Shown here: positions 1-64,000 of the stretch, piece by piece
Layout of the letters: each line of letters starts with the position of its first letter
Position numbering within the stretch: the first letter of the stretch is position 1
Assembly: GCF_001189915.1 (NCBI RefSeq)
Contig: NZ_LFLS01000029.1
Coordinates: 1-64,000 of the forward strand
DNA from: Herbaspirillum autotrophicum
GTDB taxonomy: Bacteria; Pseudomonadota; Gammaproteobacteria; Burkholderiales; Burkholderiaceae_D
Length of the DNA: 64,000 nucleotides
Direction of reading: 5' to 3'
Program-made: the position numbers and the translations under genes
The notes under the pieces: model-generated
Told to the model about the DNA's origin: nothing
The model's input: only the letters and a program-made list of their open reading frames with translations
The model's database searches: none

Positions 1-678
1 GCTGCGGGTCATGAAAACCGTCATCAGCAAGGCTGCCACGATCACCACGGCGAAGCCGATATGCAAGCGGGTGCCGGGAATCAGGGCCGGCAGCAGAAAT
101 TCCGGCGAGAACACCTGCGATTGCGGAAAGTTCATGCCGTTGGGATCTTTCAACGGGCCATTGACGGCATACATCAGCAACAGTTGGGCGACATAGGTCA
201 GCATCAGCGACACCAGAATTTCATTGGCGTTGAAGCGATCCCGCAGCAAGGCCGTGATGGCTGCCCACAGCGCACCGCCGACGATGCCGGCCAGTATCAT
301 CAACAGCAAACCGGCACCGCCGCTGATGCCGTGCCCGGGAACATCGAGCCAGACCAGCATGGCGCCGGCACACAGCGCACCGACGGTCAGTTGTCCTTCG
401 GCGCCGATATTCCAGATGCTGGCGCGGAAGCACACCGCCAGCCCGAGCGCGCACAAGATCAGCGGTACGCTCTTGAGCAGCAATTCGCTGATGGCGCGCT
501 TGCTGCTGAACGGATCAATCAGAAATACCTTGAGGCCGGCCAGCGGATCTTTGCCGAGCGCGATAAACAACAGCGCGCCCAGCAACATCGTCAACACGAT
601 CGCGATGACCGGTGACAGATACGTCATGGTGCGCGACGGCGTGCCGCGCAGTTCGAGTTTGAATGGCAGATTAAACAT
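1..678 (-). CDS. Nucleoside/purine ABC transporter permease (partial)
   Basis: An open frame of 226 codons runs from the ATG at 678 to the window edge without a stop, so the C-terminus is missing. The translation opens MFNLPFKLELRGTPSRT and shows repeated hydrophobic segments, plus the stretch LGLAVCFRASIWNIGAEGQL, typical of the branched-chain/ribose-type permease family (BPD_transp_2) used by BMP-dependent nucleoside importers (NupP/YufP type). The start overlaps the end of the upstream ATPase gene by 8 bases, so the two are translationally coupled parts of one inner-membrane importer. Substrate is inferred from the neighbouring purine genes; a second permease and the BmpA-like binding protein are expected beyond the window. 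Confidence 0.85.
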   Translation of the reverse strand, partial: MFNLPFKLELRGTPSRTMTYLSPVIAIVLTMLLGALLFIALGKDPLAGLKVFLIDPFSSKRAISELLLKSVPLILCALGLAVCFRASIWNIGAEGQLTVGALCAGAMLVWLDVPGHGISGGAGLLLMILAGIVGGALWAAITALLRDRFNANEILVSLMLTYVAQLLLMYAVNGPLKDPNGMNFPQSQVFSPEFLLPALIPGTRLHIGFAVVIVAALLMTVFMTRS

Positions 679-2242
679 GCGCGTGCTCCGCATCTGCCGC
701 GCCGGTTTGCCACAGCCCGCTCATCCACAGTCCGACCTGTTCGCGGGTGGCCTGTTCGATGGCAATCGATGGCGACAAGCGGCCTTTGGCGATCACGTGC
801 AAGCGGTCGCACAGCGCAAACAGTTCATCGAGTTCTTCGGAAATGATCAGAATTGCGCAGCCTTCCTGTTTGAGTGCCAGAATTTCGGCGTGGATCTGGG
901 CTGCGGCGCCGACATCGACGCCCCAGGTCGGTTGCGCCACCACGAATACCGATGGCTTGCGTTCCATTTCGCGGCCGACAATGAATTTCTGCAGATTGCC
1001 GCCGGACAGGCTCTTCGCCAATGCATCGGGACCGCTGGCCTTGACCTTGAAGCGGGCAATGATGCTGGCCGCCACCTTGCGGGCATAGGCGTGATCGATC
1101 AGACCGTATTTCACGTAGGGTGCTTTTTGATGCGAGAGCAGCATGTTGGCGCTCAGACTCAGGCCGGGAACCGCACCGCGCCCGAGTCGCTCTTCCGGCA
1201 CCAGTCCCAGACCCAGTGCGCGGCGTGGATTGGGTGCCAACTGGCCGGCGGCTTTACCCGCCAGCATGACCATGTTGGGCGCGGCGCGCTGATCTTCGCC
1301 TGAAAGCGCAGCCAGCAATTCCTGCTGACCATTGCCGGAGACGCCGGCAATACCGACGATTTCGCCGGCCCGCACTTCACATTCGATGTCATGCAATTCG
1401 GTCGCGAACAAATGCGCTTTGGGCAAAGACAAGCGGTTCAGGTGCAGCTTGCGTTCGTTGCGTTGCGATTCCGGATTGCGCTCCCGGTGCAGACGCACCA
1501 GTTCATCACCGATCATCATGCGCGACAGGCCGGCGCTGGTTTCGTTGCGCGGGTCGCAGTTGCCGGTAACGCGGCCGCCGCGCATGACGGTGGCGCTGTG
1601 GCACAGGGCGCGAATTTCATCAAGCTTGTGGCTGATGTACAAAATGCTGCAACCTTCGGCGGCCAGCTTGCGCAGCGTGACGAACAATTTTTCCACGGCC
1701 TGCGGGGTCAGCACGGAAGTCGGCTCGTCGAGAATCAGCAACTTCGGATTGGTCAACAGCGCGCGCACGATTTCCACGCGCTGCCGTTCGCCGACCGACA
1801 GCGTATGCACATGGCGTGTCGGTTCCAGTTCCAGACCATATTTCTCACCGGTCTGGCGAATGCGTGCGCTGAGATCGGCCAGATCGGTGTTGGCATCCAG
1901 GCCGAGGGCGATATTCTCCGCCACGGTCAAGGTATCGAACAGCGAAAAATGCTGAAACACCATGGCAATACCGAGCTTGCGCGCGACCTGCGGATTGCCG
2001 ATATGCACCACCTCGCCATTCCAGCGGATGTCGCCGGCATCGGGTTTGACGGTGCCGAAAATGATTTTCATCAGTGTCGATTTGCCGGCGCCGTTCTCGC
2101 CCAGCACGGCATGAATTTCGCCCGGCGCGACGCTCAGGTTGATATCGTCGTTGGCGAGTACCCCGGGATACGATTTGCTGATATGCGCTATTTCCAGTCG
2201 CGCGGCGGCAGCGGTCACATTGAGTCCTGTTCTTATTGGCAT
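671..2242 (-). CDS. Nucleoside/sugar-type ABC transporter ATPase with two ABC domains
   Basis: A 523-residue protein with two tandem ABC domains, as in RbsA, MglA and the nucleoside importer ATPases NupO/YufO. Domain 1 has an intact Walker A (GENGAGKST, residues 48-56), a signature LSVGERQ near 148 and a Walker B LLILDEPTS near 168. Domain 2 has the usual degenerate P-loop (GVSGNGQQE), signature LSGGNLQK and a Walker B with Gln (VVAQPTWGVD) in place of the common Glu-Pro. It powers import through the permease whose gene it overlaps by 8 bases. It lies 71 bases downstream of the second ABC transporter and may be co-transcribed with it. Nucleoside specificity is inferred from context. Confidence 0.9.
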   Translation of the reverse strand: MPIRTGLNVTAAAARLEIAHISKSYPGVLANDDINLSVAPGEIHAVLGENGAGKSTLMKIIFGTVKPDAGDIRWNGEVVHIGNPQVARKLGIAMVFQHFSLFDTLTVAENIALGLDANTDLADLSARIRQTGEKYGLELEPTRHVHTLSVGERQRVEIVRALLTNPKLLILDEPTSVLTPQAVEKLFVTLRKLAAEGCSILYISHKLDEIRALCHSATVMRGGRVTGNCDPRNETSAGLSRMMIGDELVRLHRERNPESQRNERKLHLNRLSLPKAHLFATELHDIECEVRAGEIVGIAGVSGNGQQELLAALSGEDQRAAPNMVMLAGKAAGQLAPNPRRALGLGLVPEERLGRGAVPGLSLSANMLLSHQKAPYVKYGLIDHAYARKVAASIIARFKVKASGPDALAKSLSGGNLQKFIVGREMERKPSVFVVAQPTWGVDVGAAAQIHAEILALKQEGCAILIISEELDELFALCDRLHVIAKGRLSPSIAIEQATREQVGLWMSGLWQTGAADAEHAHV

Positions 2243-2313
2243 GGTTGGTTGGAATCTACCATAGACGAATTGGCTTGAAACAGAAACTTTTTCATGGCGC
2301 GCGTCTATCGTGT

Positions 2314-3096
2314 CTATTTGCCACCGCCACCGCGGTGGGCCCAGCGCGTCGTCCGCTTTTCGACGATGGCGAACAGCTCATACATGAGCATCGCCATGGC
2401 GCCGATCACCACCAGACCGGCAAAGGCCAGCGGCATCTTCATTGAAGAACCGGCCGATACCAGCAGATAGCCGATGCCTTCATTGGAGGCGTTCATTTCC
2501 GAGACAGTGGAACCGACAAACGCCAGTGTGATGGCGACCTTGAGCGACGCAAAGAAATACGGCAGCGAACGCGGCAGGCCGACCTTGAGCAAAATATCCA
2601 TGCGCCTGGCGCCCAGCACCCGCAACACATCTTCCAGTTCCGGTTCGAGGGTGGCGAGGCCGGTGGCGATATTGACCATGATCGGGAAAAATGAAATCAG
2701 AAACGCGGTCAGGATCGCCGGCCCGGCGCCAATCCCGAACCAGACCACCAGCACCGGCACAAAGGCCGCCTTGGGCAAGGCATTGAAGGCGGTCATCAGC
2801 GGATAGACGGCGGCGTACAGCAAGGGCGAGGAGCCGATCAGAAAGCCGAGCGTGACGCCGACTGCCACGGCGATGGCAAAGCCGGTCATGGTGACCCAAA
2901 AGGTACTCAGGGCATGATGGGCAATCGGCCCGGAAAATTCGATCATGGCCTGGATGATTGCCAGCGGACTCGGGAAAATGAATTCTGATACTTGCAATGC
3001 GCTGCAAATGCATTGCCAGATCACCAGGGTCAGCAACAGCAATAACCACGGCGCGAGGGCAGTGGTGGCTTTATTGGGTTTACGGGTTTTTTTCAT
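2314..3096 (-). CDS. ABC transporter permease, NitT/TauT (SsuC/ThiX) type
   Basis: A 260-residue inner-membrane permease with about six membrane segments, starting with a hydrophobic helix at residues 15-34. The central stretch ALPKAAFVPVLVVWFGIGAGPAI and the later ALEDV-type loop are the EAA-like ATPase contact of the nitrate/taurine/THI5-associated BPD_transp_1 family. It starts 5 bases after the stop of its ATPase gene. With the two upstream genes it makes a complete binding-protein-dependent importer. Location beside allantoin, adenine and nucleoside genes suggests a purine or purine-derivative substrate rather than a thiamine precursor; that is inference. Confidence 0.88.
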   Translation of the reverse strand: MKKTRKPNKATTALAPWLLLLLTLVIWQCICSALQVSEFIFPSPLAIIQAMIEFSGPIAHHALSTFWVTMTGFAIAVAVGVTLGFLIGSSPLLYAAVYPLMTAFNALPKAAFVPVLVVWFGIGAGPAILTAFLISFFPIMVNIATGLATLEPELEDVLRVLGARRMDILLKVGLPRSLPYFFASLKVAITLAFVGSTVSEMNASNEGIGYLLVSAGSSMKMPLAFAGLVVIGAMAMLMYELFAIVEKRTTRWAHRGGGGK

Positions 3097-3101
3097 GGCA
3101 G

Positions 3102-3905
3102 TCAGGTATTGCGAACACGGCCGATATGCTCGCGCAGTTCATGGACGAGGGCATTGAACGGGTCGGTATAAGTCAGTTCCAGTTCGCGCGGACGCGGCAA
3201 CGGATTTTCCTTGCGCGCCACAATCCGGCCCGGGCGCTTGCTCATCACATAAATGGTATCGGCCAGAAATGCCGCTTCGCGCAAATCGTGGGTAACCAGA
3301 ATCACGTTGAAATGGCGTTCGGTCCACAGGTCGCGCAACACGCACCACAACTCTTCGCGCGTGAAGGCATCAAGTGCGCCGAAGGGCTCATCGAGCAGCA
3401 GCATCTTGGGCTCATGGATCAGCGCGCGGCAGATCGAGGCGCGTTGTTGCATCCCGCCCGATAGTTGCCACGGAAATTTATCGGCATAGCCATCCAGTCC
3501 CACGGTCTTGAGCAAGGCCAGCGCGCGTTGCGTATATTGCGCTTTATTTTTCTTGAAGTCGTGGCGATACGGTTCCACGATCTCCAGCGGCAGCAACACA
3601 TTTTCCAGCGTCGTGCGCCACGGCAGCAAGGTTGGCGCCTGAAATGCCATGCCGACGATCTTCAATGGTCCGGTGACTGCCGCGCCATCAATGGCAATGC
3701 TGCCGCGTGTAGGCCGGTTCAATCCGGTGGCCAGTTTCATGAAGGTTGACTTGCCACAGCCGGACGGACCGACGATGGCAATGAATTCACCCTGCCGGGT
3801 TTGCAGTGAAATGTCTTCCACGGCGAACGCGTCAGAGTCGTCATACGACAGGAAGACCCGCTGGAAATCGACGAAATGTCCGGAGCTGACGGCCGACACA
3901 CTCAT
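3102..3905 (-). CDS. ABC transporter ATPase, NitT/TauT type
   Basis: A 267-residue ABC ATPase of the SsuB/TauB/NrtD family. Walker A GPSGCGKST is at residues 46-54, the signature is LSGGMQQRASICRAL, and Walker B is MLLLDEPFGALD, followed by the switch His in LVTHDLREA. The ATG at 3905 overlaps the stop of the upstream binding-protein gene (ATGA), indicating translational coupling. It energises the permease encoded 5 bases downstream. Confidence 0.9.
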   Translation of the reverse strand: MSVSAVSSGHFVDFQRVFLSYDDSDAFAVEDISLQTRQGEFIAIVGPSGCGKSTFMKLATGLNRPTRGSIAIDGAAVTGPLKIVGMAFQAPTLLPWRTTLENVLLPLEIVEPYRHDFKKNKAQYTQRALALLKTVGLDGYADKFPWQLSGGMQQRASICRALIHEPKMLLLDEPFGALDAFTREELWCVLRDLWTERHFNVILVTHDLREAAFLADTIYVMSKRPGRIVARKENPLPRPRELELTYTDPFNALVHELREHIGRVRNT

Positions 3906-4927
3906 TTGGCAAACACGTTGAGTTCAGCCCTGGACGGCAGGAACGCCGGGTTCCAGATACCGTCGGCATTGACCCGGGTCTTGGTGCCATAGGCATCCGA
4001 GACTTGCGACGCCATCAAGGTCAGACGCGGCAGCAATACCTGACCATAACCCTCTGCCCTGGCATTGGGTGTGGCGATGGCGCTGCTGATGGCCAGCCTG
4101 AGACGACGCAGTTCCAGCTTTTCATCGATCAGACCATCACGTTCCTTGAGTACCTTGATGGCGGCTTCGGGATTGTTCAGAACATCTTTGGTGGCCTTGG
4201 CAAAGGCGCGCAAGAATCCTTTGATGGCTTCCGGGTTTTGCCGGATCAGATTATCCGAGGCGATGATGGTGTTGCCATACAGTTTGACGCCGTAGTCGGG
4301 ATACAGCATGACGTTGATGTCCTGATCCTTGATGCCGCGTGCATTCAGATTCAACAGCGAGGTAAAGTAAAAACCGGTAATGGCATCGACATCGCCGCGC
4401 GCCAGCATGGTTTCGCGCAATGGCGGGTCCATGCTGACCCAGTTGGCTTTGCCGGCATCGAGGCCATTGGCCTTGGCGAAGATCGGATAAGCACGGCGGC
4501 CGGCATCGAATACCGGAGCGCCGATTTTTTTGCCGGTCAGATCGGCCGGCGTCTTGATGCCGGATTTTTTCAGTGAGAAGACTGCGGCCGGGGTGTCGTT
4601 ATAGACCATCATGACCGCCACCGGCTTGCCCGGTGCGGTCGGATTGTTGGCGGTAAATTCCATCAGCGCCGCCATGTCGGCAAAGCCCATGTCATAGGTG
4701 CCTGATGCCACGCGGTTGACGGCGTTGCCGGAACCGTTACCGGCGTCAATCGTGACATCCAGCTTTTCCTGCGCAAAGTAGCCTTTCGATTTGGCGACCA
4801 GGAACAAGGCTGCCGGACCTTCGAAGCGCCAGTCGAGCTGGAACTTGATCCTGGTATCGGCGGCGAAGCCGGTGCTGCACACTGCGCCGAGCAGCAGTGC
4901 TGTGGTGATTTTGGAAAAGTACTGCAT
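3902..4927 (-). CDS. Periplasmic substrate-binding protein, THI5/NMT1-like
   Basis: A 341-residue protein with a signal peptide (about residues 1-22, ending GFAA) and the opening IKFQLDWRFEGPAALFLVAKSKGYFAQEKLDV, characteristic of the NMT1/THI5-like binding-protein family. Family members bind pyrimidine thiamine precursors, riboflavin, sulfonates, hydantoins or purine-related compounds. I see no TPP riboswitch (THI box) in the leader between 4928 and 5100, and the surrounding genes act on purines, so a purine-type ligand is more likely; this is inferred. First gene of an ABC operon (binding protein, ATPase, permease), with overlapping start and stop to the next gene. Confidence 0.85.
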   Translation of the reverse strand: MQYFSKITTALLLGAVCSTGFAADTRIKFQLDWRFEGPAALFLVAKSKGYFAQEKLDVTIDAGNGSGNAVNRVASGTYDMGFADMAALMEFTANNPTAPGKPVAVMMVYNDTPAAVFSLKKSGIKTPADLTGKKIGAPVFDAGRRAYPIFAKANGLDAGKANWVSMDPPLRETMLARGDVDAITGFYFTSLLNLNARGIKDQDINVMLYPDYGVKLYGNTIIASDNLIRQNPEAIKGFLRAFAKATKDVLNNPEAAIKVLKERDGLIDEKLELRRLRLAISSAIATPNARAEGYGQVLLPRLTLMASQVSDAYGTKTRVNADGIWNPAFLPSRAELNVFAK

Positions 4928-5595
4928 TCATCCCCCTGGATTTGTTGATCATGACAATGCGGTTCAGGTATCGCGCATGGCGATTGCCGACCCTGTCGAA
5001 AAGCATTTACTGTGCCAGTGACCTCGTGACCGCTGTCGACGCCGGACTGGCGCGGTTCGTCATGCTGCCGGCCTCGCCTGTTCGGGAATCGGTGTCTGAT
5101 GAATTCAATTTATTTTGATGACAATCCAAAAAATTATTTGCGACAATTTGGTGCTGATCTGCACCGATATTGCTTTTGCCGCACTAATAAATTTCTGTCG
5201 GTGCGCTTGCATGCCAATACAGACAAGACTTTTAGCGGCAATAGAGGTTGTCGATCTGGTGAAATTAATTGTCGACAATCGATAAAACAATTTTCTTTTT
5301 CAAATACAAAAAAGCCCTGATGCAAGTAATGGCAATTGTTTGCGAGGCGCATCTCGCCAAACAAGGAATTATTTTTCGTCCATTTTCTGCGCCAAAAATT
5401 TGCACGCGAAACCACAATCGATTTGATTGGCACGGCGTTTGCATTAGCGAACGCGGCGGATTCGATATCGGCCTGTATCAAATGAAAAACGCCGGACACG
5501 ACAACGGTCTGCATGACATGACCGGTTTGTGTGCCGGCAGGCTGTGGCAGAAAAAATCCGAATCAATTTCAATGCTGTGCAAAAGGGAGAAGTGT
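4928..5595. promoter_or_regulatory. Divergent control region between ABC operon and tsx-like gene
   Basis: 668 bases without a convincing gene. The part from about 5100 to 5420 is clearly more AT-rich than its neighbours. It should hold the promoters of the leftward ABC operon and the rightward Tsx-like channel. It contains the palindrome ATTGTCGACAAT (5268-5279), and a partial TGTCGAC at 5034-5040. A reading frame continues upstream from the channel gene to 5269 but lacks signal-peptide or family features before 5596, so it is not coding. Confidence 0.6.
5268..5282. promoter_or_regulatory. Candidate GntR operator (ATTGTCGACAAT)
   Basis: A perfect 12-base palindrome. Its 13-base extension TGTCGACAATCGA (5270-5282) is repeated exactly at 10751-10763, immediately upstream of the FCD-GntR regulator gene. 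FCD-subfamily regulators typically bind TGTnnACA-type palindromes, so this is a plausible binding site linking tsx and the ABC operon to that regulator. Confidence 0.5.
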
Positions 5596-6423
5596 ATGAA
5601 GCGTAATGCAATGGGGGTATGCGTATCGGGTGCCATGCTGGCCTTGTCGGCAATGGGTGCGATGCAATCGGCGCAAGCTGCCGACTGGAGCGACAATTCG
5701 ATTGGCTATCGTTACGGCACCAAGTTTGCCGAGCCGTACAACAATCAGGACATCACCAAGAATATCGTGAACTTCACGCATGCCAGCGGTTACAAGTACG
5801 GCAGCAATTTTCTGAACGTCGACCTGTTGATGTCCGACAGCAAAGACAGCAGCGCGCAGGAAGCCTACATTGTGTATCGCCATACGCTGGACTTCGGCAA
5901 GATCGCCGGCAAGGATCTGAAGTGGGGACCGATTCGCGGTTTCGGCTTTACCGGCGGCTTTGACTGGAATACCAAGAATGACACCAGCTATGCCTCGAAG
6001 AAGCGCATGCTGGTCGTCGGTCCGACCCTGATGATGGATGTGCCGGGCTTCCTCAACATCAGCTTGTTCGCGCTGTTTGAAAGCAATCAGCCAAAAACCA
6101 TCAGCAGCCGTTATACCTACGATACGCATCCGATGCTGAACATGGCCTGGGGTATTCCGATCGGTTCCACGCCGCTGGCCTTTGAAGGTTACCTGAACTG
6201 GATCGCCGCCAAGGGCAAGAACGAATTCGGTGGTTCGACCGGACCCGAACTCAATATCGACATGCAGGTAATGTACGATCTTGGCACGCCGCTCGGCCTT
6301 GGCAAGAACACCTTCCGCGTTGGTCTGGAGTATCAATACTGGCGCAACAAGTTCGGCAATCCTTCGAATGTTCCCGGTTCGCTGGCCAAGACACCGATGA
6401 TCCGCGCTGAATACCACTTCTGA
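5596..6423 (+). CDS. Tsx-like nucleoside-specific outer-membrane channel
   Basis: A 275-residue outer-membrane protein. The chosen ATG at 5596 follows a good GGGAGA ribosome site and gives a clean signal peptide ending AQAADW (cleavage near residue 28); the upstream in-frame extension is not coding. The mature part starts DWSDNSIGYRYGTKFAEPYNNQDITKNIVNFTHASGYKYG, the hallmark of the Tsx/nucleoside-channel family, with alternating beta-strand patterns and the C-terminal aromatic residue (EYHF) recognised by the Bam machinery. It would admit nucleosides or purines to the periplasm for the two ABC transporters on its left. Confidence 0.88.
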   Translation: MKRNAMGVCVSGAMLALSAMGAMQSAQAADWSDNSIGYRYGTKFAEPYNNQDITKNIVNFTHASGYKYGSNFLNVDLLMSDSKDSSAQEAYIVYRHTLDFGKIAGKDLKWGPIRGFGFTGGFDWNTKNDTSYASKKRMLVVGPTLMMDVPGFLNISLFALFESNQPKTISSRYTYDTHPMLNMAWGIPIGSTPLAFEGYLNWIAAKGKNEFGGSTGPELNIDMQVMYDLGTPLGLGKNTFRVGLEYQYWRNKFGNPSNVPGSLAKTPMIRAEYHF

Positions 6424-6433
6424 GTGTGAGCAG

Positions 6434-6463
6434 GCCGGCATGCATCTGATGGTGCGTGCCGGC
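6434..6463 (+). terminator. Hairpin after tsx-like gene
   Basis: GCCGGCA (6434-6440) pairs with TGCCGGC (6457-6463), with further inner pairs, followed by a weak T/G-rich run. It lies 10 bases after the channel's stop. Transcription from both sides converges here. Confidence 0.5.
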
Positions 6464-6658
6464 TTGGGTTGTTGCATCATCCGCAGTTGCCGGGTCGTCC
6501 GACCCGGCAATCTTCCCGTTCCCGTTTGTGCAAATTCCTGTCCAGGTTTTTGCTGCCTGCAATGATTGGCCGGTGCTGCCACGCCTGTCAGGTGCGTCAT
6601 CAATGAGCGGCCGGCCGACGACCGCAATGCAGTCGCCAGCAGCCAATCGTCACGTCAG

Positions 6659-7591
6659 CTACGCTGCCTGATACGGATGCCGCTGTTGCCAGTGACGGGC
6701 AATGTCAATCCGGCGGCAAATCCAAACGCGCTCATGCGATTGCACGTAATCAAGGAAACGCTGCAAGGCAATGAAACGGCCGGGGCGCCCCAGCAGGCGG
6801 CAATGCATGCCGACCGACAGCATCTTGGGCTGGTCTTCGCCCTCGGCATACAGAACGTCGAAACTGTCTTTCAGATATTGATAAAAATGCCCGGCGGTGT
6901 TGAAGCCTTGTGGCGTGGCAAAGCGCATATCGTTAGTGTCGAGCGTGTAGGGCACCACCAGGTGCGGTTTGCTGCTGCCATCGGCCAGTGCAACCTTGGT
7001 CCAGAAGGGCAGATCGTCGCCGTAATAATCCGAGTCGTAAGCCAGTCCGCCGTGTTCGACCACCAGTTGCCGGGTATTGGGTGAGTCGCGCCCGGTGTAC
7101 CAGCCGAGTGGCATGTCGCCGGTAAGTTGGCGGATGATGTCCAGCGCCGCGTGCATGTGTTCGCGTTCGGTCGCGATATCGACATCCTGATAATGAATCC
7201 AGCGCAAACCGTGGCAGGCGATTTCATGGCCGAGCCGGACCATGGCTTGCGTCACTTCCGGATTGCGTTGTAGCGCCATCGCGACGCCGAATACGGTGAG
7301 CGGTAACCCGCGCTTTTCGAACTCACGCAAGATACGCCAGACGCCGGCGCGCGAACCATATTCATAAATTGATTCCATCGACATGTGGCGTGCCGGGTAG
7401 GCGGCAGCGCCGACGATTTCAGACAGGAATTGCTCCGATGCCGGGTCGCCGTGCAATACGCTGTTTTCGCTGCCTTCTTCATAGTTCAAGACAAACTGGA
7501 CGGCAATCCGTGCCTGGCCGGGCCAGCCGGCGTGGGGAACCCGGGGGCCGTAGCCGATCAGGTCGCGGGGGTAGTTATCTGGCGTTGACAT
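6659..7591 (-). CDS. puuE: Allantoinase PuuE (polysaccharide deacetylase fold)
   Basis: A 310-residue protein of the metal-independent PuuE-type allantoinase family, which hydrolyses allantoin to allantoate in purine catabolism. It shows MSTPDNYPRDLIGYGPRVPHAGWPGQARIAVQFVLNYEEGSENSVLHGD at the N-terminus, the family stretch SMESIYEYGSRAGVWRILREFEKRGLPLTVFGVAMALQRNPEV, and HEIACHGLRWIHYQ in place of the usual deacetylase metal site. It is transcribed with the racemase and permease upstream, separated from them by 71 bases containing a terminator-like hairpin. No urate oxidase or xanthine dehydrogenase is visible in the window. Confidence 0.93.
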   Translation of the reverse strand: MSTPDNYPRDLIGYGPRVPHAGWPGQARIAVQFVLNYEEGSENSVLHGDPASEQFLSEIVGAAAYPARHMSMESIYEYGSRAGVWRILREFEKRGLPLTVFGVAMALQRNPEVTQAMVRLGHEIACHGLRWIHYQDVDIATEREHMHAALDIIRQLTGDMPLGWYTGRDSPNTRQLVVEHGGLAYDSDYYGDDLPFWTKVALADGSSKPHLVVPYTLDTNDMRFATPQGFNTAGHFYQYLKDSFDVLYAEGEDQPKMLSVGMHCRLLGRPGRFIALQRFLDYVQSHERVWICRRIDIARHWQQRHPYQAA

Positions 7592-7617
7592 GTGCTGGTG
7601 GGGGAGGAGACAAGTTG

Positions 7618-7642
7618 AAAAAAGCCGCCCGACTGCGCGGCT
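7618..7642 (-). terminator. Terminator or attenuator between racemase and puuE
   Basis: Read on the minus strand: AGCCGC, an 8-base loop, GCGGCT, then six T. It lies between two genes of the same strand, so it either ends the NCS1-racemase message or lowers readthrough into puuE. Confidence 0.6.
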
Positions 7643-7662
7643 GCATGGAGTAATGCATCAAA

Positions 7663-8397
7663 TCACAAGGGGCTGAACGGCGACAACATGCCGCTATAGG
7701 TTTTCGGCAGCGGTCGCGCATAATCGCCGCGCTTGGCGGTACTCAGACCCAGCGCCACCAGCGATTCGGCCAGCTTGACGGCGGCGGTCACGCCGTCGAT
7801 CACGGGGGCATTGATGGCGTCGCTGATTTGCGCGCACAGATCGGCCATGCCGGCGCAACCGAGGACGATGGCGTCAGAACCATCTTCATCGAGCGCCCGC
7901 TGGCATTCGTCGGTGATGCGGCGACGAGCGTCGGAGTGCGGGTGTTCCAGTTCCAGTACGGCGATGTCGCTGGCCCGTACATTGCGGCAAAAGCGCCGCA
8001 TGCCATAGCGTTCGGCCAGATGCCAGGTCATGCCGCAGGTGCGTCGCAATGTGGTAACGACACTGAATGAAGGCGCAATCAGGCTGGCATAGTGCATCGC
8101 CGCCTCGGCAATGCCGATCACCGGACCATTGGCGATTTCGCGCGCGGCCTGCAAACCTGGATCGCCGAAGCAGGCAATCACATAGGCGCTGCATCCTTCA
8201 CGTTCGCCGGCTTGAATTTCTGCCAGCAGACCGGGGACGGCCATGGCTTCATCGTAATGGCCTTCGATTGAGGCCGGGCCCATCGACGGACTGACGCCGA
8301 TGATTTGCGTGTGGGCACCGACGACGCGGCGCGCACAGAAGGTCATTTTTTCAGTCATGCTGACGGTGGTGTTGGGATTGATTAATTTGATGATCAT
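7663..8397 (-). CDS. Asp/Glu/hydantoin racemase, probable allantoin racemase
   Basis: A 244-residue protein (MIIKLINPNTTVSMTEKM) of the Asp/Glu/hydantoin racemase family. The two family cysteines are visible in VIACFGDPGL and VLGCAGMADL. In this setting (PuuE allantoinase, NCS1 permease) it most likely interconverts allantoin enantiomers, as HpxA does, or racemises a hydantoin. The ATG at 8397 is preferred over the upstream ATG at 8445, which would lie inside the permease gene and precede non-family residues. It begins 7 bases after the permease stop. Confidence 0.85.
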   Translation of the reverse strand: MIIKLINPNTTVSMTEKMTFCARRVVGAHTQIIGVSPSMGPASIEGHYDEAMAVPGLLAEIQAGEREGCSAYVIACFGDPGLQAAREIANGPVIGIAEAAMHYASLIAPSFSVVTTLRRTCGMTWHLAERYGMRRFCRNVRASDIAVLELEHPHSDARRRITDECQRALDEDGSDAIVLGCAGMADLCAQISDAINAPVIDGVTAAVKLAESLVALGLSTAKRGDYARPLPKTYSGMLSPFSPL

Positions 8398-8404
8398 GCG
8401 GCAC

Positions 8405-9892
8405 TCACTGCTGTTGATGGTTGATTGCAAGATACGCGCCAGCACCGAGCAGCATGCCGATGAACCAGGTGAAATCGGCCAAACTGCGCAATGCCGGCAG
8501 CAAGACGCAGGCGATACTGATGGCGGCCGCGAAAATCAGCGCCAGCACGGCACGCGGATTCACCCCGCGCCGATACCAGTAGCGGCCTTGGGGATGCATG
8601 CTGTAAAGGTCTTGCACATGAATGTGTTGTCGTTGGATGCGGTAGTAGTCGGCAATCAGGATGCCGTACAACGGCCCGATGAAAGCCCCGAGCAGATCCA
8701 GCGTGTAGTGGATCATGGCCGGGTTGTTGAACAGATTCCAGGGCGTGATGAATACCGAGGCAATCGCGGCGATCATGCCGCCGGCGCGCCAGCTGATGTG
8801 TTTCGGCGCCAGATTGGAAAAATCGAAGGCGGCCGACACGAAGTTGGCGACGATATTGATGCCGATGGTGGCGATCAAAAAGGTCAGCGCACCGAGTATC
8901 ACCGCCGTCACGTTGTCGATACGGGCCACGGTTTCAATCGGATCGGTAATCAGTTGGCCGAAGACCGGCACGGTGGCCGCGGTGGTGATCACCGTTACCA
9001 GAGAAAAGGCCAGGAAATTGACGGGTAAGCCCCAGAAGTTGCCGCGCTTGACGTCGTCGAACGAACGGCAATAGCGGGAAAAATCTCCGAAGTTGAGCAG
9101 CGGCCCGGAAAAATAAGAGACCACCAGCGAAATCGCCGTCAGCATGACCGGCACCGCGCTCCAGCCGCTGTACCTGACCTGGCCCAGATTGAAATCGATA
9201 TGGTGCCAGCCGGCGCGGTAGATCATGAAGGCGGCCAGCATGAACATGACGACATAGACTGCCGGCCCGGCCAGATCGATGAATCTCTTGATCGCATTCA
9301 TGCCCTTCCAGAACACCAGTGCCTGCAATATCCATAGCAGCAGAAAGCCGGCCCAGCCGAGTGCCGACAACCCGAGAAATCCGTGTTGAGCGAGATCGGC
9401 ATAGATCGCCAGCGCCGGGAAAAATTTCAGGATGACGATCACGAAGGCGCTCGATGCCAGATAGGTTTGTATGCCATACCAGGCGACGGCGATCAGGCCG
9501 CGAATCATGGCGGGAATATTGGCACCGAGCACGCCGAAAGATGCCCGGCAGATCACCGGATAGGGCACACCGCTGACCTGACTCGGCCGCGCCACCAGAT
9601 TGCAGAAATAATTCACGATCAGGATGCCGGTCAGCAGCGACACCAGCACTTGCCAGCTCGACAGTCCGAGTGCAAACAGACTGCCGGCGAAAATGTAGCC
9701 GCCGACGCTGTGCACATCTGACATCCAGAACGCAAAGATGTTGTAGGAGCCCCAGGTTTGTTTTTGCAGTGGCGCCAGATCGGCATTGCTCAGGCGCTCG
9801 TTGGCCAGCGCGGGAAAGGTATAGATCAAGCCATTTTCAAGCGCGCGACCGGCGCTGGCACCGGTCGCAGGCGGCGGGTATTGCATTGTCAT
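8405..9892 (-). CDS. NCS1-family allantoin/hydantoin/nucleobase permease
   Basis: A 495-residue membrane protein with about twelve membrane segments of the nucleobase-cation-symport-1 family (PucI, HyuP, Mhp1). Visible family features are NADLAPLQKQTWGSYNIFAFWMSDVHSVGGY near the N-terminus, GVPYPVICRASFGVLGANIPA, FGDFSRYCRS and ADYYRI near the end. It sits just upstream of the racemase and allantoinase, so allantoin or a related hydantoin is the likely substrate. The ATG at 9892 has a GGAG seven bases upstream. Confidence 0.9.
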   Translation of the reverse strand: MTMQYPPPATGASAGRALENGLIYTFPALANERLSNADLAPLQKQTWGSYNIFAFWMSDVHSVGGYIFAGSLFALGLSSWQVLVSLLTGILIVNYFCNLVARPSQVSGVPYPVICRASFGVLGANIPAMIRGLIAVAWYGIQTYLASSAFVIVILKFFPALAIYADLAQHGFLGLSALGWAGFLLLWILQALVFWKGMNAIKRFIDLAGPAVYVVMFMLAAFMIYRAGWHHIDFNLGQVRYSGWSAVPVMLTAISLVVSYFSGPLLNFGDFSRYCRSFDDVKRGNFWGLPVNFLAFSLVTVITTAATVPVFGQLITDPIETVARIDNVTAVILGALTFLIATIGINIVANFVSAAFDFSNLAPKHISWRAGGMIAAIASVFITPWNLFNNPAMIHYTLDLLGAFIGPLYGILIADYYRIQRQHIHVQDLYSMHPQGRYWYRRGVNPRAVLALIFAAAISIACVLLPALRSLADFTWFIGMLLGAGAYLAINHQQQ

Positions 9893-10008
9893 TTACAGTC
9901 TCCAGTCAAATGAGGTGGGGGCTGTCATTCAGCGCTATCGCCGAACAATTAACAATGCAACAAATTTGAAATGCAGAAGGTATTTATTCGACATGGACTG
10001 CCGCCGGC

Positions 10009-10734
10009 TCAGGCGCTTTTTCCCAAGGCGGCACGCAAATCAAAACTGTCGCTGTCGTTCGGCTGCACCCGGTCTTCGCACAAGTGCAAGTGATGCGCCA
10101 TGTGTTCCTGCGCCGCTGCAATATCGCCGTGTTCGAGTGCCGCCAGTACCGTGTCGTGCTCATCGAACGAGCAGGCATTGTGACCGGGCGCTTCATTTTT
10201 GGCGATCATCAGGGTGGTGCGCGATACCAGCCGGCGCAGGGTTTCCACGATCAGGAGATTGCCGGTCAGCTCCGCCAGGGCCAGATGAAACTGCGCCGAC
10301 AGTCTGATCCATGCCGGGCGGTCGCCATTCAGATAGGAGTGGCGTTCTTGTTCCACCATCTTGCGCAAACCGGCCAGTTGGCGGCTGCCGGCTTTTTGTC
10401 CGACCTGGTCCAATACGGCATGTTCAATGATATTGCGCAGTTCAAACATGTCCTTGATTTCGGTGGTCGAGGGACACGCAATGAACGCACCGCGATTGGC
10501 CTCCAGGTCAACCATGCCCTCGGATGACAGGCGCGCCAGCACCTTGCGCACGCTATGGCGCGCGGTGTCATAAATCTGGCACAGCACTTGTTCCGTCAGC
10601 TTGGTACGCGGCGGCAAGCGATGCTCCATGATGGCGTCGTAGATATCCTGATAAATGCGTTCTTCGACCACCGGCGAGGATTCGCGTACGGCATGACGGC
10701 TTGGGGGCGCGAGGCGTTTGGCAATTTTGTTCAT
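10009..10734 (-). CDS. GntR-family regulator with FCD domain, likely purine regulon
   Basis: A 241-residue transcription factor. The N-terminal winged helix (about residues 20-85) shows EERIYQDIYDAIMEHRLPPRTKLTEQVLCQIYDTARHSVRKVLARLSSEGMV; the C-terminal FCD ligand domain follows, with the metal-site histidines in QFHLALAEL and EHMAHHLHLCEDR. A longer frame reaches 10941, but the ATG at 10734 gives the family's normal length. The palindrome at 10751-10763 lies 17 bases upstream of the start, suitable for autoregulation. It probably controls the allantoin and purine transport genes; the effector cannot be read from sequence. Confidence 0.85.
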   Translation of the reverse strand: MNKIAKRLAPPSRHAVRESSPVVEERIYQDIYDAIMEHRLPPRTKLTEQVLCQIYDTARHSVRKVLARLSSEGMVDLEANRGAFIACPSTTEIKDMFELRNIIEHAVLDQVGQKAGSRQLAGLRKMVEQERHSYLNGDRPAWIRLSAQFHLALAELTGNLLIVETLRRLVSRTTLMIAKNEAPGHNACSFDEHDTVLAALEHGDIAAAQEHMAHHLHLCEDRVQPNDSDSFDLRAALGKSA

Positions 10735-10750
10735 GGGCGGGCATACAACA

Positions 10751-10763
10751 TGTCGACAATCGA
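10751..10763. promoter_or_regulatory. Candidate autoregulatory operator (TGTCGACAATCGA)
   Basis: Contains the 8-base palindrome TGTCGACA and matches 13 of 13 bases with 5270-5282 in the tsx/ABC control region. It lies 17 bases upstream of the regulator's start codon. Confidence 0.5.
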
Positions 10764-10953
10764 GGTCGTTATTCGCAACAAATTGGGGAGCGCCTGCACT
10801 GACAAAGGGCTTGAATTCTTTCTTTTTGCCTTGGTTGTGGCAACAACGCCTGAACCGGATTGTTGACGATCCTGTTCCATCGCTATTGAGCAAAAAGCGT
10901 GCTAGCCGGCTGGTTGCCAGATTCAGGCGGGATTCAGGCAACAGCGCAAGAGG

Positions 10954-10982
10954 CGCAGGTCATGCCATAGGGCCGACCTGCG
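10954..10982 (-). terminator. Hairpin downstream of adenine deaminase gene
   Basis: CGCAGGTC (10954-10961) pairs perfectly with GACCTGCG (10975-10982). No T-run follows on the minus strand, so intrinsic termination is uncertain. Confidence 0.35.
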
Positions 10983-11029
10983 ATGTGGTACGAAGAAGGA
11001 GGGAGAAGGGTAGCCGGCGGCGGCAGGCC

Positions 11030-12199
<1,170 letters not shown>

Positions 12200-12342
12200 T
12201 CACCAGTGCCGCTCGAAGCAGGTGGTTTGGCGTCATGTAAAGATGAGATCAAATTCATCGTACTGTAGCTAATGCATGCTTTAATGCGATGTTATTGATG
12301 GTGAGAATTCAGCAGTACCGCCCGGGGATTAACGAGAAGAGT

Positions 12343-12888
12343 ATGAAGAAGACGATTGCCAATACCGTGACGTGCAGCATACTGGCCAGCGCCTGTGTCG
12401 GACTTAGCGGATGTTCGATGTTTTTCTGGAAGAAAAAGGAAGATCCGACGATCGTGCCGTTTTCCACCATTCTGAGCGGTACCTATCCCGGCTTCGTCAA
12501 GAACTGGGACGAACGTACGCAACCGGTATTGTGCGCCCTGATGCGGTCCGAGCAAGACTGGAGCTACTGGTTTCAGACCATGCCGGCCAAATCCAAAAAA
12601 CAGTTGAAAGCACCGCCGGCCGGATTTTTCGATACCCAGCAATTGCTGCTGGCGGCACGCGTGATGCAGGCGCCTGACAGCGCCGAGCGGGAACAGGTAT
12701 TCAAGGCCGAGGGCGTCACCTATCGCAATGGCGTGCTGCGGCTGGACTATGAATACAAGCGCCCGAATTCGGGTGCGACGTATCAAATCAAGGATTATCT
12801 GCTGGTGGCGATTCCGAAGGAACGCTACACCACCGGTCCGGTCCGGTTTGTCGAAAACGGCAAGCAGGTGTGCGAACTGGCGCGTTGA
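12343..12888 (+). CDS. Predicted lipoprotein of unknown function
   Basis: A 181-residue protein starting MKKTIANTVTCSILASACVGLSGCSMFFWKKKED, with a lipobox LSGC (Cys at about residue 24) implying lipid anchoring. The start at 12343 follows a GAGAAGAG ribosome site. The C-terminal half (GVLRLDYEYKRPNSGATYQIKDYLLVAIPKE) faintly recalls the PrcB_C domain, but I cannot confirm this. It stands alone, convergent with the amino-acid ABC operon and separated from it by a long hairpin. Confidence 0.75.
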   Translation: MKKTIANTVTCSILASACVGLSGCSMFFWKKKEDPTIVPFSTILSGTYPGFVKNWDERTQPVLCALMRSEQDWSYWFQTMPAKSKKQLKAPPAGFFDTQQLLLAARVMQAPDSAEREQVFKAEGVTYRNGVLRLDYEYKRPNSGATYQIKDYLLVAIPKERYTTGPVRFVENGKQVCELAR

Positions 12889-12894
12889 GGTGGC

Positions 12895-12926
12895 AATCCG
12901 GCGGCCGATAACGCCGCAGCCGGATT
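12895..12926. terminator. Bidirectional hairpin between convergent genes
   Basis: AATCCGGC (12895-12902) pairs with GCCGGATT (12919-12926), with an alternative inner stem GCGGC/GCCGC. It lies 7 bases after the lipoprotein stop and 16 bases from the ABC ATPase stop. Confidence 0.55.
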
Positions 12927-12941
12927 CGGCGTATTCCCGCT

Positions 12942-13673
12942 TTACCCCTGCGCCATCCCCAGAAATTGCTGCAATTCCGGCGTTTGCGGACGGCTGAAAA
13001 TTTCTTCCGGCGGACCGATTTCATGCACTTTGCCCTGATGCATGAACACTACCCGGTCACACACTTCGCGGGCGAACCGCATTTCATGCGTGACCATCAG
13101 CAAGGTCATGCCTTCATCGGCCAGACCGCGCACCACACTGAGCACTTCATTGACCAGTTCCGGATCCAGCGCCGAAGTAATTTCATCGCACAACAATGCC
13201 TGCGGTTGCATCGCCAGCGCCCGGGCAATCGCCACACGTTGTTGCTGACCGCCCGAAAGCTGATCCGGGTAACTGTCGAATTTCTGCGCCAGACCGACCC
13301 GTTCCAGATTCTGTTGCGCCAGCGTGCGGGCTTCTGCTTCGCTGGTGCCTTTGACGATCATCGGCGAAATCATCACATTGCGTCCCACGCTCAAATGCGG
13401 AAACAGATTGAACTGCTGGAAAATCATGCCCAGCTTCAGGCGCAGCTTGCGCAGTTCGATTTCGCTTTCGCCAAGGTAGGCGCCGGCGACGTTGATGGTG
13501 CCTTCGTTGATGGTTTCCAGGCCGTTGATACAGCGCAGTAGCGTACTTTTTCCGGAACCGCTCTTGCCGATGATGGCAATTACTTCACCGGCGTCGACGT
13601 CGAGCCGGATCCCTTTGAGCACTTCATTGTCACCGAAGCGCTTCTTGACATTGTCAATGGTGATGAGCGGCAT
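12942..13673 (-). CDS. Polar amino-acid ABC transporter ATPase (GlnQ/HisP type)
   Basis: A 243-residue ATPase starting MPLITIDNVKKRFGDNEVLKGI. Walker A GKSGSGKST is at residues 36-44, the signature LSGGQQQRVAIARAL follows, and Walker B is ALLCDEITSALDPELV, with Ile replacing the common Pro. The family motif QQFNLFPHLSV and the switch His in LMVTHEMRFA are present. Its start lies inside the end of the preceding permease gene (20-base overlap). Last gene of a five-gene operon. Confidence 0.92.
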   Translation of the reverse strand: MPLITIDNVKKRFGDNEVLKGIRLDVDAGEVIAIIGKSGSGKSTLLRCINGLETINEGTINVAGAYLGESEIELRKLRLKLGMIFQQFNLFPHLSVGRNVMISPMIVKGTSEAEARTLAQQNLERVGLAQKFDSYPDQLSGGQQQRVAIARALAMQPQALLCDEITSALDPELVNEVLSVVRGLADEGMTLLMVTHEMRFAREVCDRVVFMHQGKVHEIGPPEEIFSRPQTPELQQFLGMAQG

Positions 13674-14310
13674 TGAATTTCCTTTCCAAGAATTGGCTGT
13701 ACTTCGACAGCGGCCAGCACAAGACAAAATAGAACAAGCCGACCGCCGCAAACACGGTGAACGGCATGAAGGTGGCGTTGGTGATCACGGTGCCGGCTTT
13801 GGATAACTCGACGAAACCGATGATTGAGGTGACCGCCGTACCCTTGATGATCTGCACGCCGAAACCGACGGTGGGCGCAATCGCGATGCGCAATGCCTGC
13901 GGCAAGATGATGTGACGCATTTGTTGCAGATTGCTCATGGCCAGCACCGACGATGCTTCCCATTGCCCGCGCGGAATCGCTTCCACGCAACCGCGCCAGA
14001 TTTCCGCCAGGAATGACGCGCTCCACAGTGTCAGTGCCAGGCCGGCGGCGAGCCATGCCGGCACTTCCAGGCCGAACAATGCCAGACCGAAAAACACCAG
14101 GAACAACTGCATCAGCAAGGGCGTGCCCTGAAATACTTCAATGTAGATTTTCGCCGCCTGTTGCAGCGCCTTGTGTTTCGAGGTACGGATGAACAGGATC
14201 AATAAACCGAGCGCGCTGCCGAGCACGAATGCCGTGAGCGACAACAGAATGGTCCAGCGCACTGCCAGCAGCAGATTGCGGATGATGTCCCAGGTCGAAA
14301 AAGTAATCAT
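13654..14310 (-). CDS. Polar amino-acid ABC transporter permease
   Basis: A 218-residue HisM/GlnP-type permease (MITFSTWDIIRNLLLAVRW) with about five membrane helices and the ATPase-contact loop EAIPRGQWEASSVLAMSNLQQMRHIILPQALR. A second start far upstream (14487) is rejected because it lies within the other permease gene. The ATG at 14310 overlaps the stop of the upstream permease (ATGA). Confidence 0.9.
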   Translation of the reverse strand: MITFSTWDIIRNLLLAVRWTILLSLTAFVLGSALGLLILFIRTSKHKALQQAAKIYIEVFQGTPLLMQLFLVFFGLALFGLEVPAWLAAGLALTLWSASFLAEIWRGCVEAIPRGQWEASSVLAMSNLQQMRHIILPQALRIAIAPTVGFGVQIIKGTAVTSIIGFVELSKAGTVITNATFMPFTVFAAVGLFYFVLCWPLSKYSQFLERKFNAAHHH

Positions 14311-14978
14311 GCCGGCCTCCGGGCGATGACGAAACGATTGCCGATGAGTCGCAACAGATAGCGCAATAGGATGGCCAGCGCCAGATACAGAAGAGTGGCG
14401 ACGATGTAGGCCTCGAAGGCGCGGAAATTGCGGCCCTGGATGAAGTTGGCGGCATACGATAATTCTTCTACCGCAATCTGCGAACACACCGATGAGCCGA
14501 GCATGACGATCACGATCTGGCTCGACAGCGCCGGCCAGATCTTTTGCAGCGCCGGCCGCAGAATGATGAAACGGAATACCTGCATGCGCGTCATCGACAG
14601 ACTGAGCGCAGCCTCGATTTGTCCGCGGTTGATGGCAGACACGCCGGCGCGAATGATTTCCGTACTGTAGGCGCCGAGATTGATCACCATGGTCAGGATC
14701 GCGGCCTGCATTTCCGAGATTTGCACGCCGATGCTGGGCAAGCCGAAGAAGATGAAAAACAGTTGAATCAGAAACGGCGTATTGCGGATCAGTTCGACAT
14801 AGCCGCTGACCACCGGTCGCAACCAGCCCGGCCCCTGGGTACGGGCCCAGGCACCGAAGATGCCGACGGCGACCCCGAGTGCGGTGCCGATCACCGTCAA
14901 TTCGACGGTAGTCATGACGCCTTTGAGCAAGATATCGGTGTAGTCGAACGTGGACAGGAAATCAAAGTGATAAGCCAT
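14307..14978 (-). CDS. Polar amino-acid ABC transporter permease
   Basis: A 223-residue permease of the same family (MAYHFDFLSTFDYTDILLKGVMTTVELTVIGT) with loop SAINRGQIEAALSLSMTRMQVFRFIILRPALQ. It forms the heterodimeric membrane channel with the following gene, whose start it overlaps by 4 bases. It begins 75 bases after the binding-protein stop. Confidence 0.9.
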   Translation of the reverse strand: MAYHFDFLSTFDYTDILLKGVMTTVELTVIGTALGVAVGIFGAWARTQGPGWLRPVVSGYVELIRNTPFLIQLFFIFFGLPSIGVQISEMQAAILTMVINLGAYSTEIIRAGVSAINRGQIEAALSLSMTRMQVFRFIILRPALQKIWPALSSQIVIVMLGSSVCSQIAVEELSYAANFIQGRNFRAFEAYIVATLLYLALAILLRYLLRLIGNRFVIARRPA

Positions 14979-15053
14979 GATCGTGAATTTTCTTTTATCG
15001 AAGGTGGCGATTCCGATCCGGCGGCTGCCGGACCAGTCATGCTGTAGCCGGCC

Positions 15054-15836
15054 TTACAAGGTCGCTGGCAATGGCAGGCCGAGCCATTTCACCGACAGCG
15101 CATTGAGTTCGCCGTCCTTTTTGATTTCCGCCAGGATTGCATTGACCTTGTCCTGCAATTTCTTTTCATCCTTGTTCAGGCCGATGACGCATGGCGAGTC
15201 CTTGATCAGAAATTTGGTTTCCGGTTTTTTCGGCGGATTCTTGGCGATGATGGCAGCCGCGACTACGTTGCCGGTGGCAACCAGTTGCACCTGATTCGAC
15301 AGGAAGGCGCTGATGGTGCCGTTATTGTCTTCATAGCGCTTGATGGTGGCGGCTGGTGGTGCGATCTTGGTCAATTCCAGATCTTCCACCGAACCACGCG
15401 TGACGCCGATGGTTTTGCCGGCCAGATCGGCGGGACCGCTGACCTTTTGATCGCCGGCGCCGAATACGCCATTGAAGAACGGTGCATAGGCGGCCGAGAA
15501 GTCGATCACTTTTTCACGTTCGGCATTCTTGCCCATGCTGGAAATGACCAGGTCGACTTTTTTGGTTTGCAGGTAAGGTATGCGATTGGCGCTGGTGACC
15601 GGAACCAGTTCGACCTTGACGCCCATTTTCCTGGCAATCAGGGTGGCCACATCGATATCCAGTCCTTGTGGTTTGAGATCGGCCGTCACCGAACCGAATG
15701 GTGGGAAATCCTGTGGTACGGCGACGCGCAGTACACCGTGTTTTTGGATGTCATCAAGGGCGTCGGCGCGGGCCACGGTTGTGGATAACAGCATGGCGCC
15801 TGCCATCAGGCCAAGGAACAGTTGCGAGAGTTTCAT
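15054..15836 (-). CDS. Polar amino-acid ABC substrate-binding protein
   Basis: A 260-residue periplasmic protein with a signal peptide (about 1-24, ending ARADA) and the SBP_bac_3 pattern GVLRVAVPQDFPPFGSVTADLKPQGLDIDVATLIARKMGVKVELVPV followed by RIPYLQTKKVDLVISSMGKNAEREKVIDFSAAY. It is expected to deliver an amino acid or amino-acid-like ligand to the two permeases. Its start overlaps the stop of the regulator gene (ATGA), so regulator and binding protein share one message. Confidence 0.92.
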   Translation of the reverse strand: MKLSQLFLGLMAGAMLLSTTVARADALDDIQKHGVLRVAVPQDFPPFGSVTADLKPQGLDIDVATLIARKMGVKVELVPVTSANRIPYLQTKKVDLVISSMGKNAEREKVIDFSAAYAPFFNGVFGAGDQKVSGPADLAGKTIGVTRGSVEDLELTKIAPPAATIKRYEDNNGTISAFLSNQVQLVATGNVVAAAIIAKNPPKKPETKFLIKDSPCVIGLNKDEKKLQDKVNAILAEIKKDGELNALSVKWLGLPLPATL

Positions 15837-16612
15837 GGGGATTCTCCAAAGGTGGGAGGGGTGGTTGGTGTGGCGTTGTACGCCGCTGGTTGGGTGGTGC
15901 GGATGAGTGTGGGAGCCGATGCCACCGGCGCCAGTGCGGTGCGCAGCGAATCGAGCGGATCGCTGATGGCGCTGCGCCGCAATCCGGACTCGACATGCTG
16001 CAAGTGATGCAGCATCAGCGTCTCGGCCTGGCGCAGATCACCGCTGGCCAGCGCGGCGACGATCTCGACGTGTTCGACGCAAGAGTCTTCGGCCTGTTCC
16101 GATGATTGATGCAACATCGCCGTCAAGGTGGTGCGGGCGGTCAGATCGCGCAGGGTTTCGGAGAGCAGGGTATTGCCGAGGCATTCGCACAGACAGACAT
16201 GGAAGTCGCCCAGCAGGTAGCAGCGGGCGCCGGCGTCATGGCCGTCGATCGCCGCCTGTTCACGACGCAGATGTTCATGCAGGCGGGCAATTGCCGTCGG
16301 GCTGACGGTATTGGTATTGCGCAGCAGACCGAGTTCGATGATGCGTCGCGCTTCGAAAGCTTCGCGGGCGTCATTGGCCGAGGGTTCGATGACGAACCAG
16401 CCACGGCGCGCGACCACCGTGACAATGCCGCGCGTGACCAGCCGCGTCAGCGCTTCACGGATCAGGGTGCGACTGACGCCGAACAGCTCACACAGTTGTT
16501 GCTCACCGAGACGGGTGCCCGGCGCGAGTTGCCGCGCCAGAATCGCCTCGGTGATCCGGCTGGCAATGTGTATCGACGACTTGATGGAATGGTCTGCGTT
16601 CATGCAGAGCAT
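15833..16612 (-). CDS. GntR-family FCD regulator, first gene of the amino-acid ABC operon
   Basis: A protein of 259 residues (256 if the second Met at 16603 is used). The winged helix shows SRITEAILARQLAPGTRLGEQQLCELFGVSRTLIREALTRLVTRGIV; the FCD domain holds metal-site histidines in DFHVCLCECLG and EHVEIVAAL. The C-terminus has a Pro/Thr-rich tail. The last codons overlap the ATG of the binding-protein gene, so the regulator is co-translated with the transporter it presumably controls. A CTTGTATACAAG palindrome lies 21 bases upstream of the first ATG. Neither start has a strong ribosome site. Confidence 0.83.
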   Translation of the reverse strand: MLCMNADHSIKSSIHIASRITEAILARQLAPGTRLGEQQLCELFGVSRTLIREALTRLVTRGIVTVVARRGWFVIEPSANDAREAFEARRIIELGLLRNTNTVSPTAIARLHEHLRREQAAIDGHDAGARCYLLGDFHVCLCECLGNTLLSETLRDLTARTTLTAMLHQSSEQAEDSCVEHVEIVAALASGDLRQAETLMLHHLQHVESGLRRSAISDPLDSLRTALAPVASAPTLIRTTQPAAYNATPTTPPTFGESP

Positions 16613-16632
16613 TCAGCAATATGTATGCCAGA

Positions 16633-16644
16633 CTTGTATACAAG
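16633..16644. promoter_or_regulatory. Candidate FCD-GntR operator CTTGTATACAAG
   Basis: A perfect 12-base palindrome 21 bases upstream of the regulator's first ATG. TTGTATACAA is a recurrent operator form for FCD-type GntR proteins, so autoregulation of the regulator-transporter operon is likely. Confidence 0.6.
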
Positions 16645-16817
16645 CTTGAAAGACAAGCGTTTGACGAAGTTTTACGGGCGTATGGTGCGCGAACGGAAGC
16701 GCGTGGCGGTGACGCCGTCGTGATTTGAGTGCGATGGAAATGCGACTGCGATTCACCATTTTGGTGTGTGCAGGCGTCCGCTTCACAATAACGGAGCGCA
16801 GATGATTGACCGCAATG

Positions 16818-16844
16818 CAGCGGGCCGCGGTCGGTTGCCCGCTG
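16818..16844 (-). terminator. Hairpin downstream of 5'-nucleotidase gene
   Basis: CAGCGGGC (16818-16825) pairs perfectly with GCCCGCTG (16837-16844), 11 bases past the nucleotidase stop. No T-run is visible on the minus strand. Confidence 0.4.
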
Positions 16845-16854
16845 TAGCGGCGTC

Positions 16855-17802
16855 TTATTTGATTTTGGCCGCCACCAGTTTGCCGGTCCTGGGCTTGCCG
16901 CTCAGGCTGCCGCCCTGATACGGCACCCGGCCGGAGGGCACGCGTACCGATGCCATCTGTACATGGCCTTCCTGATCATCGAAGAACATGTGCGCGCCGA
17001 ACGCGTGCAAGACCTCGGCCTTGGGCAGGCCGCCGAGGAAAAACGCTTCGTCGACATTCACCTTCCAGGTACGCAAGGTGTGAATCACGCGCTTGTGTGC
17101 CGGGCTGTTGCGTGCGGTCACGATGGCGATGCGCACCGGGCAGGTTTCCGGCGTGAATTGCTTCTGGATTTCCGCGAGTGCAAATAGCAACTTGGCGAAC
17201 GGGCCTTCTTTCATTGCCTTGTGACGATGGCGTTGTTCATGTTTGGTGAAGGCATCCAGCCCCTTGTCGGCAAAAATCTTTTCCGATTCCGAGGAAAACA
17301 GTACGGCATCGCCATCGAAGGCAATGCGGATCTGATCTTCCGGTGCAATGTAGTTGGAGGGAGCGGTATATAACTGAGCGGCAGCAACGCCGCCATCAAT
17401 CGCGGCCTGCACATCGCTCTTGTCGCGCGACAGGAACAGGTCGATCTTGAATGCCTTCAGATAGGCATTGATGGATTCGCCGCCGGTGAATGCGGCGCGG
17501 CTGATGTCGAGCTTGTGGGTTTCGATGGCATTGAAGGCGCGCAGACCGGTATCCGGCGAATTGCGTGAAATCACCACGACCTCGACCAGCCGCCGGTCCG
17601 GGATCAGCGTGTTGAGTTTGAGCAAGGCCTTGACCAGCGGAAATGCGGTGCCCGGCAACAAGGGATCGTTTTCGTGCTGGCGCTGGTAGTCGCTGTAGGC
17701 TGCCACACCCTCGGTGTCATAGATCGTGTTTTCGTGTTCAAGGTCAAACAGGGCGCGGGACGAGATGCCGATGACCAGCATGCCGGAGAGATCGTATGCC
17801 AT
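16855..17802 (-). CDS. Cytosolic 5'-nucleotidase (5_nucleotid family PF06189)
   Basis: A 315-residue protein starting MAYDLSGMLVIGISSRALFDLEHENTIYDTEGVAAYSDYQ, typical of the cytosolic 5'-nucleotidase family found in proteobacteria and resembling cN-I. Further motifs are VVISRNSPDTGLRAFNAIE, FLSRDKSDVQAAIDGGVAAAQLY, RIAFDGDAVLFSSESE and AHMFFDDQEGHVQMAS, an HAD-like catalytic arrangement. A longer frame reaches 17991, but residues before 17802 are not family-like. It likely dephosphorylates nucleoside monophosphates, which suits the purine genes on its right flank. Monocistronic. Confidence 0.85.
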   Translation of the reverse strand: MAYDLSGMLVIGISSRALFDLEHENTIYDTEGVAAYSDYQRQHENDPLLPGTAFPLVKALLKLNTLIPDRRLVEVVVISRNSPDTGLRAFNAIETHKLDISRAAFTGGESINAYLKAFKIDLFLSRDKSDVQAAIDGGVAAAQLYTAPSNYIAPEDQIRIAFDGDAVLFSSESEKIFADKGLDAFTKHEQRHRHKAMKEGPFAKLLFALAEIQKQFTPETCPVRIAIVTARNSPAHKRVIHTLRTWKVNVDEAFFLGGLPKAEVLHAFGAHMFFDDQEGHVQMASVRVPSGRVPYQGGSLSGKPRTGKLVAAKIK

Positions 17803-18084
17803 AAATAGGGAAGCGCAGATTGAATGCTGAAATTGCAATGGACTCAGTGTGCCACAAAACGCAGCGTTGTCGAAACGGACGCATGCCCGACTATTTTCAG
17901 GCAGCCCGTTTGGCGATATCTCTCGAAAAATCATCTTTAACTTCTGCCAAATCCTGCATAAAGTGGAGATAAAGCTTGTTTTCTCCGGCAAGAGTGGCTG
18001 TCCGGGGCAAAAAATCGGATTGCAGCACTATCGATAAATTTGTATGATGACCTGATCAATTGCGCGTAAAAACCACAAATCTCC

Positions 18085-18786
18085 ATGTTTCAGAAAATCC
18101 CGGTACAAGCCCTCAGCGACACCGTCGCCCGGCAATTGCTCGAACAAATCGATGCCGGCGTCTTTCCGCGCGCCAGCAAATTGCCGACCGAAGCGGTATT
18201 GGCGCAGGAGTTCGGCGTCAGTCGCACGGTGGTGCGTGAAGCGATTTCGCGGCTCAAGCATGAAGGTCTGGTCGAGCCGCGTCAGGGCAGTGGCGTGTAC
18301 GTTACCGAGCAAGCCGGTATCAAGCCCTTGCGCATCGATTACACCGAAATCAGTTCGCCGGACGCGGTGTTGCAGATCGTTGAATTGCGCCGCGCCATCG
18401 AAGCCGAGGTGGCGGCGCAGGCTGCCAAGCGCCGTGACGCGGCCGATATGCGCGCCATCGATGCAGCGCTGGCGCGCATCGGCACGGATGTCAGCGCCGG
18501 AGATGATGGCGTGGCAGCGGATGTCGCGTTTCATCGCACGCTGGCAGTGGCCACCCGCAATCCCTATTTCATCAAGACCCTGGAATTTCTCAGTCAGTAT
18601 CTGGAAGCGGCGACAGCGGTCACGCGCAGCAACGAGGCGCGGCGCGATGACTTTTCGCGACAGGTGCGCGAAGAGCACGCGGCGATTGTCGAAGCGATCC
18701 GCGCCGGTGATGAAATGGCGGCCCGCAGCGCGGCGCAGATTCACATGTTCAACGCCGCCCGCCGTTTGAGTCAGGGCCAGAATTAA
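18085..18786 (+). CDS. FadR-type GntR regulator of L-threonate catabolism
   Basis: A 233-residue regulator. The N-terminal winged helix contains ARQLLEQIDAGVFPRASKLPTEAVLAQEFGVSRTVVREAISRLKHEGLVEPRQGSGVYV; the C-terminal FCD domain has DVAFHRTLAVAT and EEHAAIVEAI with metal-site residues. It is the first gene upstream of the threonate cluster on the same strand, 80 bases before ltnD, and probably represses it until an acid-sugar ligand binds. A loose inverted repeat (TGATGACCTGATCA) lies about 35 bases upstream of the start. Confidence 0.85.
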   Translation: MFQKIPVQALSDTVARQLLEQIDAGVFPRASKLPTEAVLAQEFGVSRTVVREAISRLKHEGLVEPRQGSGVYVTEQAGIKPLRIDYTEISSPDAVLQIVELRRAIEAEVAAQAAKRRDAADMRAIDAALARIGTDVSAGDDGVAADVAFHRTLAVATRNPYFIKTLEFLSQYLEAATAVTRSNEARRDDFSRQVREEHAAIVEAIRAGDEMAARSAAQIHMFNAARRLSQGQN

Positions 18787-18866
18787 GTTGCAAATTTGAT
18801 TTTATCCGGGCACCGCCGCTGCCGCGGCACATGGCGCTCTTATCCATTTTCACTCAGGAGACAACA

Positions 18867-19769
18867 ATGTCGAAAGTCAGAAATGTAGGTGTGATCGGTT
18901 TGGGCGCCATGGGACTGGGCGTCGCCCGCTCGTTGTTGCGGGCCGGCTTCGCCGTGCATGCCTGCGATGTACGACAGGAAGTATTGGACAAGTTTGCCGC
19001 CGAAGGCGGCGTGGCCTGTGCCACGCCGGCGATCATGGCGCCATCGGTTGACGTGTTGATCACGCTGGTGGTCAATGCCGCGCAAACCGAGACCGTGTTG
19101 TTCGGTGAACATGGCGCAGCCGCAGCGCTGAAGCCGGGCAGCGTAGTGATCTCCAGTGCTACCGTGGCGCCGGACTTTGCGATTGCCTTGGGCCAGCGCC
19201 TGGCCGCAGCCGGCATCCTGATGCTGGATGCGCCGGTGTCGGGCGGTGCAGCGCGGGCGGCATCGGGCGAAATGACCATGATGACTTCCGGACCTGCTGC
19301 GGTGTACGCGAAAATCGAAGACATCCTCAGTGGCATGGCTGGCAAGGTCTACCGTCTGGGTGACGAACATGGCATCGGCGCCAAGGTCAAGATCATCAAT
19401 CAGTTGCTGGCCGGCGTGCACATTGCGGCTTCGGCCGAAGCCATGGCGCTCGGTTTGCGTGAAGGTGTGAACCCGGATGCCTTGTATGAAGTCATTACCC
19501 ATAGCGCCGGTAATTCCTGGATGTTTGAAAATCGCGTGCCGCATATCTTGAGCGGTGATTACACACCATTGTCAGCGGTGGATATCTTCGTCAAGGATCT
19601 CGGGCTGGTGCTGGATACCGCGCGCCGCAGCAAATTTCCATTGCCGTTGTCCGCCGCCGCGCATCAGATGTTCATGATGGCATCCACAGCAGGTCATGGC
19701 GGTGAAGACGATTCCGCCGTGATCAAGATTTTCCCCGGCATCGATTTGCCGACGCCGAAACAGGTTTAA
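18867..19769 (+). CDS. ltnD: L-threonate dehydrogenase
   Basis: A 300-residue NAD-dependent dehydrogenase of the 3-hydroxyisobutyrate family. The dinucleotide fold is GVIGLGAMGLGVARSLLRAGFAVHACD (about residues 6-32), the substrate loop is DAPVSGGAARAASGEMTMM, and the catalytic Lys lies in GIGAKVKIINQLLAGVH. In the family, LtnD oxidises L-threonate to 2-oxotetronate. The assignment to LtnD rather than another beta-hydroxyacid dehydrogenase rests mainly on the following otnK-otnC-otnI genes. The ATG at 18867 has a CAGGAG site; the upstream ATG at 18831 is unlikely. Confidence 0.9.
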   Translation: MSKVRNVGVIGLGAMGLGVARSLLRAGFAVHACDVRQEVLDKFAAEGGVACATPAIMAPSVDVLITLVVNAAQTETVLFGEHGAAAALKPGSVVISSATVAPDFAIALGQRLAAAGILMLDAPVSGGAARAASGEMTMMTSGPAAVYAKIEDILSGMAGKVYRLGDEHGIGAKVKIINQLLAGVHIAASAEAMALGLREGVNPDALYEVITHSAGNSWMFENRVPHILSGDYTPLSAVDIFVKDLGLVLDTARRSKFPLPLSAAAHQMFMMASTAGHGGEDDSAVIKIFPGIDLPTPKQV

Positions 19770-19778
19770 GGAGGGTGT

Positions 19779-21077
19779 ATGTCACAAGCTAAACCGATGC
19801 TGGGTTGCATCGCCGACGATTTCACCGGCGCCACCGATCTGGCCAATATGTTGGTGCGCGGCGGCATGCGCACGGTACAAACCATCGGCATTCCGGAAGA
19901 GATGCCGGCAGTGGCGGCCGATGCGCTGGTGATCGCACTGAAGTCACGCACCATTCCGGCCGCCGATGCCGTGGCGCAATCGCTGGCGGCCTTGCGTTGG
20001 CTGCAACAGCAAGGCTGCACGCAATTCTTTTTCAAATACTGCTCCACCTTTGACTCGACCGCTGCCGGTAATATCGGTCAGGTGACGGAGGCATTGCTGC
20101 ACGAACTGGGCGCTGATTTCACGATTGCCTGCCCGGCGTTTCCGGAAAACGGCCGCACCATTTATCGCGGCTATCTGTTTGTTGCCGATGGCTTGCTCAA
20201 CGAATCCGGGATGGAAAATCATCCGCTGACACCGATGACCGATGCCAATCTGGTGCGTGTATTGCAAACGCAGACCAAGGCCAAAGTCGGTTTGCTGCGT
20301 TATGACACGGTTGCGCTCGGAACGACAGCGATTACCGAACGAATCGCCGCGTTGCGTGCCGACGGCGTCAGCATGGCCATCGCCGACGCCGTATCCGACC
20401 GTGATTTGCACGTGCTCGGTGAAGCGTGCGCCGAATTGAAATTGATTACCGGCGGTTCCGGCATTGCGCTCGGTTTGCCGGAAAATTTCCGCCGCGCCGG
20501 CTTGTTGCATGCCGTGACGGAAGCTGCGCATTTGCCCAAAGTGGAAGGCTTGTCAGCCGTATTGGCTGGCAGCGCCTCGAAAGCAACCAATGCGCAAGTG
20601 GCGGCATGGAAAACCAGTCGGCCGGCATTGCGCATCGATCCGCTGGCGCTGGCCGATGGCGTTGATGTGGTGGCGCAGGCGCTGGCGTTTGCCGATCAGC
20701 ATATCAACACGGCGCCGGTATTGATTTATGCCACGGCAACGCCGGACGAGGTCAAAGCGGTGCAACAGAAACTCGGCGTGGAACAGGCCGGCCATCTGGT
20801 CGAGCAAGCGCTGGCAACAATTGCGCGCGGTTTGCATGCGCGCGGTGTACGCCGCTTCGTGGTCGCCGGCGGCGAAACCTCCGGTGCGGTAGTGCAGGCA
20901 TTGGAGGTGCGCGCTTTGCGCATCGGCCAGCAGATTGATCCGGGGGTGCCGGCAACTGTCACGCTGGATGCACAGCCGATTGCGCTGGCCTTGAAATCAG
21001 GCAATTTCGGCAGCGTTGATTTCTTTGAAAAAGCCCTGCGTCACCTGGAGGGCACGCAGACGGGAAGTACAGCATGA
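19779..21077 (+). CDS. otnK: 3-oxo-tetronate 4-phosphate-forming kinase (DUF1537 family)
   Basis: A 432-residue kinase of the former DUF1537 family. The N-terminal substrate domain opens LGCIADDFTGATDLANMLVRGGMRT; the C-terminal nucleotide domain includes FVVAGGETSGAVVQAL and the terminal KSGNFGSVDFFEKAL. OtnK phosphorylates 3-oxotetronate at O4. It starts 9 bases after ltnD with an AGGAGG site and overlaps otnC by 4 bases (ATGA). Confidence 0.93.
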   Translation: MSQAKPMLGCIADDFTGATDLANMLVRGGMRTVQTIGIPEEMPAVAADALVIALKSRTIPAADAVAQSLAALRWLQQQGCTQFFFKYCSTFDSTAAGNIGQVTEALLHELGADFTIACPAFPENGRTIYRGYLFVADGLLNESGMENHPLTPMTDANLVRVLQTQTKAKVGLLRYDTVALGTTAITERIAALRADGVSMAIADAVSDRDLHVLGEACAELKLITGGSGIALGLPENFRRAGLLHAVTEAAHLPKVEGLSAVLAGSASKATNAQVAAWKTSRPALRIDPLALADGVDVVAQALAFADQHINTAPVLIYATATPDEVKAVQQKLGVEQAGHLVEQALATIARGLHARGVRRFVVAGGETSGAVVQALEVRALRIGQQIDPGVPATVTLDAQPIALALKSGNFGSVDFFEKALRHLEGTQTGSTA

Positions 21078-21712
21078 GCAAGGAAAGCGCATTGCGCGAA
21101 GAAATTTGCCGCACCGGCGCCAGCCTGTATCAGCGCGGCTATACGGTAGGTTCGGCAGGTAATATCAGTGCCCGTCTGGAGGATGCCTGGCTGATCACGC
21201 CGACCGATGCCTGCCTCGGCTTTCTCGATCCGAACGACATTGCCAAGGTCGATGCTGACGGCAACTGGATTTCCGGCGCCAAGCCATCCAAGACATTGAC
21301 GCTGCATCGGGCGGTCTACGACAATAATCCGGAAGTGCAAGGGGTGGTGCACACGCACTCCACACATCTGGTCAGTCTGAGTCTGAACGGGGTCTGGAAA
21401 ACCGACGATGTGCTGCCACCGATCACGCCGTATTACGTGATGAAGGTCGGCCATATTCCGCTGATTTCCTATTGCCGTCCGGGCGATCCTGCGGTGGCTG
21501 ACCAGGTCAGCAAACTGGCCACCAGGGTGCGCGGCGTACTGCTGGAACGACTGGGGCCGGTGGTGTGGGAAAGCTCGGTATCGAAAGCAGCCTTTGCACT
21601 GGAAGAACTGGAAGAAACTGCCAGGCTGTGGCATTTGTCGGGGCAACGCGCCAGCGCCATGGAAGAAGCGGCACTGCAAGAATTGAAAGACATATTCGGC
21701 GCGCGCTGGTAA
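21074..21712 (+). CDS. otnC: 3-oxo-tetronate 4-phosphate decarboxylase (class II aldolase fold)
   Basis: A 212-residue protein of the class II aldolase/adducin family. It has the substrate loop [36 protein letters not shown], the zinc His pair in [14 protein letters not shown] and a third ligand region in [14 protein letters not shown]. It decarboxylates 3-oxotetronate 4-phosphate to dihydroxyacetone phosphate, feeding glycolysis. Translationally coupled to otnK by overlap. Confidence 0.92.
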
Positions 21713-21791
21713 CGCCGGATCTGTCGTCAAACCAATCACATTCAATCCGCACCGGCGGCTGACCGCACGGGGCAATTTCAAGGAGACCACA

Positions 21792-22598
21792 ATGCTGCGT
21801 TTTGCCGCCAATCTGAGCATGATGTACAACGAACATGCCTTCCTCGACCGTTTTGCCGCTGCCGCCAAGGATGGTTTCGCCGGCGTTGAATTTCTGTTTC
21901 CCTATGATTTTCCTGCTGAGGATATCAAGGCACGGCTGGATGCCAACGGCCTGACGCAAGCGCTGTTCAATGCGCCGCCGGGCGATTGGGCCGCCGGTGA
22001 GCGCGGCATTGCTTCACTGCCGGGACGCCAGGATGAATTCAAGCGCAGCATCGACACTGCCTTGCAATACGCCGCAGTATTGGGCAACCAGACTTTGCAT
22101 GTGATGGCGGGTTTGATTGCGCCCAAACAAGACCGCGCGGAACATCGCGCCGTGTATATGGACAATCTTTCCTATGCCGCGCATCAGGCAGAATCGGCCG
22201 GCATCACGGTGGTGATCGAGCCGATCAATACGCGCAATATTCCCGGCTTTTTCCTGAACCGGCAAGATGACGCGCAAGCCATTTGCGCTGAAATCGGCGC
22301 CGAAAATCTGAAGGTGCAATTCGACTGTTATCACTGCCAGATCGTGGAAGGCGATGTTGCGGTCAAGCTCAAGCGCGACATGGCAGGTATCGGCCATATC
22401 CAGATCGCCGGTGTGCCGGAACGCAATGAACCGGATATCGGCGAACTGAATTATCCGTATTTGCTGAAATTGATTGATCAGCTTGGCTATCGTGGCTGGA
22501 TCGGTTGCGAATACATGCCGGCCGGTGCCACATCGGCCGGACTCGGCTGGCTCAAGGCGCTGGCAGCAGAGGGGTTGACCACGCTGAAGAATCAGTAA
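21792..22598 (+). CDS. otnI: 2-oxo-tetronate isomerase (hydroxypyruvate isomerase-like)
   Basis: A 268-residue TIM-barrel isomerase starting [40 protein letters not shown]. Conserved metal/catalytic residues are in [22 protein letters not shown] (Glu), [15 protein letters not shown] (Asp, His), [16 protein letters not shown] and [10 protein letters not shown] (Glu). OtnI converts 2-oxotetronate to 3-oxotetronate, linking LtnD to OtnK. It starts 79 bases after otnC with an AAGGAG site; last gene of the operon. Confidence 0.92.
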
Positions 22599-22615
22599 CG
22601 GCGGCGCCGCAAATG

Positions 22616-22650
22616 CAAACGGGCCACGCTGACAGAGCGTGGCCCGTTTG
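22616..22650. terminator. Bidirectional terminator after otnI
   Basis: A perfect 15-bp stem: CAAACGGGCCACGCT (22616-22630) and AGCGTGGCCCGTTTG (22636-22650) around a GACAG loop. It separates the threonate operon from the convergent zinc-ribbon gene. Confidence 0.8.
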
Positions 22651-22674
22651 ACCGTTGACCGCGATCAGGTGATA

Positions 22675-22830
22675 TCAGTCGTGGTCTGGCTTGGTTTGCG
22701 CAGTCACGCTACTCTTGTAGCGGCACTTGGTGCAGGTGGCAAAATGCCAGACCGGCGCCAGCGGAATGAGGTAACCGTTTTTTCTGCCACAGGAAAGGCA
22801 AACCAGATCGCTTTGTTCGGGGATGTTCAT
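22675..22830 (-). CDS. Small zinc-ribbon protein (51 residues)
   Basis: An ATG at 22830 opens a 51-codon frame ending TGA at 22675. The product begins MNIPEQSDLVCLSCGRKNGY and contains two CxxC pairs (CLSC at residues 11-14 and CTKC near 33-36), the pattern of a treble-clef or zinc-ribbon fold. Charged tail KPDHD. It resembles small conserved zinc-ribbon proteins of Burkholderiales of unknown role. A good convergent terminator bounds its 3' side. No motif points to a partner. Confidence 0.65.
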   Translation of the reverse strand: MNIPEQSDLVCLSCGRKNGYLIPLAPVWHFATCTKCRYKSSVTAQTKPDHD

Positions 22831-23022
22831 CGAGATGAGCGCAGAGGGCGTTGATCGAAGTCAGGCAGATGACGGGGCGCTCGTAAAATACCGGCATTGC
22901 TTTGCAAGACGAGTGATTCTACTCCCGAACGCCCGCACGCGCTGACTGCATTTGTAACGATGACGCCGACTCATCCAGACCGCATGCTAAGACAGCAGCA
23001 TGACAAGCGCGTGACAGCAGTA

Positions 23023-23637
23023 CTACTGCACGCTGGTCACGGCGGTGTCGGTCAGCACAATCGACAATGGCGGGTCAATGCTGGCGATGATGCCGCGCAT
23101 TTTGATCTTGCTGCCCCTGGCGGCGAGGCGCACGTCGGGATTGCGCCAGACGCAGAGCGGACCGGAGCAGATGTCGGCATAGGTATCCGGGGCCGAGGCG
23201 ATGACCTGAGCGGTATTGCATCCGGCTTGCACCACATCGCTGACCTCCAGCTCCCAATCTACCGCGCAGCCGACCACACGCGTGGCAACCGCGTTGTGAA
23301 TGTTTTCCAATGCCGGCCGCTTGGCTTCTTCGGCCCGGAGGTAATCCAGCAACGCGCGGGGCGTCTGCAGGTGCGGTATCAGCCCCCGCGGATTGGCTGC
23401 GGCGGTGGCTGATGGTGCTGATGGTGCCGATGGTGCCGCCGTGAGCGTGGGCGCAGCAAAGAAGTCAGTACGGCTGTAAGTGCCGGTCACGGCAACCGAC
23501 AGTTCCAGCAGCAACACGCCGCACAGTCGTTTCAGGTAAAAATCATCAATCCGTATCCATTTGGCGATACCGGCCAGTGTCAGCAAGGCAGTCGCTGAAA
23601 AGATAAACAGGAAGACATAAAACAGATGTTCTTTCAT
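23023..23637 (-). CDS. Membrane-anchored protein of unknown function
   Basis: A 204-residue protein with two hydrophobic N-terminal segments (about residues 5-25 and 38-52), an Ala/Pro/Ser-rich linker (about 65-85) and a soluble C-terminal half with four cysteines in GCAVDWELEVSDVVQAGCNTAQVIASAPDTYADICSGPLC-like spacing. The Cys pairs could form disulfides, implying a periplasmic domain. I recognise no family. It stands alone; about 190 bases separate it from the zinc-ribbon gene and 299 from the diguanylate cyclase. Confidence 0.6.
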   Translation of the reverse strand: MKEHLFYVFLFIFSATALLTLAGIAKWIRIDDFYLKRLCGVLLLELSVAVTGTYSRTDFFAAPTLTAAPSAPSAPSATAAANPRGLIPHLQTPRALLDYLRAEEAKRPALENIHNAVATRVVGCAVDWELEVSDVVQAGCNTAQVIASAPDTYADICSGPLCVWRNPDVRLAARGSKIKMRGIIASIDPPLSIVLTDTAVTSVQ

Positions 23638-23936
23638 GGGCTCGAAGCGTGGGTTGGCAATGCGGAGCAGCGACGGTGAAGTGCCGGAAGTGGCAGGCCG
23701 GGGCCGGCATGGTATTGCAGACTGATATTGATTTTTTGCAACATTCTACCTGAGCCGGCGGGAAGGCTTGCGGAAATGCAATCATGGCACCCGGGTGGCA
23801 TTCACCCTTTCTGCACGGATCAGTGCCGTGATAGAGTGAGCAGCGTGAATGCAGGCAACCCGTCCAGAGTATGCCGCCGGAATGCGCCGGCCACTGTCCG
23901 CGCCGGCATGACAGCGGGTTTTACAGAGCAGAACCG
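23638..23936. other. Intergenic region upstream of diguanylate cyclase
   Basis: 299 bases between two divergent genes. I see no conserved gene, tRNA or clear hairpin; it should contain promoters for both. Confidence 0.4.
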
Positions 23937-24878
23937 ATGAGTGACATTAGCCCCAAGATGGAAACAGACAGCGCCGTATACAAAACCTTGTTGGAGTCCA
24001 CCAAAGCGATTCCCTGGAAAATTGATTGGGCCAGCATGAAGTTCGCCTATATCGGCCCGCAAATCGAAGGCGTATTGGGCTGGACCCAGGCCAGTTGGGT
24101 CGGTGTGGAGGACTGGGCGGCCCGCATTCATCCTGATGAACGAGAATCCATCGTCAACTTCTGCGTGGCGCAATCGCAGGCCGGAGTCGATCACGAAGCC
24201 GACTATCGCGCGTTGACGCAAGACGGCGGTTACGTCTGGATCCGCGACGTCGTCCATGTAGTGCGCAAGCCCGACGGTTCAGTGGATGCCCTGATCGGTT
24301 TCATGTTCGATATCAGCGAACAGAAAAAGACCGAAGCCAAACTGGTCGATCTGCGCAAGGAGCTGGAAGTGATGTCGTTCAAGGACGGCCTCACCGATGT
24401 TGCCAACCGCCGCATGTTCGACTCGGTACTGGAAGTGGAATGGGACAATGCGCGTCGCAATAACCATGCGCTGTCGCTGATCATGCTCGACATCGATTAC
24501 TTCAAGCAATACAACGATCATTACGGCCATGTGCAGGGCGACAACTGTCTCAAGCAGGTCGCCAAGGTACTGAGTGCCGCCGCTACCCGCTCGCGCGATT
24601 TCTTCGCCCGCTTCGGCGGTGAAGAATTCATGATCATCCTGCCGGAAGCCAGTGAAAATTCGGCCTGCATCGTCGCCGAACGCTGTCGCAACCTGATTCT
24701 CAAAGAGCGGATTGCCCATGAAAAATCCCAGATCAGCAACACGCTGACCATCAGCCTTGGTGTTGGCACCATCATCCCGTCGCAACAGGATCAATCGATT
24801 GCGTTTATCGAGCTGGTCGACAAGCGGCTTTATCAAGCCAAGCAGAATGGGCGCAATTGCATTGCAGCAGGAGCGTGA
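23937..24878 (+). CDS. PAS-GGDEF diguanylate cyclase
   Basis: A 313-residue cytoplasmic protein without membrane segments. An N-terminal PAS domain (about residues 15-130, including the PAC-like YVWIRDVVHVVRKPDGSVDALIGFMFDISEQKK) precedes a GGDEF domain. The active site is GGEEF at 227-231 with the metal-binding DIDYFKQYNDHYGH upstream, so it should make c-di-GMP. An intact inhibitory I-site RxxD (RSRD, 218-221) lies exactly five residues before GGEEF, predicting product feedback. The start at 23937 gives a compact protein; the upstream start at 23871 adds non-conserved residues. The next gene starts 1 base after its stop. Confidence 0.92.
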   Translation: MSDISPKMETDSAVYKTLLESTKAIPWKIDWASMKFAYIGPQIEGVLGWTQASWVGVEDWAARIHPDERESIVNFCVAQSQAGVDHEADYRALTQDGGYVWIRDVVHVVRKPDGSVDALIGFMFDISEQKKTEAKLVDLRKELEVMSFKDGLTDVANRRMFDSVLEVEWDNARRNNHALSLIMLDIDYFKQYNDHYGHVQGDNCLKQVAKVLSAAATRSRDFFARFGGEEFMIILPEASENSACIVAERCRNLILKERIAHEKSQISNTLTISLGVGTIIPSQQDQSIAFIELVDKRLYQAKQNGRNCIAAGA

Positions 24879-24879
24879 G

Positions 24880-25449
24880 ATGAACCCGCCGGCTGACAAG
24901 CTTCCGCTCGCAAAAAAAGCACGACATGCATTCATGAGCAAGAAAATATACCTGGCCGGATTTGACGTATTCAGAGCGGATGCGGTTGCCCACGGCCTGG
25001 CACTCAAACAGGTTTGCGAGCGATTTGGTTTCGAGGGGCTTTATCCGCTGGATAATGCATGCCCCGGCCATCTTTCAGCGGAGCGCGCAGCACGTTGGAT
25101 TTACGACGCCAACATCGCATTGATTCGGCAAGCCGATATGCTGGTGGCGAATCTGAACAATTTCAGAGGGTATGAACCCGATTCGGGGACCTGTTTTGAA
25201 ATCGGCTTTGCGCAGGCGCTGAAGATACCGACCTGGGCATATTGTTCCCAACGCAACGCGCTGGCAGAGCAGATTCCGCACAAGAAGGCAGAAGACGGAC
25301 AGTTCCTTGATGAGGACGGTTACCTCATCGAAGACTTCAATTTGCCGAGAAATCTGATGCTCAGTTGTTCCACCGAAATTGTCCATGGCGATATCGAGGA
25401 CTGTCTGCGTCAGATCAGTCTTCGCACTACCTTGCCCTGCACCGGATAA
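24880..25449 (+). CDS. Nucleoside 2-deoxyribosyltransferase-like protein
   Basis: A 189-residue protein. The core KIYLAGFDVFRADAV, the stretch DMLVANLNNFRGYEPDSGTCFEIGFAQAL with the likely nucleophile Glu in CFEIG, and the C-terminal Asn/Asp-rich NLPRNLML match the Nuc_deoxyrib_tr family. These enzymes transfer or hydrolyse deoxyribose on nucleosides or nucleotides. The ATG at 24880 is chosen for its CAGGAG site eight bases upstream; a Met at 24934 begins the conserved domain but lacks a ribosome site. It is almost certainly co-transcribed with the diguanylate cyclase (1-base gap). Confidence 0.85.
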   Translation: MNPPADKLPLAKKARHAFMSKKIYLAGFDVFRADAVAHGLALKQVCERFGFEGLYPLDNACPGHLSAERAARWIYDANIALIRQADMLVANLNNFRGYEPDSGTCFEIGFAQALKIPTWAYCSQRNALAEQIPHKKAEDGQFLDEDGYLIEDFNLPRNLMLSCSTEIVHGDIEDCLRQISLRTTLPCTG

Positions 25450-26407
25450 CAGATTGCCCACGCGCCGTCCGGCAATGGCGACACGCTGCCCTCCGGGCAT
25501 GGCGTTGGCCGAGTCATCTTGGCGCAACAAACTCAGGCAGCAACGCCAGATGCAGCACGCGGGCATGGACGCTGGGGAAACGTCTTCTGTTGCGCGCGCG
25601 TCCGCTTTTTCCGACAACCAGCTTCGCCGATGCAGCAACTTGTTGCCACAAAACACTAAATGCAAGTAATCTCTGGATGTGCTGCGCTCCTTTTTCCTGC
25701 ATCAAGGAAGCCTGCAAGCATCTGGGGTCAACAAAATATTATCGAAAGTACATCGCCGGAAGTGCTGGCCGGTGCACACGAATGACAAAATAATCGGTAT
25801 TTTTATCCGCCGGTAGTGCCGTATTCTGCTTCACCATATAGGGAAGAGATGGCAAAAAATCAATTACTTTACAAGGAAGCCGCGCCGCAACTGCGTTGTG
25901 TGATTACACGCTGTGCGACCACGTTCAGGTTGCCTGTGCGATCTGTTAAAACGCCATAAACCATAAGGACACGGCAAGTGCGCGTGTTCTTGTCGTCATT
26001 CCAAAACACCACGCATGACTGGTGCTCACTGTGTGTGACGCGCCGGATTATCAAGGATTTGCACCGCTTTCAGACTCTGTAGTTCATTTTTTGTAAAGGA
26101 CCCGCTGACAGGCCAAACCAGCGTTGTTGTGTTACTGAAGTATTCCGAGTGCATTTCATCAATAGCGGCTGGCACAAGACTATGTGGAATGCAGGCAAGG
26201 CAGTGTCGTGAGGGGCTCGGCCGTGATGCCAGCCTTCATGTCGCAGTTTTTTTGCCGGCGAATGCTTCTGCTGTTGTGCAGCCAAGGAGAGTGGGGGCTC
26301 CGGCAGCCAGTGCACAGCAGCGATACGCCGGAACAGTCGGTTACTGCGGCATCGCAGGTTGTTGATGAAATGCGTTCTGGCAATACCCCCACCATCTGGA
26401 GAACAAC
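25450..26407. other. 958-base region without a convincing gene
   Basis: Several short frames exist, but none shows family features, consistent codon bias and a ribosome site together. The best is a 36-residue frame starting at 25849 (MAKNQLLYKEAAPQLRC) preceded by GGGAAGAG. The middle part (about 25720-26100) is AT-richer than its surroundings. The 3' end must hold the chemoreceptor promoter. It may include decayed coding sequence. Confidence 0.4.
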
Positions 26408-28045
26408 ATGAAGAACTGGAAAATCGGCTTACGTTTGAGTCTTGGTTTCGGTGCGATTCTGGTGTTACTGGTTATCGGCGCCGGCTTTTGCCTGATTCAG
26501 GTAGCCAAGCTGAATGATCGGGTGGAGTTTTTGACTTCGGTCGATGAAGGTAAATTGCTGGCGTTGGGCCAAGTGCAATTTGCGGTTGGTTTGCGAGGCA
26601 TTGCTGCACGCAATCTGGTACTGGTTTCTGATCCTGCTGCGCAAAAGGGCGACATGGAATTGGTCGCCAAGGCGCAAAAAGATATTGATCAAGGTCTGGC
26701 GGCATTGAACGCATTGATGAAGACGCCGGAAAATGCCAGCGAAGAAGAGCGCCGCATGCTGACGCAACTGAGCACACTGGAAGCCCAATATCTGCCGATT
26801 GCCACCCGGATTGTGGGGCTGGCGACAGCCCAGCAGACCGATGCTGCCAAAGCGGCGCTGATTGCAGATTGCATGCCGTTGCTCAGGCAGGTCATTGCCC
26901 ATATCGATGCTTTCAACAAGCTGCTGCATACCAACAGCAAAGCGAATCTGGTTGATGTGCAAGAAGCCTATGGCGTCTCCAAGATGATCATGTTGACGAT
27001 CACTGGCTTTTCATTGCTGCTCGGTTTGACGATTGCCTGGATGCTGACCCGTTCGATTTCCGGTCCGCTCAAGGAAGCCGTGGCCGTAGCGCAAAACGTC
27101 AGCGCCGGCGATCTGACCAGTGATATCAAGGTGCAAAGCAAGGATGAACTGGGTCAATTGATGCAGGCGCTGAAGACCATGAATGACAATCTGCTGCGTA
27201 TCGTCGGCGATGTGCGGCGCGGCACCGACACGATTGCCGAGGCTTCGGTTGAAATCTCTTCCGGTAATCTGGACCTCTCATCGCGTACCGAACAACAAGC
27301 CGGCTCATTGGAAGAAACTGCGACAGCGATGGAAGAGCTGACTGCCACCGTCAAGCAAAACGCCGAGCACGCGCGCCAGGCCAACCATCTGGCGGAAACT
27401 GCATCAGGCATCGCGGTCAAGGGCGGGGCGGTGGTATCCCGCGTAGTTGACACCATGGCGTCGATCAATGACTCGTCGAAAAAAGTGGTCGACATCATTG
27501 GCGTGATTGACGGTATCGCATTCCAGACCAACATTCTGGCACTCAATGCGGCAGTCGAAGCCGCGCGCGCCGGCGAACAAGGTCGCGGCTTTGCCGTGGT
27601 GGCGTCGGAAGTGCGCAGCCTGGCACAACGGTCGGCTTCGGCGGCCAAAGAAATCAAGGAACTGATCGGCGACTCGGTCGAGAAGGTTGCTGCCGGTGCT
27701 GCACTGGTGGATGAAGCCGGCACCACGATGGAAGAGATTCTCAACAGCGTCCAGAGCGTCACCGGCATCATGAGTGAAATCAGCACTGCCAGTGATGAAC
27801 AGACTCGTGGCATCGAGCAGATCAATCTTGCGATCACACAAATGGAGCAGGTCACGCAACAAAACGCCGCACTGGTCGAAGAGGCCGCCGCCGCCGCCGT
27901 GTCGATGCAGACACAGACCAAACATCTGGCTGATGTGGTCAGCGTGTTCAAGCTGGATGAACCACGCCAGCATGCACAGGTCGTGACCCCGCATGTCGTC
28001 AAGACAGTGACGCCGGCATTGGTCGGACTCGGCTATGCAACCTGA
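26408..28045 (+). CDS. Methyl-accepting chemotaxis protein
   Basis: A 545-residue transmembrane chemoreceptor. TM1 is at about residues 9-31, followed by a periplasmic four-helix bundle (about 32-188), TM2 (about 190-212), a HAMP domain (about 213-268, including [26 protein letters not shown]) and the cytoplasmic signalling helices. The CheA/CheW-binding tip contains [43 protein letters not shown]. No C-terminal NWETF-type CheR tether is seen. The ligand cannot be deduced. It stands alone behind a long non-coding stretch. Confidence 0.95.
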
Positions 28046-28132
28046 TGCCGGCAACTGGTGACGAGGCCGGCTGACCGGATTGACTTACCTGTGCTCTGAC
28101 GCAAGAGCGTGTCATGGTGGGCAGTACGATGC

Positions 28133-28162
28133 GTACTTTGCCGGGATGTGATGGCAAAGTAC
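28133..28162. terminator. Hairpin between convergent chemoreceptor and RidA genes
   Basis: GTACTTTGCC (28133-28142) pairs perfectly with GGCAAAGTAC (28153-28162) around a 10-base loop. There is no T-run. A second small inverted repeat, AGTACG/CGTACT, overlaps its left arm. Confidence 0.45.
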
Positions 28163-28176
28163 CTTGACACAGGAGA

Positions 28177-28641
28177 TCAGGGCGCCAGCGCCACCACCAG
28201 ATCCAGCTCCACGCAGGCATTGCGCGGCAACTGCGCGACGCCGACGCTGGTGCGCGCATGTTTGCCCGCTTCCGTTCCGAACAGGGCGAAGATCAGTTCG
28301 GATGCGCCATCGGCTACCGCGCTGTGTTGCGTGAAGTCATCGCTGCTGTTGACGAACACATTGAGTTTCAAAATCTGCTGCACCTTGTCGAGACTGCCGA
28401 CGGTCTCGCGCAGTGCCGCCAGTGCCCGCAGCAAGGCAATGCGTGCGCCTTCCTGTGCCTGTGCGATGCTGACATCCCGGCCCGGTTTTCCGCTTACCAC
28501 TACGCGCTCACCGTCGCGCGGCAGTTGACCGCTGATCCAGACCAGATTCTGAAATGCCACTGCCGGCGTATATTGCGCCCCGGCTGAAGCCGATGTCGGC
28601 AGGATGATGGCCAGCTCGGCCAGACGTTGTTCCAGATTCAT
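28177..28641 (-). CDS. RidA (YjgF/YER057c/UK114) family protein
   Basis: A 154-residue protein of the longer RidA subgroup: YTPAVAFQNLVWISGQLPRDGE, ALRETVGSLDKVQQILKLNVFVNSSDDF and RTSVGVAQLPRNACVELDLVVAL. The Arg in RTSVG corresponds to the imine-binding Arg of RidA deaminases, suggesting hydrolysis of enamine/imine intermediates. The start at 28641 gives the normal length; the 28767 alternative would extend into the divergent LysR leader. Divergent from a LysR gene that may control it. Confidence 0.87.
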   Translation of the reverse strand: MNLEQRLAELAIILPTSASAGAQYTPAVAFQNLVWISGQLPRDGERVVVSGKPGRDVSIAQAQEGARIALLRALAALRETVGSLDKVQQILKLNVFVNSSDDFTQHSAVADGASELIFALFGTEAGKHARTSVGVAQLPRNACVELDLVVALAP

Positions 28642-28773
28642 GCAAATATCCTTTGTTGAAAGCAGTAGTGGCCCCGTGACCGGATGGTGATGCGATGACT
28701 TATGATAAATTTCTGTGCCGGTGTCTTGCAAAGCATCTTTCCTCAGTCCAGCCTCAATATTTTTCATGTCACG

Positions 28774-29703
28774 ATGACCGCACGTAAATTACCTTCTCTC
28801 AATGCGCTGCGGGCTTTCGAAGCATCCGCCAGACACCGCAGCTTTACCCTGGCCGCGCAAGAAATGAGCGTGACCCAGGGCGCGGTCAGCCATCAGGTCA
28901 AAGCGCTGGAAGATGAACTCGGTTTGAAGCTGTTTGAGCGCTTGCATAATCAATTGCGGCTGAGCGATGCCGGCCAGCGTTATCTGGAAGTGATCCGCGA
29001 TGCCTTTGAGCGTATCGAAAGCGGCACGCAAAGCTTGCAGCAGCGCAGCGGCAGGGAGGGATTGGTGATTTCGGCTTCGCCCAATTTCGCATCGAAATGG
29101 CTGGTGCCCAGACTCGGACGTTTCTCGGCGCAATACCCGGCACAGGATCTGCGGCTGGAGCTGGCGCAACGTCACGTCAACTTCGCCGGTGAAGAAATTA
29201 CGCTGGCGATACGCTACGGCGATGGCGCGTGGCCGGGGTTGCGTTGCATCCGGCTCGGCGAGGAATTCCTGTTGCCGGTATGCGCGCCGTCGATGGCGCC
29301 GGTGACGGCCAGTGAAGTTGCGCACCATACGCTGTTGCATGTGCATGACCATCGCGACTGGATGGCATGGTTCGAGGCCAATCAGCAACCGCCGGAACTG
29401 GCGGCACGCGGTATCGTGTTCAATCAGGAAAGTCTGGCAGTCGATGCTGCGGTGGCCGGGCAAGGCATCGCGCTGGCACGCGCCACACTGGCGATACATG
29501 ATTTGACGCAAAACAGACTGCATATCCCGGTTGCGCATGTGCTGCCGGTTTCCCGGTCGTACTGGCTGGTGTATCCGGAACGCAGTCACGCCGCCGCCAA
29601 TGTCACTGCATTCCGTGAATGGTTGCTGCAAGCGTTTGCGGCAGACCGCGAATTCTGGCGCGATTTGCCCGGGATTCTGCCAGAGTATTCCGACCGTAAA
29701 TAG
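28774..29703 (+). CDS. LysR-type regulator, GcvA-like
   Basis: A 309-residue LysR-family factor. The N-terminal HTH is LPSLNALRAFEASARHRSFTLAAQEMSVTQGAVSHQVKALEDELGLKLFERL, the GcvA-type signature; the effector domain starts near residue 95 (LVISASPNFASKWLVPRLGRF). Divergently arranged with the RidA gene across 132 bases, so RidA is the likely target. GcvA-like proteins often respond to amino acids or related metabolites; the effector here is unknown. Confidence 0.9.
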   Translation: MTARKLPSLNALRAFEASARHRSFTLAAQEMSVTQGAVSHQVKALEDELGLKLFERLHNQLRLSDAGQRYLEVIRDAFERIESGTQSLQQRSGREGLVISASPNFASKWLVPRLGRFSAQYPAQDLRLELAQRHVNFAGEEITLAIRYGDGAWPGLRCIRLGEEFLLPVCAPSMAPVTASEVAHHTLLHVHDHRDWMAWFEANQQPPELAARGIVFNQESLAVDAAVAGQGIALARATLAIHDLTQNRLHIPVAHVLPVSRSYWLVYPERSHAAANVTAFREWLLQAFAADREFWRDLPGILPEYSDRK

Positions 29704-29721
29704 CCGGCGTCAAAAACAACA

Positions 29722-29753
29722 ATGCCCCGTTATTGATACCAATAACGGGGCAT
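29722..29753. terminator. Bidirectional terminator
   Basis: A perfect 14-bp stem ATGCCCCGTTATTG (29722-29735) and CAATAACGGGGCAT (29740-29753) with loop ATAC, between the convergent LysR and chemoreceptor genes. Confidence 0.75.
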
Positions 29754-29788
29754 GTTGCACTGAGGTCGCCTTAATGCGGCATTGATTC

Positions 29789-31438
29789 CTAAACGTGTGC
29801 GATGGCGTGTGGCGGATTGATGATGCGCATCGCAGCCGGAGCGCTGTTGCGTGGTCCGGCAGCAGCGGCAGGGGGCGAATATTGCAGATCCCCTTTCAAT
29901 CGGAAGGTGCTGATCGCGCCGGCCAATGCATCGGATTGTTCCTGCAGGCTTTCCGCCGCTGCGGCAGCCTGTTCCACCAGCGCCGCATTTTGTTGGGTGA
30001 TGTCGTCGATCTGGCCCAGAGCGCGGTTGACGCCGGCAATGCCGGTGCTTTGTTCTTCGCTGGCTACCGTGATGCCGCCAATGATATCGGCCACGCTGCG
30101 CACCGATTCAACGATGTCGGCCATGGTCTTGCCGGCATCGTTGACCAGCACGCTGCCGGCATCCACCTTGCTGACGGAGTCGCCGATCAGTGTCTTGATT
30201 TCCTTGGCAGCGCTGGCCGAACGCTGCGCCAGACTGCGCACTTCAGTGGCAACTACCGCAAAGCCGCGTCCCAGTTCACCGGCACGGGCTGCTTCGACCG
30301 CTGCATTCAGCGCCAGAATATTGGTCTGGAAAGCGATGCCGTCGATGACCGCAATGATGTCGACCATCTTGCGCGAGCTGTTCTTGATCGAGCCCATGGT
30401 GTCGACCACATTACCGATCACGCTGCCACCCTTCACTGCATGATCTGACGTCGATACCACCAGCCGGTTGGCTTGCCGCGCGCTGTCGGCATTCTGCGAT
30501 ACCCGCAACGTCAACTCTTCCAGCGAACTGACGGTTTCTTCCAGGCTCGACGCCTGCGATTCGGTGCGATTGGACAGGTCGATATTGCCGGCGGCAATTT
30601 CCTGCGATGCGACGTTGATCACATTGGCGCTTTGCTTGATATCGTGAATCGTCGTGATCAGATTCTGTTGCATTTCCTTCAGTGCATTCACCAATTGACC
30701 GGCTTCATCTTCGGTGCCGTTCTTGATGTTCATGGTCAGATCGCCGGCAGCAATCGTCTTGGCGATATGCCGGGCGTTCAGCAATGGCGCGATGATCGAG
30801 CGCCGGATAAACCAGGTAAAGAAGGCGCCAAGCAACAAGGTAAATACGCCCATCGCCAGCATGCCCATGCGGGCACGCGCAAAATTCTGTCGCGCGGCCT
30901 GATCGGCGGCGATCATTTCCTGTTGCTGGAATGTCGCCAGCGCATTCAGGCTCTGCATCCATTTCTCATAGACCGGCACCATCTCGGAAGTCAGGATCTG
31001 ACGCGCGTCGAAATAATTATTGGTGCCAACCTGTTCACGGATCCTGGCGATCATCAGAAAGGTCTGCTTTTTCTGTGCATCGGCAGCATTGAGCAGCGCG
31101 GAGGCTTCCGGCGTGTCGGAAAAGGAAGAGAGTTTCTGGGTATTGGCTTCATACGATTTCATCAGTTGCGCCACGCGCAGATCTTCTGCTTTGCCCTGCA
31201 CCATATCGGCAGGCGCCACCACCTTTTGCAGCGCCAGCGCCAGGCCATCGGCGCTGCCGCGCATGGCAACCGCCGAGGTCAGGCCGGCCACTTTTTTGCT
31301 GATGAGGTATTCGCTGTTCGCCTGCAGCGCGCTCATTTGCCATAAGCCGGCCAACAGAATAATCAATGCACACGCCAGTACGATACAAAACCCCAACGCG
31401 ATCCGCGTCCCGATTTTCATGTTCGAAATAATGGACAT
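29789..31438 (-). CDS. Methyl-accepting chemotaxis protein
   Basis: A 549-residue chemoreceptor of the same architecture as the one at 26408: TM1 about residues 12-34, periplasmic helical domain, TM2 about 192-212, HAMP ([27 protein letters not shown]), signalling domain with [43 protein letters not shown]. The sensory domains of the two differ, so they should detect different cues. C-terminus Pro/Ala-rich without a CheR tether pentapeptide. Confidence 0.95.
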
Positions 31439-32091
31439 TCAATTCCCCTTGTTATTGATGCATGCAGGCATGGGGGCGGTGTTGTGCCGCGTCGTACAGC
31501 GTCTGCACAGTGGCACGCATTGGCGCGGCCGGTTCGCTCCCCATTTCAGTACAAAGGACCTAAAGCAAGAAACGGTCCGTCTCAACGCTGGCAGAATCTT
31601 ATCGTGGTAAGGGCGGCATCATTATGTTCATTTAACATATGCGTATGCCGTTGCTGCATAGGCTGAAAAGCCTTATGTATTCTGGCTTGTGGGACGTCTG
31701 CGGGCTGGATTTTCGTCAGAAATTCCCGCCGGGTATCCGGGCCGGAATTGAGACAGGCACCGGCCCGAAACCGATGATTTTTCAGATGAAAGTCGATCCG
31801 TCGTCGCCGGCGCGCACCAGTTTGCCCTTCACCCGATCCGACGCAGGACGATGGGTCAAATGTTTTTCCTGTTTTACTCTGGTGCGGATCAGATTGATGT
31901 GCGTATGCAATCAGTCATGGCGAGGAACGCGTGAGATTGCGCCCACTTTGCCGCGAAGAAAATGCATATTGGTCAATGTTCAATGAGGGGAGGGCGGCCG
32001 CAAAGTTGCGAACCGGAGGCGCCAGAAGATTTCAAATGCCCAAAACAAAAACGCCAACCGGTGAGGGTCAGCGTTAAGTTTCAACTATTCT
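31439..32091. other. 653-base region without a convincing gene
   Basis: Lies between the chemoreceptor start and tRNA-Phe. Short frames (for example at 31484 and 31639) have no family features. It should carry the chemoreceptor promoter on the minus strand; I found no clear sigma-28 motif. The right end holds the tRNA terminator. Confidence 0.45.
32041..32075 (-). terminator. Terminator of tRNA-Phe
   Basis: On the minus strand AACGCTGACC pairs (two mismatches) with GGTTGGCGTT and is followed by TTTTTGTTTTG, beginning 17 bases past the tRNA's CCA end. Confidence 0.65.
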
Positions 32092-32167
32092 TGGTGGCCC
32101 GGGGCGGAATCGAACCACCGACACAAGGATTTTCAATCCTCTGCTCTACCGACTGAGCTACCAGGCC
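32092..32167 (-). tRNA. tRNA-Phe (GAA)
   Basis: A 76-nt tRNA with encoded CCA. Acceptor GGCCTGG pairs with CCGGGCC (one G-U pair). The D arm contains AGCTCAGTCGGTAGAGC, the anticodon loop reads TTGAAAA (anticodon GAA), and the T arm GGTTCGATTCC is canonical. I see no adjacent integrase. Confidence 0.97.
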
Positions 32168-32239
32168 AAGGAGGCGAATTATATGCAAACCTTTTTCATT
32201 GTGCAAGGGGTTTGCGCAAAATAGTTTTTGGAAGGCGTT

Positions 32240-32245
32240 TATAAT
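32240..32245 (+). promoter_or_regulatory. -10 element TATAAT close to a start codon
   Basis: A perfect TATAAT ends 8 bases before the monooxygenase ATG at 32254, with no Shine-Dalgarno sequence between. No convincing -35 is seen. Confidence 0.4.
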
Positions 32246-32253
32246 GCTCTCCC

Positions 32254-33510
32254 ATGACTAGTCCTTCCTCCCCTTCTTTGTCTTCCGGCATTGCTGCGCG
32301 GACGCCGGCACACTCCAGCGATATCTGTATTGTCGGCAACGGCGCGGTGGGTAAAACCGCTGCGCTGGCACTGGCGCAGGCCGGCTTGCGCGTTTGCCTG
32401 CTGGCGCCTGCGGGTGCGCCTGGTGCACCGGGTGCGACAACGCCGGCAGTCGACTGGGATGTGCGGGTGTATGCCTTGAATCATCTGGCGCACGATCTGT
32501 TGTCATCGGTGCGCGTGTGGGATGCGCTTGATGCAGAACGTGTGGCGCCGGTGGATGGCATGGCGGTGCAGGGCGATGGCGAACATGCGCCGGGTCAACT
32601 GGCGTTCGATGCCTATTCGGCGCGCGTCAATGCATTGGCCTGGATTGTGGAAGACCGCAATTTGAATACGGCGCTCGATGCGGCGCTCAAGTTTGCTTCG
32701 AATGTACAGATCGTGCGTGGCCGCGCGACGGCGATGCAAGCCGATGACAGCGGCATCACCTTGCAACTGGAGCAGGGCGACACGGTGCGCGCCGCGTTGC
32801 TGGTCGGTGCTGACGGCGGACAATCCTGGGTGCGCGGGCAATGCGATATCGGTCTCGACTATCGCTCCTATGGTCAGCGCGCCATCGTCAGCAATTTCGC
32901 GTGCGAAAAACCGCATCACGGTGTGGCGCATCAATGGTTCACTGCGAGCGAAGGCATCATTGCCTTGTTGCCATTGCCGGGCCAGCGCGTGTCGCTGGTG
33001 TGGTCGGCGCCGGATGCGCTGGCGGCGGAGTTGTTGTCCTTGTCGGCAACGCAGTTGGCAGAGCGACTGGCGACGGTAGCGGCAGACAAGCTGGGCCAGT
33101 TGACGCCCTTGCAGCCGGAACTGGTGCGCGATTTCCCATTGGTGTTGATCAAGCCGCACGCCATGATTGCCGGGCGCGTGGCGCTCATCGGTGACGCCGC
33201 GCACGTGGTACATCCGCTGGCCGGGCATGGCATGAATCTGGGGTTTGCCGATGTACAAGGTTTGCTCAAGGCGATTACCGAACGTGAGCCGCAGCGCGAT
33301 TGCGGCGACGCACGGGTATTGCGCCGCTATGCCCGTTCACGCAAGGAAGAAGTCTTGCTGATGCAACTGACTACCGACGGCCTGGCGCGGCTGTTTGGCA
33401 GCAATGTCGAGCCGTTGCGACTGGTGCGCAATCTTGGATTGAACTTGCTGAATGGCTTGCCGGTCTTAAAGCGACGTTTGATGGCGCATGCCCTGGGCCG
33501 CCACCACTGA
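32254..33510 (+). CDS. FAD-dependent monooxygenase, UbiH/UbiF/COQ6 family
   Basis: A 418-residue flavoprotein hydroxylase. The FAD-binding GxGxxG is in DICIVGNGAVGKTAALALAQAGLRVCLL (about residues 24-51), the DG motif is LLVGADGGQSWVRGQ, and the second FAD motif is RVALIGDAAHVVHPLAGHGMNLGFADVQGL. This family hydroxylates the ubiquinone ring; which position cannot be told. An Ala/Gly/Pro-rich insertion (GAPGAPGATTP) follows the first strand. The ATG may belong to a leaderless message. Confidence 0.88.
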   Translation: MTSPSSPSLSSGIAARTPAHSSDICIVGNGAVGKTAALALAQAGLRVCLLAPAGAPGAPGATTPAVDWDVRVYALNHLAHDLLSSVRVWDALDAERVAPVDGMAVQGDGEHAPGQLAFDAYSARVNALAWIVEDRNLNTALDAALKFASNVQIVRGRATAMQADDSGITLQLEQGDTVRAALLVGADGGQSWVRGQCDIGLDYRSYGQRAIVSNFACEKPHHGVAHQWFTASEGIIALLPLPGQRVSLVWSAPDALAAELLSLSATQLAERLATVAADKLGQLTPLQPELVRDFPLVLIKPHAMIAGRVALIGDAAHVVHPLAGHGMNLGFADVQGLLKAITEREPQRDCGDARVLRRYARSRKEEVLLMQLTTDGLARLFGSNVEPLRLVRNLGLNLLNGLPVLKRRLMAHALGRHH

Positions 33511-33582
33511 TCCTTGCATGATGGCGTTGACGCGATTGTGCATTTACCTTTTTTATCATTATCAGAATCACCGGGAGTGAAC

Positions 33583-34299
33583 ATGCAGAAAATGACAGCG
33601 ATGATCGGCATCGTGTTGGCGTTCGCGGGTAGTGCCGCCTTCGCACAAACTACTGAAGCCACGATCAAGAAGCTGATCGAACCCCGTCTGGGCGAGGGTG
33701 CCAAGGTCGAATCCGTGACCAAGACGCCGTATGCCGGACTGTACGAAATTCAGGTGGATGGCGACATCATCTATACCGATGCCAAGGCACAGTATCTGTT
33801 TGTCGGCCGCGTGGTCGATACCCAGACCTATCGCGATTACACCAAGGAACGTCTGCAGGCGATCAACAAGGTCAAGTTCTCCGACCTGCCGCTGGATCTG
33901 GCGATCAAGACCGTCAAGGGCAACGGCAAGCGTGTCATCGCTGTGTTCGAAGATCCGAATTGCGGTTATTGCAAGCGCTTCCACAAGACCTTGCAGGAAG
34001 TCGACAATTTGACCATGTACACCTTCCAGTACAACATCCTGTCGCCGGACTCGATCGAGAAGTCGAAGAATATCTGGTGCTCGGCCAATCCATCCAAGGC
34101 CTGGTCGGACTGGATGCTGAATGGCAAGGCGGCACCGAATGCGCCGGCCAGCTGTAATCCGCCGCATGAGAAGGTGCTGGCGCTGGGCCAGAAGATGAAA
34201 GTCACTGGCACACCGACCATCATCTTTGCCGATGGCTCACGGATTCCGGGTGCGATTGATGCCAAGGGACTGGAAGAGAAGTTCGGTACGCTCAAGTAA
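33583..34299 (+). CDS. DsbC-family thiol:disulfide interchange protein
   Basis: A 238-residue periplasmic disulfide isomerase with a signal peptide (MQKMTAMIGIVLAFAGSAAFAQ, cleaved near 22), an N-terminal dimerisation domain and a thioredoxin-like domain with active site CGYC at 127-130 (VFEDPNCGYCKRFHKTL) and cis-Pro in VTGTPTIIFADG. A second Cys pair (WCSAN, SCNPP) corresponds to the structural disulfide of DsbC. It starts 72 bases after the monooxygenase, with a GGGAG site. Confidence 0.9.
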   Translation: MQKMTAMIGIVLAFAGSAAFAQTTEATIKKLIEPRLGEGAKVESVTKTPYAGLYEIQVDGDIIYTDAKAQYLFVGRVVDTQTYRDYTKERLQAINKVKFSDLPLDLAIKTVKGNGKRVIAVFEDPNCGYCKRFHKTLQEVDNLTMYTFQYNILSPDSIEKSKNIWCSANPSKAWSDWMLNGKAAPNAPASCNPPHEKVLALGQKMKVTGTPTIIFADGSRIPGAIDAKGLEEKFGTLK

Positions 34300-34337
34300 G
34301 TCAATCGGACTGCGCAGCACAAGTGCGCGCCTGATGT

Positions 34338-34372
34338 AAAAACGCCGGCAATGTTGCATTGCCGGCGTTTTT
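34338..34372. terminator. Bidirectional terminator
   Basis: A perfect 15-bp stem: AAAAACGCCGGCAAT (34338-34352) and ATTGCCGGCGTTTTT (34358-34372), loop GTTGC, between the convergent dsbC-like and pth genes. Confidence 0.85.
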
Positions 34373-34403
34373 GTTTGTGCCGCGCGAAGGCGGCATCTGC
34401 CAT

Positions 34404-34982
34404 TTATTTGGCGCTGTGCAATTCCATCATGGCCGCTTCAAACTTGCCCTGACACAGCAATGGCATGACGTTCAGGCTGTTGGCGATGGCCTCGTCGATC
34501 AGTTTCTGTTCTTCCTTGCGCGGCCGGTGCAACACGAAATCCGCCACCGGCTGTTGCAGGTTGAGGCTGCGCGGATGGCCGATGCCGATGCGCAAGCGCC
34601 AGTAATCCTGGGTGCCGAGCGCTGCGGTGATATCTTTCAAACCATTGTGACCACCGGACGAGCCACCCTTTTTGAGTTTGGCGGCGCCGGGCGGCAAATC
34701 CAGTTCGTCATGGATCACCAGCACTTCATCTGCTTCGATCTTGTAAAAACGTGCCAGCGCACCGACCGACTGGCCGGAACGGTTCATATAGGTTTGCGGT
34801 TCCAGCAGCCAGACTTCCTGGCCGGCAACGGTGGTCTTGGTGGCCAGCGCATTGAAACGGGTTTCGCGTGCCAGGCGGGTGCTGCCGGCCAGATTGTCGA
34901 CCACCCAGAAGCCCGCGTTGTGGCGGGTCTGTTCATATTCCGGGCCAGGATTGCCGAGACCGACGATTAAACGGATAGACAT
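34404..34982 (-). CDS. pth: Peptidyl-tRNA hydrolase
   Basis: A 192-residue enzyme that recycles peptidyl-tRNA. It has [26 protein letters not shown] with the catalytic His (about residue 21), [21 protein letters not shown] with the key Asp, and [15 protein letters not shown]. The length is normal for the family. No rplY (ctc) gene, its common neighbour, is seen beside it; the flanking gene is tex on the divergent strand. Confidence 0.96.
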
Positions 34983-35196
34983 GAAGTTGCAAGCAAGAGC
35001 AAAGAATGGACTGGATTATCGCGGATATTGATCAGATACGTCCAATTTGACGCCGGCGACGCGGTTTTTGACTGCAATTTTCTGTCTCCATGGGGCCTCC
35101 CGGCAATTTATTTCTCGCATTTCGGGGATGTCAAGATTGGCGCATGCGGTTGAATTGCGTATCATCCATCGCTTGATTTTCAATTTCAGGTTTCAC

Positions 35197-37548
35197 ATGC
35201 TGCCTTCCATAGAACAACGCCTTGCTCTTGAACTCGTAGCCAAACCGGTCCAGGTCGCTGCTGCCATCGCCTTGCTGGACGAAGGCGCGACGGTTCCCTT
35301 TATCGCCCGTTACCGCAAGGAAGCCACCGGCGGTCTGGATGATATTCAGTTGCGCTTGCTGGAAGAGCGCCTGCGTTACCTGCGCGAACTGGAAGGGCGC
35401 CGCGCCGCCATCGTGGCGTCGATTGAAGAACAGGGCAAGATGACGCCGGAGTTGCTGGACGCCATCACGCATGCCGAAGACAAAACCCGTCTGGAAGACT
35501 TGTATCTGCCGTACAAGCCGAAACGCCGCACCAAGGCGCAGATCGCTGCTGAAGCCGGCCTGACCGAGCTGGCCGATGCCCTGATGGCGAATCCGGAGTT
35601 GTCGCCGGAAGAAGAAGCGGCCAAGTATCTGAAGCCGGCGTTCAGCACCGACAATGGTGACAATCCGGGTGTGGCTGATACCAAGGCGGCCTTGGATGGC
35701 GCGCGTCAGATTTTGATGGAGCGTTTTTCCGAAGATGCGGAATTGCTGCAAAGCCTGCGCGAATACATCACCGACCACGGCGTGGTGGAATCCAAAGTGG
35801 TGGAAGGCAAGCAAGATGCCGGCGAGAAATTTGCCGATTATTTCGATTACTCGGAAACCGTCGGCACGATTCCTTCGCATCGGGCCCTGGCCTTGTTCCG
35901 TGGTCGTCGCGAAGAAATCCTGAACGTGGTGTTGCGCCTCGACAGCGAAGAAGAAAAACCGAAGTGGGATGCGCCGCATAATCCCTGCGAAGGACGCATC
36001 GCCTTGCGTTTCGGCGTCAGCAACAAGGGCCGTGCGGCTGACAAGTGGCTCGGCGATACCGTGCGCTGGGCATGGCGCGTCAAGGTCTTCATGCATCTGG
36101 AAACGGAATTGATGACCGGCCTGCGCGAACGCGCCGAAGCGGAAGCCATCAACGTCTTTGCACTGAATCTGAAAGCGCTGCTGCTGGCGGCGCCGGCCGG
36201 TCCGCGCGCTACCATGGGTCTGGATCCGGGACTGCGTACCGGCGTCAAGGTGGCGGTGGTGGATGCGACCGGCAAGGTGGTCGATACGGTTGCCATTTAT
36301 CCGCATCAGCCGCGCAATGACTGGGACGGTTCGCTGCACACGCTGGCGCAACTGGCCGAGAAGCACAAGGTCTCGCTGATCTCGATTGGCAACGGCACCG
36401 CTTCGCGCGAAACCGACAAGCTGGCGCAGGATTTGATCAAGATGCGTCCGGAACTGAAGCTGACCAAGATCGTGGTATCGGAAGCCGGGGCGTCGGTGTA
36501 CTCGGCCTCTGAATTTGCGTCCAAGGAATTGCCGGATATGGATGTGTCGCTGCGCGGTGCGGTATCGATTGCCCGTCGTTTGCAAGATCCGCTGGCAGAG
36601 CTGGTCAAGATCGATCCGAAATCAATCGGTGTTGGTCAGTATCAGCACGATGTCGGTCAGTCGCAACTGGCGCGCTCGCTCGATGCAGTGGTGGAAGATT
36701 GCGTGAACGCCGTCGGTGTCGACGTCAACACCGCATCAGCACCGCTGCTGGCGCGTGTGTCCGGTCTGAATTCCAGCGTGGCGCAAAGCATTGTGTCGTA
36801 TCGCGACATGAAGGGCATGTTCAACTCGCGCGCCGCGTTGCGTGAAGTGCCGCGTCTGGGCGACAAGACCTTCGAACAGGCGGCAGGATTCCTGCGCGTG
36901 ATGAATGGCGCCAATCCGCTTGACGCTTCGGCAGTGCACCCGGAATCGTATCCGCTGGTGGAAAAGATTCTGGCCGATATCAAGAAAGATCTGAAGGGCG
37001 TGCTGGGCGACAGCGGCTTGCTGAAGTCGCTCAATCCATCCAAGTATGCCGATGAAAAGTTCGGGGTGCCGACCGTCACTGACATCCTCAAGGAACTGGA
37101 CAAGCCGGGCCGTGATCCACGGCCGGAATTCACCACTGCGACCTTCAAGGATGGCGTGGAAGAAATCCGCGATTTGCGGCCTGACATGATTCTCGAAGGC
37201 GTGGTGACCAACGTCGCGGCATTCGGTGCGTTTGTCGATATCGGCGTGCATCAGGACGGACTGGTGCACATTTCGGCCTTGTCCAACACCTTCGTCAAAG
37301 ACCCGCATTCGGTGGTCAAGGCGGGTCAGGTCGTCAAAGTCAAAGTGCTGGAAGTGGATGAGAAGCGCAAGCGGATTGCCCTCACCATGCGCTTGTCGGA
37401 TGCTGCTCCGGTAGCCGGCAGCAAGCCGGAACAACGCGGCGACCGCAACGATGCGAAGCGCCTGTCGCAACATCAGGGCCAGCAGGCACGCCAGGCGGCA
37501 CCGGTGAACAATGCCATGGCAGCGGCATTCGCCAAGCTCAAACGGTGA
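35197..37548 (+). CDS. tex: Tex-family transcription accessory / RNA-binding protein
   Basis: A 783-residue protein. The N-terminal Tex domain shows [40 protein letters not shown]; the YqgF-like RNase H domain follows near residues 340-460 ([25 protein letters not shown]-like stretch), then a helix-hairpin-helix domain ([24 protein letters not shown]) and an S1 domain ([29 protein letters not shown]) near 660-730. It binds nucleic acid and RNA polymerase. The ATG at 35197 is preferred to the 35047 alternative, whose extra residues are not family-like. Confidence 0.95.
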
Positions 37549-37585
37549 TGATGCTCACCGGCCAACGCTGGTGAGGAGCAGTTGA

Positions 37586-37623
37586 AAAAAGACGCGGAAT
37601 CAATGATTGATCCGCGTCTTTTT
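37586..37623. terminator. Terminator after tex
   Basis: AAAAAGACGCGGA (37586-37598) pairs with TCCGCGTCTTTTT (37611-37623). A-rich on one side and T-rich on the other, so it can serve both convergent genes. Confidence 0.85.
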
Positions 37624-37667
37624 CATGTCCGGCCCGAATGCGGCCGAAATAAACGATACAGGCGATG

Positions 37668-38339
37668 TCAGCTTTTGGCGGCCGCTGGCGTATTTGTCGC
37701 CGGCTTGTCGGTTGGTGCAGTGGTGCCGCCATCGGTTGCCGGTGGCGGTGCCTTCTTGGCGGCGGCGAAATCTGCCAATCCCTTTTGCACCAGATCGTAG
37801 GTCTTGTCGATATTGCTGGCGATGTCGCCGTTGAGCACCTTGAGGCCGGACAGAATGCCGCGCGCTTCCTTGAAGCCCTGGTCGACGCCGCCCTGAATGA
37901 TGGACATGAATTTGTCGACCGTGGTGGCTTCGTCCTGATCCTTGTTTTGGCCGCGATACATTTCGTATGCCTGGCTGATGAAGGAAACGATGCGACCGGC
38001 AGTCGCTTCGGGCGTATTGTCTTCCTTGGCCGAGTTCTGAATTGCGTTGTCGCCCATTTGCGACTTCAGCGCTTCATTCAGATTTTCAATGGCGCTTTTG
38101 TAGAGCAGTGACAGCGGATCGTTTTGCGACGTCAGCGAGACATCCAGTGACGCCTGCAAGATGGCGGCATTGAGCTGCTGTTTGGCGCTGGCCGGGGTCA
38201 GCTTGTCGGCTTGGCTGGCGGCATCGGTGCTGGCCGCGCTGGCGGCATTTGTTGCATTGTCGGCATTGGTGCCGCTGGCGGTGGTGGCGGCCGGCGAGGC
38301 AACGGTACCGGGATCGTTACTGGTGGCGCTGATAGACAT
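37668..38339 (-). CDS. DUF5610-like protein
   Basis: A 223-residue soluble protein. Ala/Thr/Ser/Asn-rich low-complexity N-terminus (about 1-50) and Ala/Pro/Thr-rich C-terminus (about 195-223) flank a helical core (SAKQQLNAAILQASLDVSLTSQNDPLSLLYKSAIENLNEAL, then RIVSFISQAYEMYRGQN and GGVDQGFKEARGILSGLKVLNGDIASNIDKTYDLVQKGL). The core matches my memory of DUF5610, a family of unknown function in proteobacteria; this is from recall, not a search. No signal peptide. Confidence 0.7.
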   Translation of the reverse strand: MSISATSNDPGTVASPAATTASGTNADNATNAASAASTDAASQADKLTPASAKQQLNAAILQASLDVSLTSQNDPLSLLYKSAIENLNEALKSQMGDNAIQNSAKEDNTPEATAGRIVSFISQAYEMYRGQNKDQDEATTVDKFMSIIQGGVDQGFKEARGILSGLKVLNGDIASNIDKTYDLVQKGLADFAAAKKAPPPATDGGTTAPTDKPATNTPAAAKS

Positions 38340-38657
38340 GGCAGTCTCCTTGACTAAGGACCGCAGAAGGAAAGGGAGCAGTCCATCATTGGATTACGAC
38401 AGGATTTTTAAATTCTGTAGTAAACGCTTGAAAACACAGGGAAATTTCTTTTCGACAATGCAGTTTCTGCAAGAGTGATGACAGGAAATATTATTTAACC
38501 GCCAATCCTGTTGGCAACTTGTTACAGGTTTTTTCTGCCCTGGCAACGACGGGATGCCGGAATGTGTTGCTGTCATGCAATCACGAAATGCAACGGTGGT
38601 CGCCGGACGGCAATCAAGCAGAGAATGATTGCGCGTCTCGCGCTCAGGTTGCCGGTC
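38340..38657. other. 318-base intergenic region
   Basis: Lies between the DUF5610-like start and the dgt stop, both on the minus strand. It should hold the DUF5610-like promoter and the dgt terminator. I see no gene; a short AT-rich patch sits at about 38390-38510. Confidence 0.4.
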
Positions 38658-39812
38658 TCAGATTTCTTCGACCTGGAACAAGCGGCGATGCTCGCGCATG
38701 GCGTAGCGGTCGGTCATGCCGGCAATGTAGTCGGCAATCTGGCGTGCCTGACGCTGCTGATGATCGGCGGCGTTGCCGGCCGCGACCTGATAATCCGGCG
38801 GCAGCAGGGTGGGTTCCCTGGCGAACGCATTGAACAGTTCGGTGATGATGCGGCGCGCCTTGCTGGTCATGCGATTGACCTGATAGTGGCGATACAGGTT
38901 TTCGCGCAGGAAGCGCTTGAGCAAGGTCGCTTCTTCGCTCATGCGTTCGGAGAATGCAATCAGTGGCGGCGCATTGCGGATATCGTCAATCGAACGCGGA
39001 TTGATTTCAGCGATGCGGGCTTGCGAGGTCGTGTTGAGATCGACGATGAGGGCATTGATCATGCGCCGCACGGTTTCGTTGATGGCACGCCGGCCGCTGA
39101 TGCCGGGATAGGTTTGTTCGGCCTCGCGCTGGTGGCGCGCAAAGAAATCGACCTGGCTCAGTTGTGCAATCGTCAGCAGGCCGGAACGCAAGCCATCGTC
39201 GATGTCGTGATTGTTGTAGGCGATTTCATCGGCCAGATTGGCCAGTTGTGCTTCCAGCGACGGTTGTTTCTTGTCGATGAAGCGTTGACCGATGGCGCCG
39301 AGCTGACGGGCGTTGTGCAATGAACAGTGCTTGAGGATGCCTTCGCGCGTTTCGAACATCAGGTTGAGGCCGTCGAATGCGCCGTAGTGCTGTTCCAGAT
39401 CGTCGACCACGCGCAGGCTTTGCAGATTGTGTTCGAAGCCGCCGGCGTCCTTCATGCAACTGTTGAGGGCATCCTGGCCCGCATGGCCGAACGGTGTATG
39501 GCCGAGATCGTGCGCCAGTGAAATGGCTTCTACCAGATCTTCATTGAGGCGCAGATTGCGGGCGCTGGAGCGGGCAATCTGGGCGACTTCGATGCTGTGC
39601 GTGAGACGGGTGCGGAACAGGTCGCCTTCGTGATTGACGAAGACCTGGGTTTTGTATTCGAGCCGGCGAAACGCGGTGGAGTGAATGATGCGATCGCGGT
39701 CGCGTTGAAATTCGGTGCGGGAACCGGGAGGCGGTTCCACGAAGCGCCGTCCTGGCGATGTTGCCGCATGCGCGGCGTAAGGGGCAAGACTGGATGGCGC
39801 TTCGTGTGTCAT
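38658..39812 (-). CDS. dgt: Deoxyguanosinetriphosphate triphosphohydrolase-like protein
   Basis: A 384-residue HD-domain phosphohydrolase. HD residues are visible in [34 protein letters not shown] and [18 protein letters not shown]. The N-terminus [33 protein letters not shown] is typical of the shorter bacterial dNTPase type. It cleaves dNTPs to nucleoside and triphosphate. It starts 4 bases after the aroK-aroB stop and belongs to the pil-aro-dgt gene string common in betaproteobacteria. Confidence 0.93.
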
Positions 39813-39816
39813 GGCT

Positions 39817-41502
39817 TCATCTTTCTATGCAGGCAGCAATGGTCTGGAGCAGGATTTCTTGTGGCGCGTGCGTAATCAGTGGTGTGCCCAGCGGCTTGAT
39901 CAGAATGAACTTGATTTCGCCACCTTCATTTTTCTTGTCGACCTGCATCAGTTCCAGCCAGCGTTCCTGCCCCAGATCCGGCGCCATGGTCGGCAAGCCG
40001 GCAGCCTTGACCAGTGCACTCAGACGCGCTTTGGCGGCGGCATCGATGAAGCCCAGCCGGAGCGACAGATCGGCGGCCATGATCATGCCGCAGCCAACCG
40101 CTTCGCCATGCAGCCATTGACCATATCCCAAACCGTTTTCGATGGCGTGGCCAAAGGTATGGCCGAAATTGAGAATGGCGCGCAAGCCGCCTTCGCGCTC
40201 ATCCTGGCGCACCACTTCGGCCTTGATTTCGCAGGAGCGTTTGATGGCATAAGCCAGCGCGGCGTTGTCGCGCGCCACCAGTTGTTCGATATTGGCTTCA
40301 ATCCAGTCGAAGTACGGGGCGTCGATGATGGCGCCATGCTTGATGACTTCTGCCAGGCCGGCCGCCAGTTCGCGCGGCGGCAGCGTATGCAGCGTGGCGG
40401 TGTCGGCAAGCACGGCTTGCGGCTGGTAAAACGCGCCGATCATGTTCTTGCCGAGCGGATGGTTGATGCCGGTTTTGCCGCCAACTGAAGAATCGACCTG
40501 TGACAGCAGGGTGGTCGGCACTTGCACGAATGGCACGCCGCGCATGTAAGACGCTGCTGCGAAACCGGTCAGGTCGCCGATGACGCCACCGCCGAGAGCG
40601 ACCAGGGTGGTCTTGCGGTCGCATTGTTCCGCCAGCAGGACGTCGAATATTTTCATCAGGCTGGCCCAGTTCTTTTCCCCTTCGCCGTCCGGCAGCACGA
40701 TTTCGGTCACTTGTTTGCCGGCCGCGCGCAGCAAGGAGCTGACGCGTTCCAGATACAACGGACCGACGATATCGTTGGTGACGATGGCGACGCGCTTGCC
40801 GTGAATATGGCGCGTCAGCAGTTCCGGATTGTCCAGCAATTGATGACCAATGGTGATCGGATAGCTGCGCTCGCCCAGTTCGACTTGCAATGCGATGGCA
40901 GAGGATGGGGCTGCATTCATGGTGGACTCGAAAGAAAAATGCGATTGGGTCATTGCGCTGGCCGGGGCCGGCGTTGCGGTGATCGGATTGGGCGCCAGTT
41001 CCAGTTGACTGAGTATGGCTTGCACCAGAAACTGCACATTGGGGCGGCCGGTTTCAACGATGAAGTGCGCCACTTCGCGATAGTAGGGGTCGCGCTGACG
41101 CGATAATTCTTCCAGCTTTCTGCGCGGATCGGCGGTTTGCAGCAGCGGCCGGTTCTTGTCGCGCCCGGTGCGCTGCAAAATCTGATTGATGCCGGCGCGC
41201 AAATAAATGACGGTGCCGCGGTTTTTCAGACAGGTCCGGGTTTCCGGATGCAATATCGCGCCGCCGCCGGTGGCCAGTACCACGTCGGGCAACGCGCTCA
41301 ATTCGCGAATGATTTCCGCTTCGCGCTTGCGAAAGCTTTCCTCGCCTTCGATCTCAAAGATGACGGGGATGGTGGTGCCGGTGCGCGCTTCGATTTCGTG
41401 GTCGGAATCGATGAAGCGCTTGTTCAGTTTTTTCGCCAGGGCACGGCCGATGGTTGTCTTGCCTGCGCCCATCAGACCGACAAGGAAAATGCTTCCGCTC
41501 AT
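39817..41502 (-). CDS. aroK-aroB: Shikimate kinase / 3-dehydroquinate synthase fusion
   Basis: One uninterrupted 561-codon frame holds both enzymes. Residues 1-175 are shikimate kinase: P-loop GLMGAGKTT (9-17), [22 protein letters not shown] and RNRPLL-like lid (DKNRPLL). A Pro/Ala-rich linker (about 176-200) leads to 3-dehydroquinate synthase (about 200-561) with [51 protein letters not shown], the metal Glu in LAEVIKHG and His in [10 protein letters not shown] and HGEAVGCGM. Internal ATGs at 40953 and 40920 could also give a separate AroB, though ribosome sites there are weak. Both act in the shikimate pathway. Confidence 0.92.
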
Positions 41503-41656
41503 ATGACAATTATTCGCTGCGAGAAATTAAATTATTTGCCGTGTCTCCGGTCGCAGGCGATTTTTTTATTTGCGATCTGGTTCCGGGACTGGGCCGTAAC
41601 AGACGATTTTACCGTTTGTTGCGCTTTTCCCGGGAAAAAGATGTGAGCGGCAAAGG

Positions 41657-41682
41657 CGGCAGCCGGCATTGGGCGGCTGCCG
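41657..41682 (-). terminator. Hairpin after pilQ
   Basis: CGGCAGCCG (41657-41665) and CGGCTGCCG (41674-41682) form a perfect 9-bp stem between the pilQ stop and the aroK start. A T-run appears on the minus strand only about 25 bases later, so strength is uncertain. Confidence 0.45.
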
Positions 41683-41694
41683 GGAAGCGTGAAT

Positions 41695-43806
41695 TCAGTG
41701 CGGCAAGTCGTATTCGCCGACGATTTTGGGGGTCAGAAAGATCAGCAGTTCGGTTTTCTTGTCGCTTCTGCTGGTATGCCGGAAGAGTGCCCCCAGTACC
41801 GGAATGTCGCCCAACAGCGGGACTTTGGAGACGCTGGTCTGATGTTCCTGGGTATAGATGCCGCCAATCACTACCGTACCGCCGTTTTCCACCTGGACCT
41901 GGGTCTTGACGTGTTTGGTGTTGATGGCAAGGCCGTTGCGGGTATCGATGCCGCGACTGTCTTTGTTGACATCGACGGCCAGAATCACTTTGCCATCCGG
42001 CGTAATCTGCGGTGTGACTTCCAGTTTCAGATTGGCTTTTCTGAATGTGGTGGCGGTGGCACCGCTGCTGGTGGCTTGCTGGTAGGGAAGTTCTTCGCCC
42101 TGTTCGATCAGCGCCGCTTGCTGATCGGCGGTGACCACCCGCGGACTGGAAATGATCTTGCCTTTGCCGTCGGCTTCCAGTGCCGACAGTTCCAGGTTGA
42201 GAAAACGGTTGGCGCCGGCATTGAACAGGCTCAGGGCAAAGCTGGCGGCATTGACGCCGGAGATGGCGGCTGCCGGCAGGTTGACTGCCTGGCTGCTGGT
42301 GTAGCTGGTGTTGCTGGCCGCGGTCTGTCCCGACGCTTCGCCGACGCTGTTGTAGGAATTGCCCACGGCAGCGCGCCCGGTCTTGCCCGAGAATCCCAGA
42401 CGTACTCCCAGATTGCGGCTGAAACCATCGTCGGCTTCGACGATGCGTGCTTCGATCAATACCTGGCGTGACGGAATATCGATCTTGTCCAGCAGTTTGC
42501 GGATATTGTGCAAGACGGTCGGATTGTCCGTCACAAACAATTGGTTGGTGCGTTGATCCACCATTGCACTGCCGCGTTTGGACAGGATACCGTGCTTGCG
42601 TTCGGCGCTGACGCCGCCGTCGTCACCGATGCCGAACACTTTGCGGAAGACATCGGCTTTCTGATAGTTGAGTTGAAATACTTCCGCGCGCAGCGGTGCC
42701 AGATCGGCAATCAGTGATTTCTGCTCCAGTTCCAGCCGCTCCTTGGTAATCAATTCCTCGTGTGGTGCGATCCACATGACGTTGCCGCTTTTGCGCATGG
42801 CCAGATTCTTGGAACGCATGACCAGATCCAGCGCCTGATCCCAAGGCACGCTTTTGAGCAGCAAAGTGACGTTGCCGTTGACGCTGTCACTGGTGATGAT
42901 GTTGATGCCGCTGAAATCGGCGATGACTTGCAGTACCGCTCGCACATCGATGTTCTGGAAATCCAGCGATAATTTTTCACCGCTGAATTCCTGTGGCTCG
43001 CCGTTGGCCGCAGCCGGCGTTTCCGCCAGCGTGCGGACTTCGATCAGCAGTTCCTTGTCGCGCTGATAGGCGTGATATTCCCAGCGCCCTTGGGGTTCGA
43101 TCTGCATCCGGACATCGTGACCCTCGGCGGCAATATTGACTGCACGTACTGCGGTGCCGAAATCGCTGACGTCCAGTTGTCGCTGCACATGCGGTGGCAA
43201 GCCGACGTCAAACAGATCGGCAACGAGACGGTCATTCTGGCGTTTGACCGCAAGGCGGGTCGAGGAGGACGGCAATTGCACGATGATTTGTCCGGCGTTT
43301 TGTTCGCCGCGCCGAAAATCGATACTGCCGATCATTGCGCGTTCAGCGTCAGGCGTGACACCCGGCGGCAGCGCTGCCGCCGGTGAAATGCGCAGCACCA
43401 GATCGCCGCGGTCCAGCGAGGGCGCATAACTGGCCTCGCGCGCTACGTTGAGCACCATGCGTGCACGTTGTTCCGACTGTACGACGTGATAGCTTTTCAG
43501 TACCCCCAGATCGAGCTTGCGCGAGGCTTGCCCGGTGGCGGTAGCGGTATTGTTGAAATCGAGCACGATGCGTGCCGGTTCAGCAATGAAGAAATGTGGC
43601 GGCACCTCGGACAGCGGTGTCTGTGTACTGATACGCAGCAGTACATCACTGCCTTGTTGCGATGCCTTGATTGTCTCGATCATGTTTTCTTGCGCCAGAC
43701 CCGGTGCGGATAGCAGGAACAGCAGCAGCGGCAGCAGATGGCGCAGGACCGGTAAGCGCCTGAAACCGGTGAGTCGGGGGCTTGACGGGAAAATAAAATG
43801 TCTCAT
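41695..43806 (-). CDS. pilQ: Type IV pilus secretin PilQ
   Basis: A 703-residue outer-membrane secretin. Signal peptide ends near SAPGLAQ; two AMIN-type domains follow (about residues 40-260), then a secretin/TonB short N domain (KLSLDFQNIDVRAVLQVIADFSGINIITSDSVNGNVTLLLKSVPWDQALDLVM), an N1 domain and the C-terminal secretin pore (LNLELSALEADGKGKIISSPRVVTADQQAALIEQGEELPYQ and VPLLGDIPVLGALFRHTSRSDKKTELLIFLTP). The ATG at 43806 overlaps the pilP stop (ATGA). Confidence 0.96.
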   Translation of the reverse strand: MRHFIFPSSPRLTGFRRLPVLRHLLPLLLFLLSAPGLAQENMIETIKASQQGSDVLLRISTQTPLSEVPPHFFIAEPARIVLDFNNTATATGQASRKLDLGVLKSYHVVQSEQRARMVLNVAREASYAPSLDRGDLVLRISPAAALPPGVTPDAERAMIGSIDFRRGEQNAGQIIVQLPSSSTRLAVKRQNDRLVADLFDVGLPPHVQRQLDVSDFGTAVRAVNIAAEGHDVRMQIEPQGRWEYHAYQRDKELLIEVRTLAETPAAANGEPQEFSGEKLSLDFQNIDVRAVLQVIADFSGINIITSDSVNGNVTLLLKSVPWDQALDLVMRSKNLAMRKSGNVMWIAPHEELITKERLELEQKSLIADLAPLRAEVFQLNYQKADVFRKVFGIGDDGGVSAERKHGILSKRGSAMVDQRTNQLFVTDNPTVLHNIRKLLDKIDIPSRQVLIEARIVEADDGFSRNLGVRLGFSGKTGRAAVGNSYNSVGEASGQTAASNTSYTSSQAVNLPAAAISGVNAASFALSLFNAGANRFLNLELSALEADGKGKIISSPRVVTADQQAALIEQGEELPYQQATSSGATATTFRKANLKLEVTPQITPDGKVILAVDVNKDSRGIDTRNGLAINTKHVKTQVQVENGGTVVIGGIYTQEHQTSVSKVPLLGDIPVLGALFRHTSRSDKKTELLIFLTPKIVGEYDLPH

Positions 43807-44366
43807 TTTTTCTCTCTCTGCAGTGCCAGATGTACCGTGCGCTCTGTCCATTGACCATCGGTGCCGATCACGTTCTCGCGCAATTCAATGCCGGCCCCGG
43901 TGATACGCTCTATGCGTCCGAGATCGGTTCCCAGATAGTCGCCAACCCGGACCGGATAGATGCGTCGTTCGACTTGCAGCAAGGCATAACTCAGTCCGGG
44001 TTTCGAAATGACGCCAACCATGACGATGCTGTCCAGCGGAAATGCTTCCAGCGCGCTGCGTGTGCGTCTGATATCGGCGGCAATGCTGGCGGCCGGCGTG
44101 AGTGCCGGTGCCGCCCGTTGGCCGCGCTGACGGCTGAATGGATCGATATCGGCGTCAAGGGTGTAGGGGTGCGGCATGAAATGTTCCGGCTCCGGCAAAT
44201 GCGTGAAGACGATCGGCGTGTTGCGGCGGGTCGTTTCCAGCCAGTCGGCGATGGCGATCTTTTCGTCTTGCTGATTGCAGCCGCTTAATGTGAGCGTGGA
44301 TACCGCGCCGAAGGTGACGGCGGCACTGGCCCGCCAGGCATGGCGCAGGAAACGGACGGTATTCAT
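43803..44366 (-). CDS. pilP: Type IV pilus lipoprotein PilP
   Basis: A 187-residue inner-membrane lipoprotein with lipobox LSGC (Cys near residue 30) and the PilP core LDSIVMVGVISKPGLSYALLQVERRIYPVRVGDYLGTDLGRIERITGAGIELRENV. It links the PilMNO complex with PilQ. Start overlaps pilO stop and stop overlaps pilQ start (both ATGA). Confidence 0.94.
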   Translation of the reverse strand: MNTVRFLRHAWRASAAVTFGAVSTLTLSGCNQQDEKIAIADWLETTRRNTPIVFTHLPEPEHFMPHPYTLDADIDPFSRQRGQRAAPALTPAASIAADIRRTRSALEAFPLDSIVMVGVISKPGLSYALLQVERRIYPVRVGDYLGTDLGRIERITGAGIELRENVIGTDGQWTERTVHLALQREKK

Positions 44367-45028
44367 GATGGCCGGCCCGGCGTGGATTTGATACTGGGCT
44401 GGGCCGCGGTTTGTTTGGCCGCGATTTCGCGCGCCGTCAGATAACGATAGGTCCGGGCGTTGGCATCCAGTGTCAGCGCGGCATTTTTGTCGTCGCCCTG
44501 CAAATGAATATCCGTCATGGTGACGATACGCGGAATGTCGGCCAGATCCGCCATGAACGTCGCCAGATTGGCGTACGTGCCGCTGATTTTGATTTCTATG
44601 GGCAGCTCTGCGTAATACTCCCTGACCGTGGCCGGTCCGGGGCGAAACAATTCGAAGCGGAGCTGACGCCGCATGCCGGCCAGATTTATTTCAGTCAGCA
44701 GCGCATCCATCTCTTCTTCGTTGGGAAGTTGTCGTTCCAGGTTGAGCACGTGGGTTTCGATCTGGTGCTTTTGTTTGGTCAGAAAATGGCTGCTGATGGC
44801 GAGCTTCATTTTTTCTGCATATTCTTTTTTGAGCGAAATCTTTTGTGCTTCGACTTCGGCCAGTCCGCGCATTTGGTCGCTCCAGTAAAAATACCAGCCG
44901 AGCAGCAGCACGATGCATAACACGATACTGCCGGCAGTTATCCGCGGGGCACGGGGCCACTGGCCGGGCGTGCGCATATCGATGTCACGAAATTGCGCAG
45001 CCAGTGAGGAGAAATCAGGAAGTGTCAT
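44363..45028 (-). CDS. pilO: Type IV pilus assembly protein PilO
   Basis: A 221-residue protein with one N-terminal membrane segment (about residues 33-50), a coiled coil (about 53-110) and a ferredoxin-like C-terminal domain (EYYAELPIEIKISGTYANLATFMADLADIPRIVTMTDIHL). It pairs with PilN in the inner-membrane alignment complex. The ATG at 45028 is 13 bases after pilN; the 45121 alternative lies in pilN. Confidence 0.93.
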   Translation of the reverse strand: MTLPDFSSLAAQFRDIDMRTPGQWPRAPRITAGSIVLCIVLLLGWYFYWSDQMRGLAEVEAQKISLKKEYAEKMKLAISSHFLTKQKHQIETHVLNLERQLPNEEEMDALLTEINLAGMRRQLRFELFRPGPATVREYYAELPIEIKISGTYANLATFMADLADIPRIVTMTDIHLQGDDKNAALTLDANARTYRYLTAREIAAKQTAAQPSIKSTPGRPS

Positions 45029-45041
45029 GGTGATTTCTTTG

Positions 45042-45614
45042 TCATGGTGCGTTGGGCGGAGCGGCGCTGAACTTTCTGGCATTGACCGCGAGCGTAAAGT
45101 CATAGCCCGGTTTGCCGCCATCGGTTGTGCTGGCGCGCAGTTCGATCAATTCCGGCTGTTCCAGCCAGCGCGCCTGAGCACCCAGATTGCGCATGAATTC
45201 GGACACCCGTTCGCCGCTTGGCGCGCGCCCTCGCAACGTAACGCGTTGCTGCGTCTGTTTCAGATTGCGCAGTTGTACGTCGTCCGGTGTCAGGCGCGCC
45301 AGTTCTTCCAGCAGATAGACCGGGGCATTCTGTTCCCATTGCAGATTTTCGACGGTTTGCTGACGCGCCTGCAGCGTGGCAATCTGCACCCGGATGTCGG
45401 AAATTTGCGCGATTTCCATATTCAGTTTTTCGACTTCGGTCTGGATCATTTGATTGAGCGCGCGTTTGGCGGCGATCTGTTGCGCGATGACGGCACCGAT
45501 CAGCAGAATCGTCAGGACGCCGGCCATCGCGCACAGCGTCAGCATCATGTAGAACTGTTGCTGGCGTTGCCGGCGTTTGCGTTCGCGATGCGGCAGCAGA
45601 TTGATTTTGATCAA
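45042..45614 (-). CDS. pilN: Type IV pilus assembly protein PilN (TTG start)
   Basis: A 190-residue protein MIKINLLPHRERKRRQRQQQFYMMLTLCAMAGVLTILL with one membrane segment (about residues 22-45), a coiled coil and a C-terminal fold. IKINLLPHRE is the PilM-binding motif and must lie at the very N-terminus, which requires initiation at the TTG at 45614. That TTG overlaps the pilM stop (TTGA) and has GAGGAG nine bases upstream. ATG-only callers would place the start at 45827, deep in pilM. Confidence 0.92.
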   Translation of the reverse strand: MIKINLLPHRERKRRQRQQQFYMMLTLCAMAGVLTILLIGAVIAQQIAAKRALNQMIQTEVEKLNMEIAQISDIRVQIATLQARQQTVENLQWEQNAPVYLLEELARLTPDDVQLRNLKQTQQRVTLRGRAPSGERVSEFMRNLGAQARWLEQPELIELRASTTDGGKPGYDFTLAVNARKFSAAPPNAP

Positions 45615-46678
45615 TGGTCGAATCTCCTCATGGCGAGGCCGCAGGCGATCAGGTACGACGCTGCGTTGCGTTGCAGTTGCGCCGCCGGGATATGGTTGGC
45701 CAGTTGCATGTCGTGAAACGGGTTGACCAGCATGGTGGGAATCCGGGTATGCGCTTGTACTGCGGCCGCCAGTCCCGGTGTCAGTGCGCCGCCGCCGGAC
45801 AGCAGCAAGCGGTCGGCCTGATTGCACTGGGCTGAGCTGTGCAGCAATTGCATGGCGCGCGCAATTTCCAGCACGGTGCTGTCGAGATAGGGTTGCAACA
45901 CCCGCGCCTGATAATCTGCGGGCAGGTCGGCGGCGATCTTCCGGCTCTCCGCAATATCTTGCGGGAAATCGTAGGTGCGCATGATGGCTTGGGTCAGTTG
46001 CAGGCTGCCGAAATTATGTTCGCGCTCATACAGCACTTCGGTACCGCTCAGCAGCGACAGATGGCTGTACTGTGAGCGAATCTGCAATAACGCCGTCGTT
46101 GCCGGCGGCTGGAGAGCGTCTTGCCGGCGCATCAGCGCGGCCTGGGCGGCGAAGGTATCGATATCGGCTACACGCGGTTTGAGGCCAATGGCTTCGATAA
46201 TGGCGACGCGATCATCGATTTTTTCGGCGCGGGCGACTGCCAGCAAGACATCGATTTCATCGTCGCCATGCGGGCCGATGATATCGAAGTCGAGCCGGAT
46301 TTCGTTGATGGGAAATGGCAGATACTGGGCCGCCGCCGCCTCTACCTGCATCGCCAGTTGCGCCTCCGGCAAACCGGCTGGCAGTCGCAATTTTTTGGTG
46401 ATGACCGATGGCGACGGAATCCCGATGGCGACATGACGTGCATGAGAGCGGCTTTTTTTCCAGAGACGCCGTACGGCGTCGGCGACCTGATCCAGGTGTT
46501 CGATATTGCCGTCGACGATGGCGCCGCGCGCCAATGGCTCGGTGGCGTAACGCTCAAGCCGGAATTGTTGCGGCGAGCGCGAGGTCAGTTCGACCAGTTT
46601 GACGGAACTGGTGCCGATATCCAGTCCGATCAGCGCCGGATGCCTGCGATTGAAGAGGGAGGTCAAATCAAGGGCCAA
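45611..46678 (-). CDS. pilM: Type IV pilus assembly ATPase PilM (actin-like)
   Basis: A 355-residue cytoplasmic actin-like protein. The ATP-binding phosphate loops are IGLDIGTSSVKLVEL (about residues 17-31) and RLLLSGGGALTPGLAAAV near the C-terminus. It binds the PilN N-terminus. First gene of pilMNOPQ, divergent from mrcA across a 300-base shared promoter region. Confidence 0.95.
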   Translation of the reverse strand: MALDLTSLFNRRHPALIGLDIGTSSVKLVELTSRSPQQFRLERYATEPLARGAIVDGNIEHLDQVADAVRRLWKKSRSHARHVAIGIPSPSVITKKLRLPAGLPEAQLAMQVEAAAAQYLPFPINEIRLDFDIIGPHGDDEIDVLLAVARAEKIDDRVAIIEAIGLKPRVADIDTFAAQAALMRRQDALQPPATTALLQIRSQYSHLSLLSGTEVLYEREHNFGSLQLTQAIMRTYDFPQDIAESRKIAADLPADYQARVLQPYLDSTVLEIARAMQLLHSSAQCNQADRLLLSGGGALTPGLAAAVQAHTRIPTMLVNPFHDMQLANHIPAAQLQRNAASYLIACGLAMRRFDH

Positions 46679-46978
46679 GACAATTTCTCCTGAATACGGT
46701 GCAAGGTAGTGCCTGACGAAATTGGATGGGTATGCTGCAGCCGGTCTTGGGAGAGAGGTATTGAAAAGTTGTTATATTTGCAATCAATCCTAGCAATGTT
46801 TGTTGCTCTGTGTAAACAGTGTGGCCCGAAAGTTATTTCTCCTATTTGCAACACATCGTTCGAAACTTATGGCCGGCAACGCTTTCTGAGCAGGCAGAGG
46901 GGGGGCTGAAATGGAGCCCGTCCCGGTGCAAGCCGCTATAATGCGGTGATTGTTATTTTGAATTCCCTCTCCCAGCGC
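46679..46978. promoter_or_regulatory. Divergent promoter region pilM/mrcA
   Basis: 300 bases without a gene. Toward mrcA there is TATAAT at 46937-46942. Toward pilM, the minus strand shows TTTACA followed after 18 bases by TAGGAT (about 46785-46815), a possible sigma-70 promoter. A run of seven G lies at 46899-46905. Confidence 0.5.
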
Positions 46979-49345
46979 ATGTCTTCCCCCGAAACTGTCA
47001 GCAACAAATCCGAAAAACCAACACCGAAACGCCTGCATCCGGCGCTGCGTGTCTTGCTAGCCTGTATCGGGGTAGTGGTGGCGATGGTCTTGATGGGCGT
47101 GCTGGTGCTCGGCTTTGTGGTGACGCTGGCTTATCCCAAGCTGCCGGATCTCGATTCGCTGACCGATTACCGGCCCAAGATCCCGCTGCGGGTGTTTTCG
47201 GCCGATGGGGTGCTGATTGGTGAGTTCGGCGAAGAGCGCCGCAATCTGGTGCACATCAAGGATATTCCTGACTTGATGAAGAAGGCCGTGCTGGCGATTG
47301 AGGATGACCGTTTCTACGAACATGGCGGCGTCGATTATCAAGGCATCATCCGCGCCACGTTTTCCAATCTCTCTGGCGGCGGTGGCGGTGCCAGTACGAT
47401 TACCCAGCAGGTCGCCCGCAATTTCTTCCTGACCAGCAATGAGCCGACCTTCCTGCAAAAAGCGTCCCGCAAATTCTTGTATGAAATTCCGCTGGCCTGG
47501 AAAATCGAAAGCAACCTGACCAAGGATCAGATTCTTGAGGTGTACATGAACCAGATTTATCTGGGACAGCGCGCCTATGGTTTCGCTTCGGCCGCCCAGA
47601 TTTATTTCGGCAAGCAACTCAAGGAGCTGACGATTGCCGAAGCCGCGATGCTGGCCGGTTTGCCGAAAGCGCCGTCGGCCTACAATCCGGTGGTCAATCC
47701 GAAGCGCGCCAATGCGCGTCAGCAATACATCCTGTTGCGCATGCGTCAGCTCGGTTACATCACTGACCAGCAATATCTGCAAGCCAAGGATGAGCAGCTC
47801 AAGATCAAGACCGACAGCACCGCGTTCGGCGTGCATGCCGAGTATGTATCCGAAATGGCGCGGCAGCTGGTGTATGCGCAGTTCAAGGAAGATACCTATA
47901 ACCGTGGCCTGAATGTGTTCACTACGATTACCAAGGCGGATCAGGACGCTGCTTACCTGGCTTTGCGCCGGGGCATCATTGATTACGAACGACGTCACGG
48001 TTATCGCGGTCCGGAAGGCTACATGGAAATCCCGACCACTTCCAAGGAAGAGGCCGACGATGCAATCGAAACCGAGTTGGCGGATCATCCGGACAGCGAT
48101 GATCTGGTAGCCGCCGTGGTGCTGGAAGCAGCGCCGAAAGAAATCGTGGCAGTGCTGGCCACCGGTGACGAAATCCGGATTTCCGGCAGCGGCCTCGGGT
48201 TTGCCACCAATTTGCTCAGCGAAAAAGCGCCGCCGCAAAAACGCATCAAGCGCGGCGCCATCATCCGCGTTTTCCAGGATGGCAAGAACTGGATGATCAC
48301 GCAAATGCCGGAAGTCGAATCGGCGTTCGTTTCGGTCAATCCTGAAGACGGTGCAATCCGGGCGCTGGTGGGCGGTTTCGATTTCAATCGCAACAAGTTC
48401 AATCACGTCACGCAAGCATGGCGTCAGCCGGGCTCATCATTCAAGCCGTTCATTTATTCGTCGTCGCTGGAAAAGGGTTTGTCGCCGGCGACCATCATCA
48501 ATGATGCACCGCTGACGTTCACCCAAACCGGCGGCCAGGTCTGGCAACCGAAGAATTACGGCGGCAAGTTCGAGGGGCCGATCTCGATGCGCCGCGCCTT
48601 GCAGAAATCGATCAATCTGGTGTCGATCCGGATTCTGGAACGGGTCGGCGTCAAGTATGCGCAAGAGTACATTACGCGTTTCGGTTTCGATGCCGACAAG
48701 AATCCGCCGTACCTGACGCTGGCGCTTGGTGCCGGTGCCGTGACGCCGTTGCAGATGGTGGGAGCGTATTCGGTATTTGCCAACGGCGGCTTCAAAACCA
48801 ATCCTTATCTGATCTCGAAGATCACTGACAACAACGGCAATATCTTGTCGCAGGCGCAGCCTGACAAGGCCGGTGATGAAGCCAACCGCGTCATCGATCC
48901 GCGCAACGCGTTTGTCATGGACAGCATGCTGCGTGACGTCGTCAAGCACGGTACGGCGGTCAAGGCGATGGCGCTCAAGCGGACCGATCTGGCCGGCAAG
49001 ACGGGTACCACCAATGATTCTCTGGACGCCTGGTTCGCCGGTTATCAACCGAAGCTGGTGGCGATTGCCTGGATGGGCTACGACCAGCCGAAGAGTCTCG
49101 GCGATCGTGAAACCGGTGGCGGTCTGGCATTGCCGATCTGGATCAGTTACATGCAGAAAGCCTTGAAAGATGCGCCGATGGTGGACCGTACCGTGCCGGC
49201 CGGTTTGCTGGAAGTGAATGGCGAATACTACTACTCGGAATATCCGCCAAGCGCCAGCGTGCATGATCTTGGCATGGGAGATCGCGGCGGTCAGACGCCG
49301 GAAGAAGAAAAGGCCAAGAATCAGGTCAAGAACGAATTGTTCTGA
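46979..49345 (+). CDS. mrcA: Penicillin-binding protein 1A
   Basis: A 788-residue bifunctional peptidoglycan synthase. One N-terminal membrane anchor (about residues 25-50), a GT51 glycosyltransferase with catalytic Glu in AIEDDRFYEHGGVDYQGI and TITQQVARNFFL, an OB-type insert, and a transpeptidase domain with SxxK (SSFK, 486-489), SxN (KSINLV) and KTGT (GKTGTTND). The ATG at 46979 is preferred; a GTG at 46946 would sit right behind the TATAAT. Divergent from pilM, an arrangement conserved in beta- and gammaproteobacteria. Confidence 0.95.
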   Translation: MSSPETVSNKSEKPTPKRLHPALRVLLACIGVVVAMVLMGVLVLGFVVTLAYPKLPDLDSLTDYRPKIPLRVFSADGVLIGEFGEERRNLVHIKDIPDLMKKAVLAIEDDRFYEHGGVDYQGIIRATFSNLSGGGGGASTITQQVARNFFLTSNEPTFLQKASRKFLYEIPLAWKIESNLTKDQILEVYMNQIYLGQRAYGFASAAQIYFGKQLKELTIAEAAMLAGLPKAPSAYNPVVNPKRANARQQYILLRMRQLGYITDQQYLQAKDEQLKIKTDSTAFGVHAEYVSEMARQLVYAQFKEDTYNRGLNVFTTITKADQDAAYLALRRGIIDYERRHGYRGPEGYMEIPTTSKEEADDAIETELADHPDSDDLVAAVVLEAAPKEIVAVLATGDEIRISGSGLGFATNLLSEKAPPQKRIKRGAIIRVFQDGKNWMITQMPEVESAFVSVNPEDGAIRALVGGFDFNRNKFNHVTQAWRQPGSSFKPFIYSSSLEKGLSPATIINDAPLTFTQTGGQVWQPKNYGGKFEGPISMRRALQKSINLVSIRILERVGVKYAQEYITRFGFDADKNPPYLTLALGAGAVTPLQMVGAYSVFANGGFKTNPYLISKITDNNGNILSQAQPDKAGDEANRVIDPRNAFVMDSMLRDVVKHGTAVKAMALKRTDLAGKTGTTNDSLDAWFAGYQPKLVAIAWMGYDQPKSLGDRETGGGLALPIWISYMQKALKDAPMVDRTVPAGLLEVNGEYYYSEYPPSASVHDLGMGDRGGQTPEEEKAKNQVKNELF

Positions 49346-49376
49346 CCGGGTACTGATTGCTTCTCCGGCAAGGCAT

Positions 49377-49408
49377 AAAAAAACGGCAGATCATTCTGCC
49401 GTTTTTTT
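49377..49408. terminator. Bidirectional terminator mrcA/queC
   Basis: A perfect 14-bp stem AAAAAAACGGCAGA (49377-49390) and TCTGCCGTTTTTTT (49395-49408), loop TCAT, between convergent genes. Confidence 0.9.
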
Positions 49409-49433
49409 TCGCCCGTCGTTTGCCGCGTTGGCG

Positions 49434-50168
49434 TCAGGCCCGGGCCACAAATTGCCGGTAGCCACGGGCGCGCAAATCACAGGCGGGACAGGTGCCGCAG
49501 CCATAACCCCAGTCATGCAAGGCGCCGCGTTCACCGAGATAGCAGGTGTGGGTGTCGGCGCGGATCAGGTCGACCAGCGCCTGACCGCCAATCTCCTGCG
49601 CCAGCCGCCAGGTGGCTGCCTTATCGATCCACATCAGCGGCGTTTCAACTTTCAGGCGCGTGGCCATGCCCAGATTGAGGGCGACCTGCAAGGCTTTCAT
49701 CGTGTCGTCGCGGCAATCCGGATAGCCCGAAAAATCGGTTTCGCACATGCCGCCTACCAGTACGTCCAGACCACGACGATACGCCACCGTGGCAGCGACC
49801 GTCATGAACAACAGATTGCGGCCGGGCACGAAGGTATTGGGCAAGCCGTTGTCTTGCATGGTGATGGCGACGTCGCTGGTCAGCGCGGTATCCGAGATGG
49901 CGCTGATCAGCGACAGGTCGATCATGTGATCTTCGCCGAGACGGGTATCCCAGTCAGCGGAAAAGCCGCGCATTTGCTGCAGCAGGGAAGGTCGTACCTG
50001 CAATTCGATGGCATGCCGCTGACCATAGTCGAAACCGATGGTTTCCACCTTGTTGTAGTGTTGCAATGCCCAGGCCAGGCAGGTGGTGGAATCCTGGCCG
50101 CCGCTGAACAGGACCAGGGCGCCGTGCGGCAGGGTTGGCGTAGGAGAAGACATGGAAACTTTCTGCAT
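49434..50168 (-). CDS. queC: 7-cyano-7-deazaguanine synthase
   Basis: A 244-residue ATP-dependent enzyme of queuosine synthesis converting CDG to preQ0. The PP-loop is [18 protein letters not shown]; further motifs are [45 protein letters not shown] and a C-terminal zinc site ([14 protein letters not shown]). The ATG at 50168 overlaps the stop of the DUF3108 gene (ATGA); a second Met at 50153 is possible. No other queuosine gene is nearby. Confidence 0.94.
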
Positions 50169-50932
50169 CAGGATTTTTTCTTGGTAACGGCGTCCAGCGT
50201 TTGTTCAATGAAGTCGCCGTCGGGATCGGTAAAGCGCAGGCGGACCGGATACCAGTCTTGTCCCGGTGCCAGCCAGATATCGAGTTTTTGGCCCTGATCA
50301 TCCGGCGGTGGTGCGCGGAAAATGTGCACCGTATTGAGCTCACCCAGTTTGGTTTTGATTTTTTCGCGGTTGACGACCTTGAATGTCCACTGTTCTGCAT
50401 CGCGCGGACCGGCGACGAAGAACTGCCATTCGGAACCGTTCTTGAATTGCGCGGCATTGGCGCGCGCCACCGAGATCAACTGCCAGGTGATGCTGGTGCG
50501 ATCCTGTTCACCGCCCAGCAAGGGATAGTTTTGCTCCGATTGCGAAAAGCCGATGGTTTTGGCATCGCGATTGAAGGTGGTGGTGCTGGCTTCACGGCGC
50601 AAACGCTTTTCCACGAAACTGTTCGGTGCCAGACCAAAACTGTCGATGCCGCCTTCGCTGCTCGAATCCAGAATTTTCCCGAGCAACATGGCGCGGGTTT
50701 CCGCGACTACGCTGTAGCTGTTGCCGTTATTGTTCCATTTGACCAGTGCTTCGCCCTTGAGCGACAGGCCGCTTTGCTTGGCTTCGATGGAATAATTCAG
50801 TTCGGCCGATGGCGGCGGACTGGTCTTGCGTTTGACGGCCGGATGTTCATCGGCGGCGAAGGCCTGGCTGCTGGCGACAACAATCATTGCGGTGCATGCC
50901 AGGCGGGCGAATACGGAGGGAAACAGGGTCAT
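50168..50932 (-). CDS. DUF3108 domain exported protein
   Basis: A 254-residue protein with a signal peptide (about 1-26, ending SQAFAA) and a DUF3108 domain: [91 protein letters not shown] and [28 protein letters not shown]. Function unknown; likely periplasmic. Paralogue of the next gene upstream. Overlaps queC by 1 base-phase (ATGA), so probably co-transcribed with it. Confidence 0.85.
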
Positions 50933-51061
50933 GGTGGTCCCATCAAAAACGGCGGTTCAGGGCGCCGGAAACGGCTGCCGGGAAGCTTGCATGGCACGCC
51001 GGCCAATGCAGCAAAGGTTCTAGTTTACAGGACTTACGCAAATCTGCCCGGGATGGGACGC

Positions 51062-52174
51062 TCAGGTGCCGGGCGGCAGGCTTTTCAACTTGCTCAGCGA
51101 CATTTCCAGAAAGTCGCCGTTGGTTTCGCTGAAACGCAGGCGCAACGGATACCACTGCTGTTGCGGCGCGAACCAGATATCAAGCTGCTGTTCATACGAG
51201 CCGGGGCGCGGGACCCGCACCACATGCCAGGCGCGTGCAGGACCGGCCGGGACGCGGATATCTTCCTCGCCGATGACTTGCATGCGCCACACCTCGCCGT
51301 CGCGCGGACCGGCGACAAACAGATCGATGGTAGCCCCCGGCGCAAATTTCCCGGGATCGCCACGGCCGATGGCAACCAGTTGCCAGACGACGCTGGCGCG
51401 GTCTTGTTCGCCGCCGACACTGGGGTAGGTATTGGTGGAGGCGGAAAAGCTGATCTGTTTGCGGTCACGGTGGAAATGCGTGTTGGTGGCGGATTTGCGG
51501 ATCCGCTGCTCGGTATACAACTCTGGCGCGACGCCGAATTCATTGATGTCGCCGCTGCTCGAAAAGCGCAGGAAGGTAAAAAAGAAATCTTCTGCTTTGC
51601 CCTCGATGGTGTAGCGGCTGCCATCACTTTTCCAGGTAATGGTGCCGCTGCCATGCACTGCCATATTGTTGTACGTGGCCTGGACGTCGTATTCCAGTGA
51701 GGCCGGGGGCGGCGGATCGACGGTGTAGTGCGTGCCGCCGGGTGCTTCGGGTGTGTCCGCTTTGGGCGGCGTGTCGGCGGCGCTGGTGTCGGCCTTGTCT
51801 GCCGGTGTATTTTCTGCGCTGTCGGCGCTTTCTTCGGTAGCAGCAGTTGCTTTGTCATCGGTGGTGACCGCGCTGGTGGTGGTCGCGATGGCCAGTGTGT
51901 CGCTGGCGACCGGCGCTGGCGCTGGCGGTTGTGGCTTGGGCTTGGGTTTGCGTTTGACTGCCGGCTTGGCCACCGGCAATGATACCGGTTGGGTAGGCGC
52001 CGGCGGCGTGCGCAGGCTGACGCTGATAGTGTTTTCCTGCAGCGCGGCCGGCGCCGGCACCCGGATATGGCGGCCGCCCCAGTTGATGACGAGCAGATGC
52101 AGCAGCACGGTCACTGCAATCAGTGCCGTGATGCGCCACAGTCGTGGTCGTCGGTCAGAGGGGGCTGTGGTCAT
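51062..52174 (-). CDS. DUF3108 domain protein with membrane anchor and Pro/Ala linker
   Basis: A 370-residue protein. One N-terminal membrane helix (about residues 14-32, RITALIAVTVLLHLLVINW), a long Pro/Ala/Lys/Thr-rich linker (about 50-150, including KRKPKPKPQPP), then a DUF3108 domain parallel to the neighbour: LEYDVQATYNNMAVHGSGTITWKSDGSRYTIEG, EQDRASVVWQLVAIGR, LFVAGPRDGEVWRMQV and IWFAPQQQWYPLRLRFSETNGDFLEMSL. The linker recalls TonB-like periplasm-spanning stalks. The ATG at 52174 is preferred over 52228. 129 bases separate it from the downstream paralogue. Confidence 0.85.
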   Translation of the reverse strand: MTTAPSDRRPRLWRITALIAVTVLLHLLVINWGGRHIRVPAPAALQENTISVSLRTPPAPTQPVSLPVAKPAVKRKPKPKPQPPAPAPVASDTLAIATTTSAVTTDDKATAATEESADSAENTPADKADTSAADTPPKADTPEAPGGTHYTVDPPPPASLEYDVQATYNNMAVHGSGTITWKSDGSRYTIEGKAEDFFFTFLRFSSSGDINEFGVAPELYTEQRIRKSATNTHFHRDRKQISFSASTNTYPSVGGEQDRASVVWQLVAIGRGDPGKFAPGATIDLFVAGPRDGEVWRMQVIGEEDIRVPAGPARAWHVVRVPRPGSYEQQLDIWFAPQQQWYPLRLRFSETNGDFLEMSLSKLKSLPPGT

Positions 52175-52273
52175 GGCGTCAGTGTAAACGTATCGGCCCG
52201 CCACGGCGATTGCCAGAACACATTTCAAACATCGTACAATGCGTTTTTTTCAACGCTGGCCTCACTTTCGCCG

Positions 52274-53563
52274 ATGACAATTTTCCCTACCCTCAAGCGG
52301 CTGCCGGCCGTTGCCTTGCTTCTGACTGCTGCCACGGCGATGGCGGCAGCACCGGCCGGTGCGCCAATCCGTATCGGCATGATCGACGGTATGTCAGGCG
52401 CATTTGCCAACGCCGGTGAGGCGGTACAACGCAATATTCAATTCTCCATCGATCTGATCAATGCCAAGGGCGGCGTCAAATTGCCGGATGGCATGCACCC
52501 GCTGCAACTGACGGTATTTGATAACAAGTTGGGCGTGGAAGACTCGCTGGTGCAGTTCCGGCAACTGACCGACCAGCGCATTCCGTTCATGATCGAAGGC
52601 AACAGCTCGGCGGTGGCAGCGGCGCTGATCGATGCCGTCAACAAGCATAATCAGCGCGAACCGCAACAACGCGTGCTGTTTCTCAACTATTCCGCCGTCG
52701 ACCCGGCGCTGACCAATGAGAAATGCAGTTTCTGGCATTTCCGTTTTGATGCCAATGCCGACATGCGCATGCAGGCATTGACCGAAGTGATCAAGGGCGA
52801 TACCAACGCCAAGCGGGTTTATCTGATCGGGCAGGATTACAGTTTCGGCCGTCAGGTGGCCAAGGCGGCGCGCGAGCAATTGGCGCAAAAACGTCCGGAT
52901 ATCGTGATTGCCGGCGAAGAGTTGCATCCGATCGGCAAGATCAAGGATTTTGCGCCTTACATTGCCAAGATCCGCAGCAGCGGTGCCGACACCGTGGTGA
53001 CCGGCAACTGGGGCAACGATCTCACGTTGCTGGTGAAGGCCGCCCGTGATGCCGGTTTCAAAGCCAAGTTCTATACCTTTTATGCCAACGGCCTGGGCGC
53101 GCCGGCCGCAATTGGCGATGCCGGTGTCGGCACCGTGCGCGCGGTAGCGGAATGGCACCCGAATGCCGGTGCCGGCATGCGCGACTCCCCGAGTGATGCT
53201 TTTTATCAGGCGTTTCGCAAGCGTTATCCGCTGGCCAAGGATGATTATGTACACATGCGCATGCACGTCATGATCGATATGCTGGCCAAAGCCATCGAAA
53301 CCGCCAAAAGCACTGACGCGATTGCAGTTGCACGGGCGCTGGAAGGAGCGCATTATCGGAATGCTTTCCATGAGGCCACCATGCGTGCTGCCGATCACCA
53401 GCTGATCCAGCCGTTGTATGTGTCGGTGATGCAAAAACTGGACGGCGGCGGCATACGTTTCGATAACGAAGGCAGCGGTTATGGCTTCAAGACCGAGCGT
53501 TACGTGCCGGCCGCGCAGACCGCCTTGCCGACGACCTGCAAGATGCAACGCGTGGAGCGCTGA
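52274..53563 (+). CDS. Branched-chain amino-acid type ABC substrate-binding protein
   Basis: A 429-residue periplasmic protein with signal peptide (about 1-25, TAATAMAAAP) and the LivJ-like Peripla_BP_6 fold: IRIGMIDGMSGAFANAGEAVQRNIQFSIDLINAKGGVKL, KRVYLIGQDYSFGRQVAKAARE and IRSSGADTVVTGNWGNDLTLLVKAARDAGF. No permease or ATPase genes adjoin, so it is an orphan binding protein. Divergent from the DUF3108 gene. The long upstream extension to 51989 is antisense to that gene and is not coding. Confidence 0.9.
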   Translation: MTIFPTLKRLPAVALLLTAATAMAAAPAGAPIRIGMIDGMSGAFANAGEAVQRNIQFSIDLINAKGGVKLPDGMHPLQLTVFDNKLGVEDSLVQFRQLTDQRIPFMIEGNSSAVAAALIDAVNKHNQREPQQRVLFLNYSAVDPALTNEKCSFWHFRFDANADMRMQALTEVIKGDTNAKRVYLIGQDYSFGRQVAKAAREQLAQKRPDIVIAGEELHPIGKIKDFAPYIAKIRSSGADTVVTGNWGNDLTLLVKAARDAGFKAKFYTFYANGLGAPAAIGDAGVGTVRAVAEWHPNAGAGMRDSPSDAFYQAFRKRYPLAKDDYVHMRMHVMIDMLAKAIETAKSTDAIAVARALEGAHYRNAFHEATMRAADHQLIQPLYVSVMQKLDGGGIRFDNEGSGYGFKTERYVPAAQTALPTTCKMQRVER

Positions 53564-53619
53564 ACGAAATTTACCGTGCAAGTTGTCACGCAAATTCTTG
53601 ATGCAGATTGGAGATATTC

Positions 53620-54384
53620 ATGTTGAACCAAAACAATATGCCGGGTGCAGGTTCTGTTGCCGAGACACTGGAATTCATGAAAAAAATGTGGGGCGGCATG
53701 GGCGCGCCGGCGATGGGAATTCCCTCGTTGTCGGTCGATGAAATCAACAAGAAAATTGCGGACCTGAAAACCGTGGCTTCCTGGCTTGAGCTGAACATGA
53801 GCATGTTGCGCGCCACGATACAGACCATGGAAGTGCAGAGCGCGACGCTCTCGACCTTGCAGGCGATGGGCGCAATCCTGACGCCGCAGCCGGGCGCAGC
53901 CGAACCTGCTGCCGCACCGTCGTTCGGTTTCCCGGCCTGGCCGCCGCAAACGGCCAAGACTTCCGCAGCGCCGGCCGGCGCCGCGCAGAAAGAACCTGAA
54001 CCGGAAATCGAAGAAGAGGATGAGGATTTTCCGATGCCTCCGGAAACTCCGGCGGCGCAGCCAGAGGCGGGCAATCATGCCGGCGCTGCCGAAAGTAGTG
54101 CGGCAGGGATGCCGCCGATTCCGGATTTCCAGGCGGCAATGGGCAATCCGAATGCCTGGTGGAATTTGCTGCAGGACCAGTTCAAGCAAGCGGTCGGCAA
54201 TGCACTGGCCGACCATCATGCCAGCCAGCCCGAGGTCAAACCGAAAGCGCCGGCCAAGGCCAGGGCAAGCGCTGGCGCGAAGGCAAAACCGAAGGCCGCC
54301 GCCTCGCCAAAAGCACGCGCCAAATCGACTGCTGTACAATCGGGGAATCCCAAGCCAGCATCGCGCAAGCCCAGGCCCTCCTGA
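53620..54384 (+). CDS. phaM: PhaM-like polyhydroxyalkanoate granule regulatory protein
   Basis: A 254-residue protein: N-terminal AETLEFMKKMWGGMGAPAMGIPSLSVDEINKKIADLKTVASWLELNMSMLRATIQTMEVQSATLSTLQAMGA, matching the PhaM helical domain of Ralstonia, a Glu-rich acidic patch (PEPEIEEEDEDFP near residue 125), and a Lys/Ala/Pro-rich tail (about 205-254, KPKAPAKARASAGAKAKPKAA) resembling histone-like DNA-binding tails. PhaM activates PHB synthase and tethers granules to the nucleoid. The ATG at 53620 has GGAGA five bases upstream. Confidence 0.8.
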   Translation: MLNQNNMPGAGSVAETLEFMKKMWGGMGAPAMGIPSLSVDEINKKIADLKTVASWLELNMSMLRATIQTMEVQSATLSTLQAMGAILTPQPGAAEPAAAPSFGFPAWPPQTAKTSAAPAGAAQKEPEPEIEEEDEDFPMPPETPAAQPEAGNHAGAAESSAAGMPPIPDFQAAMGNPNAWWNLLQDQFKQAVGNALADHHASQPEVKPKAPAKARASAGAKAKPKAAASPKARAKSTAVQSGNPKPASRKPRPS

Positions 54385-54524
54385 ACGGCGTAAAACTACA
54401 ACACTTCCAGGCGAATCGCGGGGAATTTGTCGTTTGTCATCATGATGAAATCTGCCCGCTTTAGTATGAGGCGGGGAAAAAACTTGGTAGAATCAACAAC
54501 TTAACTCAACTAGGCAAGGTCAGA

Positions 54525-55379
54525 ATGCTGTACCCAGAACTGTTTAAATCGCTTGAACAAGTCCGTTGGAACATGGAAAAAGATATTCCTTGGGACAAGT
54601 TCGATCCATCCATGCTCTCCGACGAGCAGGCACAAACGATTCGGATGAATGCCATTACCGAATGGTCGGCCTTGCCCGCAACCGAGATGTTCTTGCGTGA
54701 TAACCGCGGCGATAGTGACTTTTCTGCATTCATGTCGGTCTGGTTCTTTGAAGAGCAAAAGCATTCGCTGGTCCTGATGGAATATCTGCGCCGCTTCAAG
54801 CCGGAGTTCGTGCCGACCGAAGCCGAGTTGCACAATGTGCGCTTCGAGTTCGACCCGGCGCCGCCGCTGGAAACGCTGATGATGCACTTCTGCGGCGAAA
54901 TTCGCCTCAATCACTGGTATCGGTGTGCCTCCGACTGGCATACCGAGCCAGTCATCAAGCAGATCTACAAGATCATCAGTCAGGATGAAGCACGTCATGG
55001 CGGCGCGTATCTGCGCTACATGAAAAAGGCACTCAACGAAGTCGGCGATACTGCCCGTGCAGCATTTGCCAAGATCGGCGTGCTGATGGCGTCGGCCCGT
55101 CGTACCGAGAAGCCGCTGCATCCGACCAATCTGCACGTCAATCAGGCATTGTTCCCGAACGACACGGTGCAAAGTCGCCTGCCTGATCCGGAATGGCTGG
55201 AGCAATGGCTCGATACCCAGATCAAGTTCGACGGCGAGTGGGAAAAGAAAGTCGTTGACCGTATTCTGCACAACATGTCGCTGCTGTTCGAGCGTACCTT
55301 TGAAACGGTGCAGGAATTGAATCGTTATCGCAAGGAAGTGGTGGCGCGTATCGCGGCGACACAACCTGCAGCAGCCTGA
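54525..55379 (+). CDS. Ferritin-like diiron-type protein
   Basis: A 284-residue helical protein with two diiron signatures, FFEEQKHSLVL (ExxH, about residues 84-90) and ISQDEARHGGAYL (DEARH, about 153-157), plus Glu in HFCGEIRLNHWY and ITEWSALP that could complete the four-helix metal site. This is the ferritin-like superfamily pattern shared by acyl-ACP desaturases and ribonucleotide-reductase-like oxidases. The substrate is unknown. Monocistronic, followed by a terminator. Confidence 0.8.
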   Translation: MLYPELFKSLEQVRWNMEKDIPWDKFDPSMLSDEQAQTIRMNAITEWSALPATEMFLRDNRGDSDFSAFMSVWFFEEQKHSLVLMEYLRRFKPEFVPTEAELHNVRFEFDPAPPLETLMMHFCGEIRLNHWYRCASDWHTEPVIKQIYKIISQDEARHGGAYLRYMKKALNEVGDTARAAFAKIGVLMASARRTEKPLHPTNLHVNQALFPNDTVQSRLPDPEWLEQWLDTQIKFDGEWEKKVVDRILHNMSLLFERTFETVQELNRYRKEVVARIAATQPAAA

Positions 55380-55397
55380 GTCCGGCTGGTGTTCAAC

Positions 55398-55422
55398 AAA
55401 AGCCGCATTTGCGGCTTTTTTT
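55398..55422 (+). terminator. Terminator after ferritin-like gene
   Basis: AAAAGCCGCA (55398-55407), TT loop, TGCGGCTTTT (55410-55419) with T continuing to 55422. It lies directly upstream of rfaE2. Confidence 0.85.
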
Positions 55423-55434
55423 CATGGGTCTTGC

Positions 55435-55908
55435 ATGATTGATTTCGAAAAGAAAATTTGTTCCCGCGCCACGTTGCAGGAACGCGTGGCGGCATTGCCG
55501 CAGCCGGTGGTGCTGACCAATGGCGTGTTCGATATTTTGCATCGCGGTCACGTGACGTATCTGGCGCAGGCGCGCGCCCAAGGCGCATCGCTGGTGGTGG
55601 CGGCCAATACCGATGCGTCCGTGCGGCGTCTGGGCAAGGGCGACGACCGGCCGATCAATACCTGTGAAGATCGCATGGCCGTGTTGGCCGCACTGGAGTC
55701 GGTATCGCTGGTGGTGCCGTTTGATGAAGACACGGCACTGGAAGTGGTGCAGGAAGCGCAACCGCAGATTTACGTCAAGGGCGGTGATTACGACATGACG
55801 GCGATTCCCGAAGGACAGGCCGTGGCGGCGTATGGCGGACAGGCGATTGCGATTGCATTCGAGCATGACCGTTCCACCACCAAGTTGCTGGCCAAGGTCA
55901 GGAAGTAA
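55435..55908 (+). CDS. rfaE2: D-glycero-beta-D-manno-heptose 1-phosphate adenylyltransferase
   Basis: A 157-residue nucleotidyltransferase corresponding to the C-terminal domain of HldE. Motifs are VVLTNGVFDILHRGHVTYLAQAR with HxGH, VVAANTDASVRRLGKGDDRPINTCEDRMAVLAALE and YVKGGDYD. It makes ADP-heptose for LPS inner core. In betaproteobacteria the kinase and adenylyltransferase are separate genes; the kinase is not in this window. The start lies 12 bases after the upstream T-run. Confidence 0.94.
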   Translation: MIDFEKKICSRATLQERVAALPQPVVLTNGVFDILHRGHVTYLAQARAQGASLVVAANTDASVRRLGKGDDRPINTCEDRMAVLAALESVSLVVPFDEDTALEVVQEAQPQIYVKGGDYDMTAIPEGQAVAAYGGQAIAIAFEHDRSTTKLLAKVRK

Positions 55909-55931
55909 TCGCGATCGGTATGCAAGGAATG

Positions 55932-55976
55932 CGCAGGCAATAAAAAAGCGGACACGCCGCTTTTTTATTGCCTGCG
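55932..55976. terminator. Bidirectional terminator, 20-bp perfect stem
   Basis: Arms at 55932-55951 and 55957-55976 pair without mismatch around loop ACACG; the stem core is AAAAAAGCGG/CCGCTTTTTT. It lies between the convergent rfaE2 and copper chaperone genes. Confidence 0.9.
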
Positions 55977-55986
55977 AAACTTGCGC

Positions 55987-56463
55987 TCAATGATGCATGT
56001 GTTCGTCGGTCTTGCCGGCGGTCTTGTCTTCCACATTGACGGTGACATCCACCTTGCCTGCCTTTTCAAAGGTCAGCGTCATTGGCACCTTGTCGCCGGC
56101 TTTCAATTGCTGGGTCAGGCCGATCATCATGATGTGATAGCCGTTGCCCGGCTGCATCGCGATTTTTTCTGCCGGCTTGATTTCAATGCTGCCGACTTCC
56201 CGCATTTTCATGACATTGCCATCCATCGACATGGTGTGGATTTCTGTCGACCTAGCGGCTGGCGAGGCGACCCCGATCAGTTTGTCGGCGCTTTTGCCCT
56301 TGTTTTCAATGCTCAGGTAAGCACCACCCGATGGCTGGCCGGGTACGGTAGCGCGTGCATAAGGGTGGCCGATCAACAGATCGCCGAGTTTGTATTCATG
56401 AGCGCTGGCGGCAGCGCTCAGCAGCAGGGCGGCGCTGAGGCCGAGAATGTGACGGAGAGACAT
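55987..56463 (-). CDS. PCu(A)C-family periplasmic copper chaperone
   Basis: A 158-residue exported protein with signal peptide (about 1-21, AAASA) and the copper motif H(M)x10Mx21HxM: HTMSMDGNVMKMREVG followed by GNGYHIMMIGL. The extra Met/His residues and the His-rich end (TDEHMHH) fit Cu(I)/Cu(II) delivery to cytochrome oxidase. A DUF2946 gene lies 34 bases upstream on the same strand, a common pairing. Confidence 0.9.
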   Translation of the reverse strand: MSLRHILGLSAALLLSAAASAHEYKLGDLLIGHPYARATVPGQPSGGAYLSIENKGKSADKLIGVASPAARSTEIHTMSMDGNVMKMREVGSIEIKPAEKIAMQPGNGYHIMMIGLTQQLKAGDKVPMTLTFEKAGKVDVTVNVEDKTAGKTDEHMHH

Positions 56464-56497
56464 AAGAATCCTTTGAATTGCTTTGCGTTAAACGGTA

Positions 56498-56866
56498 TCA
56501 GGCGGTGTGACAGGCATGCAGCATCAGCGCGGGCGGTGCGCGCGCCTGAGCGTCCGCGCGTTGTACGCTTGATGCAGCATACTCCTGGTTGGCCGTCGGG
56601 CTGATCCTGACCGTCAGGTCCGGGATCAGTAATTGCTGGTGACTGGGTAGGCCCGGCAGCGGCTGGTTGCCGGCGTGGCAATACTGGCAATGACTTGCCG
56701 ACAGGGAATAAGGGCCATGTCCGCCGGCCGGGGGGGGGGCACTGGTGCTGCAAATAGCCATGGCTGCCACGTCAGTACCAGCTTGCGCAGCCGGCGGCAA
56801 GACCATGTTGGCAAAAATGCCGAACAGGGCGAGGCGGGCAAAGAATAGGCGGAGTGTGAGTGACAT
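56498..56866 (-). CDS. DUF2946 family protein with C10 tract
   Basis: A 122-residue protein with an N-terminal membrane segment (MSLTLRLFFARLALFGIFANMVLPPAAQA, about 5-28) and the DUF2946 cysteine motif HCQYCHAG (about residues 59-66). Such proteins usually sit beside copper chaperones and are thought to take part in metal handling, without proven function. A run of ten C on the coding strand (56730-56739) encodes the APPPA stretch; a one-base change there would truncate the protein. Confidence 0.78.
   Translation of the reverse strand: MSLTLRLFFARLALFGIFANMVLPPAAQAGTDVAAMAICSTSAPPPAGGHGPYSLSASHCQYCHAGNQPLPGLPSHQQLLIPDLTVRISPTANQEYAASSVQRADAQARAPPALMLHACHTA
56730..56739. repeat. Homopolymer G10/C10
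   Basis: Ten G in a row on the plus strand within the DUF2946 coding region. Such tracts are prone to slippage or to sequencing error. Confidence 0.95.
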
Positions 56867-56954
56867 GGCGGCTGGATTATAGCAATTGCACCCGGCGTGA
56901 TGAAAAAAGCCGCGGCGGTGAAATATCTCAGTTGGCAGCGATCACGGCCCGTTA

Positions 56955-56977
56955 AGCGTTATTGGTCAAATAACGCT
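56955..56977. promoter_or_regulatory. Inverted repeat upstream of ABC operon
   Basis: AGCGTTATT (56955-56963) and AATAACGCT (56969-56977), a perfect 9-bp inverted repeat with spacer GGTCA and no T-run, 159 bases before the first binding-protein gene. Could be an operator or an RNA hairpin. Confidence 0.45.
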
Positions 56978-57135
56978 GAAGATAATGAGTTTTGAATGAT
57001 ATAAGCAGATAAATGACGGTTTCGGGCCGGCTGGCGGCGACCGCGGGAATATATCTATCAAATTGATTGTTGGCAGGCCGTAGGCTAGACTTGTCGTCTT
57101 TTGCTGGCATCCACAAAATTTAGAGGGAGACTTTC

Positions 57136-58113
57136 ATGTTCGATATGAAAAAATTGTCGTTGCGGACCATGGTGAGCGTGTTGTCGCTGGCGGCTGTTTG
57201 TGCTGCGCCGGCCATGGCTGCCGACAAATCAGTTGCGGTTACCGCCATCGTCGAACATCCGGCACTGGATGCGATCCGGGACGGCGTCAAGGATGAACTC
57301 AAGGCTGAAGGTTTCGAGGCCGGCAAGAATCTCAAGTGGGAATATCAAAGCGCGCAGGGCAATACGGGCACAGCCGCGCAGATCGCCCGCAAGTTCGTTG
57401 GCGACAAGCCGGATGTGATCGTGGCCATTGCCACACCGTCGGCACAGGCACTGGTGGCATCCACCAAAACTATTCCTGTCGTGTATTCCGGCGTTACCGA
57501 TCCGATCGCAGCGCAACTGGTCAAGGACTGGAAAGCATCGGGCGGCAACGTGACCGGTGTCTCCGATCTGCTGGAACTGGAAAAGCAGGTTGACCTGATT
57601 AAGCGCATCATCCCTGGCGTCAAGCGCGTCGGCATGGTGTACAACCCGGGTGAAGCCAATTCTGCCGTGGTGGTCAAGAGCCTCAAGGAATTGCTGTCGA
57701 AGTCGGGTATCTCGCTGGTGGAAGCCGCAGCACCGCGCACGGTGGACGTTGGCTCCGCAGCCAAGAGTCTGATCGGCAAGGTCGACGTGATCTATACCAA
57801 TACTGATAACAATGTGGTGTCGGCTTATGAGTCGCTGGTCAAGGTCGGCAACGATGCCAAGATTCCGCTGATCGCTTCCGATACCGACAGCGTCAAGCGC
57901 GGCGCGATTGCTGCTCTGGGTGTCAATTACTACGATCTGGGTCGTCAGACCGGCAAGGTGGTGGCGCGTATCCTCAAGGGCGAAAAGCCTGGTGATATCG
58001 CTTCGGCCACCAGCAGCAAGCTGGAACTGTTCGTCAATACGACAGCCGCACAAAAGCAAGGCGTGACGTTGTCGGCTGACCTGATCAAATCGGCAAAAAC
58101 AGTCATCAAATAA
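57136..58113 (+). CDS. ABC substrate-binding protein, COG2984 (TrpX-like), copy 1
   Basis: A 325-residue periplasmic protein with signal peptide (about 1-29, APAMAAD) and the ABC_sub_bind fold: IVEHPALDAIRDGVKDELKAEGFEAGKNLKWEYQSAQGN, DVIVAIATPSAQALVASTKTIPVVYSGVTDP and LIASDTDSVKRGAIAALGVNYYDLGRQTGKVVARIL. A GGGAGA site precedes the ATG at 57136. First gene of a four-gene operon. TrpX homologues in streptococci take part in tryptophan uptake; the ligand here is not established. Confidence 0.9.
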   Translation: MFDMKKLSLRTMVSVLSLAAVCAAPAMAADKSVAVTAIVEHPALDAIRDGVKDELKAEGFEAGKNLKWEYQSAQGNTGTAAQIARKFVGDKPDVIVAIATPSAQALVASTKTIPVVYSGVTDPIAAQLVKDWKASGGNVTGVSDLLELEKQVDLIKRIIPGVKRVGMVYNPGEANSAVVVKSLKELLSKSGISLVEAAAPRTVDVGSAAKSLIGKVDVIYTNTDNNVVSAYESLVKVGNDAKIPLIASDTDSVKRGAIAALGVNYYDLGRQTGKVVARILKGEKPGDIASATSSKLELFVNTTAAQKQGVTLSADLIKSAKTVIK

Positions 58114-58170
58114 TTTTTCATTCACATGCAGGCGCCCGCACCGAGGCGCCGATACCTTTCGGGAGAGACA

Positions 58171-59145
58171 ATGTTTACATTAAGCAAATCCTTGCGCGCC
58201 GTTGCTGGTGCGCTGGCACTGGCAACCATCTGCGCGGCACCGGTGCTGGCCGCCGACAAGACGGTTCTGGTGACTTCGATCGTCGAACATCCGGCATTGG
58301 ATGCGGTGCGTGACGGTACCAAGGATGAATTGAAGGCTGAGGGTTTCGAAGCCGGCAAGAACCTGAAATGGGAATTCCAGAGCGCGCAAGGCAATGCCGG
58401 TACGGCCGGACAAATTGCCCGCAAATTCGTGGGTGACAATCCGGACGTGATCGTGGCTATCGCCACGCCGTCGGCGCAGCCACTGGTTGCCGCGACCAAG
58501 ACCATTCCTATCGTGTATTCCGCGATTGCCGATCCGATTGCCGCGCAACTGGTGAAAGACTGGGCGCCGTCAGGCACCAACGTCACCGGTCTGTCGCACA
58601 TGCTGGATCCGAGCAAGCAAGTTGAAATCCTCAAGAAAGTGGTGCCGGGTGTCAAGCGCGTCGGTATCGTTTACAATCCGGGCGAAGCCAATTCCGTGTC
58701 GGCATTGAACAGCATCAAGGCCGTACTGGAAAAACAGGGCATCAAGCTGGTGGAAGCTGCGGCACCACGCTCGGTCGATGTGTCGCCTGCTGCCAAGAGT
58801 CTGATCGGCAAGGTTGATGCAATCTACAGCACCACTGATAACAACGTGGTGTCGACCTATGAAGCCTTGGTAAAGGTGTGCAATGATGCGAAAATTCCGC
58901 TGATTGCTTCCGATACCGACAGCGTCAAGCGCGGTGCGATTGCGGCGTTGGGCGTCAACTTCTATGACCTGGGACGTCAGACCGGTAAAGTCGTGGCGCG
59001 TATTCTGCGCGGTGAAAAGCCGGGCGATATCCCATCGTCGACCAGCAAGAATCTGGAATTGTTCGTCAATACTGCCGCTGCGCAAAAACAGGGTGTCACC
59101 CTGTCGCCTGAATTCGTAAAATCGGCGACCAAGGTGTTCAACTGA
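58171..59145 (+). CDS. ABC substrate-binding protein, COG2984 (TrpX-like), copy 2
   Basis: A 324-residue tandem paralogue of the preceding gene, sharing most of its sequence (for example IVEHPALDAVRDGTKDELKAEGFEAGKNLKWEFQSAQGN). Differences cluster in the middle (AIADPIAAQLVKDWAPSGTNVTGLSHMLDPSKQVEILKKVVPGVKRVG versus the copy 1 equivalent), where ligand or partner contacts may differ. Signal peptide ends APVLAAD. The ATG at 58171 follows GGGAGAG; the 58126 alternative is upstream of that site. Confidence 0.9.
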   Translation: MFTLSKSLRAVAGALALATICAAPVLAADKTVLVTSIVEHPALDAVRDGTKDELKAEGFEAGKNLKWEFQSAQGNAGTAGQIARKFVGDNPDVIVAIATPSAQPLVAATKTIPIVYSAIADPIAAQLVKDWAPSGTNVTGLSHMLDPSKQVEILKKVVPGVKRVGIVYNPGEANSVSALNSIKAVLEKQGIKLVEAAAPRSVDVSPAAKSLIGKVDAIYSTTDNNVVSTYEALVKVCNDAKIPLIASDTDSVKRGAIAALGVNFYDLGRQTGKVVARILRGEKPGDIPSSTSKNLELFVNTAAAQKQGVTLSPEFVKSATKVFN

Positions 59146-59213
59146 TTTCAGTGCCGCAGTATTGAAACAGGGGCTGGCGTGTTATCAGCGCGCCAGTCCG
59201 TGATTTTCAAAAG

Positions 59214-59257
59214 ACATTCGGCATCGGCGTATCGCGCTGATGCCGAATGTGTTTTTT
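59214..59257 (+). terminator. Intra-operon terminator between binding proteins and permease
   Basis: ACATTCGGCATC (59214-59225) pairs perfectly with GATGCCGAATGT (59239-59250), followed by G and TTTTTT (59252-59257). It is only 15 bases before the permease start, so it should limit readthrough into the permease and ATPase genes. Confidence 0.75.
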
Positions 59258-59271
59258 AAGAAAGACCGAAT

Positions 59272-60168
59272 ATGTCGTTGTATACGCTATGGGGGGCCTT
59301 GGAAATCGGTTTGATTTTCAGCCTGGTGGCCCTCGGAGTGCTGATTTCATTCCGCATCCTTACCTTCCCCGATTTGACCGTCGATGGCAGCTTCCCGTTG
59401 GGTGGCGCAGTTGCCGCGACCATGATTGCGGCCGGCTATGATCCGTTTCTGTCTACCGGTGTGGCGATTCTGGCGGGCGCGCTGGCGGGTTTCATCACTG
59501 CATGGCTGAACGTGCGCCTGAAGATCATGGACTTGCTGTCCAGTATTCTGGTGATGATTGCGCTGTACTCGATCAATTTGCGCGTCATGGGCAAGCCCAA
59601 TGTGCCGCTGATCAACGAGCCGACCATTTTCAGCATGTTGCAGCCGACCTGGATTCCTGATTACGTCGAACGGCCGCTGGTGTTGCTGGTGGTGGTGATC
59701 GCCGCCAAGCTGTTGCTGGACTGGTTCTTTTCTTCCGAAGTCGGTCTGGCCATGCGTGCGACCGGCGCCAATGCGCGTATGGCGCGGGCGCAAGGAATTG
59801 CCACCGGCACCGCGACGCTGGCCGGCATGGCGCTGGCCAATGCGCTGGTGGCTCTGGGCGGCGCCTTGTTTGCGCAGACGCAGGGCGGTGCAGATATTTC
59901 CATGGGTATCGGTACCATCGTCATCGGTCTGGCAGCGGTGATCATTGGCGAGAGCATTCTGCCGGCGCGGCGTCTGGTATGGACGACGCTGGCGGTGATT
60001 CTGGGCGCGATTTTGTATCGTTTCTTCATTGCGCTGGCACTCAACAGCGACTTCATCGGATTGCAAGCGCAGGATTTGAATCTGGTGACTGCGGTATTGG
60101 TGATGCTGGCGCTGGTGCTGCCGATGGGCAAGCGCAAGTTGCAAATGCGCAGAAACGGAGGGAATTGA
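59272..60168 (+). CDS. ABC transporter permease, COG4120 type
   Basis: A 298-residue inner-membrane protein of the BPD_transp_2 family with about eight hydrophobic segments. Features: TFPDLTVDGSFPLGGAVAATMIAAGYDP, VGLAMRATGANARMARAQGIATGTATLAGMALANALVALGGALFAQTQGGADISMGIGTIVIGLAAVIIGE. It stands 126 bases after the second binding-protein gene and 1 base before the ATPase gene. Confidence 0.9.
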   Translation: MSLYTLWGALEIGLIFSLVALGVLISFRILTFPDLTVDGSFPLGGAVAATMIAAGYDPFLSTGVAILAGALAGFITAWLNVRLKIMDLLSSILVMIALYSINLRVMGKPNVPLINEPTIFSMLQPTWIPDYVERPLVLLVVVIAAKLLLDWFFSSEVGLAMRATGANARMARAQGIATGTATLAGMALANALVALGGALFAQTQGGADISMGIGTIVIGLAAVIIGESILPARRLVWTTLAVILGAILYRFFIALALNSDFIGLQAQDLNLVTAVLVMLALVLPMGKRKLQMRRNGGN

Positions 60169-60169
60169 G

Positions 60170-60964
60170 ATGTTGATTGCCAAAGACTTGCACATCACGT
60201 TCAATCCCGGTACGCCCATCGAGAACCGCGCTTTGCGCGGCATGGAGCTGGAAATTCCGAACGGCCAGTTCGTGGCCGTGATCGGTTCCAACGGCGCCGG
60301 CAAATCCACTTTTCTGAATGCGATCTCCGGTGACTTGCTGGTAGATCAGGGCAAGATCGAAATCGACGGTGTCGATGTCACCCGCAAGCAAGCCTGGGAT
60401 CGGGCCGGGATGGTGGCGCGGGTGTTTCAGGATCCAATGGCCGGTACCTGTGAAGCGCTGACGATTGAAGAAAACATGGCGCTGGCGATGGCGCGCGGCA
60501 AGCGCCGTGGTTTTGGTTTCGCCATCAAGCGCAATATGCGCGAGCTGTTCCGTGAAAAGCTGGCGATTCTCAATCTGGGCCTGGAAAAGCGCCTGACCGA
60601 CCGCATCGGTCTGTTGTCGGGCGGCCAGCGGCAAGCGGTCAGTCTGTTGATGGCGTCGTTGCAGCCGTCACGCATTTTGCTGCTTGACGAACATACTGCT
60701 GCGCTCGATCCGAAGACGGCGGCATTCGTGCTGGAGCTGACGGCCAAGATCGTCAAGGACAGCAAGCTGACGACCATGATGGTGACGCACAGCATGCGGC
60801 AGGCGCTCGATTACGGTGACCGTACCGTGATGCTGCACCAGGGCAAGGTGGTGCTGGACGTGTCCGGCGAAGAACGTGCCGGTCTGGATGTGCCTGATCT
60901 GTTGAAGATGTTCGAACGCACGCGCGGTGAGGTATTGTCGGATGATGCGCTGCTGCTCGGATGA
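60170..60964 (+). CDS. ABC transporter ATPase, COG1101 type
   Basis: A 264-residue ATPase with Walker A GSNGAGKST (residues 39-47), signature LLSGGQRQAVSLLMA and Walker B ILLLDEHTAALDPKTA. His in place of the usual Pro after the catalytic Glu is characteristic of this subfamily. Switch His in MVTHSMRQAL. Completes the importer with the permease and one or both tandem binding proteins. Confidence 0.92.
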   Translation: MLIAKDLHITFNPGTPIENRALRGMELEIPNGQFVAVIGSNGAGKSTFLNAISGDLLVDQGKIEIDGVDVTRKQAWDRAGMVARVFQDPMAGTCEALTIEENMALAMARGKRRGFGFAIKRNMRELFREKLAILNLGLEKRLTDRIGLLSGGQRQAVSLLMASLQPSRILLLDEHTAALDPKTAAFVLELTAKIVKDSKLTTMMVTHSMRQALDYGDRTVMLHQGKVVLDVSGEERAGLDVPDLLKMFERTRGEVLSDDALLLG

Positions 60965-60981
60965 GGCTGGCAGTGTGTCGT

Positions 60982-61008
60982 AAAAAGGTCGCGTATGCGG
61001 CCTTTTTT
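60982..61008 (+). terminator. Terminator after ABC operon
   Basis: AAAAAGGTCGC (60982-60992), GTAT loop, GCGGCCTTTTTT (60997-61008), with one T-G wobble. Confidence 0.8.
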
Positions 61009-61033
61009 ATTATTCGCGAAAAGAGAGGGAGCC

Positions 61034-61579
61034 ATGAAGCGTAGCCTGATGCTGGCGGCTGGTTTGTATTTTTGCGGGCTGACTGCTTGCTTTGCGCAAA
61101 CCGCGTTGCCGATGTTGCTGGCGGCGTCGCGCTCGGCGATTGCGGCACAAGAGCGGGTGCAGGCTGAGGCGGTACGCATTTTCACACTGCAAAAGCAGGC
61201 TATCGGCAGCAATCTGACGCGCGCGCAGGCAGTGCAACTGAGATTGACGACGAACCAAGTGATGCCGGTCGGCCTGGCCCGGGTCCGTTATCCCAGAGGG
61301 GCGCGAGATCGCGGGGAGGAAGGGCGAGTGCTGCTCAAGATGGTCATTGATCAGCACGGGCAGGTCGCGACGGTGCGGGTAGTGGAATCATCCGGTCACG
61401 CCGAGCTGGATATCGAAGCGCAACGCGCAATCTGGAGATCGGCTTACCAACCCTATCTCGAGAACGGCAAAGCAATTTCGGTAGCGGCGCAGCAGCAAAT
61501 CATCTTCAAACTCAAGCGTGATGAGCCAGACGCCCCGGCTGTTGCGCCGGAAGCGGACAAGCGGGGCGCGGGCGACTGA
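61034..61579 (+). CDS. TonB C-terminal domain protein
   Basis: A 181-residue exported protein (signal peptide about 1-22, TACFAQ) with a helical middle (about 28-70) and a TonB-like C-terminal domain: YPRGARDRGEEGRVLLKMVIDQHGQVATVRVVESSGHAELDIEAQRAIWRSAYQPYLENGKAI. It lacks the N-terminal anchor helix and Pro-rich stalk of TonB itself, so it is probably a periplasmic TonB-domain protein of unknown role. The GGGA site supports the ATG at 61034. Convergent and directly abutting the trmL stop. Confidence 0.8.
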   Translation: MKRSLMLAAGLYFCGLTACFAQTALPMLLAASRSAIAAQERVQAEAVRIFTLQKQAIGSNLTRAQAVQLRLTTNQVMPVGLARVRYPRGARDRGEEGRVLLKMVIDQHGQVATVRVVESSGHAELDIEAQRAIWRSAYQPYLENGKAISVAAQQQIIFKLKRDEPDAPAVAPEADKRGAGD

Positions 61580-62062
61580 TCAGCTGCCGCCGGCGAAGCC
61601 GTTCTGGCGCCAGGCCTCGTACACCACTACCGCCACCGTATTGGACAGATTCAGGCTGCGGTTGTCGGGGCGCATTGGCAGGCGAATACGTTGTGTAGTC
61701 GGAAAGGACTCGCGCAATTCCGGTGCCAGTCCCCGGGTTTCCGAGCCGAATACGAATACATCGCCGGGCTGAAAGCTGATACCGGCAAATGGCGTCGAGC
61801 CGTGAGTCGTGAGCGCGAACATGCGGTCAGCGCTGAATTGCGGATCAGCGCGTCGCTGGTCCATGAAGGCATTCCAGTCGGAGTGGACCTGCATGTTGGC
61901 GTAATCGTGATAATCGAGGCCGGCGCGCCGCATCTTGGCGTCGTCGAGCGGGAAGCCGAGCGGTTCGATCAAATGCAACTGGGCGCCGGTGTTGGCGCAC
62001 AAGCGAATGATATTGCCGGTATTCGGCGGGATTTCCGGTTCGACCAAGACGACGTGAAACAA
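61580..62062 (-). CDS. trmL: tRNA (cytidine(34)-2'-O)-methyltransferase
   Basis: A 160-residue SPOUT methyltransferase that modifies the wobble base of tRNA-Leu. Motifs: VLVEPEIPPNTGNIIRLCANTGAQLHLIEPLGFPLDD, FVFGSETRGLAPEL and IRLPMRPDNRSLNLSNTVAVVVYEAWRQ, which includes the knot-forming SAM site. 27 bases downstream of the comF-like gene on the same strand, so probably co-transcribed. Confidence 0.95.
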   Translation of the reverse strand: MFHVVLVEPEIPPNTGNIIRLCANTGAQLHLIEPLGFPLDDAKMRRAGLDYHDYANMQVHSDWNAFMDQRRADPQFSADRMFALTTHGSTPFAGISFQPGDVFVFGSETRGLAPELRESFPTTQRIRLPMRPDNRSLNLSNTVAVVVYEAWRQNGFAGGS

Positions 62063-62089
62063 GTGATTCTCCTGAGCAGACTTCGATTT

Positions 62090-62836
62090 TCAGTGCGCAA
62101 GGGTACGCGCAAATACCAGATTCGTCACGCTGCGTGCGCCGAACCGCTTCAACGTTGCGGCCAGTTCATCCAGTGTCGCGCCGCTGGTCATGACATCGTC
62201 AACCACGCCGATATGCTGTCCGCGCACTTTCAGCAAAGCGTCGTGCGGGACCACGAAGGCCCGTCGCATGTTGTGGCGGCGTTGCGCCAGCGGCAACGTG
62301 GATTGTGCCTGGGTTTCGCTGACCCGTTCCAGCAGGCGGGGTTCGAGCCGGATTCCGAGCAGCGCCGATAGCGGCCTGGCAATTTCGAGTGCCTGATTGA
62401 AGCCGCGCGCCTGCAGTCGTTGTGGTCCCAGTGGTACGGCGGTCAGCAGCGTCGGTTGCGATCTGGCCGTGAATTTGCGCGCGCGGTCCACCCGTTCATG
62501 GAGCAGTTGCGCCAACAGCGGCGCCAGCGTCAGTGTGGCGTTGAATTTCAGCGCCATGACCAGTTGATCGGCCGGTGCCACGTAATCGGTGGCGACGATG
62601 GTGGCATCGAAGGCGGGTTTGCGTTTGATGCAGTCGCCGCAGTGTGCCGTGCTGAGTGTCGTCGGCATGGCGCATTGCAGGCAGCGGTGCGGCTGCACGT
62701 GAAAATAGCGCTGACGGCAGTCGCGGCACAATCCGTGCGGTCCGCTTTGCTGGCACAAGGCGCAGGAAGACGGCAGCAGTTGCGGCAACTGGCGCAACGA
62801 ACGGCGGATCAGGTCTGACAAATATGCAGCCATCAA
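62090..62836 (-). CDS. ComF-family phosphoribosyltransferase-like protein
   Basis: A 248-residue protein. An N-terminal four-Cys zinc site (CALCQQSGPHGLCRDC, and CLQCAMP) precedes a phosphoribosyltransferase fold with the PRPP loop VGVVDDVMTSGATLDELAATLKRFGA. Central motifs: ALKFNATLTLAPLLA, AVPLGPQRLQARGFNQALEIARPLS. ComF proteins assist uptake or processing of transforming DNA; the type IV pilus genes in this window are compatible with that. Divergent from bioC. Confidence 0.9.
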   Translation of the reverse strand: MMAAYLSDLIRRSLRQLPQLLPSSCALCQQSGPHGLCRDCRQRYFHVQPHRCLQCAMPTTLSTAHCGDCIKRKPAFDATIVATDYVAPADQLVMALKFNATLTLAPLLAQLLHERVDRARKFTARSQPTLLTAVPLGPQRLQARGFNQALEIARPLSALLGIRLEPRLLERVSETQAQSTLPLAQRRHNMRRAFVVPHDALLKVRGQHIGVVDDVMTSGATLDELAATLKRFGARSVTNLVFARTLAH

Positions 62837-62928
62837 GGTGTCGTCTTTCGGTGAGAGGCGCGGGCAGCGGGTACTTGATCTGCCGAATTGGAATAAACTA
62901 CGCGATTATCTCACCTTGCCTTCCATTC

Positions 62929-63867
62929 ATGTCCGTAACGCCGCCTTATGCCAGCGCCAAACTGAGCGCTCCTATCGATTTGCCATTGGTGCGCCAATTG
63001 TTTGCGCAACCGCAACGGGTGGCCGAATCCGATTTCCTGCGGCGCGAAGTATCGGGTCGCATGCAGGAGCGGTTGGCACTGATCAAGCTGGCACCGGAGC
63101 GGGTGCTGGATGCCGGCTGCGGCGAGGGGGCAGATATCTCGGCGCTGCAAAAACGCTTTCCCGGTTCGCAAGTATTCGGCCTCGATGGTGCCTTTAATAT
63201 GGTGGCGCTGGCGCGCGAACATCAACTGGCCGGTTTGTCATCCATGAACCGGCTCTTCAATTCACTGCAAAAATGGCTGCCGGCAGCCGGTAGCGCCGAC
63301 CGTCTGGTCTGTGCCGACTTCGCGCAATTGCCGGTCGGTGCCGGCGCGCTCGACATGCTGTGGTCGAATCTGGCATTGCACTGGCATCCGCAGCCGGACC
63401 GGGTCTTCGCCGAATGGCGGCGGGTATTGCGGGTTGAGGGTTTGCTGATGTTTTCGTGCTTCGGCCCGGATACCTTCCGCGAGGTGCGGGCCGCATTTGA
63501 GGAAATTGATGCGGCGCCGCATGCATTGCCGTTTGTCGACATGCATGATTTTGGCGACATGCTGGTCAATGCCGGATTTTCCACACCTGTTATGGACATG
63601 GAAACAATTATGGTGACTTATGACACGCCGGCACGCCTGCTGGAAGATGTCGCGGCCTGGGGCGGCAATCCGCTGGAAACGCGGCGGCGCGGTTTGCTGG
63701 GACGCACGTCTTACTCCCGTCTGCTGCACGCATTGGAGCAAAAACGTGGCGCGGATGGCAAAATCCCGCTGACTTTTGAAGTCGTTTATGGACACGCATT
63801 CAAGCCGATTCCGAAAAAGACGGCGAGCGGCGAGGCCATTATCCGGCTCGACTTTCCAAAGAAATAG
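62929..63867 (+). CDS. bioC: Malonyl-ACP O-methyltransferase-like protein
   Basis: A 312-residue SAM-dependent methyltransferase of the BioC family. SAM motif I is VLDAGCGEG (about 59-67), with DGAFNMVALAREH, WSNLALHWHPQPDRVFAEWRRVLRVEGLLMFSCFGPDTFREVRAAF following, and DMHDFGDMLVNAGFSTPVMDME near the end. BioC masks the malonyl carboxyl to start biotin synthesis; no other bio gene is in the window. A longer frame from 62656 is antisense to comF and not coding. Confidence 0.87.
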   Translation: MSVTPPYASAKLSAPIDLPLVRQLFAQPQRVAESDFLRREVSGRMQERLALIKLAPERVLDAGCGEGADISALQKRFPGSQVFGLDGAFNMVALAREHQLAGLSSMNRLFNSLQKWLPAAGSADRLVCADFAQLPVGAGALDMLWSNLALHWHPQPDRVFAEWRRVLRVEGLLMFSCFGPDTFREVRAAFEEIDAAPHALPFVDMHDFGDMLVNAGFSTPVMDMETIMVTYDTPARLLEDVAAWGGNPLETRRRGLLGRTSYSRLLHALEQKRGADGKIPLTFEVVYGHAFKPIPKKTASGEAIIRLDFPKK

Positions 63868-63869
63868 CG

Positions 63870-64000
63870 ATGAATGCCGATGCAGCAAAGGAATGCGCTG
63901 TTGCAGCGGTTTTCGGGACGGGTTTTGCGCGACTGTTGCGGGCAGTATTCAGCTGTGGAAAGTCATCCTGTCAAGAGGCGCGCAGAGGCTTTATTCCGCT
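63870..64000 (+). CDS. Partial open frame at window edge
   Basis: An ATG 2 bases after the bioC stop opens a frame (MNADAAKECAVAAVFGTGFA) that runs to the window edge without a stop for 43 codons. Close spacing suggests a co-transcribed gene, but too little is present to identify it, and I see no strong ribosome site. Confidence 0.3.
   Translation, partial: MNADAAKECAVAAVFGTGFARLLRAVFSCGKSSCQEARRGFIP

Follow-up and report, generated by a model that had tools for sequence, protein, structure and literature searches.

Internal intrinsic terminators downstream of binding protein (SBP) genes are reported in cellulolytic Clostridia, where SBP transcripts exceed those of the translocator genes (PMC9045158). 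On the protein side, CD0873, VC_1101 and SP1069 are described as TrpX-type aromatic amino acid binding proteins of the PF04392 family (PMC6816091, PMC9382623). The ligand site described for aromatic amino acid SBPs consists of conserved Thr, Ala, Thr, Asp and Asn residues, and the conserved Asp is reported as Asn in the S. pyogenes homologue (PMC9382623), so that a substitution there is no proof of a different class of ligand. No paper on the operon treated here, or on the ligands of PF04392 proteins in betaproteobacteria, was found among the papers listed in searches of the open-licence literature.

The operon lies in a window of 64,000 nt from Herbaspirillum autotrophicum (contig NZ_LFLS01000029.1, positions 1 to 64,000) and encodes two SBPs, BP1 and BP2, a permease and an ATPase. 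We propose, with a probability of roughly two in three for the model as a whole, that it is a single transcription unit with partial termination, driven from a promoter at 57063-57091. RNA polymerase would copy both binding-protein genes, the majority of the transcripts would end at the third stem-loop of the BP2-permease gap, and a minority would read through into the permease and ATPase genes, so that the binding proteins would outnumber the channel. The stem-loops upstream of the third probably also shield the short mRNA at its 3′ end. BP1 would be the ancestral type and BP2 the diverged product of an old tandem duplication, with the fold kept and three ligand-site residues altered, both handing their ligands to the same permease.

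Operon layout and promoter-like element

All features of the operon are on the forward strand. The genes for the periplasmic binding protein BP1 (57136..58113), BP2 (58171..59145), the permease (59272..60168) and the ATP-binding protein (60170..60964) match, in this order, the Pfam families ABC_sub_bind, ABC_sub_bind, BPD_transp_2 and ABC_tran. The start of BP2 was set at 58171, and not at 58126 as in the ORF list, because GGGAGAG precedes it and the signal peptide is retained. A short stem-loop of 8 pairs (-12.3 kcal/mol; 58131..58150, approximate limits set by eye) lies between BP1 and BP2, and the operon ends with a terminator-like stem-loop of 11 pairs followed by TATTATT (60982..61007).

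Upstream of BP1, a sigma-70-like promoter element, TTGATT-17-TAGACT (57063..57091), was found by aligning upstream regions: TTGATTGTT and GCTAGACTT are conserved in all 14 of them (L036 and L125 being one genome). It is the sole conserved promoter-like element found within the 300 nt upstream of BP1 that were compared. The consensus promoter scan did not list it, since it has 8 matches out of 12 by our own count against a threshold of 9.

Stem-loops between the binding-protein and permease genes

The BP2-permease gap of 126 nt is predicted by folding to form three stem-loops (whole-gap z -7.49). Stem-loop 1 occupies 59146..59167, stem-loop 2, which is GC-rich with a weak T-tail and is also found by the terminator scan, lies at about 59171..59199, and stem-loop 3, the candidate internal terminator, at 59214..59250. 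The arms of stem-loop 3 (59214-59225 and 59239-59250) form 12 perfect base pairs in a stem extending to 17 pairs, with a folding energy of -32.3 kcal/mol (z -8.05) that none of 200 shuffles equals. Six T follow at 59252..59257, and the permease ATG at 59272 is 14 nt past the end of this T-run. The first-pass annotation had described two similar binding proteins separated from the channel genes by such a hairpin, and this arrangement was confirmed; stem-loops 1 and 2 are additional to that description. Terminator-like sites in 55500-62500 number 8 against 7.2 (sd 2.7) in shuffled sequences; stem-loop 3 thus stands out by its length and stability, not by the number of such sites. With a stable stem and a U-rich tract lying between the SBP genes and those of the translocator, it has the sequence features described for an internal terminator.

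Several other identities were considered for this region. The pattern with exact 10-nt arms occurs once in the 6.0-Mb assembly, which rules out a dispersed or REP-like repeat; a 7-nt arm pattern has 13 genome matches against 3 for a reversed-pattern control, and most of the others, judged by eye, have no continuing stem. Rfam gave a single sub-threshold match (27.1 against 50 bits) and none at gathering score. As for a separate permease promoter, the scan lists none in the gap, and there is no room for one between the T-run and the permease start because only 14 nt are available. A candidate at 59093-59122, inside BP2, is at chance level (4 found, shuffle mean 2.6), and polymerase starting there would still need to pass the stems.

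Among 28 distinct two-copy gaps in the genus, 27 have 6-8 T after the stem and the remaining one has 4 (counted by computation in 26, by eye in L015 and L118); L083, set apart from this count, has 3 T only. The 3′ arm, TGCCGAATGT, is exact in 26 of the 28, and L015 is one base off. The 5′ arm is identical in 23 of these 26 and one base different in the other 3, the zero differences in the 3′ arm being by construction because the 26 were selected by that arm. The lower 10 pairs are near-constant in the genus and the upper stem and loop vary freely. Across 16 distinct sequences, 95.1% of the cells are paired and 5 of the 16 pairs show changes on both sides, values reached by 0 of 500 shuffles in either case; for further pair types, another covariation measure, 64 of 500 shuffles reach the observed value. 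Because a strict perfect-stem terminator scan misses bulged stems (positive in 9/29 two-copy rows and 19/81 single-copy rows, duplicates included), fold analyses were used instead. Of 29 distinct two-copy gaps, 26 reach 5 T out of 8 under a rule taking the last folded hairpin; in L003, L005 and L033 this rule picked the wrong place for the stem, and T-runs are present there. A match to the hairpin pattern is also present in another genus (G115).

The stems might act in 3′ protection instead of termination, in which case an RNase would cut the permease region and the stems would shield the binding-protein mRNA, as reported for malE-malF in malEFG (PMC5927463). Single-copy relatives carry strong stems (62 of 68 distinct gaps in the group of other relatives, 12 of 12 in genus g28), mostly with no T-run (19/68 and 2/12, respectively, reach 5 T out of 8), so that the stem there would act otherwise, and the two further stems in the window's gap also fit protection. 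However, 6-8 T are kept in nearly all of the two-copy gaps while 32.7% of pairwise comparisons at BP2 fourfold sites differ, and we regard protection in place of termination as unlikely. Still less probable is that stem-loop 3 is a regulated attenuator, whose lower stem is read by a protein or RNA that sets the read-through into the permease. The near-invariant arms, against only 10 constant columns of 105 fully fourfold BP2 columns in the same genomes, the freely changing upper stem and loop, and the uniqueness of the arms in the genome are in accordance with such a device. Yet the 26 gaps were chosen by the 3′ arm itself, L118 (G258) has different, weaker arms and nevertheless six T, only 23 of the 34 genomes in the genus contain the exact pattern, no Rfam family is matched at gathering score, and tuned termination efficiency could equally hold the lower-stem sequence. 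The near-constant lower stem does raise the question of whether internal terminators could do more than attenuate to a fixed degree. Partial termination at stem-loop 3 is the reading we keep, and the earlier proposal that more binding protein than channel would be made gains partial support from the conserved promoter-like element before BP1, the hairpin with its T-run and the published precedent (PMC9045158).

An old duplication with an altered ligand site

Comparison of relatives, by which the first-pass annotation had proposed to date the duplication, shows that it is old. Of 34 genomes of the genus, 33 have two such SBPs and one permease of the type (E 1e-60), with the SBP genes adjacent in 30, and the permease is the only match in the window genome at the same E value. 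BP1 and BP2 share 75.6% identity across 324 aa. Both are under purifying selection, with median dN/dS of 0.074 for BP1 (343 pairs) and 0.093 for BP2 (352 pairs), and no internal stops occur in 29 distinct copy pairs, so that decay of one copy is ruled out. Loci dropped or set apart were L002 (same place as L001), L074 (a separate duplication in Corticimicrobacter), L076 (a contig with no SBP), and L083 and L119 (one MAG in which a contig end cuts BP1).

Both proteins score with PF04392 over the whole mature protein (390.3 and 359.4 bits for BP1 and BP2; cut-off 25.9). Their scores with NCBIfam TrpX (NF041285), 281.6 and 262.6 bits, are below the 390-bit equivalog cut-off, and the position of VC_1101 Tyr262 is Tyr in BP1 and Phe in BP2, the tryptophan-type Gln of SP1069 being in neither. 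Thus, the earlier label "TrpX-like" holds for the family, but tryptophan as the ligand is not supported. BP1, with canonical T121, D144, D249 and Y265, has four of the five conserved aromatic-site residues, the Ala being Gly119 in the window copy. BP2 retains Thr99, Ala118, Asn224 and D248, and Ala120 replaces the second Thr, His143 the Asp, and F264 the Tyr. The BP2 model (pLDDT 89.5) is closest to 3lkv, 6hni and 3lft (Z 43.6, 40.8 and 39.7), the first structure outside the PF04392-type family having Z 21.4.

The combination T/D/Y at the three changed positions is found in 37/37 BP1 rows, 67/67 other single-copy rows and 12/12 g28 rows, and A/H/F in 37/37 BP2 rows and 5/5 BP2-only rows, the 37 rows not being all independent, as some genomes are represented twice, by a G handle and by a named contig. 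The tyrosine-hydroxyl position, which aligns with CD0873 Glu263, an acidic residue facing the ligand hydroxyl, is Asp, with its shorter side chain, in all BP1, BP2, BP2-only, single-copy and g28 rows. The preserved fold and much of the pocket, including the tyrosine-hydroxyl Asp, would suit a BP2 that shares the amino acid of BP1 but differs in affinity, with dosage or dynamic range as the reason for the duplication, and an SBP pair with overlapping ligands is reported in LivJ/LivK (PMC7373191). Against this, the three positions changed together and are fixed in all 42 BP2-type rows, and BP1, single-copy, g28 and HPPD-linked rows have Asp where BP2 has His (Asn in copy 2 of L083/L119); we consider a shared ligand possible, with the odds clearly against it.

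Gene neighbourhoods point to the ligands. In three genomes of the genus, BP2 alone adjoins the permease, with no strong hairpin, the copies have diverged, and the canonical SBP is located elsewhere beside genes for 4-hydroxyphenylpyruvate dioxygenase (HPPD) and phenylalanine hydroxylase. In g28, the SBP, permease and ATPase genes precede a gene of the amino-acid-dehydrogenase family and HPPD at 6/6 extended loci, a gene order that links the transporter to tyrosine breakdown. Because of these neighbourhoods, tyrosine and/or phenylalanine is most likely the ligand of BP1, and BP2 probably takes a related but different aromatic through the same channel. The link does not extend to every locus: the window operon lacks it (this genome has its HPPD gene on a different contig, where 16 kb contain no SBP), HPPD is absent at both g24 loci examined, and no HPPD, phenylalanine hydroxylase or Lrp-type gene was seen in the available DNA of 80 contig loci. 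Nor was a shared aromatic pathway seen in the neighbouring ORFs of Burkholderia, Cupriavidus, Bordetella, Alcaligenaceae and Pseudomonas-type loci and one g24 locus, which came as two partly overlapping sets of 10, several with no family match and perhaps not genes.

More speculatively, BP2 might bind deaminated or modified aromatics, e.g., 4-hydroxyphenylpyruvate, phenyllactate or plant phenolic acids, and no longer the free amino acid, amino-acid recognition having been lost with the replacement of Thr and Asp by Ala and His; this is a doubtful proposal, and if it holds, one importer serves two chemical classes. The previous suggestion of a possibly wider ligand range through the second binding protein gains indirect support from the three fixed pocket changes, purifying selection and one permease per genome. 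The gene links yield a direct ligand hypothesis, tyrosine/phenylalanine, for betaproteobacterial PF04392 importers. The BP2 group is a natural test of ligand change in this fold, and the three genomes whose canonical SBP is away from the only matching permease are one of channel sharing.

Comparison with described systems

Like the Clostridial operons, this one has its SBP gene at the 5′ end and a stem-loop with a U-rich tail in the gap; it differs in being betaproteobacterial, in having two SBP genes before the hairpin and a lower stem kept in most of the genus, and in that its termination is predicted. The intergenic structure of malE-malF, also placed between SBP and permease genes, raises SBP mRNA, the effect predicted here, but is described as protecting mRNA after cleavage, with no termination (PMC5927463). 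CD0873, VC_1101 and SP1069 resemble the present proteins in family, fold (Z 40-44 for BP2) and most ligand-site residues of BP1, whereas the side-chain selectivity position is Asp here and is given as Glu or Ala in them, and BP2 is without the conserved Thr, Asp and Tyr. In C. difficile, a second neighbouring SBP, CD0876, is reported with its own ATPase gene, CD0877, unlike the arrangement here. In E. coli, LivJ and LivK are alternative binding proteins of a single membrane complex, LivHMGF (PMC7373191), as is proposed here for BP1 and BP2; they belong to another SBP family, while the copies here stand in tandem before a terminator-like hairpin.

Operon layout and stem-loops between the genes

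Two binding-protein genes, BP1 (57136-58113) and BP2 (58171-59145), are followed on the same strand by the permease (59272-60168) and ATPase (60170-60964) genes, and a profile search over 57136-60964 gave two ABC_sub_bind, one BPD_transp_2 and one ABC_tran domains. BP1 and BP2, substrate-binding proteins (SBPs) of the TrpX type (PF04392), are 75.6% identical across 324 aa; among named relatives, the permease is closest to Herbaspirillum records (93-94%). Upstream of BP1 lies a promoter-like element (57063-57091), TTGATTGTT and GCTAGACTT, whose hexamers are 17 nt apart; it is common to 14 aligned upstream regions, among which at least one genome is entered twice. A ten-G run (56730-56739), a possible slippage site, is located within a small reverse-strand ORF (56498-56866). 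At the operon end, the ORF of a TonB C-terminal-domain protein (PF03544; 60995-61579) overlaps a stem-loop; a sub-threshold Atu_C8 Rfam match (60904-61019; 27.1 of 50 bits), covering the ATPase end and the terminator, is probably due to chance.

The BP2-permease gap of 126 nt folds into three stem-loops (z -7.49). The last one, stem-loop 3 (59214-59250), is a putative internal terminator with 17 pairs and a 3-nt loop, and six T (59252-59257) begin one base past the stem; its fold has a z of -8.05, equaled by 0/200 shuffles. The layout described in the first-pass annotation, a similar binding-protein pair and a hairpin with six T ahead of the permease, was thus correct. Because just 14 nt separate the T-run from the permease start, permease transcripts must pass through the stems. 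A stem-loop is also found in the BP1-BP2 gap (58114-58170), as in most two-copy genomes compared, and a T-run is visible by eye there in some two-copy loci (e.g., L004 and L033). This stem-loop and the T-runs suggest a graded output, BP1 > BP2 > permease.

Conservation of the hairpin among relatives

Folding predicts a strong stem in 29/29 distinct two-copy gaps. Leaving aside locus L083, which has 3 T and forms one MAG with L119, the T-run is of 6-8 T in 27/28 distinct two-copy gaps and of 4 T in the remaining one (26 gaps counted computationally; L015 and L118 read by eye). Strong stems are present in single-copy relatives too, 12/12 distinct gaps of another genus, g28, and 62/68 of the other distinct single-copy gaps, and most of these relatives lack a T-run (five or more T of eight in 2/12 and 19/68, respectively); the element is therefore a general one, of which the terminator form is a version.

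Among 16 distinct Herbaspirillum stems, the upper stem covaries: 5/16 pairs are changed on both sides, a value reached by 0/500 shuffles, while covariation measured as further pair types is reached by 64/500, the shuffles ignoring kinship among the stems in both cases. In the lower stem, 8/10 pairs are invariant and the other two each deviate once. The 3' arm, TGCCGAATGT, is exact in 26/28 distinct two-copy gaps; L015 is one base off, and L118 (genome G258) has different arms. In these 26 gaps the 5' arm is identical in 23 and differs by one base in three, and the absence of 3'-arm differences is by construction, since this arm was the selection criterion. For comparison, the fourfold sites of BP2 in these 26 show differences in 16055/49156 comparisons, with 10/105 fourfold columns constant. 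Because pairing alone would tolerate compensatory changes, the lower-stem sequence itself seems to be constrained. An exact two-arm pattern matches in 23/34 genomes of the genus, some of the missed genomes having an upper stem longer than the pattern permitted.

Age of the duplication, ligand site and proposed channel sharing

In 33/34 genomes of the genus, searches gave a single match for the permease and two for the SBPs (E 1e-60 or better), and the SBP genes are adjacent in 30 of the 33; G317, a genome in 820 contigs, gave neither permease nor SBP match at E 1e-60. The duplication, for which the first-pass annotation proposed a comparison with relatives, is therefore old. In a wider family search, an SBP matched at 1e-20 in 35/245 genomes, with two matches in each of the 18 from the genus and one in each of the remaining 17. 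BP2 sequences cluster with those of BP2-only loci (100/100 in both trees). BP1 is placed close to the single-copy Burkholderiaceae and Alcaligenaceae proteins, with short branch lengths, which marks BP2 as the diverged member of the pair; the deepest BP1 branches lack resolution. Constraint acts on both copies, with a median dN/dS of 0.074 for BP1 and 0.093 for BP2. An independent tandem SBP duplication is seen in Corticimicrobacter populi (L074, 1982-3985), with Thr, Asp, and Tyr in the ligand sites of both copies and a 12-nt gap to the permease; its second copy places outside the BP2 group in the trees.

Published ligand-site positions, Ala246/Glu263 and Tyr262/Gln284 in passages of PMC6816091 and Thr108, Ala127, Thr129, Asp152, and Asn233 of Streptococcus suis TrpX in passages of PMC9382623, were transferred to BP1 and BP2 by alignment with spacing checked. 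In the resulting table, where some genomes appear twice, Thr129, Asp152, and Tyr262 are retained in 37/37 BP1 rows, and Ala, His, and Phe occupy these positions in 37/37 BP2 and 5/5 BP2-only rows. Thr, Asp, and Tyr are found in 12/12 g28 rows and 67/67 other single-copy rows; three rows linked to 4-hydroxyphenylpyruvate dioxygenase (HPPD) have Thr (two) or Ser (one), with Asp and Tyr in all. The second copy of the MAG has Ala, Asn, and Phe; Asn at the Asp position is also described for the S. pyogenes homologue (a passage of PMC9382623). Asp stands in every row except two references at the position of the CD0873 Glu, which bonds the tyrosine hydroxyl according to a passage of PMC6816091. We infer that the ligand of BP2 has changed. 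The nearest structures to a BP2 model (pLDDT 89.5) are 3lkv, 6hni, and 3lft, which contain phenylalanine, tyrosine, and tryptophan, respectively (a passage of PMC6816091).

In three genomes (G292, G297, and G312), a lone BP2-type SBP gene lies 52, 44, and 13 nt, respectively, ahead of the permease, and the gap has no strong hairpin. In 3/3, a second, canonical SBP is encoded elsewhere, with HPPD and phenylalanine 4-monooxygenase genes after it and an extra gene intervening in the G297 cluster, and a second permease of this type was not found at 1e-60. This separate SBP clusters with g28 SBPs (97/83). Loci L112 (4338-7977), L113 (4159-9240), and L114 (1-2820) show a stand-alone canonical SBP, then HPPD and phenylalanine hydroxylase genes; a divergent Lrp-type regulator is present in the first two, and L114 starts within the SBP gene. 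Overall, 33/33 system-bearing genomes have one canonical and one BP2-type SBP per one permease, tandem or apart, the BP2-type site being A/N/F in G327 and A/H/F in all others. The simplest reading of these gene counts is that both SBPs would share one permease.

The g28 operon, which links the transporter to tyrosine breakdown, begins with a divergent Lrp/AsnC-type gene and continues with SBP, permease, ATPase, Glu/Leu/Phe/Val-dehydrogenase-family and HPPD genes in this order. The dehydrogenase-family gene and HPPD occur in 6/6 extended loci (family assignments from one locus), and the Lrp-type gene in 12/12 short loci. Of two g24 loci, the Lrp-type gene is present in one and HPPD in 0/2. The window genome has HPPD elsewhere, with no SBP near that gene, and no link of this kind was seen at 80 named loci within the sequence examined around each.

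Comparison with known systems

The open-licence literature searched yielded no description of the BP2 group and its altered ligand site, of the HPPD-linked SBP that stands alone, or of the stem that seems constrained in sequence. The arrangement itself is of known kinds, because, in passages of the respective papers, internal terminators behind SBP genes are demonstrated in Clostridia (PMC9045158), two SBPs, LivJ and LivK, serve one membrane complex (PMC7373191), and the SBP mRNA of malE is protected by a stem-loop (PMC5927463). The finding is thus real and conserved, mostly known in kind, and BP2 is a testable extension of it.
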